A program made the translations under genes and the position numbers. From an uncultured Chlorobiaceae bacterium (GTDB lineage Bacteria > Bacteroidota > Chlorobiia > Chlorobiales > Chlorobiaceae), in the NCBI GenBank assembly GCA_903940125.1, contig CAJAJL010000059.1, positions 1 to 58,934 of the forward strand: a stretch of 58,934 bases of DNA, given 5' to 3'. This document shows, piece by piece, positions 1-58,934 of this stretch. Numbering within the stretch: position 1 is the stretch's first letter; the number at the start of each line of letters is the position of its first letter. The notes under the pieces are model-generated. The model worked only from the letters and a program-made list of their open reading frames with translations. It did not search any database and was not told the DNA's origin.

Positions 1-121
1 GTCTATGCTCATGGGGTGAAATCAGGAAGTGATGGCTGAAGTTTTTGGTTCTAAACTCAGAACCTATCTATCTTTAATATAACACTTTACAGTCGATTTT
101 CCAATACATTATGCAGCTTTG

Positions 122-1768
122 TTAGTCCGACAGGCTGCTAGCAGTTAAGACGGACTCTGAACTATGTGCCACCACAGGCACTGAACAGGATTCCGAGCCG
201 GCTTCTCCGCGCCGCAAGCGTTCGACAGCCTCATATCCGCCCATCGACGGCATGTTCAGGTCCATGATAACAAGATCGTACCACCTGACGGCCAACAGTT
301 TCAGCGCTTCACGTCCGTCAACCGCCTCGTCGATCTCTATCTGCAGAGGAGCGAGATACTTTTTCAGGATGATGCGGTAAAGAGCTTCATCGTCGACGAT
401 CAGCAATCGCTTTCCCTGAAAATGAGACTGCCCCATGGCAATAACGCTTTCTGTATAGATTTTCATCTCTGATGCTGAAATAACCGGGAATGAAAGCTTG
501 AACTCCGTGTACTCCCCTTCAACCGATTCACAACTGATGTCTCCCCCGAACGCCGTCATGACCCGTTTGCAATACGCCAAACCGAGGCCTGTGCCTGCGG
601 TCTTGCCTTTGGTATAATAACTGTCAAAAATATGCGGAAGAGTCTCACTTGATATCCCTGGACCCGAATCACGAAAACGAAGATAATTGTAAAATTCACC
701 CTTTTCCAGACAAACCGTTATTTTACTATGAGGATAGTTTTTGAAATAGAACAGCGCGTTCTTCAGCAAGTTGAAGAGCACAAAAAAAAATAGGGTTTCA
801 TTGACATGAAAGATGAACGTGTCTTTTATAACAAGATGAACGCGTCTCCGATCTTGCTCTAATTCATAGCCCCATTCATCAAATGCGTTGCGCGTAAGGC
901 TTGCTGCAGACAAATAGGCAAAATTTTCCGATCCGATGGGCTGTTCACGAACCTCACTTAGAACCATATCAATCACCTGAGCACCTCGTTTCACCGCCAT
1001 CTGACCATGCTGCACTCGTTCCAAAAGACTATCAAGCTTCTCTTTATCGATAGGGTTATCAAACTTAACCGGGTTAACCTGCAGCAGAAGATTCTGAATG
1101 CTGTAAAAGCAGTGATGAATCTGACCAAGAGGGTTACGCATTTCATGGGCGATGCTGCCAGCAAGAGATTGCAGTACTGAATTTCGCTCCTGTGCCAGTG
1201 CACCCTTTTTATTAGTGGAATTGACCAATAACCCAAGCAAAATAGCGACAGGTATTGATAAGAAGTATTCTATAATTTTCGTTGTAATCAACAGATGGGT
1301 TCCGGTACTAACAACAAATCCTGCATAAGCAATAAAAATACCTGAAATCAACAGAATCGCCAAGAGAAAATAATTGGTAATAAAGATGATGAAAACTAAC
1401 AGCATAACTGTTTCCGCGACCAACCATAATCCGGAAAAATTGTTCATTAACAACAGAAACGTAAAAATAACAGGAAAGGTAAAAGTCAACCAGAGATACC
1501 AATACAGCATCAGCAAAGGCCTGAACTTATCGGAATAACGCAAATGAAAAAGAATTGGAACAAACGAAATCGCCGAGCCAAAACGCAGATCAAAAGACTC
1601 ATAAGGCTGGGGAAACACGAATGTACAAAGCAAGTAATACAGTGGGTGCCCCCATAACCCTATATACCTGATGTAATTTATCGTTAGTTCGTTACGTTCA
1701 TAATCTTTCTGAAGAAAATGCGTTGCCCGTTTCAGGAAAGATTGTTTGATAAAATAACCGGGGGCCAT
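122..1768 (-). CDS. CqsS-like membrane hybrid sensor histidine kinase (truncated receiver)
   Basis: Hybrid sensor kinase of 548 aa. Residues about 28-190 form a run of roughly six membrane segments. The stretch with FPQPYES and LLMNNFSGLW closely resembles my memory of the N-terminal ligand-binding region of Vibrio CqsS, the receptor for the alpha-hydroxyketone signal CAI-1 (FPQPYEN, LLMNNWS). A HisKA domain follows with IAHEMRNPLG (phospho-His about 208), then a HATPase with GPGIS and GTGLGLAYCK. A receiver starts near residue 454 with LLIVDDE and phospho-acceptor Asp about 503 (IMDLNMP). The receiver stops about 12 residues after its fourth strand, so the conserved Lys strand and last helix are missing. 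It lies 13 nt downstream of the methyltransferase fusion and is probably co-transcribed with it. No clear Shine-Dalgarno precedes the ATG. Kinase identity is secure; the ligand class is inferred. Confidence 0.85.
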   Translation of the reverse strand: MAPGYFIKQSFLKRATHFLQKDYERNELTINYIRYIGLWGHPLYYLLCTFVFPQPYESFDLRFGSAISFVPILFHLRYSDKFRPLLMLYWYLWLTFTFPVIFTFLLLMNNFSGLWLVAETVMLLVFIIFITNYFLLAILLISGIFIAYAGFVVSTGTHLLITTKIIEYFLSIPVAILLGLLVNSTNKKGALAQERNSVLQSLAGSIAHEMRNPLGQIHHCFYSIQNLLLQVNPVKFDNPIDKEKLDSLLERVQHGQMAVKRGAQVIDMVLSEVREQPIGSENFAYLSAASLTRNAFDEWGYELEQDRRRVHLVIKDTFIFHVNETLFFFVLFNLLKNALFYFKNYPHSKITVCLEKGEFYNYLRFRDSGPGISSETLPHIFDSYYTKGKTAGTGLGLAYCKRVMTAFGGDISCESVEGEYTEFKLSFPVISASEMKIYTESVIAMGQSHFQGKRLLIVDDEALYRIILKKYLAPLQIEIDEAVDGREALKLLAVRWYDLVIMDLNMPSMGGYEAVERLRRGEAGSESCSVPVVAHSSESVLTASSLSD

Positions 1769-1781
1769 ATGTGGTATAATA

Positions 1782-3176
1782 TTAGCTTTTCAGCACACAG
1801 AAACTGTAATGGTTATAAACATCTTCTTCGATATCGAGAAGTACTCCAGAACTGATATTCTCTTTTATGACAAGATCATACTTATCGGCAAGAACACTGA
1901 TATCATTATATCCATTAATAAAAGGTTCACCCATTTTTCGGATATTGTTAATAAATCCTTCAGCTTCACGAATACCGGTACGGATATCGACAAGATCTTT
2001 AGAAACATAATCAAGCCAAATACAGGAGTCCTGATTCATGATCTTTCTGATCGAACTGAAAATAATGTCGATATTCACTTCACGGAAATACATCGAACCA
2101 CCTTCCCAGACAAAAAAGGTCGGCAATTCGGGTTTGAAATCCGATAGCTCAATTAATGCCTGGTCAATCGACTGAATTTCCAGGTCTATTGCAACATTAT
2201 GGATCGAATTGTTTTTACTATAATCAAAAATCCTTTGTCGTTCATGCAGCATTACCGGTAAATCGAGATCGAATATAACGGCATTTGCAAGATTCAGTCG
2301 CCAGAAACGGCTATCATATCCTGCCCCGATATTGACCACATTGAATTTCATCTTTCCAAAAGCAAACTGCTGTATACTCTCGTCAAGATGCTGTGTTCGG
2401 ACTGCTATCATATTCTGCAGTTGCGGAGTAGCGACACTAAACCTTCTGGCAAGGGTAATGCCATGCTTTCCGGCCAGCATAAATGCGTAAGGATCGTCAA
2501 ACCGCCTCTGTTCATACGGTTTTTCTTGCTCCAGCGCACGCAATCCGACAATCAACTTTGCCGTCGTTTTTGTCTTGTGTTCGTAGAGTAGATTGATCTT
2601 TTCAGCTTCAAAGGCATTTCGTTTCAGACCGTTGATATCCTGCGCCCAGTAGGTAAAATCCGCCACAGCAACAAGTTTCTCACCATTGAACATCCTGACT
2701 GGAATGGTCAACACCACCTTATTGCTTTTGGCAAAACGTTTTGCAAGTCCATCCCATCTTTCTTTTTCAATCTCGGCCTTGCACGTCAGGTCATGACAAC
2801 TAGGGCTAAGCCACTTGATCGAAGCCTTCGCCCCCCACATATAACCGGCGTTTTCATCAACTGAAGGCCAGAAACCGATAATTGGCACTCGGTGAAACAA
2901 CGTGGTCAGGGCAAGACCGCCGGTATATTCTGCAGCAAGTAACATCAGGGGACCTTGATGAGCGATATACTGATTCGATGAATTTGGAATAAGCGGGAGC
3001 TCAGTTTCAACATAGCCACGTTCAACAACCGTAATTTTCCAATCAATAAAACCAAGAGCCGGAACCGACTCGTGAAAGGATTGCGTAAGAACTTCAAGGT
3101 TGAACCGATCCTTGCGGTCCTCCTCCCAAGCATCGATTGAATTCAAAAGAAAAGAAGTGCTGAAGTTAAGATCCAT
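1782..3176 (-). CDS. DUF4442-like hotdog domain fused to LCM-type SAM methyltransferase
   Basis: Two-domain protein of 464 aa. Residues about 25-185 look like a hotdog-fold DUF4442/PaaI-type domain, which in other proteins binds acyl thioesters (segment IAHQGPLMLLAAEYTGG near 71-87). Residues about 215-464 match the leucine carboxyl methyltransferase family: the glycine-rich SAM motif VNIGAGYDSR near 281-290, then an acidic DLDLP at 303-307, and FVWEGGSMYF further on. It is the first gene of a two-gene minus-strand operon, 13 nt before the CqsS-like kinase, so it may make or modify the ligand of that sensor. The substrate cannot be read from the sequence. The domain assignment is from remembered family features; the operon and fusion are directly visible. 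Confidence 0.75.
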   Translation of the reverse strand: MDLNFSTSFLLNSIDAWEEDRKDRFNLEVLTQSFHESVPALGFIDWKITVVERGYVETELPLIPNSSNQYIAHQGPLMLLAAEYTGGLALTTLFHRVPIIGFWPSVDENAGYMWGAKASIKWLSPSCHDLTCKAEIEKERWDGLAKRFAKSNKVVLTIPVRMFNGEKLVAVADFTYWAQDINGLKRNAFEAEKINLLYEHKTKTTAKLIVGLRALEQEKPYEQRRFDDPYAFMLAGKHGITLARRFSVATPQLQNMIAVRTQHLDESIQQFAFGKMKFNVVNIGAGYDSRFWRLNLANAVIFDLDLPVMLHERQRIFDYSKNNSIHNVAIDLEIQSIDQALIELSDFKPELPTFFVWEGGSMYFREVNIDIIFSSIRKIMNQDSCIWLDYVSKDLVDIRTGIREAEGFINNIRKMGEPFINGYNDISVLADKYDLVIKENISSGVLLDIEEDVYNHYSFCVLKS

Positions 3177-3532
3177 TGTTGGTTACTACTTGTTAAGCCT
3201 GTGAGGTTTCTCCCGTGTGTCGTTTCAGGATATCCACCGGTCAGCAAAGATGAGAGCAACTTGATCGCCGAACAATCCATATTCATGCAAAATAAATTTT
3301 GCTATAAAGCATTCAGTCAAATGCAAAACATACTATGAAGTTTATGGAGCGAAATCCACAAAACACAGGAATTACTATAAAGCGGGGATTACAACTGCAA
3401 TTAACAAAAAAATGTAACAATCTTTTGGAAAAAAAATACTCGACCATAAATTGCATCACAAGACAGTATCACTCCCTATGACAAGACAGCGAAAATAAAA
3501 ACGTGAACTGTAATATAGCAAATGGCTTGTTC
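3177..3532. other. AT-rich intergenic region
   Basis: This 356-base gap holds the upstream region of the methyltransferase fusion gene on the minus strand. I see no convincing gene, tRNA or strong hairpin. It is AT-rich with several A-runs and presumably carries the promoter of the leftward operon. Confidence 0.4.
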
Positions 3533-3853
3533 TCAGGAGTATGTCTCGCTCTTTCGTTTATAGAACGTAACACCGACGCGTTGGATGTGATCGATGATAT
3601 CGGGATCGCTGATATTGGCGAAAATGGACAGGTCAATGGTGTATGGCAGAAAAAGGTTGTCAAGGTCATCGATAATTTTATTCAGCGTACTTAAAGTCAG
3701 TGCTTCACCATAGAGTGTGAGGTCGATATCTGAACCATTCTTGTAGTTGCCTGCAGCACGGGAGCCAAAGAGAGTGGCCTGTTCCACCTGTGGATAAAGT
3801 GACAGAAGAGTGCTGATTTTTTCGATAGTGGTATCCTGCAACCCGTATTTCAT
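3533..3853 (-). CDS. Minimal nucleotidyltransferase (MNT / MntA-like)
   Basis: Small nucleotidyltransferase of 106 aa with the family signature GSRAAGNYKNGSDIDL (GS-x10-D-x-D), whose two Asp residues bind metal at the active site. In studied HepT-MntA pairs the MNT protein is the antitoxin and AMPylates the HEPN toxin; in other pairs of this architecture the role is unknown. It overlaps the upstream HEPN-type gene by 4 nt (ATGA), so the two are translationally coupled. Assignment as nucleotidyltransferase is firm; antitoxin function is inferred. Confidence 0.85.
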   Translation of the reverse strand: MKYGLQDTTIEKISTLLSLYPQVEQATLFGSRAAGNYKNGSDIDLTLYGEALTLSTLNKIIDDLDNLFLPYTIDLSIFANISDPDIIDHIQRVGVTFYKRKSETYS

Positions 3854-4281
3854 TGGCCTTCCTCCTGTTTCAGTATATCCAGCTTTGCTTTGAGTGCCCT
3901 GAACTCTGAAAAGTAATCGGAGTGAATAGCAGAAACTATGTTGTCGGCAGTGGTGTCGTCATAGGTGTGAGATGTTAAATTACGGCTTAGAATCATGTCC
4001 ATCCATATATCACCGTTCCCAATTAAACCGGTTTTAAAGGCGGCTCGTGTAGTATCTTTGGAGCCATATAAATTTTGAACTCCACGGTTTTCAAGAAAAT
4101 CTTTCAACGTCTTCCATGCCAGTTCATGCGTGTATTCAAATGCCTGAATACATCCTTGCTCTTCAAGCTTTGAGAGTGGGCGCTCCTGCGCAAGCTTTTC
4201 AGCTTCTTCCAATTGGGAAAAAGCTTTTTTGAAGTTGTTAAAACGCTGAATCCAACGAATGTCTGCAGGCATGGGACACAT
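3850..4281 (-). CDS. HEPN / HI0074-family nucleotidyltransferase partner (HepT-like)
   Basis: All-helical protein of 143 aa resembling the HI0074-type nucleotidyltransferase substrate-binding family, related to HEPN domains. The typical segment FEYTHELAWKTLKDFLE lies near residues 50-65. Near residue 101 it has RNLTSHTY, a complete R-x4-H-x-Y motif, which in HepT toxins forms the RNase active site and whose Tyr is AMPylated by MntA. The overlapping MNT gene follows immediately. The canonical motif makes an active toxin-antitoxin pair plausible, although many HI0074 pairs have no shown toxicity. The start could be the first ATG or the Met three codons later. Confidence 0.8.
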   Translation of the reverse strand: MCPMPADIRWIQRFNNFKKAFSQLEEAEKLAQERPLSKLEEQGCIQAFEYTHELAWKTLKDFLENRGVQNLYGSKDTTRAAFKTGLIGNGDIWMDMILSRNLTSHTYDDTTADNIVSAIHSDYFSEFRALKAKLDILKQEEGQ

Positions 4282-4523
4282 TCTCCAAAAATATACTTGA
4301 CAACTTCAATGAATTGATCGCTTAAGCCTTGCTATCCCTTTAAATAATGTACAAAACAAGAAGTGTATTTATCCGTGAGTTAGCATATAAAATAACTGAT
4401 ATCCAATGTGAGGAAATAGTGCTGAAGACTGAGTGGAGAAGTGACAGATTTCTAACTTTGTTCGAAATGACAATGGCGCAGAATTATGGGTAAGGGGTGA
4501 AATTGATTGTCTTTCGGACTTTA

Positions 4524-4558
4524 AACACAGAAGCCCGCGTGTAGCGGGCTTCTGTGTT
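4524..4558 (-). terminator. Strong hairpin after the tandem serine tRNAs
   Basis: A perfect 15-bp inverted repeat (AACACAGAAGCCCGC, loop GTGTA, and its complement) lies 3 bases past the tRNA-Ser(GCT) 3' end. On the minus strand it is followed by a short T-containing stretch, so it fits a terminator of the tRNA transcript. Confidence 0.75.
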
Positions 4559-4561
4559 GTG

Positions 4562-4651
4562 CGGAGAGGGAGGGATTCGAACCCTCGATAGCCCTATAAG
4601 AACTATGACGGTTTAGCAAACCGTTGCCTTCAGCCGCTCGGCCACCTCTCC
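4562..4651 (-). tRNA. tRNA-Ser (anticodon GCT)
   Basis: The minus strand folds as a class II tRNA of 90 nt. Acceptor stem GGAGAGG pairs with CCTCTCC and the discriminator is G. The anticodon arm is ACGGT-TTGCTAA-ACCGT, giving anticodon GCT, and there is a long variable arm and a T-arm GAGGG-TTCGAAT-CCCTC. CCA is not encoded. It lies 9 nt from a second serine tRNA on the same strand. Confidence 0.93.
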
Positions 4652-4660
4652 ATGGTGATC

Positions 4661-4746
4661 TGGCGGAGGATGAGGGACTCGAACCCCCATGGGCGTGAAC
4701 CCGGCAGTTTTCAAGACTGCTGCCTTACCAATTAGGCTAATCCTCC
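4661..4746 (-). tRNA. tRNA-Ser (anticodon TGA)
   Basis: The minus strand folds as a tRNA with acceptor GGAGGAT/ATCCTCC, discriminator G and an encoded CCA. The anticodon arm GCAGT-CTTGAAA-ACTGC gives TGA, reading UCA serine codons. The variable arm contains GGG-ttcac-GCCC. It is the promoter-proximal member of the tandem tRNA-Ser pair. Confidence 0.9.
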
Positions 4747-5005
4747 TCGATGTTGTAAAGAACAGGTTCCAAAGATAAGGAATCCTCCTTGAAATGCCAG
4801 AAAAAAAAAGAAGTTGATTGATTTTCTTTTTTTCAGCAATTATCAGGGAATATCAGGAAATTTAATCTGTGAGGATCAATTACCTGAGGTACCTTAACAC
4901 CTTAAACTGTTGTCTTAAAATCGGGTTCAAATATAATAAAACTTTGGTTTATCAACTTGCGACAGTAATATTCGTTTAACATCAAGAGAGTTGGAAGCGT
5001 TATCC

Positions 5006-7207
5006 ATGAGTGAGTTAAAAAAAACTGAAAGCCCTATCGAACGACTCTCCGGATCGGTTGAACGTGTCACATTTCACAGTGAAGAATCCGGTTTTTGCGT
5101 CTTGCGTACAAAGGTCAAAGGGCATCGGGACTTAGTTACTGTTGTTGGATCAGCTGCTTCGGTCACCCCCGGCGAATATATCGAATGTCTCGGAACATGG
5201 TGTAATGACCGTACTCACGGTCTTCAATTTAAAGCCAATCATCTTACCGTTGTCCCTCCAAGCACTCTTGAAGGAATTGAGAAATATCTTGGTTCCGGAA
5301 TGGTCAAGGGAATTGGTCCCCATTTCGCAAAGGTGCTGGTCAATGCGTTTAAGGAAGAGGTTTTTACAACCATTGAGGAAGAACCTCAACGCATGCTTGA
5401 GCTGCCCGGTATTGGCCAGAAAAGAATGGACAAGGTTACCATTGCATGGGCAGACCAGAAAGTGGTTCGTGAAATCATGGTTTTTCTTCAGTCTCATGGT
5501 CTCGGTACCGGTCGAGCCGTCAGGATATTCAAAACCTATGGCAATGCATCTATTATCAAGGTTACTGAAAATCCCTATCGCCTTGCCCTGGACATTCACG
5601 GTATCGGGTTTAAAACCGCTGACACCCTTGCTGTAAAGCTTGGCATTCCTCTGGATTCTCTTATCCGGGCACAGGCTGGAGTAAGACACGTTTTGCAGGA
5701 AATATCCGGTGATGGCCATTGTGCTGCCTCGTATGATGCACTCGTTGATGCTGCGACTAAACTTCTGGAGATATCTTCTGATATCATCAAGAAGGCGATC
5801 AATACAGAAATTGCTGAAGAAAACCTTGTCAGTGAAGAGATCAATGCCATTCCCTCTCTCTTTCTGACACCGCTTTATCGAGCTGAAACGGGTACTGCGT
5901 CAAACATTTTGCGACTCCTACAAGGAGTGCCTCCCTGGGGAGAGATCGATATCGACAAGGCTATTCCATGGGTGGAGGGCAAGACAAGTCTGACTCTTTC
6001 CGATTCTCAACGAACGGCTGTCCGTCTCGCCCTTTCAAGCAAGGCGGTTATTATAACCGGAGGCCCCGGTGTAGGAAAGACTACTCTTGTCAACAGTATT
6101 CTGCTCACTATCCGGGCAAAAAATATGACCGTCACTCTTTGTGCTCCAACAGGACGGGCTGCCAAAAGACTTTCGGAGTCAACAGGGCTTGAAGCCAAAA
6201 CCATTCATCGCCTGCTGGAATTTGATCCTCAATCTTTCGGCTTCAAAAGAAACCGTGAAAACCCACTCGAAACAGACCTTGTCGTTATTGATGAAGCTTC
6301 AATGGTTGATATTGTTCTTATGAATCGCCTTTTAGCTGCTGTTCCGGATAAAGCCGCATTGATGATAGTCGGCGATGTTGACCAGCTGCCATCTGTTGGT
6401 CCTGGAGCAGTTCTCGGTGACATTATTCATTCAAAGAAGGTGCCGACGATAAGCCTGACTGAGATATTTCGGCAGGCCGCATCTTCAAGAATCGTTGTCA
6501 ATGCGCATCGTATCAACAAGGGCGAGATGCCCCTCAGGGCCGAAGGATCCGAACTGTCCGACTTCTACTTTATTCCGGCAAGTTCACCTGAGGAAATTTA
6601 CACGAAACTTATGCAGGTTATCACCGAACGTGTTCCGAAACGATTTGGCCTTCATCCTGTAAAAGATGTTCAGGTGCTGACACCGATGAACAGAGGCGGG
6701 CTTGGTGCCCGTGCGTTGAACATTGAATTACAGAAAGCGCTCAACGAAAAAGCTGAACCGAAGATTACTCGTTTCGGCACGGTTTTCGCACCGGGCGACA
6801 AAGTTATCCAGACGGTCAATAATTACGACAAAGAGGTTTTTAATGGCGATATCGGTCAAATACTCAAGATTGATGTTGAAGAGAGTGTTCTTCATGTTGA
6901 TTACGATGGCAGAACGGTGGAATATGAATTCGGAGAACTGGACGAAGTATCGCTCGCTTACGCAACCAGCATTCACAAAAGCCAGGGCTCAGAATATCCG
7001 GCTGTAATTATTCCGCTTGCCATGCAGCACTATACCCTGTTGGAGCGGAACCTGATTTATACGGCTGTGACTCGAGGCAAGAAACTGGTGACGATTATCG
7101 GTGAACCAAAAGCATTGGCTATGGCGGTTAAAAACCTGAAATCCAACCGGAGGTTAACCAACCTTTCGGCAAGACTTTCTCCTGAATCAGCCGTGGTACA
7201 GTATTAG
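5006..7207 (+). CDS. recD2: RecD2-type ATP-dependent DNA helicase
   Basis: Superfamily 1B helicase of about 733 aa, the RecBC-independent RecD2 form. The N-terminus ([17 protein letters not shown]) is the OB-like start typical of RecD2, followed by helix-hairpin-helix segments ([22 protein letters not shown]). The motor has Walker [10 protein letters not shown] near residue 350, a Walker B with [22 protein letters not shown], and the C-terminal [13 protein letters not shown] and YTAVTRGKK motifs. The frame is open from a TTG at 4991, but the ATG at 5006 has GGAAG about 8 nt upstream and is the better start. It is expected to act in DNA repair by unwinding with 5'-3' polarity. It stands alone, with the tRNAs facing away upstream. 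Confidence 0.93.
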
Positions 7208-7242
7208 AACGGTCTGCTGCAACGCGTTGTCCAGGCAGCGTT

Positions 7243-7788
7243 CTATTTTTGAGACTTGTTTCGGCTCTGCTTGAGCTCTTTCAAATCATTGAGCATATCA
7301 CCACCATGCGGCGAAAGAAAATTAATAAATATCCAATGATTGCCGCTTTGCGCCACCTCGGCAATAACATTTGGTTCCGGGTTCCTTTTGCCTCCGGAAA
7401 CTCCATATAGCTCTACCAGGTAATGCTGGCCTTGCTTCTTTACGCCCCCAACTTCATATCGATCTTCAAGTTCCTGGCTGCATAAAAAGGGATCCCAATC
7501 CAAGCCGACAATCTCTTCGGGGTGCTTTGATGATGCCTCGAAATCCTCTTTCAGTGCAGCGATGAGCCTGGCGCTGAACATATTCGGTTTTTCTTTTACA
7601 GCCCTTTCATCAGGAGCGAGCTTGCCGTTCTTGTGTGAGACAATACCATACCAATCGTAAAACTTCTGTACAAATTTCCCTACGGAATCTTGCGGGACAA
7701 GAACTTGTGCGATGCCCAGAGAGTACCAGACAAAGAAGCCTGCCAGCAGCATCGACAATAAAAGCAATCTTTTCCTATAGACGATCAT
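7243..7788 (-). CDS. Exported DUF3828-like protein
   Basis: A 181-aa protein from the ATG at 7788, which has GGAGG six bases upstream and overlaps the stop of the preceding kinase gene as ATGA. The N-terminus (IVYRKRLLLLSMLLAGFF) is a signal peptide or membrane anchor. The rest resembles DUF3828: a helical start (VQKFYDWYGIV), the segment EEIVGLDWDPFLCSQE, and a C-terminal strand region ending HWIFINFLSPHGGDM. The overlap implies translational coupling with the hybrid kinase, so it may be an envelope component of the same signalling unit. Function unknown. Confidence 0.7.
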   Translation of the reverse strand: MIVYRKRLLLLSMLLAGFFVWYSLGIAQVLVPQDSVGKFVQKFYDWYGIVSHKNGKLAPDERAVKEKPNMFSARLIAALKEDFEASSKHPEEIVGLDWDPFLCSQELEDRYEVGGVKKQGQHYLVELYGVSGGKRNPEPNVIAEVAQSGNHWIFINFLSPHGGDMLNDLKELKQSRNKSQK

Positions 7789-10700
7789 GACATACCTCCA
7801 TGGGGGAGAAGCTCCCTCATCATTTCGAGCAACTCGCTTTTTTTGATGGGTTTGGTGATAAATCTGTCGCATCCAGCTTGCCTGGCTTTGTCTCTCTCCT
7901 CCATGGAGGTGAATGCTGTCTGGGCAATTACCGGCAGGTTGGGACGGAGCTGTTTGATCTGCCGCGTTGCATCAACACCGTTTAACAGCGGCATTTTAAT
8001 GTCCATAAGAACAATATTGATCTCCGAGTGATGCTGAACAAGCTCCACCGCTTCCCTGCCGTTTTCGGCATAAAGGATGTTGATGTTTCCCCCTTTCAGG
8101 CTGTTTTTCAGAAAAAGTGTACTCATTTCGTCATCTTCGGCGATAAGAATACAGAGTGCAGGGATAAGTACCGGGTTATAGGGCAGTGTGAATAAAAAGG
8201 TACTTCCCTCGCCTTCTACCGATTCAACTCGGATTGCACCGCCAAGCATGTCAACGTATGCTTTGGTAATACTCAAGCCGAGCCCTGCCCCTTCGTAGCC
8301 TCTGGTCAAGGTGTTGTCTACCTGCTGGAAGCGATCAAAAACTTTCTTCTGCATCTCAGCGGGAATACCCATGCCTGAATCGATACAATAAAACTCAAGA
8401 ATTTCATTTTTCCGGGTATATCCGAAATCAATCCCTCCATCCCGGGTAAATTTCAGGGCATTCTTGACCAGGTTTGTCAGAATTTGGTTCAGCTTTCCAC
8501 TATCGGTGTTAATGGTGCTTTCACTGTCGGAAAGCGCTGTAGTACAAGTCAAGCGCAACCCTTTTGATTCTGCTTCATGCTTGAAAAAGGCATGAATGTG
8601 ATGCATAAGTTCATTGAGCGGTGTTTCGGTTATCTTTACTTTGGTCTCTTCGGCATCAATACGGGAAATATCGATAAGATCATTAATGAGATCGAGCATA
8701 CGTTGGCCGCTTTTTTGAATGAGATCGATATACTGGTTCATCTCCTCACCGGAGAGATCAGACTCTTTCAGCAGTTCTGAAAAACCAAGAATACCATTCA
8801 TAGGTGTGCGTATTTCATGGCTGATATTTGCCAGAAACGCTGATTTAACTCGATCGCTCTCTTCTGCTTTTTCTTTGGACGCAATCAGTTGATCCAGCAA
8901 TTTTTTCTGTTCGGTGATATTTTTGCTGGTTCCGATAATTCTGTAAATATGGCCACTCTCATTGCGAACAGGGTTAAGGGTCGTTTCCCAATAGCTTTGT
9001 TGACCCTGGAACGGGATAGACTCTTCGTACTGTATTGTCTTGCCCTCCTGAAGACAGCGTTCATAATTATGGATAATCGCTAAGGCAACGTCATGATCAA
9101 AAAACTCTTCGGGCGTTTTTCCGGTTATCTCCTCATTTTTGAAACAAGTAAGTTTTTCGTGGTTGGGGTTAATGCCCTTGAATCGGAAGCTTCCATCGGG
9201 GCAAACATCAACAACAAAAATAGAGTGATTGACCTCTTCGTAGATACTTGCGAGAAATTGCTCACTTTCCTGCAGCTCCTTCTCATATTGCTTACGAAGG
9301 ATTTCCTTATGTTTACGCTCAGTAACATCATGAATCATGCCGATCATCCCTGCAGATTTATTATCCTGATAATATTGAAAGTGAACTTCACCGTCAAAGA
9401 GAGCACCACTTTTTCTGCAAAACTTGAATTCGACTATCCGGGTATGGAAATGCTGTAATAAGGTTTCCTGGAAAAGAGCTTGGGCCATGGAAATATCCTC
9501 TTCTACCAGATATTCGGTAAAAGTGTGGCCGGTCATCTCATGGGGAAGATAGCCGAAAAGATGTTCCGCTGCTGGTGATACATAGGTTAATGATCCGTTT
9601 GAGTCGGTCACAAAAACCATCTCAGCCATCTGTTCAGTAATGGAACGGAATTTTCTTTCGCTTGACTGCAATGCCTGTTCGGCATGTTTGCGTTCTGTGA
9701 TATCGTAAATAATATCGTATACAAGCTCTTTGTTTCGTACTTCGATTTTCTGTGCGAATATTTCAACATTACGCACAGAACCATCGGCACGGCGATGAAA
9801 AAAGAAAAGGTGCTGTTGGTTTAGCGATTCCCATTTCCATTTATTCATCTCATGCGTGATTTCTTCAGGAGTAAGAATATTGATCTGCTTGATATTCATC
9901 TGCTTCAATACCTCAATCGGCCATCCGTAAAAATCGGCTGCAGACTGATTGGCATCGACAATAGTGCCGGTTGCAGGATCAAGAATAATCATGATGGCTA
10001 TATTCTCCACAAAAAACATCCTGAAGCGCTCTTCACTCTCCCTCAGTGCATCATCTTTCTTTTGTTGTTCAGTGATATCAATAACGACACCTGCATACCT
10101 GACTATCGTTCCTGAGGCATCTTTAAATGGACTGCCTTTGGACATAAGCCAGCGATGTTTTCCATCAGTATCGGGAATTCTCCATCTGCAACTATATTCG
10201 CCACCGGTGCTCAAGGCCTCCTGAACAGCCAATTTGACTATTTCCCTGTCCTCCGGAATAATGGTATTGATCCAGGCTTCATTGGTTGGCTTAATACTCT
10301 TTGGATCAAGACCATAAAGCTGCCACATTTTATCTGACCAGGTGTTGGTATTGGTGCTTATATCATATTCCCAAAGACCGGCACCTGTGGCAGAAATAAT
10401 AAGATGCATTCGTTCGTTGCTGGCATGCAGCTCTTCATCGGCCAGTTCGTGAGCTTTACGAGATCGGAGCATAGAGATACCGAACGCAAGGTTTTCTGCA
10501 AGTGCGGTGAGGAGCTGGATCTCTTCCGTATCAAAAGCGTTCAGATAGGTCAAATAAATTGTTATTGCTCCAAACACTGTCGTACCTGTTTTGAGGGGTA
10601 AACTAAGCGAAGAAGCATAGCCGCGCAACAGAGCCTCTTTCCGCCAAGGTTCGAATTGAGGGTCGGAGAGCATATTGCGGATGATAGCTGGTTGGCCGGT

Positions 10701-11066
10701 GCGGATGGCGGTTCCAGTCGGGCCACGACCACGCTCAACATCTGCCCAGGTGATATGCAGGGTATCCAGATATCCCTCTTCGAAGCCAGCCTGGGCAACC
10801 GGACGGACAGTTTTTTCTTTATCATGTTCTGCATAACCGACCCACGCCATCCGGGAACCGCCCACTTCGACAACAATCCGACAAATGGCATTAAGTAATT
10901 CCAGTTCATCAACGGCATGAATCAGCGCATGATTGCAATTGTTGATGGCCTTAAGTACACGAAAACTATCCAGGCTGCCCGCTTGATGAATCCCGGGTTG
11001 CTCACCTGCATGAGAGCTCAACTCTGATGGAGTGTCGGGGTTATTGGGTTGCTGCTTTTTTACCAT
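7785..11066 (-). CDS. GAF / multi-PAS hybrid sensor histidine kinase-response regulator
   Basis: Hybrid kinase of 1093 aa with no membrane segment, so probably cytoplasmic. Order: GAF about 50-200; PAS/PAC about 215-335, 345-465, 475-590 and 605-725 (each ending in a D-I/V-TE-type motif such as VIDITEQQKK or DITERKH); HisKA with NISHEIRTPMNG (His about 750); HATPase with NLVKNALKFT, DSGMGIP and GAGLGLSI; and a complete C-terminal receiver about 970-1090 with AEDDE, phospho-Asp in LMDIKMP (about 1022) and the conserved Lys in FITKP. The repeated PAS domains suggest redox, light or small-molecule sensing, but no cofactor-binding residues could be assigned. It overlaps the DUF3828-like gene by 4 nt. 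No separate output regulator is adjacent. Confidence 0.92.
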   Translation of the reverse strand: MVKKQQPNNPDTPSELSSHAGEQPGIHQAGSLDSFRVLKAINNCNHALIHAVDELELLNAICRIVVEVGGSRMAWVGYAEHDKEKTVRPVAQAGFEEGYLDTLHITWADVERGRGPTGTAIRTGQPAIIRNMLSDPQFEPWRKEALLRGYASSLSLPLKTGTTVFGAITIYLTYLNAFDTEEIQLLTALAENLAFGISMLRSRKAHELADEELHASNERMHLIISATGAGLWEYDISTNTNTWSDKMWQLYGLDPKSIKPTNEAWINTIIPEDREIVKLAVQEALSTGGEYSCRWRIPDTDGKHRWLMSKGSPFKDASGTIVRYAGVVIDITEQQKKDDALRESEERFRMFFVENIAIMIILDPATGTIVDANQSAADFYGWPIEVLKQMNIKQINILTPEEITHEMNKWKWESLNQQHLFFFHRRADGSVRNVEIFAQKIEVRNKELVYDIIYDITERKHAEQALQSSERKFRSITEQMAEMVFVTDSNGSLTYVSPAAEHLFGYLPHEMTGHTFTEYLVEEDISMAQALFQETLLQHFHTRIVEFKFCRKSGALFDGEVHFQYYQDNKSAGMIGMIHDVTERKHKEILRKQYEKELQESEQFLASIYEEVNHSIFVVDVCPDGSFRFKGINPNHEKLTCFKNEEITGKTPEEFFDHDVALAIIHNYERCLQEGKTIQYEESIPFQGQQSYWETTLNPVRNESGHIYRIIGTSKNITEQKKLLDQLIASKEKAEESDRVKSAFLANISHEIRTPMNGILGFSELLKESDLSGEEMNQYIDLIQKSGQRMLDLINDLIDISRIDAEETKVKITETPLNELMHHIHAFFKHEAESKGLRLTCTTALSDSESTINTDSGKLNQILTNLVKNALKFTRDGGIDFGYTRKNEILEFYCIDSGMGIPAEMQKKVFDRFQQVDNTLTRGYEGAGLGLSITKAYVDMLGGAIRVESVEGEGSTFLFTLPYNPVLIPALCILIAEDDEMSTLFLKNSLKGGNINILYAENGREAVELVQHHSEINIVLMDIKMPLLNGVDATRQIKQLRPNLPVIAQTAFTSMEERDKARQAGCDRFITKPIKKSELLEMMRELLPHGGMS

Positions 11067-11283
11067 GGGGGCATTGCTTATTCTGATCGGAGAATAAAAT
11101 ACAAGTAGACAGAAATATACTGGATTCTACACTAAACAAAACGTGGTGTGCTGTAGATAAGCAGTGTAACATATGTCAAAGTATGAGCCAAGGAAGCATC
11201 TTTCCCACGCTGCTCCAAAACGGTTGTGCAATTTGAGTGAAATAACCAGCAATATATCGATCCAATAAATAAGAGATAACTCT

Positions 11284-11494
11284 ATGCACTTCCATACGGA
11301 GGAAAAAGTAGTTCTTGTAACCGGGGAAGATAGAAAATGCTCGTAAAAACATCCTTGAACGCCTTCCATGAGGACGTATGGCGTTACCCCATGAAATTGC
11401 AGATATGGTAATATTCCCGGCTTCAGAAAAAGCTGGTTATGTTACCGGAGTTACAGTATCGATGGATGGTGGACAATATCCGTTTATGGTTTAA
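11284..11494 (+). pseudogene. Internally deleted short-chain dehydrogenase remnant
   Basis: A rightward frame from ATG 11284 starts like an SDR (EEKVVLVTGED, the nucleotide-binding strand and TG motif) but soon ends. Shortly after, reading ...NILERLP, stop, GRMALPHEIADMVIF gives a typical SDR C-terminus, ending SMDGGQYPFMV and TAA at 11492-11494. The roughly 170 residues between are missing, and an in-frame TGA lies at 11369-11371. So this is a deletion derivative of an SDR gene of the 3-oxoacyl-reductase type. It is near, but on the opposite strand from and not identical to, the intact SDR that follows. Confidence 0.7.
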
Positions 11495-11685
11495 TAGTGT
11501 GATTTGAGCCCAGTGTCCCCTCCGCGATTTGGAGTGCTTTGAAGACCGGCAAAGTCATTATACCACCCTACACCGTACCTGGATCTTAAAGTACAGCATA
11601 AGCGAACATCCCAGGAGGGGGAGATAACTCCGACGTTCAGGAAACCAGCCTGGACAGTTCATGACCGATCCCCGAACATGATGCG

Positions 11686-12429
11686 TCATAACATCAGCAT
11701 CCCTCCGGAAACAGGGATATAGCAGCCTGTCACGAATCGGCTGTGGTCGGAAGCAATTGCAAGCACCGCACCGGCCACATCTTCCGGAAGGGCTACCCGT
11801 TTCAGGGGGGTCATATCCGCCATCATCGCTTTCTGTTCCTCGGGCAGCCATGAGGTAGCATCGGTCAACGTAAGACCGGGGGCAACCACGTTGACGCGTA
11901 TACCGAAGGGTCCAACCTCTTCCGCAAGAGAGCGGATGAAGGCGTCAAGACCCGATTTCGCAGAAGAGTGGGCAATGAAACCCGGTGACGAGTGACGTGA
12001 AAGAGTGCTTGAAATGGCGATGATGCTTCCCGACTTTCTCTCAATCATGCCTGGCAGAACAGCCTGGCAGCTGAAAAATATCGACTTGAGCTCTCCGCAA
12101 AGCTTCGCTTCGAATTCATTCCAGGAGAATTGCGTGAAAGGTTTTACCGGAAACCCGATCGAAGCATTGCTTACCAGGAGGTCGACCGAACCGAGGATTT
12201 TTTCCACCTCTCCGACCATCAAACGCACCTGCTCCACATCGCGGACATCCGCCCTGACGGCATGAGCCCTGCCGCCTGCGTTTATGATATCCTCAACCAC
12301 AGCGATCGCTGCCCTTTCACTCTGGAAATAGTTCACCGCGACAGCCGCGCCCTCGGCTGCGAGAAGTTTGGCCGTAGCCCGACCTATACCGCGACTTGCA
12401 CCTGTGACCAATGCGACTTTGCCTTTCAT
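11686..12429 (-). CDS. SDR-family oxidoreductase with Tyr-to-His active-site change
   Basis: Short-chain dehydrogenase-like protein of 247 aa from the ATG at 12429, chosen because GGAG lies 9 nt upstream inside the longer frame that begins at 12447. The nucleotide-binding motif TGASRGIG is intact and a VSNAS segment replaces the usual NNAG. The catalytic Ser is present (AIS or S in AISST), but 13 residues on, where Tyr of Y-x3-K is expected, the sequence is AHSSAK: His then three residues then Lys. The C-terminus (FVTGCYIPVSGGMLML) is complete. Most SDRs need the Tyr, so this may have altered chemistry or a non-catalytic role. Confidence 0.85.
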   Translation of the reverse strand: MKGKVALVTGASRGIGRATAKLLAAEGAAVAVNYFQSERAAIAVVEDIINAGGRAHAVRADVRDVEQVRLMVGEVEKILGSVDLLVSNASIGFPVKPFTQFSWNEFEAKLCGELKSIFFSCQAVLPGMIERKSGSIIAISSTLSRHSSPGFIAHSSAKSGLDAFIRSLAEEVGPFGIRVNVVAPGLTLTDATSWLPEEQKAMMADMTPLKRVALPEDVAGAVLAIASDHSRFVTGCYIPVSGGMLML

Positions 12430-12447
12430 ATCCAGTAACTCCTTCAT

Positions 12448-12839
12448 TTGTTTTGAAACATCGTTGAAACAGGGAACTATCTATCAAACATAACGAAAAG
12501 GAACAAATGCCAAAAATCTGGGACTGTCAAGGATAGTGACAAAATAAGGAAGGCAGAAATTATCGTTGACGATAGTGACCCCTTCCCCAATAACTGGAGC
12601 ACTCTAAAGTTGAGTTTTCCGGGAAAGGGTCAAAGGTGTCACTCAACTCACGGTTACATCCTTCGGCACTTATTGCTGGCTTATTTTGTTATTGATTGAA
12701 TTATTGTAAAAAACGTATGAATCACCATGCAGTACAGACAAAGAGGGAAAAATTCCATTCATACCTTCAGCATTACATTTTTAGATGCCGGTACTGAGGC
12801 CTTTGCCTTCACTTTCGGTTAATGAAAAGGAGAGTCATC
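12448..12839. other. Intergenic region with repeated GATAGTGAC motif
   Basis: This 390-base gap separates the divergent SDR and msrA genes. It contains two direct copies of GATAGTGAC (about 12532 and 12571), each preceded by a GTCAA- or GTTGAC-like stretch, and a GTGTCACTCAAC near 12636. It may hold divergent promoters or the remnant of a mobile-element end; no gene is visible. Confidence 0.35.
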
Positions 12840-13466
12840 ATGCTCAACAACAAGCTTATAAGCAGTTATATTTTTATCATCTGCGTTTGCCTTATGCTCG
12901 GTATGAGTGCACATTGCAATGCTGCCGCATTGCCGACCGAACAAGCAGTCTTTGCGGGAGGCTGTTTCTGGGGTGTAGATGCAGTTTTTAAGCATGTCAA
13001 GGGTGTTACCGATGTGCAATCAGGATATGCTGGCGGTAAAGCTGCCACAGCGCATTACGAACAAGTCAGTAATGGCAATACCGGACATGCCGAATCAGTA
13101 AGAATTCGTTTCAACCCGAATCAGATTACCTACCAGCAATTGCTGCAAGTGTTTTTTACCGTAGCACATGACCCAACCGAGCTAAACCGACAAGGCCCTG
13201 ATGACGGAAACCAATACCGTTCAGTGATATTTTACACCACGATTGAGCAGCAGAAAATTGCACAAAGCTACATCAAGGCGCTCACAGCCTCGCACAAATT
13301 TGACTCTCCGATTGTGACACAAATCGTGCCGCTGCAGCAATTTTACCCTGCAGAGCAGTATCACCAGAATTATTGCGCTATTCATCCTGATAATCCTTAT
13401 ATCATCATCAACGATATGCCAAAACTGAAAAGGCTGCGTAATCAATTACCAGCATTGTATCAATGA
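12840..13466 (+). CDS. msrA: Peptide methionine-S-sulfoxide reductase, exported
   Basis: MsrA of 208 aa from the ATG at 12840 (AGGAG about 8 nt upstream; a longer start at 12822 exists). Residues 1-30 form a signal peptide (IFIICVCLMLGMSAHCNA), so it acts outside the cytoplasm. The catalytic motif GGCFWGVDAVFKHVKGV contains the nucleophilic Cys, followed by SGYAGG, the GHAESV segment and the HDPTELNRQGPDDG..YRS core characteristic of MsrA. It reduces the S-epimer of oxidised methionine in proteins. No MsrB is adjacent. Confidence 0.95.
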   Translation: MLNNKLISSYIFIICVCLMLGMSAHCNAAALPTEQAVFAGGCFWGVDAVFKHVKGVTDVQSGYAGGKAATAHYEQVSNGNTGHAESVRIRFNPNQITYQQLLQVFFTVAHDPTELNRQGPDDGNQYRSVIFYTTIEQQKIAQSYIKALTASHKFDSPIVTQIVPLQQFYPAEQYHQNYCAIHPDNPYIIINDMPKLKRLRNQLPALYQ

Positions 13467-13534
13467 ATTTTCCTTGGCTGCCAACATCTTTCTCTCGTCT
13501 TGATTGAACTCGTAAATTTCATCGGAGCAATAAA

Positions 13535-13876
13535 ATGAACGAATTGAAAAACAAAACCTGCATACCCTGTTCAGAAGGATTGGAGCCTATGACTCCAGGT
13601 GATATCAAGAAATTATTAGAAAAAATACCGGAATGGGAAGTTGCAACAGATGATGGCATAAGCAGATTACAGCGCACCTTTTCTTTCAAGGATTTCAAGA
13701 GTGCGATCGCTTTTACAAATAAGGTAGGTGAACTGGCTGAAGCCGAACAGCATCACCCAAAACTGGTTACTGAATGGGGGAAAGTTACGGTAGTCTGGTG
13801 GACACACTCAGTAAACGGGCTGCATCAGAACGATTTCTTCATGGCAGCTAAAACCAGCGAATTGCATGCAGATTAA
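13535..13876 (+). CDS. phhB: Pterin-4a-carbinolamine dehydratase
   Basis: Small protein of 113 aa with the family pattern: EIPEW-like start (LEKIPEWEV), the FKDFKSAIAFTNKVGELAE helix, the active-site run EAEQHHPKL, and VTVVWWTHSVNGL near the C-terminus. It dehydrates 4a-hydroxytetrahydropterin to recycle the cofactor of aromatic amino acid hydroxylases. No hydroxylase gene is adjacent, so in this organism it may serve another pterin, such as a molybdopterin-related pathway. It follows msrA by 68 nt. Confidence 0.93.
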   Translation: MNELKNKTCIPCSEGLEPMTPGDIKKLLEKIPEWEVATDDGISRLQRTFSFKDFKSAIAFTNKVGELAEAEQHHPKLVTEWGKVTVVWWTHSVNGLHQNDFFMAAKTSELHAD

Positions 13877-14022
13877 CAGCTATACTGAATAATGAACTAT
13901 ACCAATCAGAGAATGGGCAGTGGTATGTAAACAATTATCTAAAAAGACCGTTTACACAGTTCGTTGAACAGACCCATGCTTGCTTATTATATGGGGCAGC
14001 TTATCAACCTAAAGGAGGGAAC

Positions 14023-14565
14023 ATGAAACTCAGGGTATTATTTATCTCGATGTTTTTATTTGTACTACCTACCGTATATGCTGCAAATAAGATTCCTCAG
14101 TTTAAAAATTACCCTGTCGAGGAAATATATACCGGAAAAAATCATCCATTGGTTATGGATTCGTTCGGAAAGAGTTTTAGAACGAGGCTACGTGATGCTA
14201 TTGAGCATGAGAAACCTGATTTTGCCGGTCATTTCATAGTGGTAAAATGGGGATGCGGCAGTGGAGGATGCAATTCAGGCGCTGTGATTGATGCGAAAAC
14301 AGGAAAGGCCTACGTTTTTCCTGTAGCCCTGAGTTCAGTCTTTCCACTTAAACCAGAGTTTGAGAAAGAGGATGGCCAGGAACATCTTTACAAACTTAAT
14401 AGCCGGTTAATGGTCTTCGCTGGTAATTTGGAAGGAGCAAAACAAGGTGACGGAAACGACACTGTGGAATTTTATGAGTTTAAAAATGACGAGTTCGTAT
14501 TCATAAGGTCGATACCATATAATCATAAAGGAAAGGAAAAGAATAGTACAACATATCGACACTGA
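14023..14565 (+). CDS. Exported hypothetical protein, paralog 1 (Cys-containing)
   Basis: Protein of 180 aa with a signal peptide (LFISMFLFVLPTVYAANK) and a very good ribosome-binding site (AAGGAGGG just before the ATG). The core includes YTGKNHPLVMDSFGKSFRTRLRD, PDFAGHFIVVKW, a cysteine pair in WGCGSGGCNSGAVIDAKTGKAY and LNSRLMVFAGNLEG. I do not know a named domain for it. The tandem copy downstream shares the whole architecture, so the two arose by duplication. Confidence 0.75.
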   Translation: MKLRVLFISMFLFVLPTVYAANKIPQFKNYPVEEIYTGKNHPLVMDSFGKSFRTRLRDAIEHEKPDFAGHFIVVKWGCGSGGCNSGAVIDAKTGKAYVFPVALSSVFPLKPEFEKEDGQEHLYKLNSRLMVFAGNLEGAKQGDGNDTVEFYEFKNDEFVFIRSIPYNHKGKEKNSTTYRH

Positions 14566-14598
14566 GCAAATGCTTAGCAAACTTGAACGTGGGGACGC

Positions 14599-15096
14599 AT
14601 GAAGAAATGGTGGGTATTCATAGTGTTATTCATTTTGATAACTCCGAGTGCATTTGCAGGGAATGCCAAGCCTCAATTCAAGGATTACCCTGCTAATGAA
14701 GTGTATACAGGCAAAAACCATCCGTTAGTTCTTGACGAGTTAGGAAAAAGCTATAGAACACGATTGCGGGAGGCTCTCAGAAATAATAAACCTGACTTCG
14801 CCGGACACTATATTGTTGTGAAATGGACTATCGGGCCTCTTGTTGTCTACAACGCGGGAGCTGTGATTGACGCGAAAACAGGCAGAGCTTACTCGTTTCC
14901 AGTTGCGACAGGTTCAGCATTTTCTGAAAAAGAGGTGGATTATTTCCAGGATCACCTTTACAAGTTGAACAGTCGATTAATGGTGTTTGCTGGTAACCTG
15001 GTTGGTTCCGAAGAATATACTGGCGAAAACACCGTGGCTTTTTATGAATTTAAAGATAATAAGTTCATCCTAATAAAGACTGCCCCGTATAAGTAA
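14599..15096 (+). CDS. Exported hypothetical protein, paralog 2 (Cys lost)
   Basis: Protein of 165 aa, tandem paralog of the preceding gene, with signal peptide (VFIVLFILITPSAFAGNA) and the same blocks: YTGKNHPLVLDELGKSYRTRLREAL, PDFAGHYIVVKW and AGAVIDAKTGRAYSFP. The CGSGGC segment of paralog 1 is replaced here by IGPLVVY, so both Cys are gone, which suggests that a disulfide or metal site was lost. The two genes are 33 nt apart and probably form one operon. Confidence 0.75.
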   Translation: MKKWWVFIVLFILITPSAFAGNAKPQFKDYPANEVYTGKNHPLVLDELGKSYRTRLREALRNNKPDFAGHYIVVKWTIGPLVVYNAGAVIDAKTGRAYSFPVATGSAFSEKEVDYFQDHLYKLNSRLMVFAGNLVGSEEYTGENTVAFYEFKDNKFILIKTAPYK

Positions 15097-15237
15097 TGAT
15101 GTGAAATCTGTATGGAACTGAGAATTATTGTTTTGGCTTAATCAATCAAAATAGCGTAATTTTAAGTACTTCACAGGCTATCGAACCGAACATGAAAATT
15201 AGTTCATCTTTATTCCACTTGATAGGTTATCACTGCC

Positions 15238-15543
15238 ATGCCTCAAGAAAATGCTGTAGAAAATAAAACGACACAACCTGATATTTACGAACTTGTAATC
15301 CTTGCTCCGGTTTTTACTCTTCCCTTGGCGCTTCCATTAGCTATCCCGTTAGCTGTTCCTCTTTTTTTCCACGCTATTCACGGGGTTGGTATCGGGGCTA
15401 TAGGAGCTCTGGCTGGAAATCTGCTCTTCAACCCTAAAACTCAGAAGCTTCTTAAACCCTCCGGTGAGGTAGTGAACAAGATACGGCCTGTTGCTGAGCA
15501 GACTTTTTCGGAAACTCAGACTGAACGAGACAAACGGACATGA
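15238..15543 (+). CDS. Small hydrophobic membrane protein, unknown
   Basis: A 101-aa protein with a short polar N-terminus, then a long hydrophobic region with repeated leucine-proline and isoleucine-proline units (LALPLAIPLAVPLFF) and glycine-rich continuation (GVGIGAIGALAGNLLF), and a polar C-terminus. It overlaps the following oxidoreductase start by 4 nt (ATGA), so the two are probably coupled. I do not recognise a family. The proline spacing is unusual for a simple membrane helix. Confidence 0.55.
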   Translation: MPQENAVENKTTQPDIYELVILAPVFTLPLALPLAIPLAVPLFFHAIHGVGIGAIGALAGNLLFNPKTQKLLKPSGEVVNKIRPVAEQTFSETQTERDKRT

Positions 15544-16562
15544 AGCTGTATCGAATTCCCGAACCAGGTGCGATCGAGAACCTTACGTTAGTCGAGGAAC
15601 CCGATCCAGCACCGGGGGATCATGAGGTTCTGATCCGCATCCGCGCGGTTTCACTCAACTACCGCGATCTGATGGTGATCCGCGGTACCTATGGGCGAGG
15701 CGGTCAACGGCCGAATCTGGTACCCTGTTCCGACGGCGCAGGCGAGGTGATCGCCATCGGCAACCAAGTCTCGCGAGTAAAGGTGGGTGACCGTGTCGCC
15801 GGCATTTTCATGCAGAAATGGATCGCTGGTGAAGTCACCGCCGAAGGGGCGCCGCAAGCAGGCGCAAGTGCGCTCGGTGGTGCGATCGACGGAATGTTGG
15901 CCGAGCAGGTGGTGCTGCACGAGGATGGCCTGGTTCAAATACCGGAGCATCTCTCATTCGAGGAAGGCTCAACTCTGCCTTGCGCCGCTGTCACTGCATG
16001 GCACGCTGTGGTGGATTTCGGCCAGACACGTGCCGGCGATACAGTACTGGTGCTCGGCACCGGCGGCGTCTCGATCTTTGCGTTGCAGTTCGCGAGAATG
16101 CACGGTGCAAGGGTCATCGCGACGTCGTCGAATGAGGAAAAAATCCGCAGTGTTCACGCGATGGGCGCCGACGCAACAGTGAACTACAAATCCTTCCCGG
16201 ACTGGCAGCATGGCGTCCTTGAGGCCACCGCCAAGCGCGGCGTCGATCTCGTGGTTGAGGTCGGCGGCGCGGGTACGTTGCCGCGTTCGATCGATAGCGT
16301 TCGGTTTGGCGGGAAGATTGCGCTGATCGGCGTGCTGACGAGCGGAGAAATCAATCCCACCAGGTTGATGGGAAAATCAGTAACACTGCAAGGGATTTAT
16401 GTCGGATCGCGTGAAATGTTCGAGGCGATGAATCGCGCAATCGCATTGCACAAGATGCGACCCGTCATCGACCGCGTGTTCGAATTTGATCAGGCTCAAG
16501 AAGCGTATCGCCACCTCGCCAGCGCGAGTCATTTTGGTAAGGTAGTGATCCGGGTAGAGTGA
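15540..16562 (+). CDS. Medium-chain NAD(P)-dependent alcohol dehydrogenase / quinone oxidoreductase
   Basis: MDR-superfamily enzyme of 340 aa. The N-terminal catalytic domain has SLNYRDLMVIRGTYG, the segment PCSDGAGEVIAIGNQVSRVKVGDRV, and no obvious catalytic-zinc Cys/His set. The Rossmann part starts with VLVLGTGGVSIFALQFARMHGARVIAT, and the C-terminus (YRHLASASHFGKVVIRVE) is typical of the quinone-reductase branch. By eye it is richer in GC-ending codons than its neighbours (runs such as gccggcgatac, ggcggcgtc), hinting at acquisition. It overlaps the upstream small membrane gene by 4 nt. Confidence 0.85.
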   Translation: MKLYRIPEPGAIENLTLVEEPDPAPGDHEVLIRIRAVSLNYRDLMVIRGTYGRGGQRPNLVPCSDGAGEVIAIGNQVSRVKVGDRVAGIFMQKWIAGEVTAEGAPQAGASALGGAIDGMLAEQVVLHEDGLVQIPEHLSFEEGSTLPCAAVTAWHAVVDFGQTRAGDTVLVLGTGGVSIFALQFARMHGARVIATSSNEEKIRSVHAMGADATVNYKSFPDWQHGVLEATAKRGVDLVVEVGGAGTLPRSIDSVRFGGKIALIGVLTSGEINPTRLMGKSVTLQGIYVGSREMFEAMNRAIALHKMRPVIDRVFEFDQAQEAYRHLASASHFGKVVIRVE

Positions 16563-16645
16563 TACGCTGATCCGGAAGATTCCTCCCATTCCATAGCAGC
16601 ATGGTACTGATACTTGGGTTCACGTCCCTAAAAAAGTCCTTCAAC

Positions 16646-17524
16646 TTATGGCTTTTTTGAATAAGAAAGGATATAGTCCAGGCCAGCGTAGAAACTCTCT
16701 GCAGAACGATTCAATGTTAATTGTGCAAGAATTTTTGGAAGTGGATGCAGCTTGCCGACAAATGTCTGGTTTCTTGACAGGTACTCATGAAGAGGTATAT
16801 AGACATCGTCACGTATTGATTTGATATCAATATTGACAAATCCGGCTTGGGAGAGTTTATTATTATAGGACGGGATTAAATAGTAGTTTTCATGCGGAAT
16901 ATTAAATTTTCCCGCGACAAGGCTCCATGAAATCCATTGCTCTATTCGCCTGAAGAGGTTATCGGAGTTTTCTGCTGGTAAAATGTCCGCTGTCACAAGC
17001 CTTCCACCTGAACGCAAAACGCGGAACGCTTCTTTGAAAAAATCCTCACGGGTTCTATAGTGAAAAGCACTTTCCACGGAAACAATCAGATCAATGGATT
17101 CATTTTCAATTGGCATCTCGGTTGCCGAACCTTCTCTTAAATCTATTGATTTATCGAGTCCCGCATCGGCAACATTCATTCGGGCTCGCTCAACCTGAGA
17201 TTTCGTAATATTCAGCCCAATGATTTTTTCGGGTTTCATGTTCCTTGCCCAGAGGATGTCCTGATCCCCAAAACCATACCCGCAATCCAATACTGTATCA
17301 CCTGGACCCATGCCGCCTCTCTTCGCCACCAGAAGAGCAAGCTCTTCACTGGCTTCATCAATGGTATCCACATCACGCCAATAGCCAAGATTCAGATATA
17401 ACGCATTCTCAGTAAGTGAAGAGGTGCCAATCAAATCATAGACTTCCGTTGTCTTCAACCCATGGAACGGATTGAAAAGCCAATTCAGATATCCGAAAAA
17501 ACGATCTATTGTGTTGTCTGACAT
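16646..17524 (-). CDS. SAM-dependent methyltransferase (class I)
   Basis: Class I methyltransferase of 292 aa from the ATG at 17524 (MSDNTIDRFFGYLNW). The reading frame is open a further 37 codons upstream, but that stretch is unlike a protein N-terminus. Motif I is DTVLDCGYGFGDQDILWA, followed by LNITKSQVERAR, SVESAFHYRTREDFFKEAFRVLRSGGRL and a C-terminal helical domain ending LDYILSYSKKP. The pattern (type-11 with the GLNITKSQ element) is like ubiE/phosphoethanolamine or tocopherol methyltransferases. Substrate unknown. No clear ribosome-binding site. Confidence 0.8.
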   Translation of the reverse strand: MSDNTIDRFFGYLNWLFNPFHGLKTTEVYDLIGTSSLTENALYLNLGYWRDVDTIDEASEELALLVAKRGGMGPGDTVLDCGYGFGDQDILWARNMKPEKIIGLNITKSQVERARMNVADAGLDKSIDLREGSATEMPIENESIDLIVSVESAFHYRTREDFFKEAFRVLRSGGRLVTADILPAENSDNLFRRIEQWISWSLVAGKFNIPHENYYLIPSYNNKLSQAGFVNIDIKSIRDDVYIPLHEYLSRNQTFVGKLHPLPKILAQLTLNRSAESFYAGLDYILSYSKKP

Positions 17525-18032
17525 GGTGATAATTTGTTTTCCGCTGAATACGCCCGAATCATATTCACCGTCTGTCGATGAGCATCGTAACCTTTGAATT
17601 CGCTCGGATGATCGGGTGCAGATCGTTGTTTTCAATCAGAGCGAGTAGCGGCTTCCATGCAAAAGGGCTTGAGTAATAAGGAAGGTATGCTTTTTGTACT
17701 GTAATACCACGAAATATAGTCAATCTCAAAAGAAACCATGATACTGTCAAGTTGTGAACGATTTAGCTGGGGAATAGGGCCTATAGGACATATGGGAGAT
17801 ATAGGACTTATACTTTTTTGGCGGTGGATGAAAAAAAAGATTACTCACGTTGAGTTTGAACTGACAGAGGATAAAGTTTGCAGTCGGCGGTGGGCAGGGA
17901 GGCCAGAGATAGTGCTAAGATTGGAGTGCCGGGTGCTGAGGGATATAAGTCAGAGGTTGACAGTCCATAGAGAGATCCCTCCCGTTGGTCGGGATGACAA
18001 GGGAGGGTTGAAATGACACTTTTGTGTTTGGG
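17525..18032. other. Intergenic region with short palindromic motif
   Basis: About 500 bases between the methyltransferase and tRNA-Ser(GGA). An open frame of about 60 codons on the minus strand (17565-17750) matches nothing I know and lacks a ribosome-binding site. Positions 17780-17811 contain CCTATAGGAC and ATAGGACTTAT, close to the arms of the hairpin found after guaB, followed by a T-run. I see no protein-coding gene. Confidence 0.4.
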
Positions 18033-18120
18033 CGGAGAGGGAGGGATTCGAACCCTCGAGGGCTTTAACACCCTACCCGCTTTCCAGGCGAGCGCACTAG
18101 ACCAACTATGCGACCTCTCC
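18033..18120 (-). tRNA. tRNA-Ser (anticodon GGA)
   Basis: The minus strand folds as a class II tRNA. Acceptor GGAGAGG pairs with CCTCTCC, the anticodon arm is CTCGC-CTGGAAA-GCGGG giving GGA, and the T-arm is GAGGG-TTCGAAT-CCCTC. The variable arm is long (about GTAGGGTGTTAAAGCCCTC). CCA is not encoded. It is the third serine tRNA in this window and sits just upstream of, and divergent from, guaB. Confidence 0.93.
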
Positions 18121-18224
18121 ATATAAAATGGCCTGCAATTTACACTCTATTTTTGATTTTCAAAAGCATTCTATTCCGGACATTGTCTTTCTACGTTCAC
18201 TTTTTGTAAATTGGCAAAAATTGA

Positions 18225-19748
<1,524 letters not shown>

Positions 19749-19759
19749 TGAGGGGTTTT

Positions 19760-19797
19760 ATAAGTCCTATAGGTCGTATGTGACCTATAGGACTTAT
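19760..19797 (+). terminator. Perfect 16-bp hairpin after guaB
   Basis: The arms ATAAGTCCTATAGGTC and GACCTATAGGACTTAT are perfect complements across a 6-nt loop, followed on the plus strand by AGTTTTTA. It separates convergent guaB and bchH and probably terminates guaB. The arms share CCTATAGGAC-type sequence with 17780-17811, so it may belong to a dispersed repeat family. Confidence 0.75.
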
Positions 19798-19805
19798 AGT
19801 TTTTA

Positions 19806-22800
19806 CTATTCGTCAACTAAGCCTTCGAGGCGATCTTCGAGATCTGCGTAGATCTCCTGCAGTTCATCAATCATGTTTTGATCGGCTTTCCACATGCCTC
19901 GACCGTGTGCTTCGAGCATACGGCCTACAATATTTTTGATTGCCTGCGGATTCAAAGTCGCAAGGCGTTCCCTCATTTCAGGATCGAGTGCATAGGTCTC
20001 GGCCGTTTTTTTATAGACCCAGTCGTCCACGCTCTTGGTTACAGCGTCCCACCCGAGCATATAGGTAACCCTGTTGCTTATCTCGCCGGCTCCACTGTGA
20101 CCGTGTTTCAGCATACCTTCAAACCACTTTGGATTGAGCAGTTTTGAGCGGTATTCAATACGCAGCGATTTTTCTGCATCGTCAACCTTGATGTCGGATG
20201 TGAAGGATTCGACGTAGTTGAGCTTGATATTGTCATTCTTCGTGTTCCTGCGTCTTGCTGCAAGTTGGAGTGAGCCGGAGGAAGAGAAGTAGTGATCGAT
20301 ATCAGAAATACCGAACTCGGTGGAGTCGACCTGATGCACAACGCGGTCGACCGAACCGAGCAGTTTCTGCAGGATCTCGGTCTCCTTCTCCCCTTTTCGT
20401 CCACCACCGTAAGCGCTGCAGTTGCGGCGGATGAAAAGGTCGTCGAGATCACTGTCCGTTTCCCATGCAGAGTCTTCGACCATATCATCAACATAGGTAC
20501 CGTAAGCGCCCGGTGCCTGGGTAAACTGACGGGATGTAGCACTATTGAACTCCGCCCCCGATGCAATAGCTTCGTCAACATGTTTTTTAACATAGTTCAT
20601 CTCTACCGGCTCATCAGCAGTAGCCGCCGCCTTGATAAGCCGATCAAGCTGGTCCATGAGAAGACCGAAAGCATCGCGGAAAATCGGACTGAGCTGCATA
20701 AGAACATCAATACGAGGGCGCCCGAGCTTTTCAAGCGGGACGAGGCTGTAATGACTGATTTTACCAAACGCATCATAGGCGGGTTCACCACCGAGCAGCC
20801 TGATAACGACAGCTACCGCCTCACCTTTGGTTTTGATGGTATCGAGTCCCCATAGCACCTGGGCAACGGTTTCAGGATAGTGTCCATCATTTTCTTCAAG
20901 ATGCCTTTTTACAATGCTGTCGGCAATGAGCGTTCCCCTTTTGAAAGCCATTACAGATGGTATTCTCCATGGATCGATTGAGTGAATATTGCGGCCAGAA
21001 GGGAGCACATTGATACCGTCACGCACAAGATCGCCACCGGGACCGGAGGCTATATAGCGCCCATTAAGCACTCTCATGAGCGATTCCATTTCGCCGGTAT
21101 TGTCACGAAGGGCATAGAGAAGCTTTGCTCCATCCTGGGTCAACTGGTCGATGAAGGGCATATATTGAACAGGAAGCTTGGTTCCACCCGTTATGGACGA
21201 AAAAACAAGTGCAACATTTTTCCTGTCAAAAAACACCTGCTGTACAAAATTACGGCATGCGTTTTCAACCCACTCGCGAAGACGAATAGCCTCTTCATCT
21301 CCCTTTCTTGACATGGTGGTCAAATCTTCATAACTGTTATAATGACCGTTTTTGCCGGACGATGTCATAAGTATATAGGGCAGAGTCTTGCCGTCTTCTC
21401 CACGATTCTTCAGCGTTTCGGTGATAGTGATGACCTGTGATTCAAGAGGACTCGCCTCGCCAAAAACATGGAGTGAATTGGAAATCAGACGGTTCTCAAG
21501 CTCTGCGATATAAATGTAGAGCCTGCTTACAAAATCCCCGAATCCTTCACTCTCTCTGCGAGGACAATCATCAGTCAGATTGAGAAGTTCGGCTTTTTGC
21601 ATAATTGCCTCTTCAATACCCGAACCTTCCCCCGAACCTTCAGATGAAGCTGTAAGAAATCTTTCGCGGAAATCAACGAGCAAATCCTTGAGTGCGGGAA
21701 GTTCCTTGTAAAGACCGGCACGTGAAAGTGGAGGCACAACATGAGATACCATGGTGGCGAGCCCACGACGTTTTGCTATAGTTGATTCGCTCGGGTTGTT
21801 GACCGGATAAATATAGATGTGCGGCACCTCTCCGAGGAGAGCATCCGGCCAGCAGTCGCCGGTAAGACCGGTCTGAAGTCCCGGCATCCACTCGACCGAC
21901 CCATGCATTCCCACATGCACCATGGCATGCGCCTTGAATTCACGGCTAATCCAGCGGTAGAAAGCGATATACTGGTGATGCGGCGTATTTTCCTTGTCGA
22001 AGAGAAGTCGCATTGGATCGCCCTGCATGCCGATACGGGGCTGAACGCCAATAAAAATATTGCCGAATCGTATGCCGCCGACAAAAACATCCTGATCTCC
22101 AATCGGCACGATTTCACCGGGAAATTTCTGCCAACGATCTTCGATGCGTTCACGCTCCTTTGAAGAGGCGAGCACCTTGAAGGTGTCGTAACTGACTTTC
22201 AAGGCATCTGGACGATTTTGCTGAATCTGGTGATCAGTTGCTTTGTCAAGTGCATTAAAAAGAGCATCGGAACTTTCAGGAAGCTGCCCGACATTGTACC
22301 CCTCTTTTTTCAGTCGCTGCAGTGCGGCAAAAAGCGTTCTGGGAACATCGAGCAGAGCCGCACTTGCCTTCTTGCCGAGACCCGGAGGATAGTCGTAAAC
22401 AATAAAGGCAAGCTTTTTATCACGGTTGGCTGTTTCCCGCAGACGGAGCCACTGTGAAACAAGACCTACAAGCCGGTCCAGGCGCTCCTGAACAGTCTCT
22501 ATCTTGCCGTCCTGCAAGGCTCCGAGAATAACCGGACATATCGCTCCATCCATTTCAGGAATAGCGTAGGTAAAGGTCATCTGCATTGGAGAAACTCCAA
22601 GCTCATGCCAGGATTCAAATCCCTGAGTCAGCAGAGGCTGGGCTACAATGTAAGGAACATCAAGTTTTGACATGATCTCGTGACGTGCTTCGGCGGCAGT
22701 TCCGGGTTTGGTAGAGCCTGCAGGGCCTCCCACAAGCCCAAAGCCCATCATGTTCACAAGCAGGTCAATCTCTTCCCTGATCAACCAGTCCCTAACCAGC

Positions 22801-23633
22801 ACATGACCTTCAACTCCGGTCACAAAGGCTGGAAAAAGATGGATCCCACGCTTTTCAAAGGTACGGATTGTGTTGTCGATATAGGTTTTTTCCTGGAGCA
22901 AGTGTTTACGGAAAAACAAAAGGGCGATTTTCTGGCCCTTGTCAATATTAATTCCGCGTTTTTTCAACCAGCTTTTATAACTCTTAATATCCTTGAAATA
23001 AGCAGGAGCATCAGGATGGTAGAGACCCATGTTCGGGACATCAACAATTGCCCCTACAGTAACGCGCTCATTGAAGTATTCACGCAGGATCAGGCGGAAC
23101 ATGTTGGCAATATTATCCGCAGTCGGCTGCATCCAGTATGAATAAACCAGCAGCCAGTTCTTGAAATCCTTTGCTTTGTTTGGTACAAGCGGCAAAATGG
23201 TACGCATGATTTTCATGAGCTTCATGTAACCATACAGAGCATCTTCATCTCGCCCTTTCACCAGCATATTGGCTATTTTTTTAACCATATCCGGCATACC
23301 GGCCTTTCCATTGCCAACAGAATAGCTTCCAACCTTCGTCAATGACATGGCTTCAGGCATTGACTCGAAGACAAAAACTGTTTTATCATTGGTCGATTGA
23401 TCGAGCTGAAGTTTGAACCAGTCAATCTGCTCCTTGAAATTGATCATACTCATGAAAACACAGTCAGCTTCATGAATTGCTGTTGCGGCTTCGGGATTCT
23501 GTTTTTCAAGATCAACATCACTCAACTGTGTCAGGTCAGCTTCGTTGGCAAGAAGGCCTTTTATCTTTTTCCAGAGGCCAGCGTTATACTGCTCAAGTCC
23601 AACAATAGCAACAACTTTACGGCGATTAGACAT
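19806..23633 (-). CDS. bchH: Magnesium-protoporphyrin IX chelatase large subunit (BchH/BchS family)
   Basis: Large CobN/BchH-type chelatase subunit of 1275 aa that binds protoporphyrin IX and inserts Mg2+ with the BchI-BchD motor; the committed step towards bacteriochlorophyll. It starts RKVVAIVGLEQYNAGLW and has the characteristic blocks VHVGMHGSVEWMPG, YPVNNPSESTIAKRRG, LMTSSGKNGHYNSYEDL, RNCSAYGGGRKG and MLKHGHSGAGEISNRVTYMLGWDA. Green sulfur bacteria carry several H-type paralogs. From memory, the copy linked to bchD and bchI in Chlorobaculum tepidum is called bchS, so the ortholog name is open. It is the last gene of a bchI-bchD-bchH cluster, 131 nt downstream of bchD. Confidence 0.95.
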   Translation of the reverse strand: MSNRRKVVAIVGLEQYNAGLWKKIKGLLANEADLTQLSDVDLEKQNPEAATAIHEADCVFMSMINFKEQIDWFKLQLDQSTNDKTVFVFESMPEAMSLTKVGSYSVGNGKAGMPDMVKKIANMLVKGRDEDALYGYMKLMKIMRTILPLVPNKAKDFKNWLLVYSYWMQPTADNIANMFRLILREYFNERVTVGAIVDVPNMGLYHPDAPAYFKDIKSYKSWLKKRGINIDKGQKIALLFFRKHLLQEKTYIDNTIRTFEKRGIHLFPAFVTGVEGHVLVRDWLIREEIDLLVNMMGFGLVGGPAGSTKPGTAAEARHEIMSKLDVPYIVAQPLLTQGFESWHELGVSPMQMTFTYAIPEMDGAICPVILGALQDGKIETVQERLDRLVGLVSQWLRLRETANRDKKLAFIVYDYPPGLGKKASAALLDVPRTLFAALQRLKKEGYNVGQLPESSDALFNALDKATDHQIQQNRPDALKVSYDTFKVLASSKERERIEDRWQKFPGEIVPIGDQDVFVGGIRFGNIFIGVQPRIGMQGDPMRLLFDKENTPHHQYIAFYRWISREFKAHAMVHVGMHGSVEWMPGLQTGLTGDCWPDALLGEVPHIYIYPVNNPSESTIAKRRGLATMVSHVVPPLSRAGLYKELPALKDLLVDFRERFLTASSEGSGEGSGIEEAIMQKAELLNLTDDCPRRESEGFGDFVSRLYIYIAELENRLISNSLHVFGEASPLESQVITITETLKNRGEDGKTLPYILMTSSGKNGHYNSYEDLTTMSRKGDEEAIRLREWVENACRNFVQQVFFDRKNVALVFSSITGGTKLPVQYMPFIDQLTQDGAKLLYALRDNTGEMESLMRVLNGRYIASGPGGDLVRDGINVLPSGRNIHSIDPWRIPSVMAFKRGTLIADSIVKRHLEENDGHYPETVAQVLWGLDTIKTKGEAVAVVIRLLGGEPAYDAFGKISHYSLVPLEKLGRPRIDVLMQLSPIFRDAFGLLMDQLDRLIKAAATADEPVEMNYVKKHVDEAIASGAEFNSATSRQFTQAPGAYGTYVDDMVEDSAWETDSDLDDLFIRRNCSAYGGGRKGEKETEILQKLLGSVDRVVHQVDSTEFGISDIDHYFSSSGSLQLAARRRNTKNDNIKLNYVESFTSDIKVDDAEKSLRIEYRSKLLNPKWFEGMLKHGHSGAGEISNRVTYMLGWDAVTKSVDDWVYKKTAETYALDPEMRERLATLNPQAIKNIVGRMLEAHGRGMWKADQNMIDELQEIYADLEDRLEGLVDE

Positions 23634-23725
23634 GATGGTAATAAGTAGGTAGGAATTAGAGGTTAACTTTTATAGAAACGTTAATATCCATCTAATGTAA
23701 AAAGAAGAGAAATAATTCCGCAATT

Positions 23726-23756
23726 GACCTTTCCAGCGAAAAGCGCCGGAAAGGTC
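23726..23756 (-). promoter_or_regulatory. Hairpin between bchD and bchH
   Basis: The 13-base arms GACCTTTCCAGCG and CGCCGGAAAGGTC pair with one mismatch across a 5-nt loop, 9 bases past the bchD stop. No T-run follows on the minus strand. It may act as a partial terminator or processing site setting the bchH to bchD ratio. Confidence 0.5.
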
Positions 23757-23764
23757 CTTGATAA

Positions 23765-25621
23765 TCAAAAACTCAATGCAGCTTCAACAATCTGCTCGGC
23801 TTTTGCGTTAGGCAGGTAAAAGTAACGCCCGCCAAGTTTCTGGGCAAGTTTTGGCGCTTCACCTCTCGAAAGATAGTTCATCTGGGTATCGATGACGATA
23901 GAAGCGACTCCATCAGCCTGTATAGAAAGAGAGAGAGCTTCGATCTCCTTTTCGAGATCTTCCTTTGGAATTTTTTCAGCATTCGGGTCAAAGGTAGCCT
24001 GCAAGCCGATATTGCCTCGTCCGTCGGTGATCAGAACAAACATAATCTGCGAAATACCTTTCGTACGGGCCTGCTTGGCGGTTTCCCATCCGAGATAGAG
24101 TGCTGAGGCGAGAGGTGTTCCTCCACCGGTCGGGAGTACGTCAAGTTCACGTTTTGCACGGTCAACGCTCTGCGAAGGAGGCAGGAGAACCTGAGCCTGC
24201 TTTCCACGGAACGAGATCAGGGCAACCTGGTCTCGATGAACATAGGCATTCTGCAGAAGGCTTGCCACTGCACCCTTGGCCTGACGCATACGATTCAATG
24301 CCATTGAGCCTGAAGCATCTACCATGAAAATAAAGAGCGTACCGGACTTGTCGCGGAAGCGCTTGATCTTGACATCATCTTTCGTGATAAGAAGAGCTGT
24401 TTTCGATCTTCCAGCCATCTTGCTGTCACGTCGGCGTGTCTCCTGCCATGGTGCAGCGGAAATGAGTGTTGGAATAAGAGCAACTTTATTGGTACGCATT
24501 TCACCGGGCTGAGCTCTTACAAAACGTCCACGACGATTGTTGAGCGCTTCACCACGGCTTCCTGTGGTGGTTTTCTTTTTCGATGCGAGCGAAATGTTTA
24601 AAATATTGTCTGGGAGCTCCATTTCAATTGCATCCATCATCAGCTCCTCAATCATGTCGGGAGTCTCTTTCTGCTCCTCTTCGGCCTCAGCATCCGGAGT
24701 ATCGGCCGGTGCCTCTTCATCCTCCCCTTCTGGCTCTTCCTCCTGTGGGGGCTCTTCCTGCGGCGGCATCTCGTCCGATGCAGCTTCCCTGTCAGGCATG
24801 CGGGTAGCACGGGGTATGAGCACAAGCTTGATAGCGAGTTTCATATCTTCTTCTTCAACATCACTGCGCTGAGCGAGTGCGGCACTGGCTATTGCGGCAC
24901 GGACAGTAAAAATATCGACGCGGTTACCTTCGACACCAAGACTGATTGCCGTCTGTATGAGTGCCTGCATCTGCTCGCTGGTTATTGAAACGTGCGGCAA
25001 CTGCTCTCGGGCGGCCTGGATAAGACCGGCAAGCATCTTCAGCTCGTCACTGGTATCCTCCGCGTCCCTGGTGCCAAGGACAATATTGACAATTTTTTTT
25101 CGTGCCCTGTAGTCGTTCTGGGCAGTGAAGGGAACAATAATGCCAATCCTGTCAAGCAGTCCCATGCGTACCTCGCCATCGGTGGGATCATAGGTACCCA
25201 CGAGCATGAATTTGGCGGGATGGACCTCACTGAGGCCTTCACGTTCGACAAGAACCTCGCCGCGTGAGATGGCATCCATGATATGCGAGACAGCGGAACT
25301 GTCGAGAAGACTGATAGAGTCAACATAGAGAACACCTCCATCGGCCTTTGAAAGCACACCGTGCTGGACAACGCGAACGCCGGTAGCAAGGGTTGCCTCC
25401 AGATCAACACCACCGATCAGGCGGTCTTCGGTAACGTTCAGAGGGAGTTCCACAAAAGGGGTGCCTTCGGGAAGAATATCGGCAAAGGCCCTGGCAATCG
25501 TTGATTTCCCCGACCCTACGGCCGATGGAATAACCACTCCGCCAAGTTCAGAATCAACGGCCAGCAGCATGAGTGCCTGCTTGGCCAGATCCATTCCAAC
25601 AATATCGGTAAAGGCTATCAT
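23765..25621 (-). CDS. bchD: Magnesium chelatase subunit D
   Basis: BchD of 618 aa, the platform that joins the BchI ATPase ring to the H subunit. An N-terminal AAA+-like domain (Walker A PSAVGSGKSTIARAFAD; LLDRIGIIVPF) is followed by an acidic, proline-rich linker near residues 285-335 (EEPPQEEEPEGEDEEA), then a von Willebrand factor A domain with the MIDAS motif DASGSMALNRM near 435 and LPTGGGTPL, LITDGRGN. The length fits the family. Its start shares one base with the stop of bchI, so expression is translationally coupled. Confidence 0.97.
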   Translation of the reverse strand: MIAFTDIVGMDLAKQALMLLAVDSELGGVVIPSAVGSGKSTIARAFADILPEGTPFVELPLNVTEDRLIGGVDLEATLATGVRVVQHGVLSKADGGVLYVDSISLLDSSAVSHIMDAISRGEVLVEREGLSEVHPAKFMLVGTYDPTDGEVRMGLLDRIGIIVPFTAQNDYRARKKIVNIVLGTRDAEDTSDELKMLAGLIQAAREQLPHVSITSEQMQALIQTAISLGVEGNRVDIFTVRAAIASAALAQRSDVEEEDMKLAIKLVLIPRATRMPDREAASDEMPPQEEPPQEEEPEGEDEEAPADTPDAEAEEEQKETPDMIEELMMDAIEMELPDNILNISLASKKKTTTGSRGEALNNRRGRFVRAQPGEMRTNKVALIPTLISAAPWQETRRRDSKMAGRSKTALLITKDDVKIKRFRDKSGTLFIFMVDASGSMALNRMRQAKGAVASLLQNAYVHRDQVALISFRGKQAQVLLPPSQSVDRAKRELDVLPTGGGTPLASALYLGWETAKQARTKGISQIMFVLITDGRGNIGLQATFDPNAEKIPKEDLEKEIEALSLSIQADGVASIVIDTQMNYLSRGEAPKLAQKLGGRYFYLPNAKAEQIVEAALSF

Positions 25622-26796
25622 TATACTGCTTCTGCTTCTCCGAGGACTTTAGCGAGTTCACGATCAATTTTCTCCCCGGCATCGAGTGTTTCAAGGGGAT
25701 CCTTGCGCAGACGGTGGCGAAGACAGAGACCTGCAATCTCTTTGACATGCTTCATGGTCACAACCGTCTCTCCGCGGAAAGCGGCGTGTGCATAAGCGGT
25801 TCGGGTTATAGTGAGTTCACCGCGGTGACCATCAATACCAAGATTCATGCAAAGCTTTGCAATATCAGTAAGTACTGCGTCGGTCATGGTAACTTCAGGA
25901 AGCAGATCTTTTGCCTGCTGGATCTTTTTCTGAAGCTTAAGCTGTTCGCGGTTATACTTTTTCATAAAGGCATCAGGATCTTCATCGAACTCACGGCGGC
26001 GCTTGACGATGTCAACTCGTTTTGCGATATCGAGAATTGTGATGATACGCGCATGCAGACCAAAACGGTCAAGAAGCTGAGGACGAAGTTCACCTTCCTC
26101 AGGGTTGCCGGAGCCGACAAGGACGAAACGGGCCGGGTGGCGGATACTTATACCTTCGCGTTCAACAACGTTTTTTCCGCTGGCGGCAACGTCGAGAAGA
26201 ACGTCAACAAGATGATCATCAAGCAGGTTGACCTCGTCAATGTAGAGGAACCCACGGTTTGCCTGGGCAAGAAGACCCGGCTCAAATGCTTTTACACCGC
26301 TGGTAAGTGCCTGTTCGATATCGATTGTACCGCAAACACGGTCTTCGGTAGCACCAAGCGGAAGGTCAACAACCGGAACGGGAATTTTCTCAATCCTGAT
26401 TGTCTTCGGATCAAAAGCCTTAGCTCCTTTTTTGCCATCTTCAGCTTCTAGATACTGCTCAAGAGTACGGTTATAGGTATCACCCTCAACCCTCTCAATC
26501 AAAGGAAGCACTTCGGCAAGCGCTCTGACAGTCGTACTTTTTCCTGTACCCCTGTGACCCATGACCAGTACTCCGCCAATCCTCGGATCAATGATATTGA
26601 GGATCAGACTTAGCTTCATTTCCTCCTGACCAACAATTGCTGTAAACGGAAAAGCAAGACCTGACTTCTTTTTTGCAGCAGGCTTTACGGTTTTTGCGGG
26701 TTCCGGGGGTGTTGTAACCGTTGCATCCGCCTTTGCCTTTACCGCACTGGTTTTCTTTGCAGCAGTTTTCTTTGCAGCTGTTTCAGTCTGAGTCAT
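25621..26796 (-). CDS. bchI: Magnesium chelatase ATPase subunit I
   Basis: BchI AAA+ ATPase, 391 aa from the ATG at 26796 (a further in-frame start lies at 26844). A lysine/alanine-rich N-terminal tail of about 50 residues precedes the core. Motifs: AIVGQEEMKLSLIL, Walker A GHRGTGKSTTVRALAE, Walker B YIDEVNLLDDHLVDVLLD, VGSGNPEEGELRPQLLDRFGLH with the sensor and Arg-finger region, and ITRTAYAHAAFRGE at the C-terminal helical domain. It drives Mg2+ insertion with BchD and BchH. It is the first gene of the chelatase operon, about 150 nt downstream of lpdA on the same strand. Confidence 0.97.
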   Translation of the reverse strand: MTQTETAAKKTAAKKTSAVKAKADATVTTPPEPAKTVKPAAKKKSGLAFPFTAIVGQEEMKLSLILNIIDPRIGGVLVMGHRGTGKSTTVRALAEVLPLIERVEGDTYNRTLEQYLEAEDGKKGAKAFDPKTIRIEKIPVPVVDLPLGATEDRVCGTIDIEQALTSGVKAFEPGLLAQANRGFLYIDEVNLLDDHLVDVLLDVAASGKNVVEREGISIRHPARFVLVGSGNPEEGELRPQLLDRFGLHARIITILDIAKRVDIVKRRREFDEDPDAFMKKYNREQLKLQKKIQQAKDLLPEVTMTDAVLTDIAKLCMNLGIDGHRGELTITRTAYAHAAFRGETVVTMKHVKEIAGLCLRHRLRKDPLETLDAGEKIDRELAKVLGEAEAV

Positions 26797-26947
26797 AATT
26801 GATCGTTTGGTTGATACCTTCACCCCGTGAACCTTGAAAATCATTCACCGAAAAAGGCTTACTGTTTTAAAGATTTTCAATAATAGACATTGAATTTATG
26901 CTTTTAGAAAGACAATAGAAAATGGTTTTCCAAAACTGACCAAGAAG

Positions 26948-28393
26948 TTAGAGAGGTTTTTTTGCCAGAGTGGAAGCCTTGTCATGAAGAGCATTTTCGG
27001 CCGCCTCTTTTATTGTTTCAGAAAGGGTCGGGTGCGCATGAATAGTATCGGCAAGTATGTCAGCGGTCACAGCAAGATGGCGTGCAAGCGTCAGCTCCCC
27101 GATAAGCTCGACCGCTCCGTGTCCTACAACGTGAGCTCCAAGCAGCCGACCATCTGCAGCACTGAAAACCAGCTTTACCAGGCCCTCAAGATTTCCGTAG
27201 GCATTGGCCTTGCCTGAAGAGGCAAACATTGAACGGCCAACGTGAACCGTACAGCCACCATCCTCCGCCTGCTTTTCGCTCAGCCCGATACTCGCAACAG
27301 AAGGTTCGGCATAAACACATCGAGGAATCATGGAATCATCAAGCGGACGGGATGGAGCACCCGCTATGGTCTGGACAGCGATCGCGGCTTCAGCTGAAGC
27401 TTTGTGAGCAAGCAGCATACCTCCACGAACATCACCAATGGCAAAAATATGACCGGCTGAGGTTCTGCATAGACTGTCTGTCACAATAAAACCCCGGGAA
27501 CTCTCAACACCGGCATGTTCAAGACCAAGTCCACTGCAGTTACCACTCACTCCGACAGCAACAAGCAGGTAGTCCGCACTGAGAGCCCGGGAGTCAGTTC
27601 CTTCTGCAACAAGAAGAGCGTTCACTCTGTCCCCCGCTACGGCAACTTGCTCCAGTTTCGCACCAGTTGCAACGGTGATGCCAGCTTTCTGAAGCGAGCG
27701 TTTAAGTACTTCAGCAATCTCTTCATCTTCAAACGGCAGCAAACGAGGCATCATTTCCACCAGCGTCACCGCAGTTCCTGCCATAGCATAAAACCAGGCC
27801 ATTTCAACACCGATAGCGCCGCCACCCACCACAATCATCGAAGTCGGAACTGACTTCAGAGCAAGCGCTTCCCTGCTCGTTATAATACGATTTCCGTCCG
27901 GCTCAAGACCCGGCAACGTTCTGGCGTGCCCCCCGGAAGCGATTATAATATGACTGGCCGTTACACGCTCAACACGAACACCATCACGAAAAATATCCAG
28001 ATCGTGCGGTGAGCTGAACACCGCTTCACCCTGTCTGACATCAACACCTGCGCGACGAAGCATGAAGGCGACACCTTTAGACATTTTCAGTGCAACATTG
28101 CGACTGCGTTTAACGGATTCTGCAAGATCTATAGTTCCCGGCTGCACCTTGAGACCGAAATAATCCGCTTTTTTTACAAGATCGAATACCTCCGCACTCC
28201 GCAGAAGTGCCTTTGTAGGAATACAGCCCCAATTAATACATACACCGCCCAATGCCCCTTTTTCGATAAGACAAACTTTCATACCTGCTTTGGCGGCCCG
28301 AAGCGCAGCTTCATAACCTCCGGGACCGGAACCGATGACGGCCAGATCGAAGGCAGGATCCGGCTCCTGAGACAACTGTTGCATGGAATGCAT
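26948..28393 (-). CDS. lpdA: Dihydrolipoyl dehydrogenase
   Basis: Flavoprotein disulfide reductase of 481 aa. The FAD-binding motif is VIGSGPGGYEAALRAAKAG, the redox-active disulfide is in GGVCINWGCIPTKALL, the NAD-binding motif is VVGGGAIGVEMAWFYAMAG, and HAHPTLSETIKEA near the C-terminus carries the active-site His. This is the E3 component of 2-oxoacid dehydrogenase or glycine-cleavage complexes. It is upstream of bchI in the same direction, an association I recall for green sulfur bacteria, but no functional link is established here. It starts 44 nt from the divergent RluD-type gene. Confidence 0.95.
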   Translation of the reverse strand: MHSMQQLSQEPDPAFDLAVIGSGPGGYEAALRAAKAGMKVCLIEKGALGGVCINWGCIPTKALLRSAEVFDLVKKADYFGLKVQPGTIDLAESVKRSRNVALKMSKGVAFMLRRAGVDVRQGEAVFSSPHDLDIFRDGVRVERVTASHIIIASGGHARTLPGLEPDGNRIITSREALALKSVPTSMIVVGGGAIGVEMAWFYAMAGTAVTLVEMMPRLLPFEDEEIAEVLKRSLQKAGITVATGAKLEQVAVAGDRVNALLVAEGTDSRALSADYLLVAVGVSGNCSGLGLEHAGVESSRGFIVTDSLCRTSAGHIFAIGDVRGGMLLAHKASAEAAIAVQTIAGAPSRPLDDSMIPRCVYAEPSVASIGLSEKQAEDGGCTVHVGRSMFASSGKANAYGNLEGLVKLVFSAADGRLLGAHVVGHGAVELIGELTLARHLAVTADILADTIHAHPTLSETIKEAAENALHDKASTLAKKPL

Positions 28394-28437
28394 AGATATG
28401 ATATGGTTTTGTTATACTTATCGAGGTAAATGTACCG

Positions 28438-29511
28438 TTGGCCGTGTTCAAGTTTCACAAAATGCAAAATCAGCCTCAAAAAAACGAATCAGAGCAACTG
28501 GATGAAGCTGCTCTTGAGCCGAAAAAAATCACCCTGCAGGTCAGCCGGGTGCAGACCTCGATGCGTATCGACCAGTACCTGACCCAACAGGTGGAAAATG
28601 CCACACGCAACAAGGTACAGACAGCTATAGAGGAGGGTCGTGTGCTGGTTAATGAAAAGACCGTCAAATCCAATTACCGCATCAAATCGTGTGATCTTAT
28701 ACAGATCACCCTGCTTCGCCCGCCAGCACCTGAACTCGCTCCGGAAGATATCCCGATTGCTGTTATTTATGAGGACCAGGATCTGATGGTTATCAACAAG
28801 AAACCCGGCATGGTGGTACATCCGGCATTCGGCAACTGGACCGGAACACTTGCAAACGCCATTCTGCACCATATCGGCAAAGAGGCAGAAGAGCTTGACA
28901 AATCTGAACTCCGTCCGGGAATTGTTCACCGGCTCGACAAGAACACATCAGGACTGATCATTATTGCAAAAAATCCTGTTGCGCTCCACCGTCTTGCCCG
29001 CCAGTTTGCGGAACGCAAGGTGATAAAAATTTACAAAGCGATTGTCTGGGGAGTTCCAGAACCTCTGTCAGGAACAATAACAACCAATATCGGGCGATCA
29101 AAAAAAGACCGGAAGGTTATGGCAAACTTCCCTTTTGAAGGTAAGGACGGTAAAACGGCAATCACAGACTATCTGGTCACTGAAAATCTTCACTGGTTTT
29201 CGGTTCTCTCTCTGACGCTGCACACTGGCAGAACTCATCAGATCAGGGCACACATGCAGCATCTCGGTCACCAGATCCTTGGTGATGAAACCTATGGCGG
29301 AGCAGCTTTACGCACCCTCCCGTTCAGCAGAAGCGAAAGTTTCGTCAAAAACCTTCTCGAACTGATACCGCGTCAGGCTCTGCACGCAGAAACCCTTTCA
29401 TTTCATCAGCCAATCACTCACGAACCGCTTTCGTTTTCGGCTCCATTACCGGAAGATATGGAGAGTGCACTTCAGAAAATCCGCTCCGCAGTCACGCTGG
29501 CCTCACTCTAA
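28438..29511 (+). CDS. rluD: RluD-family 23S rRNA pseudouridine synthase
   Basis: RluA/RluD-family enzyme of 357 aa. An S4 RNA-binding domain leads (MRIDQYLTQQVENATRNKVQTAIEEGRVLVN) and the catalytic domain has GIVHRLDKNTSGLIIIAKN, with the catalytic Asp after RL, and RTHQIRAHMQHLGHQILGD. The best guess is modification of 23S rRNA near the peptidyl-transferase helix as in RluD; RluA and RluC relatives cannot be excluded. The frame opens with TTG at 28438, 11 nt after GAGG; an ATG at 28462 has no ribosome-binding site, so the start is uncertain. Confidence 0.88.
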   Translation: MAVFKFHKMQNQPQKNESEQLDEAALEPKKITLQVSRVQTSMRIDQYLTQQVENATRNKVQTAIEEGRVLVNEKTVKSNYRIKSCDLIQITLLRPPAPELAPEDIPIAVIYEDQDLMVINKKPGMVVHPAFGNWTGTLANAILHHIGKEAEELDKSELRPGIVHRLDKNTSGLIIIAKNPVALHRLARQFAERKVIKIYKAIVWGVPEPLSGTITTNIGRSKKDRKVMANFPFEGKDGKTAITDYLVTENLHWFSVLSLTLHTGRTHQIRAHMQHLGHQILGDETYGGAALRTLPFSRSESFVKNLLELIPRQALHAETLSFHQPITHEPLSFSAPLPEDMESALQKIRSAVTLASL

Positions 29512-29607
29512 ACAGCAAGCCTCTCTGTATCCCTGTGTTTGCTTTTTTACATCGATAAGGCTATTCTCACTATCAAGACTTTTTTTCATTTTCGCATAAA
29601 CAGCATT

Positions 29608-31803
29608 ATGACTCTACGGAACTCACTCTTTGCGTTCATCTCCCTTTTTCTGCTCTTTCCCATCACACGTGTCAGTGCGGAACAGAATATTCCTGTAAAG
29701 CAGCTTTCAGCACCGCCTTCGTCGCCTGTTGTGGAAGAGTATTTTGGAATAAAAGTGACAGACAACTTCCGCTCTCTGGAGAATCTTGACAATCCCCAGG
29801 TACAGACGTGGATGAAAGAACAATCAGATGAGGCCAGGTCAATCCTGCAGAGAATCCCCGGCCGGAGCGCTCTTATTGAAAAAATGCATGATTTCGACAG
29901 TCGCAAATCATCGAAAGTATACAATCTCTCCATCACTGATAATAACCGCTATTTTTACCTGAAAGAGACCCCGACCGATGAAACCGGCAAACTCTTCGTT
30001 CGCGATACTTTCAAAGGAAAAGAGAGTCTTCTGTTTGATTCCCGCGCATTTTTTGCCAAGAGCGGGAAAGAGTATGTCATCAGCGGCGTTTCTGCCTCTG
30101 ACAATGGCGAGAACATTGCGATTTCTGTATCAGCAAACGGTTCTGAAGAGAGCATCATCCTGATCATGGATGTTGCATCAAAAAAACTGTATCCCGAAAG
30201 AATCGACCGCTGCAGGTTTGCCACCCCCTCATGGGTCAAGGACGGCCGTTCATTTCTTTATAACCGCATGCAGCCCATTACTCACGCTGGGCAGAATCCC
30301 CAGTACGACAGCAAAACCTTTCTGCACCGGATAGGCAGTGATCCCTCATCCGACCGTGAAATTTTTTCAAATGCAACAAATCCGGAACTGCACATCAGAA
30401 GTGCAGATATCCCTTCTGTTACTTACGATAGAAAAAGCGGTTTCCTGTTTGCCATTGTCTCAAACGTTGACCCGCGGATAACTGCTTATTATACGCCGGT
30501 CTCCATGCTTTCAGACAAAAAAATAACATGGAAAACGCTCTTTACTCCTGAAGATGAAATTCATGATTTTGCCCCTACCAGAGAGGAGCTCTACCTCTAT
30601 ACCCCAAAAAATGCACCCAAATTCAAAGTCGTAAAAACCTCGCTCAGAAATCCGGACATTTTGCATGCAACAACTGTTGTTGGCGAAGACCCTGAAGCAA
30701 TGCTGACATCATTCGCGCTCACCAACAACGCACTTTATTATACACAATCACTGAACGGAGTTGAAGCAAAGCTGTTCATTAAAGAGCATGACAATACGCA
30801 ACCGAGAGAGCTCATACTGCCATTCAAGGCTGGAACGATTGGCCTCTCTTCGAAAGGATTCCGCTTTCCTGATCTCTGGGTGGTTATTGCAGGATGGAGC
30901 AACGACTATAGGCGATATCGCTTTGATGCAGTGAAAAACACCTTCAGTAAGGAGACACTCTCCTCCCCTGCTGAATATCCAGAGTACCGCAACCTTGTTG
31001 TTGAGGAGCTAATGATACCCTCACATGACGGTGTTCTGGTGCCACTTTCAATTGTCTATAATAAAGGAATACAAAAAAACGGTCAGAATCCGACATTTAT
31101 TTATGGATACGGAGCATACGGGAAATCGATCACCCCGTTTTTCAGCCCGGGCATGCTGCTCTGGACTCATAAAGGCGGCGTTCTGGCTTTTGCCCATGTA
31201 AGAGGAGGCGGAGAGTGCGGAGATTCCTGGCACACCCAGGGCATGAAAACAACAAAGCCAAACACATGGAAGGACCTTATAAGCTGTACTGAATATCTCA
31301 AGAAACAGGGTTATACCGGGCCCGGTAAACTTGCCATCAACGGAGCAAGTGCAGGGGGAATTCTGGTCGGCATGGCCCTGACGGAACGGCCGGACCTTTT
31401 TTCAGCCGTCATTGCTCAGGTAGGTGCGTTAAACCCGCTGCGGGGTGAAGAGAGTCCCAACGGACCGGTAAACGTGCCTGAGTTCGGTTCAGTTAAAAAC
31501 AAGGAAGAGTGCAAGGCGCTTATTGCCATGGATCCCTACCTCAACATCCGGGATCATGTAAACTATCCTGCAACGCTTGTAACGACGGGGCTGAATGACC
31601 CGAGAGTGATTGCCTGGCAACCGGCCAAGTTTGCCGCCAGACTTCAGCAGGCGAACACTTCTAAAAGGCCAATAATCTTTTTTGCTGACGATAAAGCCGG
31701 ACATGGCATGGGAAACAGCAAAACAAAAGAATTCGAAACACTTGCAGATGTGCTGAGTTTCGGACTATGGCAGACCGGTCATCCTGAGTTTCAGATACAA
31801 TGA
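29608..31803 (+). CDS. Prolyl oligopeptidase (family S9A), exported
   Basis: Serine peptidase of about 731 aa from ATG 29608, chosen because it begins a clear signal peptide (LRNSLFAFISLFLLFPITRVSA); an earlier in-frame start at 29539 gives an unlikely N-terminus. After an SPVVEEYFGIKVTDNFRSLEN start comes a beta-propeller domain, then the alpha/beta-hydrolase part: GYGAYGKS, HVRGGGECGDSWH, nucleophile Ser in INGASAGGILVGMAL, Asp in TGLNDPRV, and His in DDKAGHGMGN. It should cut short peptides after proline outside the cytoplasm. Its 3' end overlaps the convergent AlkD-like gene by 13 nt. Confidence 0.93.
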   Translation: MTLRNSLFAFISLFLLFPITRVSAEQNIPVKQLSAPPSSPVVEEYFGIKVTDNFRSLENLDNPQVQTWMKEQSDEARSILQRIPGRSALIEKMHDFDSRKSSKVYNLSITDNNRYFYLKETPTDETGKLFVRDTFKGKESLLFDSRAFFAKSGKEYVISGVSASDNGENIAISVSANGSEESIILIMDVASKKLYPERIDRCRFATPSWVKDGRSFLYNRMQPITHAGQNPQYDSKTFLHRIGSDPSSDREIFSNATNPELHIRSADIPSVTYDRKSGFLFAIVSNVDPRITAYYTPVSMLSDKKITWKTLFTPEDEIHDFAPTREELYLYTPKNAPKFKVVKTSLRNPDILHATTVVGEDPEAMLTSFALTNNALYYTQSLNGVEAKLFIKEHDNTQPRELILPFKAGTIGLSSKGFRFPDLWVVIAGWSNDYRRYRFDAVKNTFSKETLSSPAEYPEYRNLVVEELMIPSHDGVLVPLSIVYNKGIQKNGQNPTFIYGYGAYGKSITPFFSPGMLLWTHKGGVLAFAHVRGGGECGDSWHTQGMKTTKPNTWKDLISCTEYLKKQGYTGPGKLAINGASAGGILVGMALTERPDLFSAVIAQVGALNPLRGEESPNGPVNVPEFGSVKNKEECKALIAMDPYLNIRDHVNYPATLVTTGLNDPRVIAWQPAKFAARLQQANTSKRPIIFFADDKAGHGMGNSKTKEFETLADVLSFGLWQTGHPEFQIQ

Positions 31804-32504
31804 CCTTTAAGGTAGTGCTGCCGTCTCTCTTCGGGAAGCCGCTCAATGGCGTATCGGAGCATGACTCTCGGCATAGAGCGGCAGTGCTTCAATAAAAAGC
31901 TTTCGAGAACCGGCGTATCACGCTTGCCGACCTCCCTGAGCATCCAGCCTGTTGCTTTATGGAGCAATTCCTCCTTATCCTGAAGCAGAATCTGCGATAA
32001 CGCGATGGTGTCCGCAAACTCTCCCTGGCGAATAAAATGAACGGTGGATATTATGGCTATGCGGCGTTCCCAAAGGCTTTCTGAATTGACAAGCCTGTAA
32101 AGCGGCGCCCGATTGCGGTTTTGAAGAAACCTGCCGACAATGTGAGGGGCCGAAATATCAACCAGATCCCAGTTATTGATTCGGTGCGTCTGTGAAAGGT
32201 AGAGGTTATAAATCTGCTCCTGTTCATGCTCTTTGCCATGTTTAAAGCGACGCATCAGCAGTAGGAGGGCAAGCAGGCGGTCTTCATGATATGCGGATGA
32301 GAGGAGCTGGATAACCTCAGGCAATGGCGTATTATCCAGCGTCACAGCGAGCTTTCGGAGCACAGGCACCCGGATTCCACGAAAAATATCATGTTCTCCG
32401 TACTGACCTGCTCCTGTCTTGAAAAACCTTTGAGCAAACATTGCCGCCTCAGGGTCAGCCAAGGATTCAAGATTATTACAGATAACTGCAGCGGTAACCT
32501 CCAT
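31791..32504 (-). CDS. DNA alkylation repair protein (AlkD-like HEAT repeats)
   Basis: A 237-aa, all-helical protein of the AlkC/AlkD family (HEAT-repeat DNA glycosylase-type). Typical features: the start with AMFAQRFFKTGAGQYGEHDIFRGIRVPVLRKLA, the NNWDLVDISAPHIVG segment, WERRIAIISTVHFI and KATGWMLREVGKRD near the C-terminus. The family removes alkylated purines such as 3-methyladenine. The expected catalytic Trp, Asp and Arg positions appear conserved. It overlaps the peptidase 3' end in the opposite strand. Confidence 0.9.
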   Translation of the reverse strand: MEVTAAVICNNLESLADPEAAMFAQRFFKTGAGQYGEHDIFRGIRVPVLRKLAVTLDNTPLPEVIQLLSSAYHEDRLLALLLLMRRFKHGKEHEQEQIYNLYLSQTHRINNWDLVDISAPHIVGRFLQNRNRAPLYRLVNSESLWERRIAIISTVHFIRQGEFADTIALSQILLQDKEELLHKATGWMLREVGKRDTPVLESFLLKHCRSMPRVMLRYAIERLPEERRQHYLKGHCI

Positions 32505-32526
32505 GATAGAAGTATCTTATAAATGT

Positions 32527-34419
32527 TTACGCCTGATCGGCAAGTTCCGTCCATCGGGCCATCTCTTTATCGAGCTGCTGCTGAAGCCTCTGAAGCTCTG
32601 CACCAAGTTTCTGCTGCAACTCAAAATCGCTCCCCACTGATGCAAGACGTCCCGCTATCTCCAACTGACGGCTTTCAGCTTCCTGAATTGTGCGCTCAAG
32701 CTGTTCGAGTTCACGCTTCTCTTTACTGTTCAGGTTACCGGACTTTGTTGATTGAGCCACTGCGGGTTTTGGTGTCTCCAAAGCTTTTTTTACCGGTTTC
32801 TTTTCGTTCTCCCCTTTTTCAGAAGCTTTCAGTTCAAGATAGAGAGTATAGTTTCCGGGATAACGGCGGATAACACCATTCTCTTCAAAAGCGAAAATGT
32901 ACTCAACGGTTCGGTCAAGAAAGTATCGGTCGTGACTGACTACGATAAGACAGCCGGGATAGCTGTCGAGATAGTCTTCGAGCACCCTGAGTGTCGGGAT
33001 ATCGAGATCGTTAGTTGGTTCATCGAGAAGGAGCACATTCGGCGAATCAATAAGCTGCTTCAAAAGATAGAGCCTGCGGCGCTCGCCGCCTGAAAGGGTG
33101 CGTATATAGCTGTACTGGGTCGATGGAGCGAAAAGAAAGCGCTCAAGCATTTTTGATGCTGAAAAGACCATGCCGTCCTTGGTTTTTATCTGCTCGGCAT
33201 GTTCCTGAATATACTCGATAACCCGTTTGGAGTCGTCAAGTCCCCGGCTCTGCTGATCGTAGTAACCGATTTTAACCGTTTTGCCGAGTTCGATATGGCC
33301 GCTGTCCGGCTTGATTCGCTCTGTAATCATATCGAAAAGGGTGGTTTTGCCTGAACCGTTCGGCCCGATAATACCAATACGGTCTCCCTTCTGAAGATGA
33401 TATTCAAAATCTTTGAGCAGCACCTTGTCGCCATAGGATTTCGAAACCTTATGAAACTCCATGATTTTATCGCCCAGACGTCCAGCTCCGAATCCGATTT
33501 CAAGCTCTTTCGCCTTTTCCTTTTTAGGGGCGTACACCAGCGTCTCAGCCCGCATCATACGGGCTTTCTGTTTTGTGGTCCGTGCCTTGCACCCTCCCCT
33601 CATCCAGTCAAGCTCCTGCCTTACAAGGGCAGAGCGCTTGCGGTCATCCCGGATAGCCTGCTCTTCCTGTTCAGCTTTCTGCACGAGATAGCTTGAATAT
33701 CCTCCGGTATAGGTTACGGCTGTGCGTCCATCCATTTCAATCATCCGTGTTGCGACACGGTCCAGAAAATATCGGTCGTGCGTGATCAGAATCACCGCGC
33801 CCTGATAGCGTCTGATATAGTTTTCAAGCCACTCAACACTATCGGCATCAAGATGGTTGGTCGGCTCATCGAGAATAAGTCCGTCACTCGGCACAACAAG
33901 CGCATGAGCAAGGGCAACCCGCTTGCGCTGACCACCGGAGAGCGTACCCATCATGGCTGTAAGATCGTACAGCCCGAGCTTGCCAAGCACTGTCTTGGCG
34001 TTTGACTCAAGCTCCCACGCACCGCAGACATCAAGTTCATGAGCGAGATGGCTCATCCGGTCAATCAGTGAAGGATCTTCGGTGTGCTTCGTTTCAAGCT
34101 CCTTGCAGACCACTTCATATTCGTAGATAAGATCCATGACCTTGCCGCTTGATTTCAGAATAGCCTGAAGCACCGTATCCTCAGGATCGAACGGGGAATC
34201 CTGGGGCAGATAGGCAATTGTTCTCTGGTTTGCCACCATAACTTTACCCTTATCAGGAGTCTCAACCCCTGCAAGGATTTTTAAAAGCGTACTCTTGCCA
34301 CTCCCGTTCGCTCCTATAATGCCAATTTTATCGCGGTCATCAATACCGAACGAGACATCCTCGAACAAATGCTTCAGACCATATTTTTTCTCTAATCCTT
34401 CAACTGTTAAAAGCACCAT
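32527..34419 (-). CDS. ABC-F family ATPase (Uup-like)
   Basis: ABC-F protein of 630 aa with two nucleotide-binding domains and no membrane segment. Walker A motifs are GANGSGKSTLLK and GPNGSGKTTLFD, signature motifs are TLSGGQRKRVALA and TLSGGERRRLYLL, and Walker B parts are LILDEPTNHLD and LLLDEPTNDLD. The linker is short and a C-terminal coiled-coil extension (EKRELEQLERTIQEAESRQLE) is as in Uup. Members act on ribosomes or DNA and some give antibiotic resistance; this one is most like the Uup branch. Start ATG 34419. It is transcribed leftward, with the AlkD-like gene 22 nt downstream. Confidence 0.93.
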   Translation of the reverse strand: MVLLTVEGLEKKYGLKHLFEDVSFGIDDRDKIGIIGANGSGKSTLLKILAGVETPDKGKVMVANQRTIAYLPQDSPFDPEDTVLQAILKSSGKVMDLIYEYEVVCKELETKHTEDPSLIDRMSHLAHELDVCGAWELESNAKTVLGKLGLYDLTAMMGTLSGGQRKRVALAHALVVPSDGLILDEPTNHLDADSVEWLENYIRRYQGAVILITHDRYFLDRVATRMIEMDGRTAVTYTGGYSSYLVQKAEQEEQAIRDDRKRSALVRQELDWMRGGCKARTTKQKARMMRAETLVYAPKKEKAKELEIGFGAGRLGDKIMEFHKVSKSYGDKVLLKDFEYHLQKGDRIGIIGPNGSGKTTLFDMITERIKPDSGHIELGKTVKIGYYDQQSRGLDDSKRVIEYIQEHAEQIKTKDGMVFSASKMLERFLFAPSTQYSYIRTLSGGERRRLYLLKQLIDSPNVLLLDEPTNDLDIPTLRVLEDYLDSYPGCLIVVSHDRYFLDRTVEYIFAFEENGVIRRYPGNYTLYLELKASEKGENEKKPVKKALETPKPAVAQSTKSGNLNSKEKRELEQLERTIQEAESRQLEIAGRLASVGSDFELQQKLGAELQRLQQQLDKEMARWTELADQA

Positions 34420-34745
34420 ACTCTTCCTCTTCCTTATCTTATCCTATCTTTTATATAAAAGCCTTATCAAAACGGTATTCAGACGTCTCGCCATAAAAAT
34501 ACCACAAAAAAACCCGGCAAGAATCCGGGCGATTACTTTGTGACTATAAACAAGCCCCCCTTTTCCAATGCATACCGATATACGGGTCAGGTTATATCAA
34601 ATTAAGCAATGGAATATACTACTCCACAAGGTAAGAGTGAAACATTATCCAGTCCGATGCACTTCATTACAATTCGTCCCTGGTAGAAAAAATTGCGGCC
34701 ATTGCGTATTTTATGTTAAGCATTCCTAATCAAACAAGGTTAACG
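34420..34745. other. Intergenic region with minus-strand terminator-like hairpin
   Basis: Between the ABC-F gene and the next rightward gene. The only structure I can name is the inverted repeat CCCGG-CAAGAAT-CCGGG at 34512-34528, preceded on the plus strand by a run of A's (T-run on the minus strand). The remainder shows no gene. Confidence 0.45.
34512..34528 (-). terminator. Short terminator-like hairpin, leftward
   Basis: CCCGG and CCGGG pair across a 7-base loop, and on the minus strand the stem is followed by TTTTTTTG. It has the form of an intrinsic terminator, but no obvious leftward gene lies immediately upstream; it would stop any antisense or readthrough transcript coming from the two-partner secretion genes. 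Confidence 0.45.
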
Positions 34746-35342
34746 ATGAAACTCAAGTTGCTCTTCATGACACTTCTTATGGTGATTGGCACAAAAGTGG
34801 CCGTTGGACGAAACTATCCGGTTGAATACGATATAAAAACTGAGGAGGATCATGCCAGGGTAAGAAGTTTCGCTTACGAGTCTTACGAACAATGTTGCGC
34901 AGATGTGCAGGAACAGGCAAAAAATGAAATGCTCCCGCGGGATCAGGAAGAGGCTTTGCTTGCATCAGTACCACAAGGTGGCGTGCTCTTTGTTGAACTG
35001 CTTGGAAATGAGTGGCGAATGGCTAACGGGCCAAACTGGACATACATTATAACGGATGAATCCGGAAAAGAACTTTTTCGCTCCAAAGGCAACAGTTATC
35101 AAGAACCTCCTCCAGCTTATAAAGTCCAGAAAAATGTTGTGCATACCAAGTTCGGAACATTTGTCAGCAGGCAGGAAGGACAGATACCGCCTGAACGAGA
35201 TGCTTTTGGACGACCTGTCTATATCATGCGGGATCAAAAGTCAATACCTATGAAGCTGCCTGACACCTTCAAGGTTTATATCGTCGACAGCATCAACAAG
35301 AACAGATGCTCGTATCTGTTAACAAGAGAATCAAACAAGTAG
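34746..35342 (+). CDS. Exported hypothetical protein
   Basis: A 198-aa protein from ATG 34746 (AAGG just upstream); an in-frame earlier start at 34713 precedes a poor N-terminus. Residues 1-24 are a signal peptide (LKLLFMTLLMVIGTKVAVGRN). The mature part is mixed alpha/beta with two adjacent Cys (YEQCCADVQEQ) and a later WRMANGPNWTYIITDESGKELF. I recognise no domain. It is convergent with the TpsB gene, whose stop is 18 nt away. Confidence 0.65.
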   Translation: MKLKLLFMTLLMVIGTKVAVGRNYPVEYDIKTEEDHARVRSFAYESYEQCCADVQEQAKNEMLPRDQEEALLASVPQGGVLFVELLGNEWRMANGPNWTYIITDESGKELFRSKGNSYQEPPPAYKVQKNVVHTKFGTFVSRQEGQIPPERDAFGRPVYIMRDQKSIPMKLPDTFKVYIVDSINKNRCSYLLTRESNK

Positions 35343-35360
35343 ATACTCTTTGTACTCCTT

Positions 35361-37061
35361 TTAAAATCGTTTTACTGCCTGAACATAAATCATCGGGCTG
35401 CTGGCGGGATTGGTTTCACCTTTTACTTTCCATGCACAGGATGCCTGGAGGGTGCTGTTGTCGGTGTCAAACCATTTAACCCCGAATCCGGCACCGGTCA
35501 GGTTGCGGGTATTGGATCCACTATCGGGAAGAGGTGTGGCATGAAGCAGAGCGGAACCATGATCAACAAAGCCTGATGCCTGCACTCTGCCGGGAAGCTC
35601 TCCGATTGCTCCGAACTGATAGCGTAGTTCAGCAGTTGCAACAACACCATTATCAGCATAAGATTCACCTATCTGCCATGCTCGTATTGCACCCGGCCCG
35701 CCCATTGAGAGCTGTTCCGAGCTGTTCAGGTTTTTATCGCTCCACTGACCGGAGGCTCCAGCATAGAGTGATAATCCATGATAGATCGTATTGGTTCTTG
35801 CAAAACTCAGATTAACCTTGGAGTAACTGCCGTTACTGCTTAACCCCGTTGATGACTGGTCCAGGGCAAGTGTTTCTGGATCTGTGATTTCTAAACTTCC
35901 CGCAGCCAATCCAAGGGAGAATGAGGTGCAGCCACCATCCAGAACTTTATCCATTTGCATACCGGTAAGGCCAAGCTGCCATGATAGTGTATGACGCTGA
36001 TTTCTGGATTGCGGGCTTTCAGTACGATCATCCATCACTCTCCCTTCACCGGCAACAGTTGCATTCAGAATCAGGTTTCTCCGGCGTACGAGTGGCTGGA
36101 TAATGGAAATATTCAGCTCATGGGCACTTCCGTCTGCGTTCAATGCTTTAAATGACCCACCCAGCTGATAGGTGACAAAATTATAGTCTAATCCAATCTT
36201 TGTCCCGTAGGACATAACCGGCACACTGAAGTTCGTACGGATATTCTGCAGTTCTCCAGTAGTTGACGTCTGCACGTGCATGGTGAACTGATCACCGAGA
36301 TGAAGAGGAGAGTAGAGTTCCATAGTTCCACCAGCACGATTATCTCCGGTTGCATTATTTCCATAATTGTCCATGTCCAGTGAAAAACTGCAGGGCTTGC
36401 CTTCGGTTATTTCAAAATTCGCTTTCGTGGTTCCATACCTTGAACCTGGTTCCAGCATGATGCGGGATGTGATATTTGGCAGTTCATTGGTTTTCATGAT
36501 CATTGAGGTCAGAGCTCCGTCTTCAACCGGTTTACCGATAGGCAGATGACTTGCATAGCCTTGCAGAAGGCCAGCCGGAGTTCTTGTTTTATCCGGCAAA
36601 GTTTCAATATGAATATGTTCAAGGATACCTTCAACGACCTCAATGATGAGTGGGAACCCTGGTTTTATCGACTGAGGAGGGAAAAACACTGATACCAGAA
36701 AACACCCTTTCTCTCGGTATTTATTGGTGATTACGGCAGCGGCTGCATTCAGCTCGGAGAGTGTCATCTCTTTTCCTATGGAACCGGACATCAGCGCAGC
36801 AAGTTCACTGCTCGAAAACAATGTGTTGCCGGTAAAGATAAAGCCTGAAACCTTTATTCGTGCCCCATTCGGTACATGCTCTTCATGTATTGCTTGTTTC
36901 TGGAGCGGAGGAAGTGACTGCTGAGGAACAAGCGTACTCTGCGGGCTATTTTCCTTGAGAAGACGACCCGCATCCGGAAGTGCAGCAGCAAAAACCGAAT
37001 TGCTGGTATTAAGTGAGACAAGGAGTGAGACAAGGAAGAGAATTATCAGCGATCTGGACAT
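35361..37061 (-). CDS. Two-partner secretion transporter (TpsB / ShlB-FhaC family)
   Basis: Outer-membrane transporter of 566 aa. A signal peptide (LIILFLVSLLVSLNTSNSVFAA) precedes a ShlB-type POTRA domain (RIKVSGFIFTGNTLFSSSELAALM, LSELNAAAAVITNKYREKGCFLVSVFFP) and a beta-barrel with LGLAAGS, GGPGAIRAW and YQFGAIGELPGRVQASGFVDHG, where the LRLGG-like motif region is expected. The C-terminus IYVQAVKRF ends in an aromatic residue as in many barrels. It should export the repeat-rich partner encoded just upstream, 46 nt away. Confidence 0.92.
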   Translation of the reverse strand: MSRSLIILFLVSLLVSLNTSNSVFAAALPDAGRLLKENSPQSTLVPQQSLPPLQKQAIHEEHVPNGARIKVSGFIFTGNTLFSSSELAALMSGSIGKEMTLSELNAAAAVITNKYREKGCFLVSVFFPPQSIKPGFPLIIEVVEGILEHIHIETLPDKTRTPAGLLQGYASHLPIGKPVEDGALTSMIMKTNELPNITSRIMLEPGSRYGTTKANFEITEGKPCSFSLDMDNYGNNATGDNRAGGTMELYSPLHLGDQFTMHVQTSTTGELQNIRTNFSVPVMSYGTKIGLDYNFVTYQLGGSFKALNADGSAHELNISIIQPLVRRRNLILNATVAGEGRVMDDRTESPQSRNQRHTLSWQLGLTGMQMDKVLDGGCTSFSLGLAAGSLEITDPETLALDQSSTGLSSNGSYSKVNLSFARTNTIYHGLSLYAGASGQWSDKNLNSSEQLSMGGPGAIRAWQIGESYADNGVVATAELRYQFGAIGELPGRVQASGFVDHGSALLHATPLPDSGSNTRNLTGAGFGVKWFDTDNSTLQASCAWKVKGETNPASSPMIYVQAVKRF

Positions 37062-37106
37062 AGAATACTCCTGTAGTTCAAGTTTATAACGTCTTTTATC
37101 CGTCTG

Positions 37107-40100
37107 TTATCCAACTTTGACCAGCAATACTGTACGGGCCACTCCGCCAAACTGGTCTCTGGCGATAATTTCTACCGGATACTCTCCTTTTGCTTGTGGT
37201 GGAGGGGTACCGCTTAAAACTTTCTGCTTCGGATCGAACGACATCCAAAAGGGAAGTGAAGAGCCGTTGACCATGCGGACTTCAAGAGTAAGCACAGCTT
37301 CGGGGTTGTTGTGCCTGAATGTGCCTTGGGGAACAGGAAAAATGAAGAATTCCATTGCAGGTTCGTGCACTTCTATTGTTGGTTCAGCAATAAAACCATG
37401 GGTCGCTGATGGGTAGTCAGACCAGGCACCGTTGCTTATTTCCTGTAAATCACGGGTTGATATTACTGGTGCTGAGTATATGCTCAGCGTCTTTCTGACA
37501 TATTCCCTGTTGTAGTCAGCATTGCTGGCCTCGAGCATTGTTTCCTGCTTCATATCAGAGATACTGCCGGCAGTACCGGTTGCCGGCTCAACAGTGTCAG
37601 AAACTGTTACCCCGGTACTAACGTTTCCATCGCTATTGTTTGTATCGGGTGCAATTTCGCCCGAACGAGGTTTGATTGTCACTTGTGCGTTGGCGACATT
37701 AAGGGCTGGGAGTTTGTAGTTTGCCTTTAATCCCCTCCCGTCCTGCAGTGTTATGGCATTGATGTAGTTTGCAGCATTGCTGGCGACCTCTTTATATTTC
37801 GATGTTGCACCTGTATAATTCAACGTTTCGCTGCCAGCCAGATTGCCAAGGGTCACACACCCTGTCAGGCTTGCTTCGCCATCGTACGTTTTGACGGCCG
37901 AAAGCGAGAGTACGCGTTTGGTAATGGTCAGGTCTCCATCGGTGAAGCTGATAGCGTAATTGCTGTTTCCGAGGGTTCCCTGGTTGATGAGATAGGTACC
38001 GGCATTGTCGCCCTCTGCTCTTTCAAGTGAGCCGTTTATAATGTCGCCAGGCATGAGTCCCCGGCCAGTGCTTGCGGCTTTGGACTGCCACGTCAATGCT
38101 GGATCAGCATCACCGTAGACCTTATACTTGTCATCAGCAACGATGGTAATCGGCCTCTGTTTGATCGTAAAGGCATTATTGTCGGTTATAAAATTTATGG
38201 CATAATTGACTGCTTTGCTGCCTGAACCGAGAGCAATGTCATAACTGCCGACACTGTTGCCATTCTGACGAGAGAGAGTTCCGGTAACATCGCTTAAGAT
38301 ATCATTTACGGTGACGCTGCCCAGGCTTCCGCCGGAGATGCTTACCGCCAGATTAGGATCGTCCTCGCCGTAGATCTTGTTTTTGACTGTGGCATGCAGG
38401 ATAATCGGCCGCGGATTGATGGTCAACTCTGCTCCAACAAGGGTAATAGCGTAGTTATTATTATTCAGTGTACCTTGCGTTATTTCATAGGTTCCAACAT
38501 TTTCGCCCGAAGTTCGTTCGAGTGCGCCGCTGAAGCTGTCTCCGGAAAGCACTCCGCGACCACTGCTTTTGGTTTCAGCCTGCCATGTCAGTTTGGGATC
38601 GGTAATGCTGTAAGTCTTACTTTTATCGTCGGCAGTAATGTTGATCGGTCGTTTGGTAATTGAGAAGGCATTGTTGTCGGCGTCAAAAGCAACGGCATAG
38701 TTACTCACTTTTTTGCCGGATCCGAGGGCTATATCATAATTCCCGACACTGCTGCCGGTTTGACGAGTCAGGGTACCGGTAACGTCACTCAGTGCATCGC
38801 TTACTGTTACACTTCCAAGACTTCCGCTGGTTATATCTACCGCAAGTTTGGGGTCAGTGTCACCATAGATCTTGCCTGCTGCTGTGGCGCTCAAGGAAAT
38901 CCGGCGTGGATTGACGGTCAGGTTGTTGCCGCTGTAGCTTATTGAATAGTTTTTGTTTCCAAGAGTTCCCTGAGTGATCGCATAGGCACCAATATTCTCG
39001 CCCGCAGCTCGTCCGAGTGCACCGCTGAAACTATCGCCAGGTATAAGCCCTCTGCTCCCGGACTGGGTTTCTGCCGTCCAACTTAGTGTTTGATCGGCGT
39101 CGCCGTATGATTTACTGAGTGCATTGGCCGAAATGTTGACTGCTCTCTTGTCAACGGTATATTTCAGTCCGGTACCGGCGGTGAACGTTAATCCGATGCT
39201 GCTTGAGAAACCACCACCGTAGAAAATAGTGTAACTGCCAGCGTTCGAGGCTGCGGTCGGCACTCCTGTCAATATCATGGAACCGGTCAGACCAATATTT
39301 CCGATGGTATCTTCGCTATCGGAACTGGTCAGCTTAAAACCGTAAATCGCTGCAGGCGCGTTCCCATAGACACTGCTGGCGCTTCCGCCGGCAAGAGTTG
39401 GAGATACGGATAGAGAACCTGGTAATGAAGTGTAGATAAAGCCGTTTCCCGATTCAGTTACTCTATCTGGTGCATAGTTGTTGAAGGCCGCGTTGTAGTG
39501 ACGAAAGTCAGATGTCAACCCACCCTTGATAGTGGCGCCGGGACTCTCGGAATAGACAATCCATCGAGAAGTACCGGACGTCGAGAGTATTCCCCCTGCG
39601 CTGTTGTCAAAATCCTTACCAGCCAGCACAATACCGCTGCCGCTGGAAGCACTCGCGGCAAGAGTTCCTGAAGCAATGGTAATGCCGGAACCTGTTGTGG
39701 GTCCATAGTTAACGGCATTGATTGTGTTTGCAGTGATATCCCGTAACGTAATATCACCGCTCTCCCTGTTGGTTTTGCCCGCCCCATCGCGCAATTCGAT
39801 GTCGACCCTTCCATTGCCGGTAATGATTGCTGAACCAGAGGCCATGGCAATCACTGCGCTGCCTTGAGAGCGGAAGGCATCCACTACACCGTTCTCGACA
39901 GTATCATTTGCTACCAAGCTCAGGTTGCCGTTGCTGGTAGAGATGCTGGCATTAACCAGAATGCTTCGCCCGGCATCCAGGGCAAGATCGCCGCTCTTAG
40001 AGCTCTGATTTCCTGTAAGAATAGCTGAATTAACTGTGATGTCGTTATTAGCCTTCAGCACAACATTGTCTCCGGTATTGAGCAGAGCGGTAATCTCGTC

Positions 40101-41399
40101 GGGAGTAAAGGTGTTATCCGCACCGGGATTGGATGAGTATAACTGTGTCACAGGGACAGGTGTAAAAATGTCAACTCGACCAGTGTTGTTCAACCAGGCA
40201 GCAGAGCTGACAACAAAACACCCCTTCATATTGCCAGCGATTAAAGGGGTGATTCCACCTGAACCAACCTGATCCTCTTTTGTCGATCCAGTCATGCTGT
40301 TGAACGAAGTAACCTTTCCGACTGTGCCACCAAGTCCATTTCCAAACGTCACCGCTCCTGCATTAGAGGCTGAACCATTGTCCCATAAGGGAGATGCAAC
40401 AGCATAATCTCCATTGGGCAGTACCGTTACACTGCCAACCTGATTGCCAGTTTTAGAACCGACCAGACTATTTGTCGTGCTGATTGCACCAACTGTACCA
40501 ACAAACCCATTTCCCCACGAGACCGCGCCAGCATTGACCGTCTTGTCATTATCCCAATATTTTGAGCTAACCACATAGTTGCCGTTGGTCAGCGCAGACA
40601 CATTATTTGATCCCGAATTATCTGAGCCTGCATAGTCATTCTTCGATGACCCTATCAGGCTGTTGGCAGCGTTTACAGCTCCGACCGTCCCTCCAAGTCC
40701 ATTTCCAAACGTGACTGCTCCTGCATCCGCGACAATACTCTTGTCAGTATTCACCTTGTCCCAGTATCCTGAGCTTACGACAAAATTACCATTCGTCAGA
40801 GTTGTCACATTCAGGCCAATACCATCATTCGGCGAGGAACCTGTCAGGCTGTTATCAGCGGATATTGTACCCACCAATCGGGTACCTCCTGTTTCGCCGT
40901 TCGCCCAGCTCACTGAGCCAGCCCCATGGTTCCAATGTGGTGAACCAACCACATAGTGGCCATTGGATAGAGCAGTCACGGACGTGCCGATACAATCATT
41001 CGGCGAGGAACCTATCAGACTGTTGTCAGCCGATATTGTACCCGTCAATCGGGTACCCCCTGTTTCGCCGTTTCCCCAGCACACTGCGCCAGCGGCATTG
41101 TTCCAGTTTGGAGAACCAACAACATAGTGACCATTGGATAGGGCTGTCACGGACGAACCGATACAATCATTTGCAAGAGATCCAGTCAGACTGTTTGAGG
41201 GACTTATAACCCCGACAGTACCACCAAGTCCGTCACACCAGATTACAGAACCAACATCGGCGACTGCACCATTATCCCAATATTTTGAACTCACCACATA
41301 ATTACCATTCGCCAGAGCTTTAATGTTATTTGAAGCTGAATCATCAGAACCGATGTAGTCATTTTTAGAAGAACCAACCAGACTGTTTGCCGTACTCAC
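37107..41399 (-). CDS. Repeat-rich TpsA-like giant exoprotein, no visible secretion N-terminus
   Basis: Adhesin-like protein of 1430 aa from GTG 41399. Residues 1-400 are imperfect repeats of a unit containing DGNYVVSSPxWDNG, GAVTWGNG and NSLVGSSKND, probably a beta-propeller-like array. Around 430-600 is a filamentous-haemagglutinin-like segment (DNVVLKANNDITVNSAIL, LALDAGRSI). Residues about 730-1200 hold successive MBG-type beta domains, each with ITITADxxSKxYGDADPxLTW, then a YDG-like unit (LSAVKTYDGEASLTG) and a C-terminal Ig/cadherin-like domain (VLSGTPPPQAKGEYPVEIIARDQFGG). There is no signal peptide or TPS secretion domain, and the frame stays open 63 bases upstream without an ATG. 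Partner of the TpsB gene. Confidence 0.75.
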   Translation of the reverse strand: MSTANSLVGSSKNDYIGSDDSASNNIKALANGNYVVSSKYWDNGAVADVGSVIWCDGLGGTVGVISPSNSLTGSLANDCIGSSVTALSNGHYVVGSPNWNNAAGAVCWGNGETGGTRLTGTISADNSLIGSSPNDCIGTSVTALSNGHYVVGSPHWNHGAGSVSWANGETGGTRLVGTISADNSLTGSSPNDGIGLNVTTLTNGNFVVSSGYWDKVNTDKSIVADAGAVTFGNGLGGTVGAVNAANSLIGSSKNDYAGSDNSGSNNVSALTNGNYVVSSKYWDNDKTVNAGAVSWGNGFVGTVGAISTTNSLVGSKTGNQVGSVTVLPNGDYAVASPLWDNGSASNAGAVTFGNGLGGTVGKVTSFNSMTGSTKEDQVGSGGITPLIAGNMKGCFVVSSAAWLNNTGRVDIFTPVPVTQLYSSNPGADNTFTPDEITALLNTGDNVVLKANNDITVNSAILTGNQSSKSGDLALDAGRSILVNASISTSNGNLSLVANDTVENGVVDAFRSQGSAVIAMASGSAIITGNGRVDIELRDGAGKTNRESGDITLRDITANTINAVNYGPTTGSGITIASGTLAASASSGSGIVLAGKDFDNSAGGILSTSGTSRWIVYSESPGATIKGGLTSDFRHYNAAFNNYAPDRVTESGNGFIYTSLPGSLSVSPTLAGGSASSVYGNAPAAIYGFKLTSSDSEDTIGNIGLTGSMILTGVPTAASNAGSYTIFYGGGFSSSIGLTFTAGTGLKYTVDKRAVNISANALSKSYGDADQTLSWTAETQSGSRGLIPGDSFSGALGRAAGENIGAYAITQGTLGNKNYSISYSGNNLTVNPRRISLSATAAGKIYGDTDPKLAVDITSGSLGSVTVSDALSDVTGTLTRQTGSSVGNYDIALGSGKKVSNYAVAFDADNNAFSITKRPINITADDKSKTYSITDPKLTWQAETKSSGRGVLSGDSFSGALERTSGENVGTYEITQGTLNNNNYAITLVGAELTINPRPIILHATVKNKIYGEDDPNLAVSISGGSLGSVTVNDILSDVTGTLSRQNGNSVGSYDIALGSGSKAVNYAINFITDNNAFTIKQRPITIVADDKYKVYGDADPALTWQSKAASTGRGLMPGDIINGSLERAEGDNAGTYLINQGTLGNSNYAISFTDGDLTITKRVLSLSAVKTYDGEASLTGCVTLGNLAGSETLNYTGATSKYKEVASNAANYINAITLQDGRGLKANYKLPALNVANAQVTIKPRSGEIAPDTNNSDGNVSTGVTVSDTVEPATGTAGSISDMKQETMLEASNADYNREYVRKTLSIYSAPVISTRDLQEISNGAWSDYPSATHGFIAEPTIEVHEPAMEFFIFPVPQGTFRHNNPEAVLTLEVRMVNGSSLPFWMSFDPKQKVLSGTPPPQAKGEYPVEIIARDQFGGVARTVLLVKVG

Positions 41400-41995
41400 G
41401 ATTCCAACCGTTCCACCAAGCCCACTGCACCATGTAATTGCTTCTGGCGTTAAGTAGCTATTTTATAACGAGATATGGATTATTAAAAACCTGAAAGGAA
41501 CAATGGTGGAACAAATTTTATCGGGAATAGTTTGGATTCGAAAGGTGGGTAATTTTGCGAAACAGAAACAAAAAAAAGCAGATAAAAAATAAATCAGTCA
41601 GCAGACATTGATGGAAAATACAAAAAAGAACAGTGCGCGCACAAATTGCTTTTTTGGCTGGCACGCTTTTCTCGTTTTGCTCTTCTTAATTCCTGATCAA
41701 ACTTAAAAGAAAAGCGAAGAACTTTCTGTGAGTCCGTCCTGCCGATTTGTGATGATCGGTATCGTGGTGTAATTTTATGTGCAGTAATGCTGAAAAATGT
41801 TTACGTTTTGCTACATTTATAAAAAACAACATGTTAGGTTATACTGTTCTGTTTTAATCGGAAAGAATCAAGTTTTTCACACATGGCATCTCACAATAAA
41901 AAAATAAATTAAGTGTATTTGAATGGTAATTTTGAGATTTTTTATACAGGAGCTGACTGTATGCTTTTCAAGAATCATGTAGTTCAGTCTAAACA
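41400..41995. other. Gap between TpsA-like gene and nuclease gene
   Basis: The first 62 bases (to about 41462) continue the TpsA-like frame on the minus strand as NSYLTPEAITWCSGLGGTVGI, i.e. part of another repeat unit, before a stop. The rest is AT-rich. I found no signal-peptide-like frame on the minus strand, so the natural 5' end of the exoprotein gene is not identifiable here. Confidence 0.5.
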
Positions 41996-43270
41996 ATGTT
42001 GGGTGTCACCAAGTCCGGAGTTTGTATAGTGAGAGACCGCGATTACCTGTTTTCTAAAGTAGGTTGGCATGACGTTGAAAGAAACCAGATTCATGAGCTT
42101 CGAAAGGCCGTCGAATCAATGGACGGGAACCGTTTGCTCAACACATCAGTAGATGATCTTACAGCTTACTTTGAACAGAAGTTCCAGATTGAAATCCCAA
42201 AACTGCTCACCGATCAGATTGTTGTTGACCAGCGCGAAACAAAAATCGATGTCAGCCAAGATCATAATCGGAGGATCTTTGATCGTAGTAGACCGATCCA
42301 CATCACTGGCACAGAAATCGAAGTCGAAATACCCTTTATCGGCGAAGCCCATGCGTTTCAGATTCAGCCAACTACTTATTCGATGAATCTGCCTTGTTTG
42401 CGAGTTCGAGGAAGTGTGATCGTTCTGAGAATAGTCGGGACCGATCTCAATGCCGAAGGCGTGAAAACCGAAATCGATCATACAGTTGCCGAGATTCAGA
42501 GGAATCTTTCATCGCTTCGCATTAATGCGTCAGGTTTAGCTGCTCAACTTCCGACTCAAGCTCGGTCAGCTATCGACTCAAGACGCCAGAAGCTGCTGGC
42601 AGATCGTAACCTAATTGGAAACCTCGGATTCAAAATGAAAGAGCGGCCCGGTGCGCAACAAACCTTTACTGCCCCAGAGGTGCGGAGGAAGATTTTACCC
42701 ACATTGCCACCAGCAAGTTCAGCTCCGTACATGCCTGAGCCAACTCTTTCTGGCGCTGATTATGAACACATTCTTGGTGTTCTTCAAAACATGGTTCACG
42801 TTATGGAGCGGAGCCCGTCGGCTTTTACGACGATGGATGAAGAATCAATCCGTTCGCACTTCTTGGTTCAGTTAAACGGTCACTATGAAGGTCAAGCCAC
42901 GGGCGAAACGTTCAATTATCAGGGAAAGACTGACATCTTGGTTCGCTCGGAAGGACGAAATATCTTCATTGCGGAATGTAAGTTTTGGTCGGGGCCCAAG
43001 ATGCTTTCTGAGACAATTGATCAACTGCTGAGCTATACTTCATGGCGGGATACGAAGGTAGCCATCATCATTTTCAACCGTAACAAGGATTTCTCGAGGG
43101 TGCTGGCAGCTATCTCGGAAACTGCCAAGAGCCATTCGAATTTCAATCGTGTGTTACCAGGGTCAATTGAGACTGTCTTCCGGTATTGCTTCTCTCACAG
43201 GGATGACAAGAATAGAGAGCTGTTTTTGTCCATCCTGGCTTTTGATATACCTAATTCGTCAGTGCAATGA
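41996..43270 (+). CDS. PD-(D/E)XK nuclease-like protein
   Basis: A 424-aa protein. The C-terminal third carries a restriction-type nuclease core: EESIRSHFLVQLNGHYEGQATGETFNYQGKTDILV then NIFIAECKFW, giving D-x(n)-E-x-K (active-site Asp in KTDIL, Glu and Lys in AECK). A helical coiled-coil-like region lies near 195-240 (AEIQRNLSSL) and the N-terminal 150 residues are unknown. It is the first plus-strand gene left of the prophage and converges with its portal gene, whose stop is about 87 nt away. A role in defence or DNA processing is likely, but the substrate is unknown. Confidence 0.6.
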   Translation: MLGVTKSGVCIVRDRDYLFSKVGWHDVERNQIHELRKAVESMDGNRLLNTSVDDLTAYFEQKFQIEIPKLLTDQIVVDQRETKIDVSQDHNRRIFDRSRPIHITGTEIEVEIPFIGEAHAFQIQPTTYSMNLPCLRVRGSVIVLRIVGTDLNAEGVKTEIDHTVAEIQRNLSSLRINASGLAAQLPTQARSAIDSRRQKLLADRNLIGNLGFKMKERPGAQQTFTAPEVRRKILPTLPPASSAPYMPEPTLSGADYEHILGVLQNMVHVMERSPSAFTTMDEESIRSHFLVQLNGHYEGQATGETFNYQGKTDILVRSEGRNIFIAECKFWSGPKMLSETIDQLLSYTSWRDTKVAIIIFNRNKDFSRVLAAISETAKSHSNFNRVLPGSIETVFRYCFSHRDDKNRELFLSILAFDIPNSSVQ

Positions 43271-43356
43271 CATCCAATTCTTCGTTCCAACAGGCTTCAT
43301 TCATTCAGCAACAGCTGAACTCAAACGTGAGAAGCAAAATTCCTTTTCTGCAGAAC

Positions 43357-44733
43357 TTAAGTCATATCTCCAGCACTCGCCACTGTCTTCAACCCCGCCG
43401 CCTTCCCCTTGCTAAGCTCCTTATCAATCTTCTCTATCAAATCATCATCCGGCAATGCAATGCGCGCCAGCTGCTTGTTCAGCTCCGTCTGCAGCGTTGC
43501 TGAATTGATCATCGCCGCCGCTTCCCGCGCCGCCTTGATGAAGTTCAGGTCAGCCTGTTTGTCCCGCAACTCAAAATGCGTGGGATAGTTCACCTCAAAG
43601 CCTGCATTTGCATGGTCGATTCCTTCCCATGCGCAGAAAATCTCAAAGATTCTGTACTCGGTTAGCTGCAGCTGGGCCGCCTTGTCGGCAAGCAGCGTGT
43701 TCAGTATCTGAAACTCGGTCTCCATCGCCACAGCCGAAACAACCTGGGCGCGATAGGTTCGCACCGGCGTGAGGTGCGCCATGCGGTTGACCATTTCGGT
43801 TTTCTTGTCGATGGTGTTGAGCAGTCCGGTGAGTGCGCTTGCATCGGCCTGCAGCAGATAAGGAAGCTTGCCTGAAGGTGTGTCGGGATCCATGATAATA
43901 ACGCCGCCTGCACCGGTAGAAGCCTGGTCGTTGAGGTTTTTGACAAGTGTCTTATGGTTTGCGCCCCTGATCATTTGGGTCAGTTCGGAGAGGTCGTTAT
44001 AGATGCTGATCTGCACACCTGCAATATCCTGCAGGTCGGAGGTGGAGAGGCCTCTTGTCAGTGACTTCTTGTTGTAGTGTGGTGTTGCCGGTATGCGGCC
44101 AATCGGGTTTTTTATCGTGGTTGTTTGCGTGGTTTTTCCTACCGTTGTGCTTGTTACCACTGCATCTTTTGACCATTGGCGGATAATCTTTACGTCGCCT
44201 TCTCGTGTTGTGTACTGTTCCTGGACCTCGAACCAGGTCAGCTCATATTCGCCGGAGGGTTTCGGCGTAAACTCAAAATCGGTGACATCAAGCGGGGTGT
44301 AAAAGCGCAGGTAGGGCCGTATGCCGCCATTGATTTCATCAGCCTTGGTATATGCCGAAGAGTTCGGTTTGTCAACAATAACCCACACTACGCCATAGAC
44401 CGAGCCCCAGATCAGCACTTGTTTCATGAACTCATTGTATGGCGTTCCCTCGCGGTCGGCATCCTGCAGCAAAGCGTTCAGCGGCACATTGTTGTTCAGC
44501 TTTCCAAGATTGCGTTTCGGAGGTTCACGCCAGATGAAGCCGCTGTAGGTCGAAACAACCCCCTCGCAATGGTTCTCAAGGGGCGTCTGCTTCACCCGCT
44601 CCTGCAGCTGCACGGCTGTTTCATTGATATACTGGTAGAGGTAGTTCATCTGTTTCCAGGCCCGCCCGCCTTTGTAAGCAGCCTCAAACATTTTCCAGTC
44701 TTCCGAATTTGCCGTAAAGACAGAGTTCGACAT
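43357..44733 (-). CDS. Phage portal protein (DUF4055-like)
   Basis: Portal protein of 458 aa. It begins with MFEAAYKGGRAWKQMNYLY and has PYNEFMKQVLIWGSVYGVVWVIVDKP, the IPATPHYNKKSLTRGLSTSDLQDIAGVQISIYNDLSEL region and DTPSGKLPYLLQADASALTGL, all of DUF4055 portal type. The protein forms the dodecameric vertex through which DNA is packaged. It is the last leftward gene of the prophage cassette, 40 nt downstream of the terminase. AGGAATAG precedes its ATG. Confidence 0.8.
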   Translation of the reverse strand: MSNSVFTANSEDWKMFEAAYKGGRAWKQMNYLYQYINETAVQLQERVKQTPLENHCEGVVSTYSGFIWREPPKRNLGKLNNNVPLNALLQDADREGTPYNEFMKQVLIWGSVYGVVWVIVDKPNSSAYTKADEINGGIRPYLRFYTPLDVTDFEFTPKPSGEYELTWFEVQEQYTTREGDVKIIRQWSKDAVVTSTTVGKTTQTTTIKNPIGRIPATPHYNKKSLTRGLSTSDLQDIAGVQISIYNDLSELTQMIRGANHKTLVKNLNDQASTGAGGVIIMDPDTPSGKLPYLLQADASALTGLLNTIDKKTEMVNRMAHLTPVRTYRAQVVSAVAMETEFQILNTLLADKAAQLQLTEYRIFEIFCAWEGIDHANAGFEVNYPTHFELRDKQADLNFIKAAREAAAMINSATLQTELNKQLARIALPDDDLIEKIDKELSKGKAAGLKTVASAGDMT

Positions 44734-44773
44734 GTTCTATTCCTGTTGGTTGTTTTTGTATTCAGCACTCTTC

Positions 44774-46009
44774 TTATACTCTCCAATGCACCGGCTGCCT
44801 GAAATTTCTGTCCGGCATCCGTATCGGAAAGAGCTTCTCGATTGCATAGCCGGCAGCGTCCGAGGCATGGGTGAGCGCATTGTTGCTCTTGTCAATTTCC
44901 CCGTTCTTCCAGCTTACCAGCTCAAAATCTTTCATCAGGCGGGGGCACTTGGCGCTTACCCGCAGCTTGTTTTCGCGCATCATCTTGTTGACGGCATTGA
45001 TTCGGGAGCGCACTGGCGGATGCACTGGCCTTGCCTCAACCGGAAAACCGCTATCGCGCAGGATTGTAAAATCGGTAGCATCTGAAGAGCTTTTGCGCGC
45101 ACGCCCTGCAGGGTCAGGAAACACGGTAATGCCAGGGTAGCGCTCATGCAGCAGGTCGGCCAGCTCGTAGGTCGTTGCGTTGTCAAGGTGAATCTCGTCG
45201 AGGAAAAAGATCACCCCTTCCGGCGAGATTGAGAATATTTCCGCCGTCATGTTATCGACGTTGAAATCTATGCCTGCACGCAAGGTCGAGCTCGGCCCGC
45301 CCTCCGCTATCATAGAGCGATCAAAATACTTGTATACCCTGCCTGCCGTCAGGTTGACAAATTCCCCGTTCATATAGGCAGCCCGCTGGTTTTCGTCGAA
45401 AGCTTTCTCCAGCATCTTCACAAACTGGGCTGGGAGATGGGTGTTATCCGCCGTGCGTGCCACCACCGTTCCAAGATCGTACCGTCCGTCGGTATTCTGC
45501 GCAAGTTCATAACCCCAGTTGAGCTGTTCCGGAGTCCCCGTCAGAAACAGTTCACGGTGCCGTGCTTCAGGGTGGCGCAGGCGGGAGAGCACCACATTGA
45601 GAATTTCAGCATTCATGATGAAGGGCTCATCTATTCCTGCAGTGGCAAGGTTCGGGCCTTTCAGCGATTCGGGTTCATCGCCGCTGGCAATCCAGATGAA
45701 GGCATTCCAGCCGGGCATGTAAAATTCATGATTGGTCTTGTTGTATTCGTAGGGAATGATAGCCCTGTCGAGCAGTTCTGTAATGGAGATAATGACTGTT
45801 TTTCGTGCCTGCTTGTAGGTAGGCGAAACATAGAGGTGCGGAATCGGAGCGTTCACGAAGGCGCACCATAAAGAGCGGAGGGCACCGATGCGCGTTTTCC
45901 CGCACCCGTACCCGCCAACCAGCAGCTTGATAAAATTCGGCAATTCCCAGAAAGCACGCTGGTGCTGCAGCATCCCGCGTTTGTCGATCGCGAAGGTAGT
46001 TATTTCCAC
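44774..46009 (-). CDS. Phage terminase large subunit
   Basis: Packaging ATPase-nuclease of 411 aa from GTG 46009. Walker A is GGYGCGKTRIGAL near residues 33-45, the Walker B-like part TAGIDEPFI follows LKGPNLA, coupling motif region is LFLTGTPEQLNWGYEL, and the RuvC-like nuclease domain has GIDFNVDNMTAEIFSI, FPDPAGRARKS and HASDAAGYAIEKLFPI with the acidic metal ligands. It cuts and pumps DNA into the capsid. No small-subunit terminase is recognised nearby. It overlaps the lipoprotein gene by 10 nt. Confidence 0.88.
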   Translation of the reverse strand: MEITTFAIDKRGMLQHQRAFWELPNFIKLLVGGYGCGKTRIGALRSLWCAFVNAPIPHLYVSPTYKQARKTVIISITELLDRAIIPYEYNKTNHEFYMPGWNAFIWIASGDEPESLKGPNLATAGIDEPFIMNAEILNVVLSRLRHPEARHRELFLTGTPEQLNWGYELAQNTDGRYDLGTVVARTADNTHLPAQFVKMLEKAFDENQRAAYMNGEFVNLTAGRVYKYFDRSMIAEGGPSSTLRAGIDFNVDNMTAEIFSISPEGVIFFLDEIHLDNATTYELADLLHERYPGITVFPDPAGRARKSSSDATDFTILRDSGFPVEARPVHPPVRSRINAVNKMMRENKLRVSAKCPRLMKDFELVSWKNGEIDKSNNALTHASDAAGYAIEKLFPIRMPDRNFRQPVHWRV

Positions 46010-46239
46010 CGCTGCAGGTCACTACGGTAATAGCCGCCTTCCTGCAGGTCTGCAACTCCAGGCATGGCGGTGCCGGTCGAATCCTTCACCCACACTTTCA
46101 CATCCTTCACCGTCTGGCGCAGCTGCACCATTTTTGTCGTGCTGCTGCCGAGATAGACCACCCGGCTGCCGCACCCGCTGAGGTCAGTGCAGAGAGCCAG
46201 CGTGATCGCCGCCACCGCTCCAGCCGTCCTCTTTCGCAT
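46000..46239 (-). CDS. Small phage lipoprotein (possible outer spanin)
   Basis: A 79-aa protein from the ATG at 46239 with a lipobox-type end to its signal (AITLALCTDLSGCGS). The mature part is 50 residues including VVYLGSSTTKMVQLRQTVKDVKVW. Position in the lysis cassette and the lipobox suggest an Rz1-like outer spanin, but the length and lack of proline richness are unlike classic Rz1, so this is a hypothesis. It starts inside the preceding 74-aa gene (56-nt overlap) and overlaps the terminase start by 10 nt. Confidence 0.55.
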   Translation of the reverse strand: MRKRTAGAVAAITLALCTDLSGCGSRVVYLGSSTTKMVQLRQTVKDVKVWVKDSTGTAMPGVADLQEGGYYRSDLQRWK

Positions 46240-46408
46240 TGCTGATAAACGCATCGTCATCCTTGTCTGGTTTGCCTGCCATAATCTGCTGCGGTTCCAT
46301 TGCCGCACGCCATGCATTGCACAGGCCGGTCATGCACCCCGGCCTGCTCAAAGCCCTCACAATGCCGAAGGCAATCATTTCTGTAAGCTTCGCAATGAAA
46401 TCGTTCAT
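46184..46408 (-). CDS. Small phage protein, unknown
   Basis: A 74-aa protein (MNDFIAKLTEMIAFGIVRAL...) overlapping the upstream 52-aa gene by 4 nt (ATGA at 46405). The N-terminal half is amphipathic and could be membrane-associated; the C-terminal half is acidic and polar. I recognise no family. Coupling to the lysis genes suggests a lysis or packaging role. Confidence 0.5.
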   Translation of the reverse strand: MNDFIAKLTEMIAFGIVRALSRPGCMTGLCNAWRAAMEPQQIMAGKPDKDDDAFISNAKEDGWSGGGDHAGSLH

Positions 46409-46563
46409 TTGGCCAGCGACAGCGCCTTCAGCACTGTCATGATCTTGCCGAGCATCTCATCATCGGTTTGTGTCGGCGTCAGCTTCACGATCAGGGAAGC
46501 CACCGTCACCACGCCGCCGATCACCGCTGTGATGTTTACCCAATTCGCCTGCATCCATTCCAT
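46405..46563 (-). CDS. Small single-pass membrane protein (holin-like)
   Basis: A 52-aa protein too short for standard listings: MEWMQANWVNITAVIGGVV... with one hydrophobic segment (ITAVIGGVVTVASLIVKL) and a charged tail ending KALSLAK. GGAG lies 6 nt before its ATG at 46563. It lies between the endolysin and the 74-aa gene, overlapping the latter by 4 nt, which fits a second holin or antiholin. Confidence 0.6.
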   Translation of the reverse strand: MEWMQANWVNITAVIGGVVTVASLIVKLTPTQTDDEMLGKIMTVLKALSLAK

Positions 46564-46599
46564 AGTGTTCTCCGTTTTGTGTTGTTAAAAACCCGCTTC

Positions 46600-47127
46600 T
46601 TACCTGCAGGCCTGCACATGCATCCAGTCATAATTCTTTGTTCGTCCGAGCGAAATCCATCCCGCCTCTTCCCACAGCGCCCACCATGCATGGTATTGCG
46701 GTTCGGCAAACCGCGCCTCATCGCGGTCCATCCGCAGCTCGTTGTGCTCAGGGTCAAAATCAAATGCAGCGCCCCAGGCATGCACGCTCAGCTTTGTGCC
46801 GCCAAGCTGCGCCCGATTCGCATAGCCGCCGCCGTAAAGGTCAAGGCCAAGCTCAAACACGCTGCTGCCGTATTCGGCATGCACCGCGTCGAGCACCGAG
46901 AGCAGGCTTTTCGCCACCCTCTTGTGGCACTGCGTTTTTGTAATCCGAGTCACCATGTCCCAGGAGAGCCGCAAAGGGTAAGGGAGGTTCACCGTCACCA
47001 GTCCTGTACCAGGCGCCCCGTAACAGGCTGTGAGTGCTGCATAGGCTGGTATGCTCTCAAGCTTCACAACTCGCGTTTGTGCAGGGTTCTTTATTGGTGC
47101 TGCTTTCGTATCTGGCGTTTGCATCAT
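46600..47127 (-). CDS. Phage endolysin, peptidase M15 type
   Basis: A 175-aa peptidoglycan-cutting enzyme. After a signal-less N-terminus of about 40 residues come RITKTQCHKRVAKSLLSVL and the zinc motifs: His and Asp in KLSVHAWGAAFDFDPEHN and the final His in YDWMHVQACR. The VanY/M15 fold cuts D-Ala bonds in the peptide stems. It overlaps the holin gene upstream by 4 nt, a common holin-endolysin arrangement. Confidence 0.8.
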   Translation of the reverse strand: MMQTPDTKAAPIKNPAQTRVVKLESIPAYAALTACYGAPGTGLVTVNLPYPLRLSWDMVTRITKTQCHKRVAKSLLSVLDAVHAEYGSSVFELGLDLYGGGYANRAQLGGTKLSVHAWGAAFDFDPEHNELRMDRDEARFAEPQYHAWWALWEEAGWISLGRTKNYDWMHVQACR

Positions 47128-47468
47128 GGTTCCTTATCGTTATCGGGCTGGTTTCTGTCTTGCGCCTTACCTTCATCAGGAGAGCCAAGGAAATAGGTGA
47201 ATATTCGTCTCTCCCTCCGGTATATCTCGCTGATAACCCTGTCACCAAGTGCGCCGGAGATATAGCCGACAATAAAAGAGAGGTCTCTGGGGAAATCCAT
47301 GTACTTGCAGAAAAGGTAAGCAGGACAAACCGCAAGCACCGCAACCGTAAAGCGGATAAACAAATCGCGCTTGCTCCGGATCATGTTCTGGTAAAGTCCA
47401 TGAAAAATATTGGTCAAAGCCCCGAGAAACCCGCTGATCATCAGCCCCAGCATATCATCGTTCTTCAT
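47124..47468 (-). CDS. Phage holin-like membrane protein
   Basis: A 114-aa protein with predicted membrane segments about 9-25 (LMISGFLGALTNIFHG), 36-55 (LFIRFTVAVLAVCPAYLF) and 63-80 (LSFIVGYISGALGDRVI), and a charged C-terminus (SPDEGKAQDRNQPDNDKEP). Length, topology and its 4-nt overlap with the endolysin gene fit a class I holin that times lysis. Confidence 0.7.
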   Translation of the reverse strand: MKNDDMLGLMISGFLGALTNIFHGLYQNMIRSKRDLFIRFTVAVLAVCPAYLFCKYMDFPRDLSFIVGYISGALGDRVISEIYRRERRIFTYFLGSPDEGKAQDRNQPDNDKEP

Positions 47469-47502
47469 CGTCTTTTTTTTTTACGTTCTCTATCCTCAGC
47501 CC

Positions 47503-48096
47503 TCAAAAACTTCGTACCGCCCTTACCATCGGATAGTCACTGTTCTTCTTGTCAGCAAAAGCCATTCCTTCAGAGAATGCGTAAACCAGCGCATTGACGG
47601 CATTGTTCTCCGTGGACGTCCAGTAGTTTCCTAAAGGGTCGAGCACGCCGATAGCCGTGCAGTTGTTGTACAATTTGTCAAGTTCGTCGCTGCTCGGCAG
47701 ATACCAGTCGCTGTACCCACCGCCATTGTAGTTGCGGCATATCTTTGCAGCGCTTGCTGTGTGCCCGCTTTGCGCCATGATTTTGGTCGTATTCGCCAAA
47801 CCGGTACCGAAGTTTGCGCTTGTTCCGGTCACCGCAATAAGGATTACATTGCTCCAGTACGCTATGGCATCCAGATCCGCAGAGGCGACAATCAGCCCGT
47901 GAGGTGTCGATGAGCTGTATCCGGGGTCACCCGATACCAGCAGATAGGCGCATATTCCGCCGCCATAAGCCGCTCCGACAACCGGAGCCGCAGCAGCGCC
48001 CCACACCGTTGTCCCGTTGCAGACCAGAGCTGTGAGCGCCGTGCCGTTAAAGGTCACCGCCGTCACGGTGGTTCCATTGAAAGTGAGCGGCATCAT
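47503..48096 (-). CDS. Lectin-fold (DUF1566-like) phage tip protein
   Basis: A 197-aa protein. The first 45 residues are low-complexity short repeats (TFNGTTVTAVTFNGTALTAL) that look like a beta tail anchor. Residues about 60-197 match the DUF1566/Lcl C-type-lectin-like fold: ICRNYNGGGYSDWYLPSSDELDKLYNNC, NYWTSTENNAVNALVYAFSEG, and end VRAVRSF. This fold also carries the variable surfaces of diversity-generating retroelements, but no reverse transcriptase or template repeat is in the window. Likely host-receptor binding. Confidence 0.65.
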   Translation of the reverse strand: MMPLTFNGTTVTAVTFNGTALTALVCNGTTVWGAAAAPVVGAAYGGGICAYLLVSGDPGYSSSTPHGLIVASADLDAIAYWSNVILIAVTGTSANFGTGLANTTKIMAQSGHTASAAKICRNYNGGGYSDWYLPSSDELDKLYNNCTAIGVLDPLGNYWTSTENNAVNALVYAFSEGMAFADKKNSDYPMVRAVRSF

Positions 48097-48097
48097 G

Positions 48098-48394
48098 TCA
48101 GGTGGTTGTCAAGGTTAGGGTTGTCCCCGAAAGCGAGGCTTTCATGCCGCCATAGACCGTTGCCGTAGCCTTCTGGGCTGCAGCGTCAGTTATTCCATAG
48201 CCCGAGAGTGTTGTCGGTTTCCCCGTCACGGCACTCCACGCCATGGCACCAGGCAGCGTAATAATAGTGCCGCTCCCGTCTTTGGTATAGAGCAGCTTGT
48301 CTGCCAGATTGACCAGCAGCTCACCAGTGTCACATTGCGCCGTAGTCGGCACCCTTGCCGCTACCGTCGTCCTTTTCAAAAGCATCTTCGCCAT
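48098..48394 (-). CDS. Phage tail-fibre-like small protein
   Basis: A 98-aa protein starting MAKMLLKRTTVAARVPTTAQCDTGELLVNLADKLLY, a pattern common in tail-fibre or head-decoration proteins (LLVNLADKLLYTKDGSG), with a threonine- and glycine-rich C-terminus. It shares one base with the previous gene stop. No enzymatic motif is visible. Confidence 0.5.
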   Translation of the reverse strand: MAKMLLKRTTVAARVPTTAQCDTGELLVNLADKLLYTKDGSGTIITLPGAMAWSAVTGKPTTLSGYGITDAAAQKATATVYGGMKASLSGTTLTLTTT

Positions 48395-48852
48395 CAGAAC
48401 GTCCCCGCGTCAACCAGACTTACATCCAGCGTCACATAGCCGTTGCCGGCACCCTTCACCCAGCTCATTGAGGTACCCATCCGGAGCACACCGTCAGTGC
48501 CGTCAGTTCCCCAGGGGTACCCTGCCGTACCGCCGGAGATAACCGCCACCTTTTCATCTGATGAACCGGCAGGAATGTTCAGGGCGGTCTTGAAGGCATC
48601 GAACGTGATCTTCTTCTCTTTCTGGCCTGACGCCTCACTGTAGTCATGCAGCATCACCAGGTCATTGGCGCCATCGACCGCAACAAAAGCCACCAGGGCA
48701 TCAATGGCAGGCACAACCGGTATTTTCGTTGCAGCGCCCGTTGCTATGTGCAGCGTGCCGCGGTCAAGCGTCACCATCGGTTCACCGGCATACATCCCGG
48801 TCGTCGGAAGGGAAGCATAGTTTCCCCGTTTCAGTTTCAGAATCTGCGCCAT
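48394..48852 (-). CDS. Phage tail-fibre-like protein
   Basis: A 152-aa protein whose N-terminus (AQILKLKRGNYASLPTTGMYAGEPMVTLDRGTLHIATG) is the major tropism/hyaluronidase-type N-terminal motif seen in fibre proteins of prophages. The C-terminal part is Gly/Val-rich (KGAGNGYVTLDVSLVDAGTF). It ends GTF as does the 65-aa gene upstream, suggesting shared short fibre modules. Confidence 0.55.
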   Translation of the reverse strand: MAQILKLKRGNYASLPTTGMYAGEPMVTLDRGTLHIATGAATKIPVVPAIDALVAFVAVDGANDLVMLHDYSEASGQKEKKITFDAFKTALNIPAGSSDEKVAVISGGTAGYPWGTDGTDGVLRMGTSMSWVKGAGNGYVTLDVSLVDAGTF

Positions 48853-48915
48853 ACCGTCATTTGTTAAGTTTACAAGCCCACCCTGTTTCTCTCAGTACTC
48901 CGAACCCAGTATTTT

Positions 48916-49113
48916 TTAAAAAGTCCCTCCGTCAAACACCTTCCCATCCACGACATTGTTATCAATCACCAATCCCGTCACCAGCACAAACCCGTCATCG
49001 CGTATCTTCAGCGCACCCTCGGGAGCCGCATTATCAACCAGTACCGCCGTATGCATCTTCACATGGCCCCCAGGGCCCAGATAATCATCAGCAACAGGTG
49101 TCAGATATGCCAT
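48916..49113 (-). CDS. Small phage protein with fibre-like C-terminus
   Basis: A 65-aa protein (MAYLTPVADDYLGPGGHVKMHTAV...) ending NVVDGKVFDGGTF, similar in its last residues to the 152-aa fibre-like protein. It lies between that gene and the leucine-rich-repeat gene, all on the minus strand. Function unknown. Confidence 0.5.
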   Translation of the reverse strand: MAYLTPVADDYLGPGGHVKMHTAVLVDNAAPEGALKIRDDGFVLVTGLVIDNNVVDGKVFDGGTF

Positions 49114-49172
49114 TATCCCCTATTATTTTTTTACCGTACCTCCAACTCCCCTTTCACCACTCTCCACCGTTG

Positions 49173-50018
49173 TTACGCTGCCTCTTCCTCAAACCGCGCA
49201 TTCGCATCCCCGAACGAAATATCCGCCGAGCCGAAAGTCGCATGGCCAACCACGCATATAATCGTCCACCCTCTTGCAGTAAGTGCTGTAAAGGCCAGGT
49301 TGCTGTTTGAGGTGCGTCTGCCATTCAGCCCGCCAATATCCAGTTTGCCGTTCTCTGTCGTTGTCGCCGCCAAATCATGCAGCAGCTCATCAATGTCTCC
49401 GGCAGAGAGCTGCAGATCCCTGAATTTCAGCTCAATGCCATTCGCCCACGCAGGCAGCAGCGTGCCGCTGTAGCCTTCCACAAGCGTGCCTGTCAGGTCG
49501 ATCTTCTTCAGCAGCGGGAAGCGCCCGATTGCCGCCAGATCGCCGTGTACCAGTGTTTCCAGCAAAGAGAGCTGCAGGAGCGAGGGGGGCAGTGCTGCGA
49601 TATCGCCAGTCACCCAGCTGCCTGCCAGATGCAGCACTTCGAGGGCAGTCAGGTTCCGGAATGCCTTTATCTCTCCTTTCAGCGAGTCAGAAGCAAGCGA
49701 GTCAAATTCCGTTATCAGATGCACTTCGCCCTTGATCAGCAGGTCATAGCGCCCAGCTTCCGGATAGACCGCTGTATAGTGCTTGTCAAGTGCATCAAAC
49801 TTCACCTGATAGGCCGTTCCGCGTCCCCAGTTCATCGTAATAATGCCCGTGCCATTGAGCATGAGCGAGCGGCTTCCCGGTACCTGCACATCATACCAGA
49901 GGCCGGAGAGCGTTCCTGCCAGCAGCCGGATGCTCCACTCCCCTTCTTCAACCGGTGGGCCGGTCAGGCACCATCCCTGTTGTCTGGTGACTTTTTTGGT
50001 TTCGTTAAAGAGCAGCAT
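49173..50018 (-). CDS. Leucine-rich-repeat phage protein
   Basis: A 281-aa protein. The first 100 residues are beta-rich and unknown (VQVPGSRSLMLNGTG). Residues about 115-200 have LRR-type repeats: NLTALEVLHLAGSWVTGDI, PSLLQLSLLETLVHGDL, PLLKKIDLTGTLVEGYS. The C-terminus (LKFRDLQLSAGDIDELLHDLA..LDIGG) continues the pattern. LRR-containing virion proteins are uncommon; here the gene sits between the head adaptor and the fibre genes, which suggests a structural or receptor-binding role. Confidence 0.6.
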   Translation of the reverse strand: MLLFNETKKVTRQQGWCLTGPPVEEGEWSIRLLAGTLSGLWYDVQVPGSRSLMLNGTGIITMNWGRGTAYQVKFDALDKHYTAVYPEAGRYDLLIKGEVHLITEFDSLASDSLKGEIKAFRNLTALEVLHLAGSWVTGDIAALPPSLLQLSLLETLVHGDLAAIGRFPLLKKIDLTGTLVEGYSGTLLPAWANGIELKFRDLQLSAGDIDELLHDLAATTTENGKLDIGGLNGRRTSNSNLAFTALTARGWTIICVVGHATFGSADISFGDANARFEEEAA

Positions 50019-50036
50019 GGCAATAGGCTCCGGTTA

Positions 50037-50492
50037 TCATCGCATCTGTCTTGAGCGCGCAGCAAGCGGCATGACAAAAATCTTCTGGTAAACACTGTTG
50101 ATCAGGTATTCAACACCCTCGTCAAAGACCGATTGCAGCTCTTTCATGTAGGCTCTCTCATAAAAAGCAAGCATCCCCAGAAACCCCTGGCCGCCAACCG
50201 AAGCCGCCAGCCGAGGCAACACATACCAGCCGAGAACGCGATAGACTGAAGCCCGTATCCATTGAGCGTTGTTGAGTTTGGCGGTATCAAACAGAGTAAT
50301 GTCAGATGCAGTCCGGCTCATGCCCCTGCGGGCAGGGTCGGTAAGCGTGTTCTGCAGCGGCATCCACAAGGCTTTTATATCTCGCTGAATATCAAAGGCC
50401 GCCTTCTCATGGTAGATGCTGAAGTCACTTATCCCATGCTCAAACACATAGGGCTGGTATTCCATCAGGTCACTGTCAGTCGAATAACTCAT
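50037..50492 (-). CDS. Probable head-tail adaptor / connector protein
   Basis: A 151-aa, mostly helical protein directly downstream of the coat gene and upstream of fibre genes, the usual place for a connector. It contains HEKAAFDIQRDIKALW and LNNAQWIRASVYRVLGWYVLPRLAA. No strong family motif; the call rests on position and helical character. Confidence 0.5.
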   Translation of the reverse strand: MSYSTDSDLMEYQPYVFEHGISDFSIYHEKAAFDIQRDIKALWMPLQNTLTDPARRGMSRTASDITLFDTAKLNNAQWIRASVYRVLGWYVLPRLAASVGGQGFLGMLAFYERAYMKELQSVFDEGVEYLINSVYQKIFVMPLAARSRQMR

Positions 50493-50522
50493 TTTAATTC
50501 AGTTTGCAGTCACCAGTCTGCA

Positions 50523-50547
50523 GTTGGCAGAAGCGTCTTTCACTGCC
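50523..50547 (-). promoter_or_regulatory. Hairpin between coat and adaptor genes
   Basis: GTTGGCAG and CTGCCAAC form an 8-bp stem with a 9-nt loop in the 78-base gap after the coat gene, within a stretch of repeated CAGT/CTGC words. It could partly terminate coat mRNA or be a dispersed intergenic repeat. Confidence 0.4.
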
Positions 50548-50570
50548 TACTGCCAACCGCCCACTCTTTA

Positions 50571-51710
50571 CTATTTTCGTAGCAAACAAGCCATATTCGG
50601 ATCGAGGCATTTCACGCCATAGAGCACATCAAGCGCCACCTTTACCGAGGAGGTATCCGGTGCGTACCAGATGCGGGAGCGCATGGCAAGCTTGGTTTTC
50701 GGGTCGGAGACTGTCGCAACCCTTGCATTGCCGAGCTGTTCGCCGACATCGGAGAGGGGTGCCATGGCAAGCGCAAAGGCGTTGCGGTGGAAAGCAACGT
50801 TATTCGTGAAGTTCATGAGACTCATCGTCACCACAGCGTTATCAGCCACAGCCTGGGCAAGGGGTGGGTAAATCTGCACACCGGAAAATGCATTTGCGGC
50901 AGCGGTCACCGCCGCAGCATTGACCACGGCATAGCGCTGCGTGTCGCCAGCGATGCTGAAGGTGTCACCCAACAGCAGCGTTCCGGTAACGGCAACGGCA
51001 TCTATGTTAATAAGCGTGCTGCCTTTCGGCAATGCGCCATTGATTGCCAGTGCGGCTGTCGAGCAGGTGCCTTTCGCATGAGCGCTGACATTCTGGTTGC
51101 CGAAAATCTCATAGCCGAGCCAGTTGCCGATATGGCCGGTTTTCAGCAGTTCCTGCGAAGCCTGGCCGGCAAGGTTGCTGCTGGCGAAAAGCTTCTGGAA
51201 GCCCGCTCTCATGGTCGATCCGACTTCAAGCTGCAGGAAGCCGTCATCCATTGCCACCTTGTTGTCAAACATCACCTGGCTGAGGCCGGTCAGATCATCA
51301 ATCGCTGTGGTCGCCTGGGCATCCACATACCAAGGCACATAAGAGGCAAGCGAATTCAGCTTGGTGTCAATGTCTTTGGCTATCGCATAGACCGCCGGGC
51401 GGATATGGTCGGTAATAATCTGGTCACCGGTAAAGGAGAGTTCCTTGTCAGTCAGCGAGAACTTCACCTCTTTCCACTGGTCAAGCTTCATTTCAACGTA
51501 GGAGGTCTCAATGTTCTGGTCAGTTGAAGGGGCATCCTGCGCGATAAAGGTGCCCGGTTTCTTGATCTCGATCGTACTCCCTTTCGTCTTGGAATCCTTG
51601 TCATATCCACGATGCACCCGTGCCGCCATCCCAAGCGTTGCTTCAAGAGCAATCAGTCCTTCGTTTGCATAGAAATACGGGTCATAAATCCCCAATACAT
51701 TTGTCGGCAT
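50571..51710 (-). CDS. Phage major capsid (P22 coat-like) protein
   Basis: A 379-aa coat protein resembling the P22 gene 5 family: MPTNVLGIYDPYFYANEGLIALE start, KGSTIEIKKPGTFIAQDAPS, VKFSLTDKELSF, the insertion-like glycine-rich centre, and FHRNAFALAMAPLSDVGEQL near the C-terminus. The HK97-type fold is inferred from these. It follows the scaffold gene by 34 nt, so a scaffold-assisted procapsid like P22's is likely. Confidence 0.85.
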   Translation of the reverse strand: MPTNVLGIYDPYFYANEGLIALEATLGMAARVHRGYDKDSKTKGSTIEIKKPGTFIAQDAPSTDQNIETSYVEMKLDQWKEVKFSLTDKELSFTGDQIITDHIRPAVYAIAKDIDTKLNSLASYVPWYVDAQATTAIDDLTGLSQVMFDNKVAMDDGFLQLEVGSTMRAGFQKLFASSNLAGQASQELLKTGHIGNWLGYEIFGNQNVSAHAKGTCSTAALAINGALPKGSTLINIDAVAVTGTLLLGDTFSIAGDTQRYAVVNAAAVTAAANAFSGVQIYPPLAQAVADNAVVTMSLMNFTNNVAFHRNAFALAMAPLSDVGEQLGNARVATVSDPKTKLAMRSRIWYAPDTSSVKVALDVLYGVKCLDPNMACLLRK

Positions 51711-51744
51711 AGCTCAATCTCCCTTTTTTGGGTTTCCGTTATCG

Positions 51745-52506
51745 TTATCGCACAATTTCCACCGTCGTTCCAGCCTTCATGGCCGCATCACGTGCCGCCC
51801 GGTACTTGGCAGGGTCCTTTGCATCCTCCACACTGATCTTGAATGCCGATTGGCCCCGGCCATCGCCCGAACCCTGACTGCCTGCACCACCCGGCCCAGC
51901 AGCAAGGAAATGCTGATTTGCCTCAAGAAACATCTGTACATGCTCTGCCACCGTGACCGGTTTGCCATTCTTGCTGACCAGATTCCCCGCCGCGTCAACC
52001 ACACTTACGCCTGTTATCGGGTCAAACTTGATCGAACCACGCAAGAGAGCCGCTACTTGGTCAGGCTTCAAAGCCTTGTGCGCAGTTGCAGCGGAAAGCA
52101 GCTTCCCGTCAACTTCAGAGCGCTCAAGCATCCCCGCAAGCATCTTGATGCGCTCTTCAGACTCACGCTGCGCTTTCTCAAACGCCACATCCTTCTCTTT
52201 CACGGTATTGGCAAGCAGCTGCTCATATTGCCCCTTCGACTTCAGGAGATCCTCAGCCCGCTTCACCTCGTCAGCCTTCAGCTTTTCATACTCGTCAACA
52301 TCAATACCGGTAAAAGGCGCCTTGGCAGCAGTAACAGCGGCAGCGACTTGCTGGGCAATAGCAGCATCAAGCTCAGCTTGCGTAAAAGTTTTTTCAGAAG
52401 CGGCAGGCGGTGCGGCAGCAGGTGAAGCGCCGCCGGCAGCATCGCCATCAATGCCAAGAGGGCGCGGCAAAAGCATGCGCAGGAACGAAAATGGAAAGAG
52501 TTTCAT
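51745..52506 (-). CDS. Phage scaffold protein
   Basis: A 253-aa protein with an Ala/Pro-rich N-terminus (GDAAGGASPAAAPPAASEKTFTQAELDAAI), a long coiled-coil centre (EYEKLKADEVKRAEDLLKSKGQYEQLLANTVKEKDVAFEKAQRE) and a basic/glycine-rich C-terminus with AKYRAARDAAMKAGTTVEIVR. Position directly upstream of the coat gene and this helical, non-enzymatic composition mark a scaffold. A truncated copy of the same gene lies near 55.3-57.0 kb. Confidence 0.8.
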   Translation of the reverse strand: MKLFPFSFLRMLLPRPLGIDGDAAGGASPAAAPPAASEKTFTQAELDAAIAQQVAAAVTAAKAPFTGIDVDEYEKLKADEVKRAEDLLKSKGQYEQLLANTVKEKDVAFEKAQRESEERIKMLAGMLERSEVDGKLLSAATAHKALKPDQVAALLRGSIKFDPITGVSVVDAAGNLVSKNGKPVTVAEHVQMFLEANQHFLAAGPGGAGSQGSGDGRGQSAFKISVEDAKDPAKYRAARDAAMKAGTTVEIVR

Positions 52507-52643
52507 AGTTCATAGCATTTTATTTCAAATAAGAAACAATAATATGCAATATAATAAGTAAAGATTGTTAAATAATAAGAGAAAGATTGAATAAGATTAG
52601 CAAATTTTAGCAGGTATGGCGCAGAGCTGTTGCTTAATCAAAC

Positions 52644-52943
52644 ATGCGGGTGTTTCTGGGCAGCTATGTTGCGCGCGTGGTGCTTGCAGCAAAGCACTGC
52701 GAGCAGGCAGAGTGTGATTTGGCCGATGCACTGCAGAGAGTCACCAAGCTCGATGAAGCCAATGCGAAAAGTGCGGGACTGAAGCGGCGGCTTGGCGAAT
52801 CGCAAAGTCGCCAGCTGGCGCAAGCGGTCAGGCTGGCGCAGGGGCGTGAGCGCTTGATGCTGTTTGAGGAGGAGCGCAGCCGCTATGAGCAGCAGGCAGA
52901 GAAGTTGCTGCCAAGTCACGCGGTCAGGTGGGGGCAAAGATGA
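52644..52943 (+). CDS. Small coiled-coil protein, unknown
   Basis: A 99-aa plus-strand protein in a gap between leftward genes. It is charged and helical (AECDLADALQRVTKLDEANAKSAGLKRRLGE, RERLMLFEEERSRYEQQAEKLL) and GC-rich in third positions compared with the AT-rich flanks. No ribosome-binding site is clear, and a competing frame exists on the other strand. It may be a fragment of a phage gene or an i-spanin-like protein. Confidence 0.4.
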   Translation: MRVFLGSYVARVVLAAKHCEQAECDLADALQRVTKLDEANAKSAGLKRRLGESQSRQLAQAVRLAQGRERLMLFEEERSRYEQQAEKLLPSHAVRWGQR

Positions 52944-53055
52944 AGGTGTGTGAGAATCTTTGTTTGCTTTAGTGCGTGGCGAAGCGATCTTGATTTCTTC
53001 TATTCAGCACATGAGACAGCGGTGTAGATTTATTGAGCAATCTACAGTCTATTAC

Positions 53056-54219
53056 CTATTGAAAGTTTTCTTCGATCGTAAAGCCAAAAGGGTGTTTTGG
53101 TTGAGATGGATCTTTCCTTTTTAATTTCATCAGAAGAATGCTGATTTGTGATACATGTTGGATAAGTTCAACGCGCTCATTTGTCTCAGTTCCTGGATTT
53201 GTATCACCTACAAAGGAAATAAGTGATGGGTTTAAATAATCCATATCCTGCAAATGGAATGTTACGGCTTGTCCAAAGTTGACAAGTCGTACCCCGACCT
53301 CATATTCATCATCTAAGCTTTCGTTGAAGTGGTTAATTTTTTTTACAAGTCGTTTATAAAATTCACTAGCAAGATTTTGGTTTTCAGGCGTGGTAATAAA
53401 AAATTTCTTATCAATCTGTAGGGGTTCAATTGTTTCGTTGATCACATTATTTCCTAATAGAACAGCGTTTGGAACTTTTTCAGAATCCCATACCTGTTTC
53501 ATAGTTTCGTTCATTATGTTATGGCTTACTCCCATAAATTGATCTACTGTTTGATTACCTGCACTCCAAGCTTCGTTCACTCCTGTTAATGCACTTACAG
53601 CTGGTGCTTGTTCAAAAGCGCATTGAGCGCTCAGTAATGCCGATGCTTGATCAACTCTTTGATTACATGCACTCCAAGCTTCGTTCACTCCTGTTAATGC
53701 ACTTACAGCTGGTGCTTGTTCAAAAGCGCATTGAGCGCTCAGCAATGGCGTTGCTTGATCAACTCTTTGATTACCTGCACTCAAGGCATCGATCATCCCT
53801 GTTAAAGTGCTTGCAGCTGATGCTTGTTCAAAAACGCTTTGAGCACTCAGTAATGTCGATGCTTTAATGGCTTCGTTCATTGCCTTAAAAACACTTTCAC
53901 TTATAGTTTGATTCAAAATATTTTTGGTATCCATTAATGGCTTCATTGCTTCGTCCAGTATGCCTCTGCAGCCGAGAGCTTCGGTATAATTATAAAGTGT
54001 GGAAAGCCTAATATTGTCGGAGTGGTTTTCAATCCGTGAAATAGCTGATTTTTTAGTGTTCATTTTGTTTGCAAGCTCTTCTTGCGTTATACCGGCATGT
54101 CGTCTAGCATACCGCAGAAAGTCTCCGATATTAAATTTCTTATCGTCTGCATTTTTATTTTTGTCGAGTTCAGTGCCGGAATCTTCGCTTTTTCCGGTAT
54201 GTCGTTGCAGCTCACTCAT
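53056..54219 (-). CDS. XRE-type regulator with three 36-aa repeats
   Basis: A 387-aa protein. Residues about 30-85 are an XRE helix-turn-helix (IGDFLRYARRHAGITQEELANKMNTKKSAISRIENHSD). The central region holds three successive 36-residue repeats (LLSAQCAFEQAPAVSALTG, NEAWSAGNQRVDQ) encoded by 108-bp units. The C-terminal 110 residues (FYKRLVKKINHFNESLDDEYEVGVRLVNFGQAVTFHL and VELIQHVSQISILLMKL) resemble a domain I recall as DUF6173. It is probably the phage-type repressor of the adjacent island or a HigA/antitoxin-like regulator. No C-terminal peptidase is visible. Confidence 0.75.
   Translation of the reverse strand: MSELQRHTGKSEDSGTELDKNKNADDKKFNIGDFLRYARRHAGITQEELANKMNTKKSAISRIENHSDNIRLSTLYNYTEALGCRGILDEAMKPLMDTKNILNQTISESVFKAMNEAIKASTLLSAQSVFEQASAASTLTGMIDALSAGNQRVDQATPLLSAQCAFEQAPAVSALTGVNEAWSACNQRVDQASALLSAQCAFEQAPAVSALTGVNEAWSAGNQTVDQFMGVSHNIMNETMKQVWDSEKVPNAVLLGNNVINETIEPLQIDKKFFITTPENQNLASEFYKRLVKKINHFNESLDDEYEVGVRLVNFGQAVTFHLQDMDYLNPSLISFVGDTNPGTETNERVELIQHVSQISILLMKLKRKDPSQPKHPFGFTIEENFQ
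53536..53859 (-). repeat. Three tandem 108-bp repeats inside the XRE gene
   Basis: The word CCTGTTAA recurs at 53582, 53690 and 53798, exactly 108 bases apart, and the surrounding sequence aligns. Copies 1 and 2 are nearly identical, copy 3 is more diverged, so the array probably grew by duplication. It is in frame (36 codons per unit). End points are approximate. Confidence 0.85.
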
Positions 54220-54464
54220 GATGTATTATGGTTTTAACTATTATACCGTTGATCGTTCAACCAGTTTACTAAAAATTTATATTTAACGTGAACAAAGTAT
54301 ACGATAATGTTTACTAATCGCAAAATGGAAAAGTTATTTTTGTTTTTCCTTCCAGAAAAGTTCACAATAAATCGATTGAATCGAACACTGAAAGAAACAT
54401 CTTTGAAATTTCTTAGCATCTATAATGCGATAACCCAGAAAACAGTATTCAATATTAATAAAAG

Positions 54465-54989
54465 TTAGCGGTGGAAAGTCGCCCGAGAAATCTCCAGCTT
54501 GTTGTAAATCTCCCCGATACTGATGCTCTTATTCTTCGCTATCAGCATGCGCGCATCATCACCCGCCTTTGCGCCCTCTTGCCTTTGCAGCAGTCAGCCC
54601 AACCATTGTCCGCTACTGAATAAGCCACCGCTCGAATTGAGGCAGCGTTTGATGTTAAAGATCATTTCACCCGAAGCCGTTGTCGTATCAATGCCGCCAT
54701 CATTATGTGAGCGAAACCCGACTCCCCTGCTTTTCAGCTGCTCAACAATATCGATCAGGTTCCGTAGCGATCTGCCAAGCCGGTCAAGCCGCCAGACAAT
54801 CAGGGTATCCCTATCTTTCAGCTCTTTCAGGCAAGCGTTCAGGCCGGGCCGCTCAGCTTTCGAGCCGCTTGCCTAGTCAGTGAAAATAAGCTGCTTTTTG
54901 CATCCCGCAGCTTTCAGCGCATCAAGCTGCAAATGCAGTTCCTGCTCAAGTGTTGAAACGCGGGCATAGTTGATGAGGCGAGCAGACAT
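54465..54989 (-). pseudogene. Degenerate Pin/Hin-type serine recombinase
   Basis: Minus-strand reading from ATG 54989 gives MSARLINYARVSTLEQELHLQ, the start of a resolvase/invertase with the active-site Ser, then DALKAAGC..IFTD, an in-frame TAG, ASGSKAERPGLNACL, IVWRLDRLGRSLRNLIDIV and FRSHNDGGIDTTTASGEMIFNI. After that the sequence has lost part of the usual middle helix, and TMVGLTAAKARGRKGG is in a shifted frame before the C-terminal HTH in the first frame (ISIGEIYNKLEISRATFHR). So at least one nonsense and two frameshift or deletion changes inactivate it. Confidence 0.85.
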
Positions 54990-55255
54990 AATTATATTTC
55001 CTGTTGTATGTCACCTGTCTTAAAAACCCCTCTTTTTATGTGTTAATGAGGTATAGATATTTGAGACGGTTTTTTAAAACAATAAAGGCCATAATCTGAA
55101 GTATTATGCGAAGTAATCGGAATGTCACATTAAACGACCGTTTTTTGAGAGGGGGGAGTATGAGTAATCGACTATAAAATGCGATCAGTCATTCGGATGA
55201 TAAGAAGCTGGGGATCAGCAGAGTTGAGGCAGGTAGAAGGGGGTAGCAAAGCTGA

Positions 55256-55411
55256 TTAAAAAAAGGGCGTCTTGGCATCGGCAACCTGCTGGTCAATAGC
55301 CGCATCAGGCTCAGCCTGGGTAAAAGTCTTGTCAGGAGCGGGTGGAAATGCAGCAGGGGAGCCACCGCCGGCAGCATCGCCATCGACGCCCGGAGGGCGC
55401 GGCATCAGCAT
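55256..55411 (-). pseudogene. Truncated second copy of the phage scaffold gene (3' side)
   Basis: Minus-strand reading MLMPRPPGVDGDAAGGGSPA..DKTFTQAEPDAAIDQQVADA is a clear relative of the intact scaffold N-terminus at 52.5 kb but ends in TAA at 55256-55258 after about 50 codons. It lacks the coiled-coil and C-terminal parts. The missing beginning is on the far side of the IS110-type element, at 57013-57036. Confidence 0.7.
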
Positions 55412-57012
55412 TCCTGAAAAACTCAACTATGCCATCACAGCAACAGGCTTTTCTTGCAGGGTAAACCCAAAGGCATCGGCTCTTCTTCGCAGTCCCTCAA
55501 GGGCGCGAGCTTTATACTTTTCATTGTAATAACCAGCACCCGGATCGATATACTTCATGCCGTATCTGAGGGTGTTGTAGAAGATCGTAGCGATTTTTCG
55601 TGCCGTCGCCGTAACGGCTACTGACTTACCTGATCGAGCTGCCAATCTTCGGTAGAAAGCCCCCAATGCGCTATCGGTCTTGCCAAGAACGGGAACCGCT
55701 AATCGGAGCAACGCTGAAACCCGGTTGGATGACTTCCTTGTTCTGGAAGAGAGTACCTTACCGCCAGATATCTTGTTGGCTGGAGCCAGGCACAGCCATG
55801 AGGTGAAGTGCTTGGATGTCGGCCAGCGTGACATATCGGTTCCGCATTCGGCGATCAACTTCAAGGCAAGCGTTGGCCCTATACCATGGATCTCCGTAAG
55901 ATCGACCCCGAGGACGTTGTACAACTCGGTGCGTACGTCAAAGTTAATGGCATTGCCACCATGACTTTGTCTTCTCTTGGGCAACGGCTTTTGCGGGGGC
56001 TCGATCTGTTGCTGCAATTGTTTCATTTTCAGCTCAATCGCTTCGTCACACTCAATCAACTGGCTGGCATAGAAATCAACCAGCGCCAATGACTGTTTCA
56101 AGGTAAAGAGATGCTCGGGTCTATAGTTTTACCGGTCAATGCCGCAATCATCACCTCAAGAGGATTCTTGCATCGGCAGTCGCGGAACTTGACCAACTCT
56201 TCAGGATCATGCTGACCGGCAACGATGGCCCTGATGATCTCCATGCCGGTTTTCCCGGTTATATCAGCGACCACATGATGCAGTTGCACGTTCATCTCCA
56301 TCATGGCTTGCTGTATGTGCTGGATATGCTCTGCCTTGCAATCAAGCAACCGTTCACGTTGGCGGATGTAAGCCCGTAGCTCGACAATATCGTTTGCTGG
56401 CCGGAAGCTTGCCCGCAACAGGCCGAACTGATGCAGCTTCTGCAACCATTGTGCGTCATTGATATCGGTCTTCCTGCCTGGCACATTTTTAGCTTCACGG
56501 GCATTGACCAAGAATACCTCGAGCCCATAGCTCTCGAGGATTTCAAATGCAGGAATCCAGTAAACGCCGGTCGATTCCATGGCTATGGTCTCAATGCGAC
56601 AGGCTTGGAGCCACTTTGCCATGGCATGCAGTTCACCGGTGAAGCTTATGAAGGTTCGAACCGGCTCTGCATCTCGATCTGCCGAAACCGCCACGACATG
56701 GAACTGCGATCCGATATCGATGCCTGGAGCATTTGGGTGAACCACCGGCATTGATGATGAGGCTTTTGATTTTCCCATTGCTATTCGTTGAATAATGATA
56801 GCTGAAGGGCGGGTTTGCAGTACCATCATTTTCCTGTCCGGGATCATCTTAACGATGTCGCCACTGCTGAGTCCGCAAAAAGCCCTGGACCATGTTCCTA
56901 AACGGGGTCAGTGCCACCAGAAAGCTACCGGCCGCTCCCTCCAGCAATGGATGCCGTAACCCAGAGTTTTTATATTACGGAGAAGAATCAAAAATTCTTG
57001 GGGTGTTCTTCG
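55412..57012 (-). mobile_element. IS110-family insertion element, interrupting a scaffold gene copy
   Basis: An IS110-type transposase (frameshifted) with about 15 bases left of its stop and 230 right of its start, flanked on both sides by pieces of one scaffold-like gene. The right boundary is where SF of MKLLPLSF (scaffold start) stops matching, the left where MLMPRP begins. Exact ends and any target duplication cannot be read with confidence. Confidence 0.65.
55427..56778 (-). pseudogene. IS110-family transposase, frameshifted
   Basis: The N-terminal DEDD domain (ATG 56778; GIDIGSQFHVVAVSAD, ESTGVYWIPAFEILE, GRKTDINDAQWLQKLHQFGLL) and the C-terminal Transposase_20 domain (IHGIGPTLALKLIAECGTDM, WLCLAPANKISGGKV, RKIATIFYNTLRYGMKY) are in different frames. 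The join is at about 56115-56130: the expected ALTG-NYRPEHLFTLKQ reads as ALTG-KTIDPSISLP-stop in one frame and the rest in the other. The cause is a run GGTAAAAC that would read GNYRP if two As fewer. IS110 transposases are normally one frame, so it is inactive unless the shift is programmed. An earlier in-frame ATG lies at 56847. Confidence 0.85.
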
Positions 57013-57036
57013 GAACGAAAGAGGCAACAGTTTCAT
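57013..57036 (-). pseudogene. Start of the second scaffold gene copy
   Basis: The minus strand at 57036 reads ATG for MKLLPLSF, matching the intact scaffold start MKLFPFSF, and then runs into the IS element. The AT-rich upstream stretch (57037-57095, TTATTGGAATAAATAACAA) also resembles the sequence upstream of the intact scaffold gene. So a whole promoter-plus-gene copy was present before insertion. Confidence 0.6.
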
Positions 57037-57110
57037 AGTTCCTATCATTTTATTGGAATAAATAACAATAAAATAGATAAAGATAGGATAAGATGAGGGC
57101 GGGAGGGCTA

Positions 57111-58169
57111 CTATAGCCAAATGTCATCAAAGAGATTTTCATAATCTCTACTTTTTTGAAATGCATGTAAATCACTACTATCGGTAGCAGGGAATTCAAG
57201 TTGTATTTCTTCTTGAATTTTGTTTATAACTACAGTTCCAATTTCTTTGGAAAATGTACCTCGAAGAGCTTTTTCATACCAAATCAGAAGGTTATTTTCG
57301 GTGATTATGCTTTGGATTTTTGCTTTCCATCCTATTTGGGTTAGCAAAGAAACAATGAGTTTTTCTTCACTGTCTTTACAAACAATAACTATTCGATCAG
57401 CGGATACTGAATGTGCTATACCTTCTGCTAAGTCTTCGGTTAATGATAGATGCTTAATTTGTATTGCTAAGCCAAAATTAGCAAACATATCAAGACCCCT
57501 ATCAGAAGCATTGGTTACACCTACCCGATGAATTTTGGCATCAATTTTAAAAGTCGGGGATTCAGGAGAAAGTCTAATGACAAGATGAGCAAAATCTTCG
57601 AATTCTTTTAAAATAGCTAACTTATCTGGATTCATGCTTACTTCAATTGTAACTCCAATCGCATCAACAAGTGCTGAAAAAAGGGAATAAACAATTATTT
57701 CGTAGATCTTGTCGATACTTCTTTTTAATCCAGGTTCATGCCAGAATAAGTTAATAAACTCAGCAAGACTAAAGGTCTCCGCATTATGCGTAATACAATA
57801 ATTCAGTCCAGTCGACATTTGTGACATTCTTTCATGGAATCGGCGATAGATATAAGCTTCGACTATGCCATTCTTACGCTTATTTATTTGACCAAGCTGG
57901 CTTAAAACTGTTGGCGGGATAGCATTGTCATTAAATAAATCATCTTGGAATCGAGCTGATGACGTGCTTGCACGTCCGAGAAAACGATAACAAACTTCAT
58001 CACGCCATTTTTTTGAAGTATTTCGATAAGTAACTATACTAGAAAGATTTATATCGCCAACTATTCTATCACGATAAAGTATTTCGGCAATTTGAATTGG
58101 TTTATATAAATGAACTCTTGCTTTTTTGATCAAAGAGTCAATTGCCTCCTTAGCTATCTGGTCATTCAT
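57111..58169 (-). CDS. HaeII-family type II restriction endonuclease
   Basis: A 352-aa protein that, from memory, matches the HaeII restriction endonuclease family (recognition RGCGCY): it contains NAIPPTVLSQLGQINKRKNGIVEAYIYRRFHERM and the probable PD-(D/E)XK core DASDRGLDMFANFGLAIQIKHLSL with an Asp-x(n)-Gln-x-Lys variant. It overlaps the start of the methyltransferase stop by 4 nt (58166-58169). The pair should form a complete R-M system. It is the only restriction enzyme seen here. Confidence 0.8.
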   Translation of the reverse strand: MNDQIAKEAIDSLIKKARVHLYKPIQIAEILYRDRIVGDINLSSIVTYRNTSKKWRDEVCYRFLGRASTSSARFQDDLFNDNAIPPTVLSQLGQINKRKNGIVEAYIYRRFHERMSQMSTGLNYCITHNAETFSLAEFINLFWHEPGLKRSIDKIYEIIVYSLFSALVDAIGVTIEVSMNPDKLAILKEFEDFAHLVIRLSPESPTFKIDAKIHRVGVTNASDRGLDMFANFGLAIQIKHLSLTEDLAEGIAHSVSADRIVIVCKDSEEKLIVSLLTQIGWKAKIQSIITENNLLIWYEKALRGTFSKEIGTVVINKIQEEIQLEFPATDSSDLHAFQKSRDYENLFDDIWL

Positions 58170-58934
58170 GCAAATATAATTTCTTCTTGGTTATTAGGGA
58201 GTTTAATTTTCTTGTTGGTGTCCTTTGATTTTGTCAATGATTTAATAATTTGTTTGGCAATTGCTTCAATAACAGGCACGGAAACAGAATTCCCCGCTAT
58301 TTTTCTAGCTTGAGTATATGGTAATGGTATTTTAAATGATTCTGGGAATCCTTGTAACCGAAACATTTCTCTGCTTGTTAAGCGGCGTTCCCCATTTACA
58401 ACAAGATAGTTATAGCTCCCGCCAGCTCTTAAAGCACAAGAATAGGGTAATGCGCTGATATTTCCACCTATGTTTTCATGCCAGATAGAAGGGAATGGCG
58501 GTGTTCCTTTTACAGCTGCCCATCGCTTCTTTTTCACTTCTTCGGAGAGGTAATAACTTTTATCAATGGTTTCATCTGCTTCAAGAACCTCTGAAAGGGG
58601 CTTATAATAATTAGGAGGTATAGGAAATGAGAAGTCAAGAGGCTCAAGAAACCCAACAATATAGATTCGTTCCCTCTTTTGTGGTAACCCAAAATGAAGG
58701 CTGTTAAATATTGTGTAGTATAAAGTATAGCCTAAGTCTCTGAGGTGTTGTATTATTACTTGGAAAGTCGCGCCAGAATCATGAGTTTTCAACCGCCTTA
58801 CATTCTCCAACAAGAAAGCTTTTGGTCTTTTTTTATCTAATATGGATTCAATATTGAAAAATAAAGTTCCTCGAGTGTCGTCAAACCCTTTTTGTTTTCC
58901 AGCTATTGAGAACGGTTGGCATGGGAAGCCTGCG
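58166..58934 (-). CDS. C5-cytosine DNA methyltransferase (partial, runs off right edge)
   Basis: At least 255 codons of a C5 methyltransferase. Reading in from the window edge gives motif IV (AGFPCQPFSIAGKQKGFDD, catalytic Cys in PCQ) and motif VI (FLLENVRRL), then motif VIII (LPQKRERIYIVGF) and motifs IX-X (LTSREMFRLQGFP, RKIAGNSVSVPVIEAI). The start lies beyond the window. It protects the host against the adjoining HaeII-type enzyme, presumably by methylating its GCGC-containing site. Confidence 0.95.
   Translation of the reverse strand, partial: AGFPCQPFSIAGKQKGFDDTRGTLFFNIESILDKKRPKAFLLENVRRLKTHDSGATFQVIIQHLRDLGYTLYYTIFNSLHFGLPQKRERIYIVGFLEPLDFSFPIPPNYYKPLSEVLEADETIDKSYYLSEEVKKKRWAAVKGTPPFPSIWHENIGGNISALPYSCALRAGGSYNYLVVNGERRLTSREMFRLQGFPESFKIPLPYTQARKIAGNSVSVPVIEAIAKQIIKSLTKSKDTNKKIKLPNNQEEIIFA

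What the first reader, a model, noticed from the sequence alone, without database searches (positions are those of the whole stretch)
122..3176. CqsS-like sensor kinase in an operon with a hotdog-methyltransferase fusion: candidate signalling pair
Seen: a methyltransferase (LCM-type) fused to a hotdog-fold domain is 13 nt upstream of a kinase whose membrane domain has FPQPYES and LLMNNFSG, as in CqsS. Known: Vibrio CqsA makes CAI-1-type hydroxyketones from an acyl-CoA and SAM, and CqsS detects them. Inferred: the fusion combines an acyl-thioester-binding fold and SAM binding, the same two substrate types, so it may make or alter a new ligand for the adjacent sensor. No cqsA is in the window. 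This would be a cell-cell signalling system in a phototroph, with an enzyme unlike CqsA.
Basis: partly seen in the sequence, partly recalled or inferred. Interest (0 to 1): 0.7.

Follow-up and report, generated by a model that had tools for sequence, protein, structure and literature searches.

The report
Rewired CqsS-like receptor with methyltransferase partner
Next to a membrane receptor related to the one Vibrio uses to count its own kind, green sulfur bacteria keep a different, fused lipid-modifying enzyme, and the two have been inherited together across two bacterial phyla, which points to a cell-to-cell signal of a chemistry not yet described; in this genome the receptor gene itself has been broken by a mobile element.

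Summary
In detail: a hotdog–methyltransferase fusion (1782-3176, -) lies 13 nt upstream of a kinase with a CqsS-homologous sensor domain (122-1768, -). The gene pair is conserved. In Chlorobium-group genomes 13 of 14 full-length fusion copies have the kinase directly downstream (the 14th runs off its contig), and so do both Alphaproteobacteria found. Sensor domains of fusion-linked kinases from both phyla form one clade (support 99/95). They belong to a wider clade of 23 sampled kinases, none beside cqsA, some beside other acyl-lipid enzymes (AfsA-type hotdog + flavin oxidase, KASIII). All 23 lack the Ser that helps CqsS read the hydroxyketone head group (Ser in 23/23 CqsA-linked receptors) and carry an invariant Glu beside it. 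The receptor has probably changed ligand. Best guess: the fusion releases an acyl chain from its thioester and methylates the carboxylate, giving a methyl-ester signal for the adjacent sensor. The signalling pair is well supported; the ligand chemistry is inferred. Two corrections: the genome also has an ordinary CqsA/CqsS pair on another contig, already reported for green sulfur bacteria; and the window's kinase is disrupted by an IS-like element and deletion, so its 548-aa end is not natural.

The parts
1782..3176 (-). Hotdog–methyltransferase fusion gene, 464 aa, candidate signal synthase or modifier
   Evidence: ORF; LCM 5.7e-25; TIGR00027 over cut-off; conserved with the adjacent kinase
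2637..3104 (-). Hotdog domain (aa ~25-180), with invariant Asn68 and an acid at 83 (Glu or Asp) 15 residues on
   Evidence: AlphaFold model, VIA-align Z 16.1 to MadB 8ayv, 15.2 to 1t82, 14.8 to PA5026 1sh8; 14-sequence alignment
1788..2576 (-). LCM-type SAM methyltransferase domain (aa ~201-463); NIGAGYDSR SAM motif; Arg260 aligns with Arg73 of human LCMT1
   Evidence: fold Z 25 to ML2640c, 23.6 to LCMT1
1769..1781 (-). 13-nt gap between fusion and kinase; 3-14 nt in seven relatives measured, two phyla
122..1768 (-). Remaining 5' part of the CqsS-like hybrid kinase gene (548 aa; intact ortholog 813 aa). The stop codon lies in the inserted element
1184..1768 (-). CqsS-homologous membrane sensor domain (aa ~1-195)
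   Evidence: tblastn E 9e-18 to V. campbellii CqsS; alignment; tree
1412..1417 (-). Ala118-Glu119: site equivalent to CqsS Ser107 and its neighbour; Ser lost, Glu invariant in the non-CqsA clade
   Evidence: role of Ser107 from PMC3376566
482..796 (-). Kinase ATP-binding domain (HATPase_c, aa 325-429)
161..403 (-). Incomplete first receiver domain (aa 456-536); second receiver and HPt are missing here
121..140 (-). Terminal inverted repeat TAGCAGCCTGTCGGACTAAC of an inserted element
   Evidence: pattern found near four contig ends: C59, C96, C45, C78; none for the reversed control pattern
1..120 (.). Outer end of the inserted IS-like element; contig breaks off here
   Evidence: no homology to the kinase; the other end of the element is shared between C96 and C45

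Best explanation
The two genes are a signal enzyme and its receptor, a re-tooled relative of CqsA/CqsS. Shown: the kinase has a CqsS-homologous sensor, the fusion and kinase stay adjacent in two phyla, and the sensor domains co-segregate with the fusion. Also shown: this receptor clade has lost the Ser that recognises the hydroxyketone head group and has an invariant Glu beside it. Inferred: the hotdog domain binds an acyl-CoA or acyl-ACP and releases the acid, the LCM domain methylates the carboxylate with SAM, and the resulting fatty acyl methyl ester (perhaps hydroxylated) leaves the cell and is read by the adjacent membrane sensor. The signal then passes through the kinase's receivers and HPt domain to an unknown regulator. 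It would work in parallel with the ordinary CqsA/CqsS system in the same cells. In this particular genome the receptor gene has been broken by an IS-like element, so this strain may make the signal without sensing it through this receptor.
For: Kinase directly downstream of 13 of 14 full-length fusion copies in the genus; the 14th copy runs off a 3.2-kb contig. Also 2 of 2 Alphaproteobacteria (54% identical fusions), gaps 3-14 nt. Sensor-only tree: 12 fusion-linked sensors from two phyla form one clade, support 99/95, in 100% of bootstrap trees, although the other alphaproteobacterial paralogs fall elsewhere. S107 position: Ser in 23/23 CqsA-linked, 0/23 of the non-CqsA clade; next residue Glu in 0/23 versus 23/23; F162 in 23/23 CqsA-linked, 0/12 fusion-linked. 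Ser107 and F162 read the head group in V. cholerae CqsS (PMC3376566). LCM fold matches LCMT1 (Z 23.6); Arg260 aligns with LCMT1 Arg73, which contacts the substrate carboxylate (own knowledge). Hotdog half resembles MadB and DUF4442 proteins; the Asn68–Glu/Asp83 spacing of 15 is that of PaaI/THEM2-type thioesterases (own knowledge). Methyl-ester signalling by a methyltransferase encoded beside a sensor kinase is known in Ralstonia PhcB/PhcS.
Against: No product, substrate or activity is known. The hotdog domain falls below Pfam cut-offs for named families, and its active-site loop (66-73) is modelled with pLDDT under 50. TIGR00027 methyltransferases include many of unknown substrate. All 13 fusion-bearing genomes in the genus also have CqsA (p about 3e-7 ignoring phylogeny), so the fusion could act on the CqsA product. 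The window's own kinase is disrupted.
Confidence: 0.5

Rival explanations
1. The fusion tailors the hydroxyketone (or its precursor) made by CqsA, and the adjacent kinase is a second receptor that reads the modified molecule.
For: Every fusion-bearing genome of the genus has CqsA (13/13, against 25/65 overall); the alphaproteobacterium G394 also has a CqsA/CqsS pair. Both sensor clades share the conserved Trp104.
Against: Fusion and CqsA are not neighbours in any locus seen. An LCM domain normally methylates carboxylates, and CAI-1 has none. The second alphaproteobacterium (G395, a fragmented draft) shows no strong CqsA match. The receptor lost both head-group residues Ser107 and F162.
Confidence: 0.2
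2. The fusion is a metabolic or envelope-lipid enzyme and the kinase senses membrane or lipid state to control it; there is no diffusible signal.
For: Hotdog domains of the Mad type act on acyl carrier protein in fatty acid synthesis (PMC8666670); the kinase orthologs carry their own phosphorelay domains.
Against: The sensor belongs to a family whose characterised members read diffusible lipid signals, and related clade members pair with other signal-type enzymes such as AfsA.
Confidence: 0.17
3. The fusion inactivates or masks a signal (quorum quenching or signal turnover) sensed by the adjacent kinase.
For: A thioesterase-like and methylating protein could cap a carboxyl-bearing signal; operon coupling to the receptor would allow feedback (for the tight gene spacing).
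Against: No other enzyme that would make such a signal is conserved beside the pair.
Confidence: 0.08
4. The neighbourhood is fortuitous and the kinase is an ordinary hydroxyketone receptor.
For: Sensor homology to CqsS.
Against: Adjacency in two phyla, co-segregating sensor clade, loss of Ser107.
Confidence: 0.05

Closest known systems
CqsA/CqsS (Vibrio) and LqsA/LqsS (Legionella) alpha-hydroxyketone quorum sensing; also reported in Chlorobium and Prosthecochloris
   Same: Homologous membrane sensor domain with FPQxYE and LMNxxS motifs, Trp104 kept, LuxN-type kinase core, enzyme gene beside the receptor gene
   Different: Enzyme is a hotdog–LCM methyltransferase, not a PLP-dependent CqsA; receptor lacks Ser107 and F162, has an invariant Glu; forms a clade apart from all CqsA-linked receptors
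PhcB/PhcS of Ralstonia (methyl 3-hydroxypalmitate or 3-hydroxymyristate signalling)
   Same: A SAM methyltransferase encoded in an operon with a sensor histidine kinase; proposed methyl-ester signal
   Different: No sequence of PhcB or PhcS could be compared here; PhcB is not reported as a hotdog fusion; Phc uses separate response regulators PhcR and PhcQ
LCM / TIGR00027 methyltransferases (LCMT1, PPM1, mycobacterial ML2640c and Rv0731c)
   Same: Fold, SAM motif, Arg at the LCMT1 Arg73 position; score over the TIGR00027 cut-off
   Different: Carries an N-terminal hotdog domain; likely small lipid substrate instead of a protein C-terminus
MadA/MadB malonyl-ACP decarboxylases and DUF4442 hotdog proteins
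   Same: Fold; an invariant Asn68 at a spacing compatible with catalytic Asn45
   Different: MadB's invariant Phe51 and near-invariant Asn43 are Gln74 and Ser66 here (by spacing); an acid sits at position 83; fused to a methyltransferase
AfsA (A-factor synthase) family
   Same: A sister receptor subclade in the same genus is preceded by an AfsA-domain gene, another hotdog-type enzyme of a lipid signal
   Different: The window fusion does not match PF03756

Membership tests
CqsS (alpha-hydroxyketone receptor) | Homologous N-terminal membrane sensor domain | tested here: met
   E 9e-18 to V. campbellii CqsS over 89% of the sensor query
CqsS (alpha-hydroxyketone receptor) | Head-group residues Trp104 and Ser107 | tested here: not met
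   Trp kept (W115), Ser replaced by Ala118; Ser is invariant in 23/23 CqsA-linked receptors, absent in 23/23 of this clade
CqsS (alpha-hydroxyketone receptor) | Gene beside cqsA | tested here: not met
   0 of 23 clade members beside cqsA; the genome's cqsA lies beside another kinase on C79
CqsS (alpha-hydroxyketone receptor) | Falls in the CqsA-linked receptor clade | tested here: not met
   Separate clade, support 100/97
CqsS (alpha-hydroxyketone receptor) | Binds and responds to CAI-1-type ligands | not testable with these tools
   Needs an assay
CqsA (autoinducer synthase) | PLP-dependent acyl-CoA transferase of NF005526 | tested here: not met
   The fusion matches only LCM/TIGR00027 and weakly hotdog models; the true CqsA is at C79 (611 bits, cut-off 428)
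LCM / TIGR00027 methyltransferase | Score over curated cut-off, SAM motif, fold | tested here: met
   LCM 88.7 bits (cut-off 22.3), TIGR00027 108.1 (93.55), Z 23-25
LCM / TIGR00027 methyltransferase | Carboxyl methylation activity | not testable with these tools
   Arg260 aligns with LCMT1 Arg73; activity needs an assay
YiiD_C / DUF4442 hotdog (Mad-like or thioesterase) | Score over Pfam gathering cut-off | tested here: not met
   21.6 against 27 bits and 15.2 against 25; 14/14 and 13/14 homologs match weakly
YiiD_C / DUF4442 hotdog (Mad-like or thioesterase) | Hotdog fold | tested here: met
   Z 14.8-16.1 over about 140-150 residues, rmsd 2.4-2.9
Malonyl-ACP decarboxylase (Mad) | Catalytic loop Asn43, Asn45, Phe51 (PMC8666670) | tested here: inconclusive
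   By spacing: Asn68 fits Asn45, but Ser66 and Gln74 replace Asn43 and Phe51; profile comparison with E. coli MadA was not significant
PhcB/PhcS | Sequence homology of enzyme and sensor to PhcB and PhcS | not tested
   No PhcB or PhcS sequence was at hand; only the gene arrangement was compared, from papers

The most novel reading that the evidence does not exclude
CqsS-type receptors have a sister lineage that has left hydroxyketones behind and is paired, module by module, with different acyl-lipid enzymes: the hotdog–methyltransferase fusion, AfsA-type hotdog plus flavin oxidase, and a KASIII enzyme, with single cases beside an acyl reductase or a phytanoyl-CoA dioxygenase. Each would make its own, so far undescribed, lipid autoinducer, so that one green sulfur bacterium runs several parallel lipid-signal channels. 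The invariant Glu beside the lost Ser107 would mark this receptor class.
Probability: 0.4. Interest if true: 0.85.

Novelty: new variant of a known kind. Interest (0 to 1): 0.68.

Why it matters
If right, this adds a signal-synthase type (a fused thioesterase-like/carboxyl-methyltransferase) and a receptor class to quorum sensing. It shows how one receptor fold can be re-used by changing the enzyme beside it and a few residues in its membrane helices. It also gives green sulfur bacteria, for which only the CAI-1-type system has been reported, at least two more candidate signalling channels. The pair is small and self-contained, so it can be tested directly in a laboratory E. coli strain.

Tried and rejected
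Considered that the motif words were chance: rejected, the sensor alone hits Vibrio CqsS at 9e-18. Considered that adjacency was chance: rejected. Considered that the 548-aa kinase is a natural short form: rejected, the stop lies in an inverted repeat and the HPt remnant is on C96. First tree (sensor + kinase core) did not group the alphaproteobacterial and Chlorobium fusion-linked kinases; in G394 two neighbouring kinases share near-identical core stretches, so the core appears homogenised and the sensor-only tree was used for co-inheritance. The DNA search for window 1-140 found no second copy; the repeat only came to light with the inverted-repeat pattern. Profile search of the hotdog half against PDB sequences gave only a spurious coiled-coil design, and hhalign to E. 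coli MadA was not significant; fold comparison was needed. The fusion has no full-length relative in plasmids or phages, only the methyltransferase half. Simple promoter and terminator scans found no more than shuffles. The hydropathy scan did not resolve helix boundaries. Library searches found no paper describing a CqsS relative with an AfsA or methyltransferase partner; most subscription papers are not held.
Full report
What is there. Two genes lie on the minus strand at the very start of contig C59 (the window is its first 58,934 bases). The upstream gene (1782-3176) encodes 464 aa; the downstream one (122-1768) encodes 548 aa and starts 13 nt later.

The fusion. Its C-terminal half is an LCM-type SAM methyltransferase: Pfam LCM 5.7e-25, TIGR00027 108 bits over the 93.6-bit cut-off. 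The AlphaFold model (pLDDT 75.8) aligns with mycobacterial ML2640c (Z 25.4) and human LCMT1 (Z 23.6). Arg260, invariant in 14 homologs, aligns with LCMT1 Arg73, which contacts the substrate carboxylate (own knowledge). The N-terminal half scores weakly with YiiD_C and DUF4442, under both Pfam cut-offs, though consistently in 14/14 and 13/14 homologs. Its modelled fold matches MadB malonyl-ACP decarboxylase (Z 16.1) and putative thioesterases 1t82 and PA5026. Two positions stand out: Asn68, invariant, and an acid at 83 (Glu or Asp). Their spacing of 15 equals that of the Asn and Asp/Glu of PaaI- and THEM2-type thioesterases (own knowledge; not tested by structure, as the loop has pLDDT under 50). 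In Mad enzymes the key residue is an Asn on this loop (PMC8666670).

The kinase. Residues 1-221 match Vibrio campbellii CqsS (beside its CqsA) at 9e-18, so the motif words are true homology. The core is LuxN-like (2e-79). Intact orthologs have about 813-890 aa with further receiver and HPt domains.

The window copy is broken. DNA identity to the closest intact ortholog (87%) stops at window position 126. The stop codon lies in TAGCAGCCTGTCGGACTAAC, whose inverted mate lies near the end of contig C96, next to a 72%-identical remnant of the missing HPt domain. The same repeat occurs near the ends of C45 and C78, and the C96 and C45 ends share the adjoining sequence, as expected for a repeated IS-like element that broke the assembly. 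About 600 nt of the gene (end of receiver 1 and receiver 2) were not found in the genome. An assembly error cannot be fully excluded in a draft genome.

The ordinary system is also present. Contig C79 holds a CqsA-family gene (611 bits against a 428-bit cut-off; 1.7e-112 to solved V. cholerae CqsA) divergent from an 884-aa CqsS. CqsA/CqsS pairs in green sulfur bacteria are already described (PMC10158934, PMC5289986). A third relative lies on C21 without an obvious partner.

Conservation of the pair. Among 394 genomes of the phylum, full-length fusions occur only in the window's genus, in 13 genomes and 14 copies. The kinase follows directly in 13 copies; the 14th (G319) runs off a 3.2-kb contig. 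Named relatives are Chlorobiaceae MAGs plus two Alphaproteobacteria with 54% identical fusions, again with the kinase 3 to 11 nt downstream. Flanking genes differ among loci. A more distant fusion in alphaproteobacterium G430 lies at a contig start, so its neighbour is unknown. All 13 fusion genomes also have CqsA, against 25 of 65 in the genus (hypergeometric 3e-7, ignoring shared ancestry).

Receptor tree. With sensor domains alone (56 sequences), the 12 fusion-linked sensors from both phyla form one clade (99/95; 100% of bootstrap trees), and a wider clade of 23 (100/97) contains no receptor beside cqsA. Its other members have different partners: four in the operon AfsA-domain gene, flavin amine-oxidase-type gene, kinase; one beside a KASIII enzyme in Paraburkholderia; single cases beside a phytanoyl-CoA dioxygenase-type gene or an acyl-reductase-type gene. 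Three members, including the one on C21 of this genome, have no obvious partner. In the tree from sensor plus kinase core the two fusion-linked groups do not join, probably because neighbouring kinases in G394 share core sequence.

Ligand-reading residues. In V. cholerae CqsS, Trp104 and Ser107 read the C3 group of the hydroxyketone, F162 the head group (PMC3376566, PMC5007282). The V. campbellii numbering (+5) reproduces all reported residues. Ser107 is Ser in 23/23 CqsA-linked receptors and in 0/23 of the other clade; the next residue is Glu in 0/23 and 23/23; F162 is Phe in 23/23 CqsA-linked and 0/12 fusion-linked sensors. In the window protein these are Ala118, Glu119 and Val174. The sequences are related, so these counts are not independent tests, but they fit a change of ligand.

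Mechanism. Shown: homology, conserved adjacency, co-segregation, residue change. Inferred: acyl thioester hydrolysis by the hotdog domain, carboxyl methylation by the LCM domain, export of a fatty acyl methyl ester, sensing by the adjacent kinase. The nearest working parallel is Ralstonia PhcB/PhcS, where a methyltransferase makes methyl 3-hydroxy fatty acids read by a sensor kinase; homology to PhcB or PhcS was not tested. Main rivals are tailoring of the CqsA product and a purely intracellular lipid role.

Verdict. A real, conserved enzyme–receptor module, a new variant of CqsS-type signalling with a receptor class marked by loss of Ser107. Confidence is about 0.75 that enzyme and receptor share a ligand pathway, and about 0.5 for the methyl-ester proposal as a whole.

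Noticed in passing
L071 3058-7453, L073 3756-8154, L074 4510-8905, L075 3570-7953: In four green sulfur bacterial genomes a CqsS-like kinase closes an operon of an AfsA (A-factor-type) hotdog gene and a flavin amine-oxidase-type gene: a candidate butyrolactone-like signal module.
   Followed up: partly
L055 3894-7535: Paraburkholderia caribensis plasmid: CqsS-like hybrid kinase 27 nt after a KASIII-type ketosynthase gene, another possible lipid-signal pair.
   Followed up: partly
L066 5494-8707, L067, L068, L069, L070: A further CqsS-clade kinase (about 860-895 aa, Ser107 kept) follows, in all five genomes looked at, a gene for an O6-methylguanine-DNA methyltransferase-like protein, without cqsA nearby.
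   Followed up: no
L047 3997-10013: An alphaproteobacterium has two different CqsS-like kinases flanking the fusion; their kinase cores share near-identical stretches while the sensors differ, suggesting exchange between them.
   Followed up: partly
L135 4208-8986 and L146 4676-8590: Other members of the non-CqsA receptor clade sit beside a phytanoyl-CoA dioxygenase-type gene and a fatty-acyl-reductase-type gene (NAD_binding_4).
   Followed up: no
window 1-140; C96 10710-10849; C45 1-189; C78 1-139: IS-like element with inverted repeat TAGCAGYCTGTCGGRCTAAC near several contig ends; the element's body was not seen in the assembly.
   Followed up: partly
window 3533-4281: Two small adjacent genes that look like a nucleotidyltransferase / HEPN-type pair (by eye only).
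   Followed up: no
window 7785-11066: Large multi-domain hybrid sensor kinase (1093 aa, PAS-like by eye) close to the pair.
   Followed up: no
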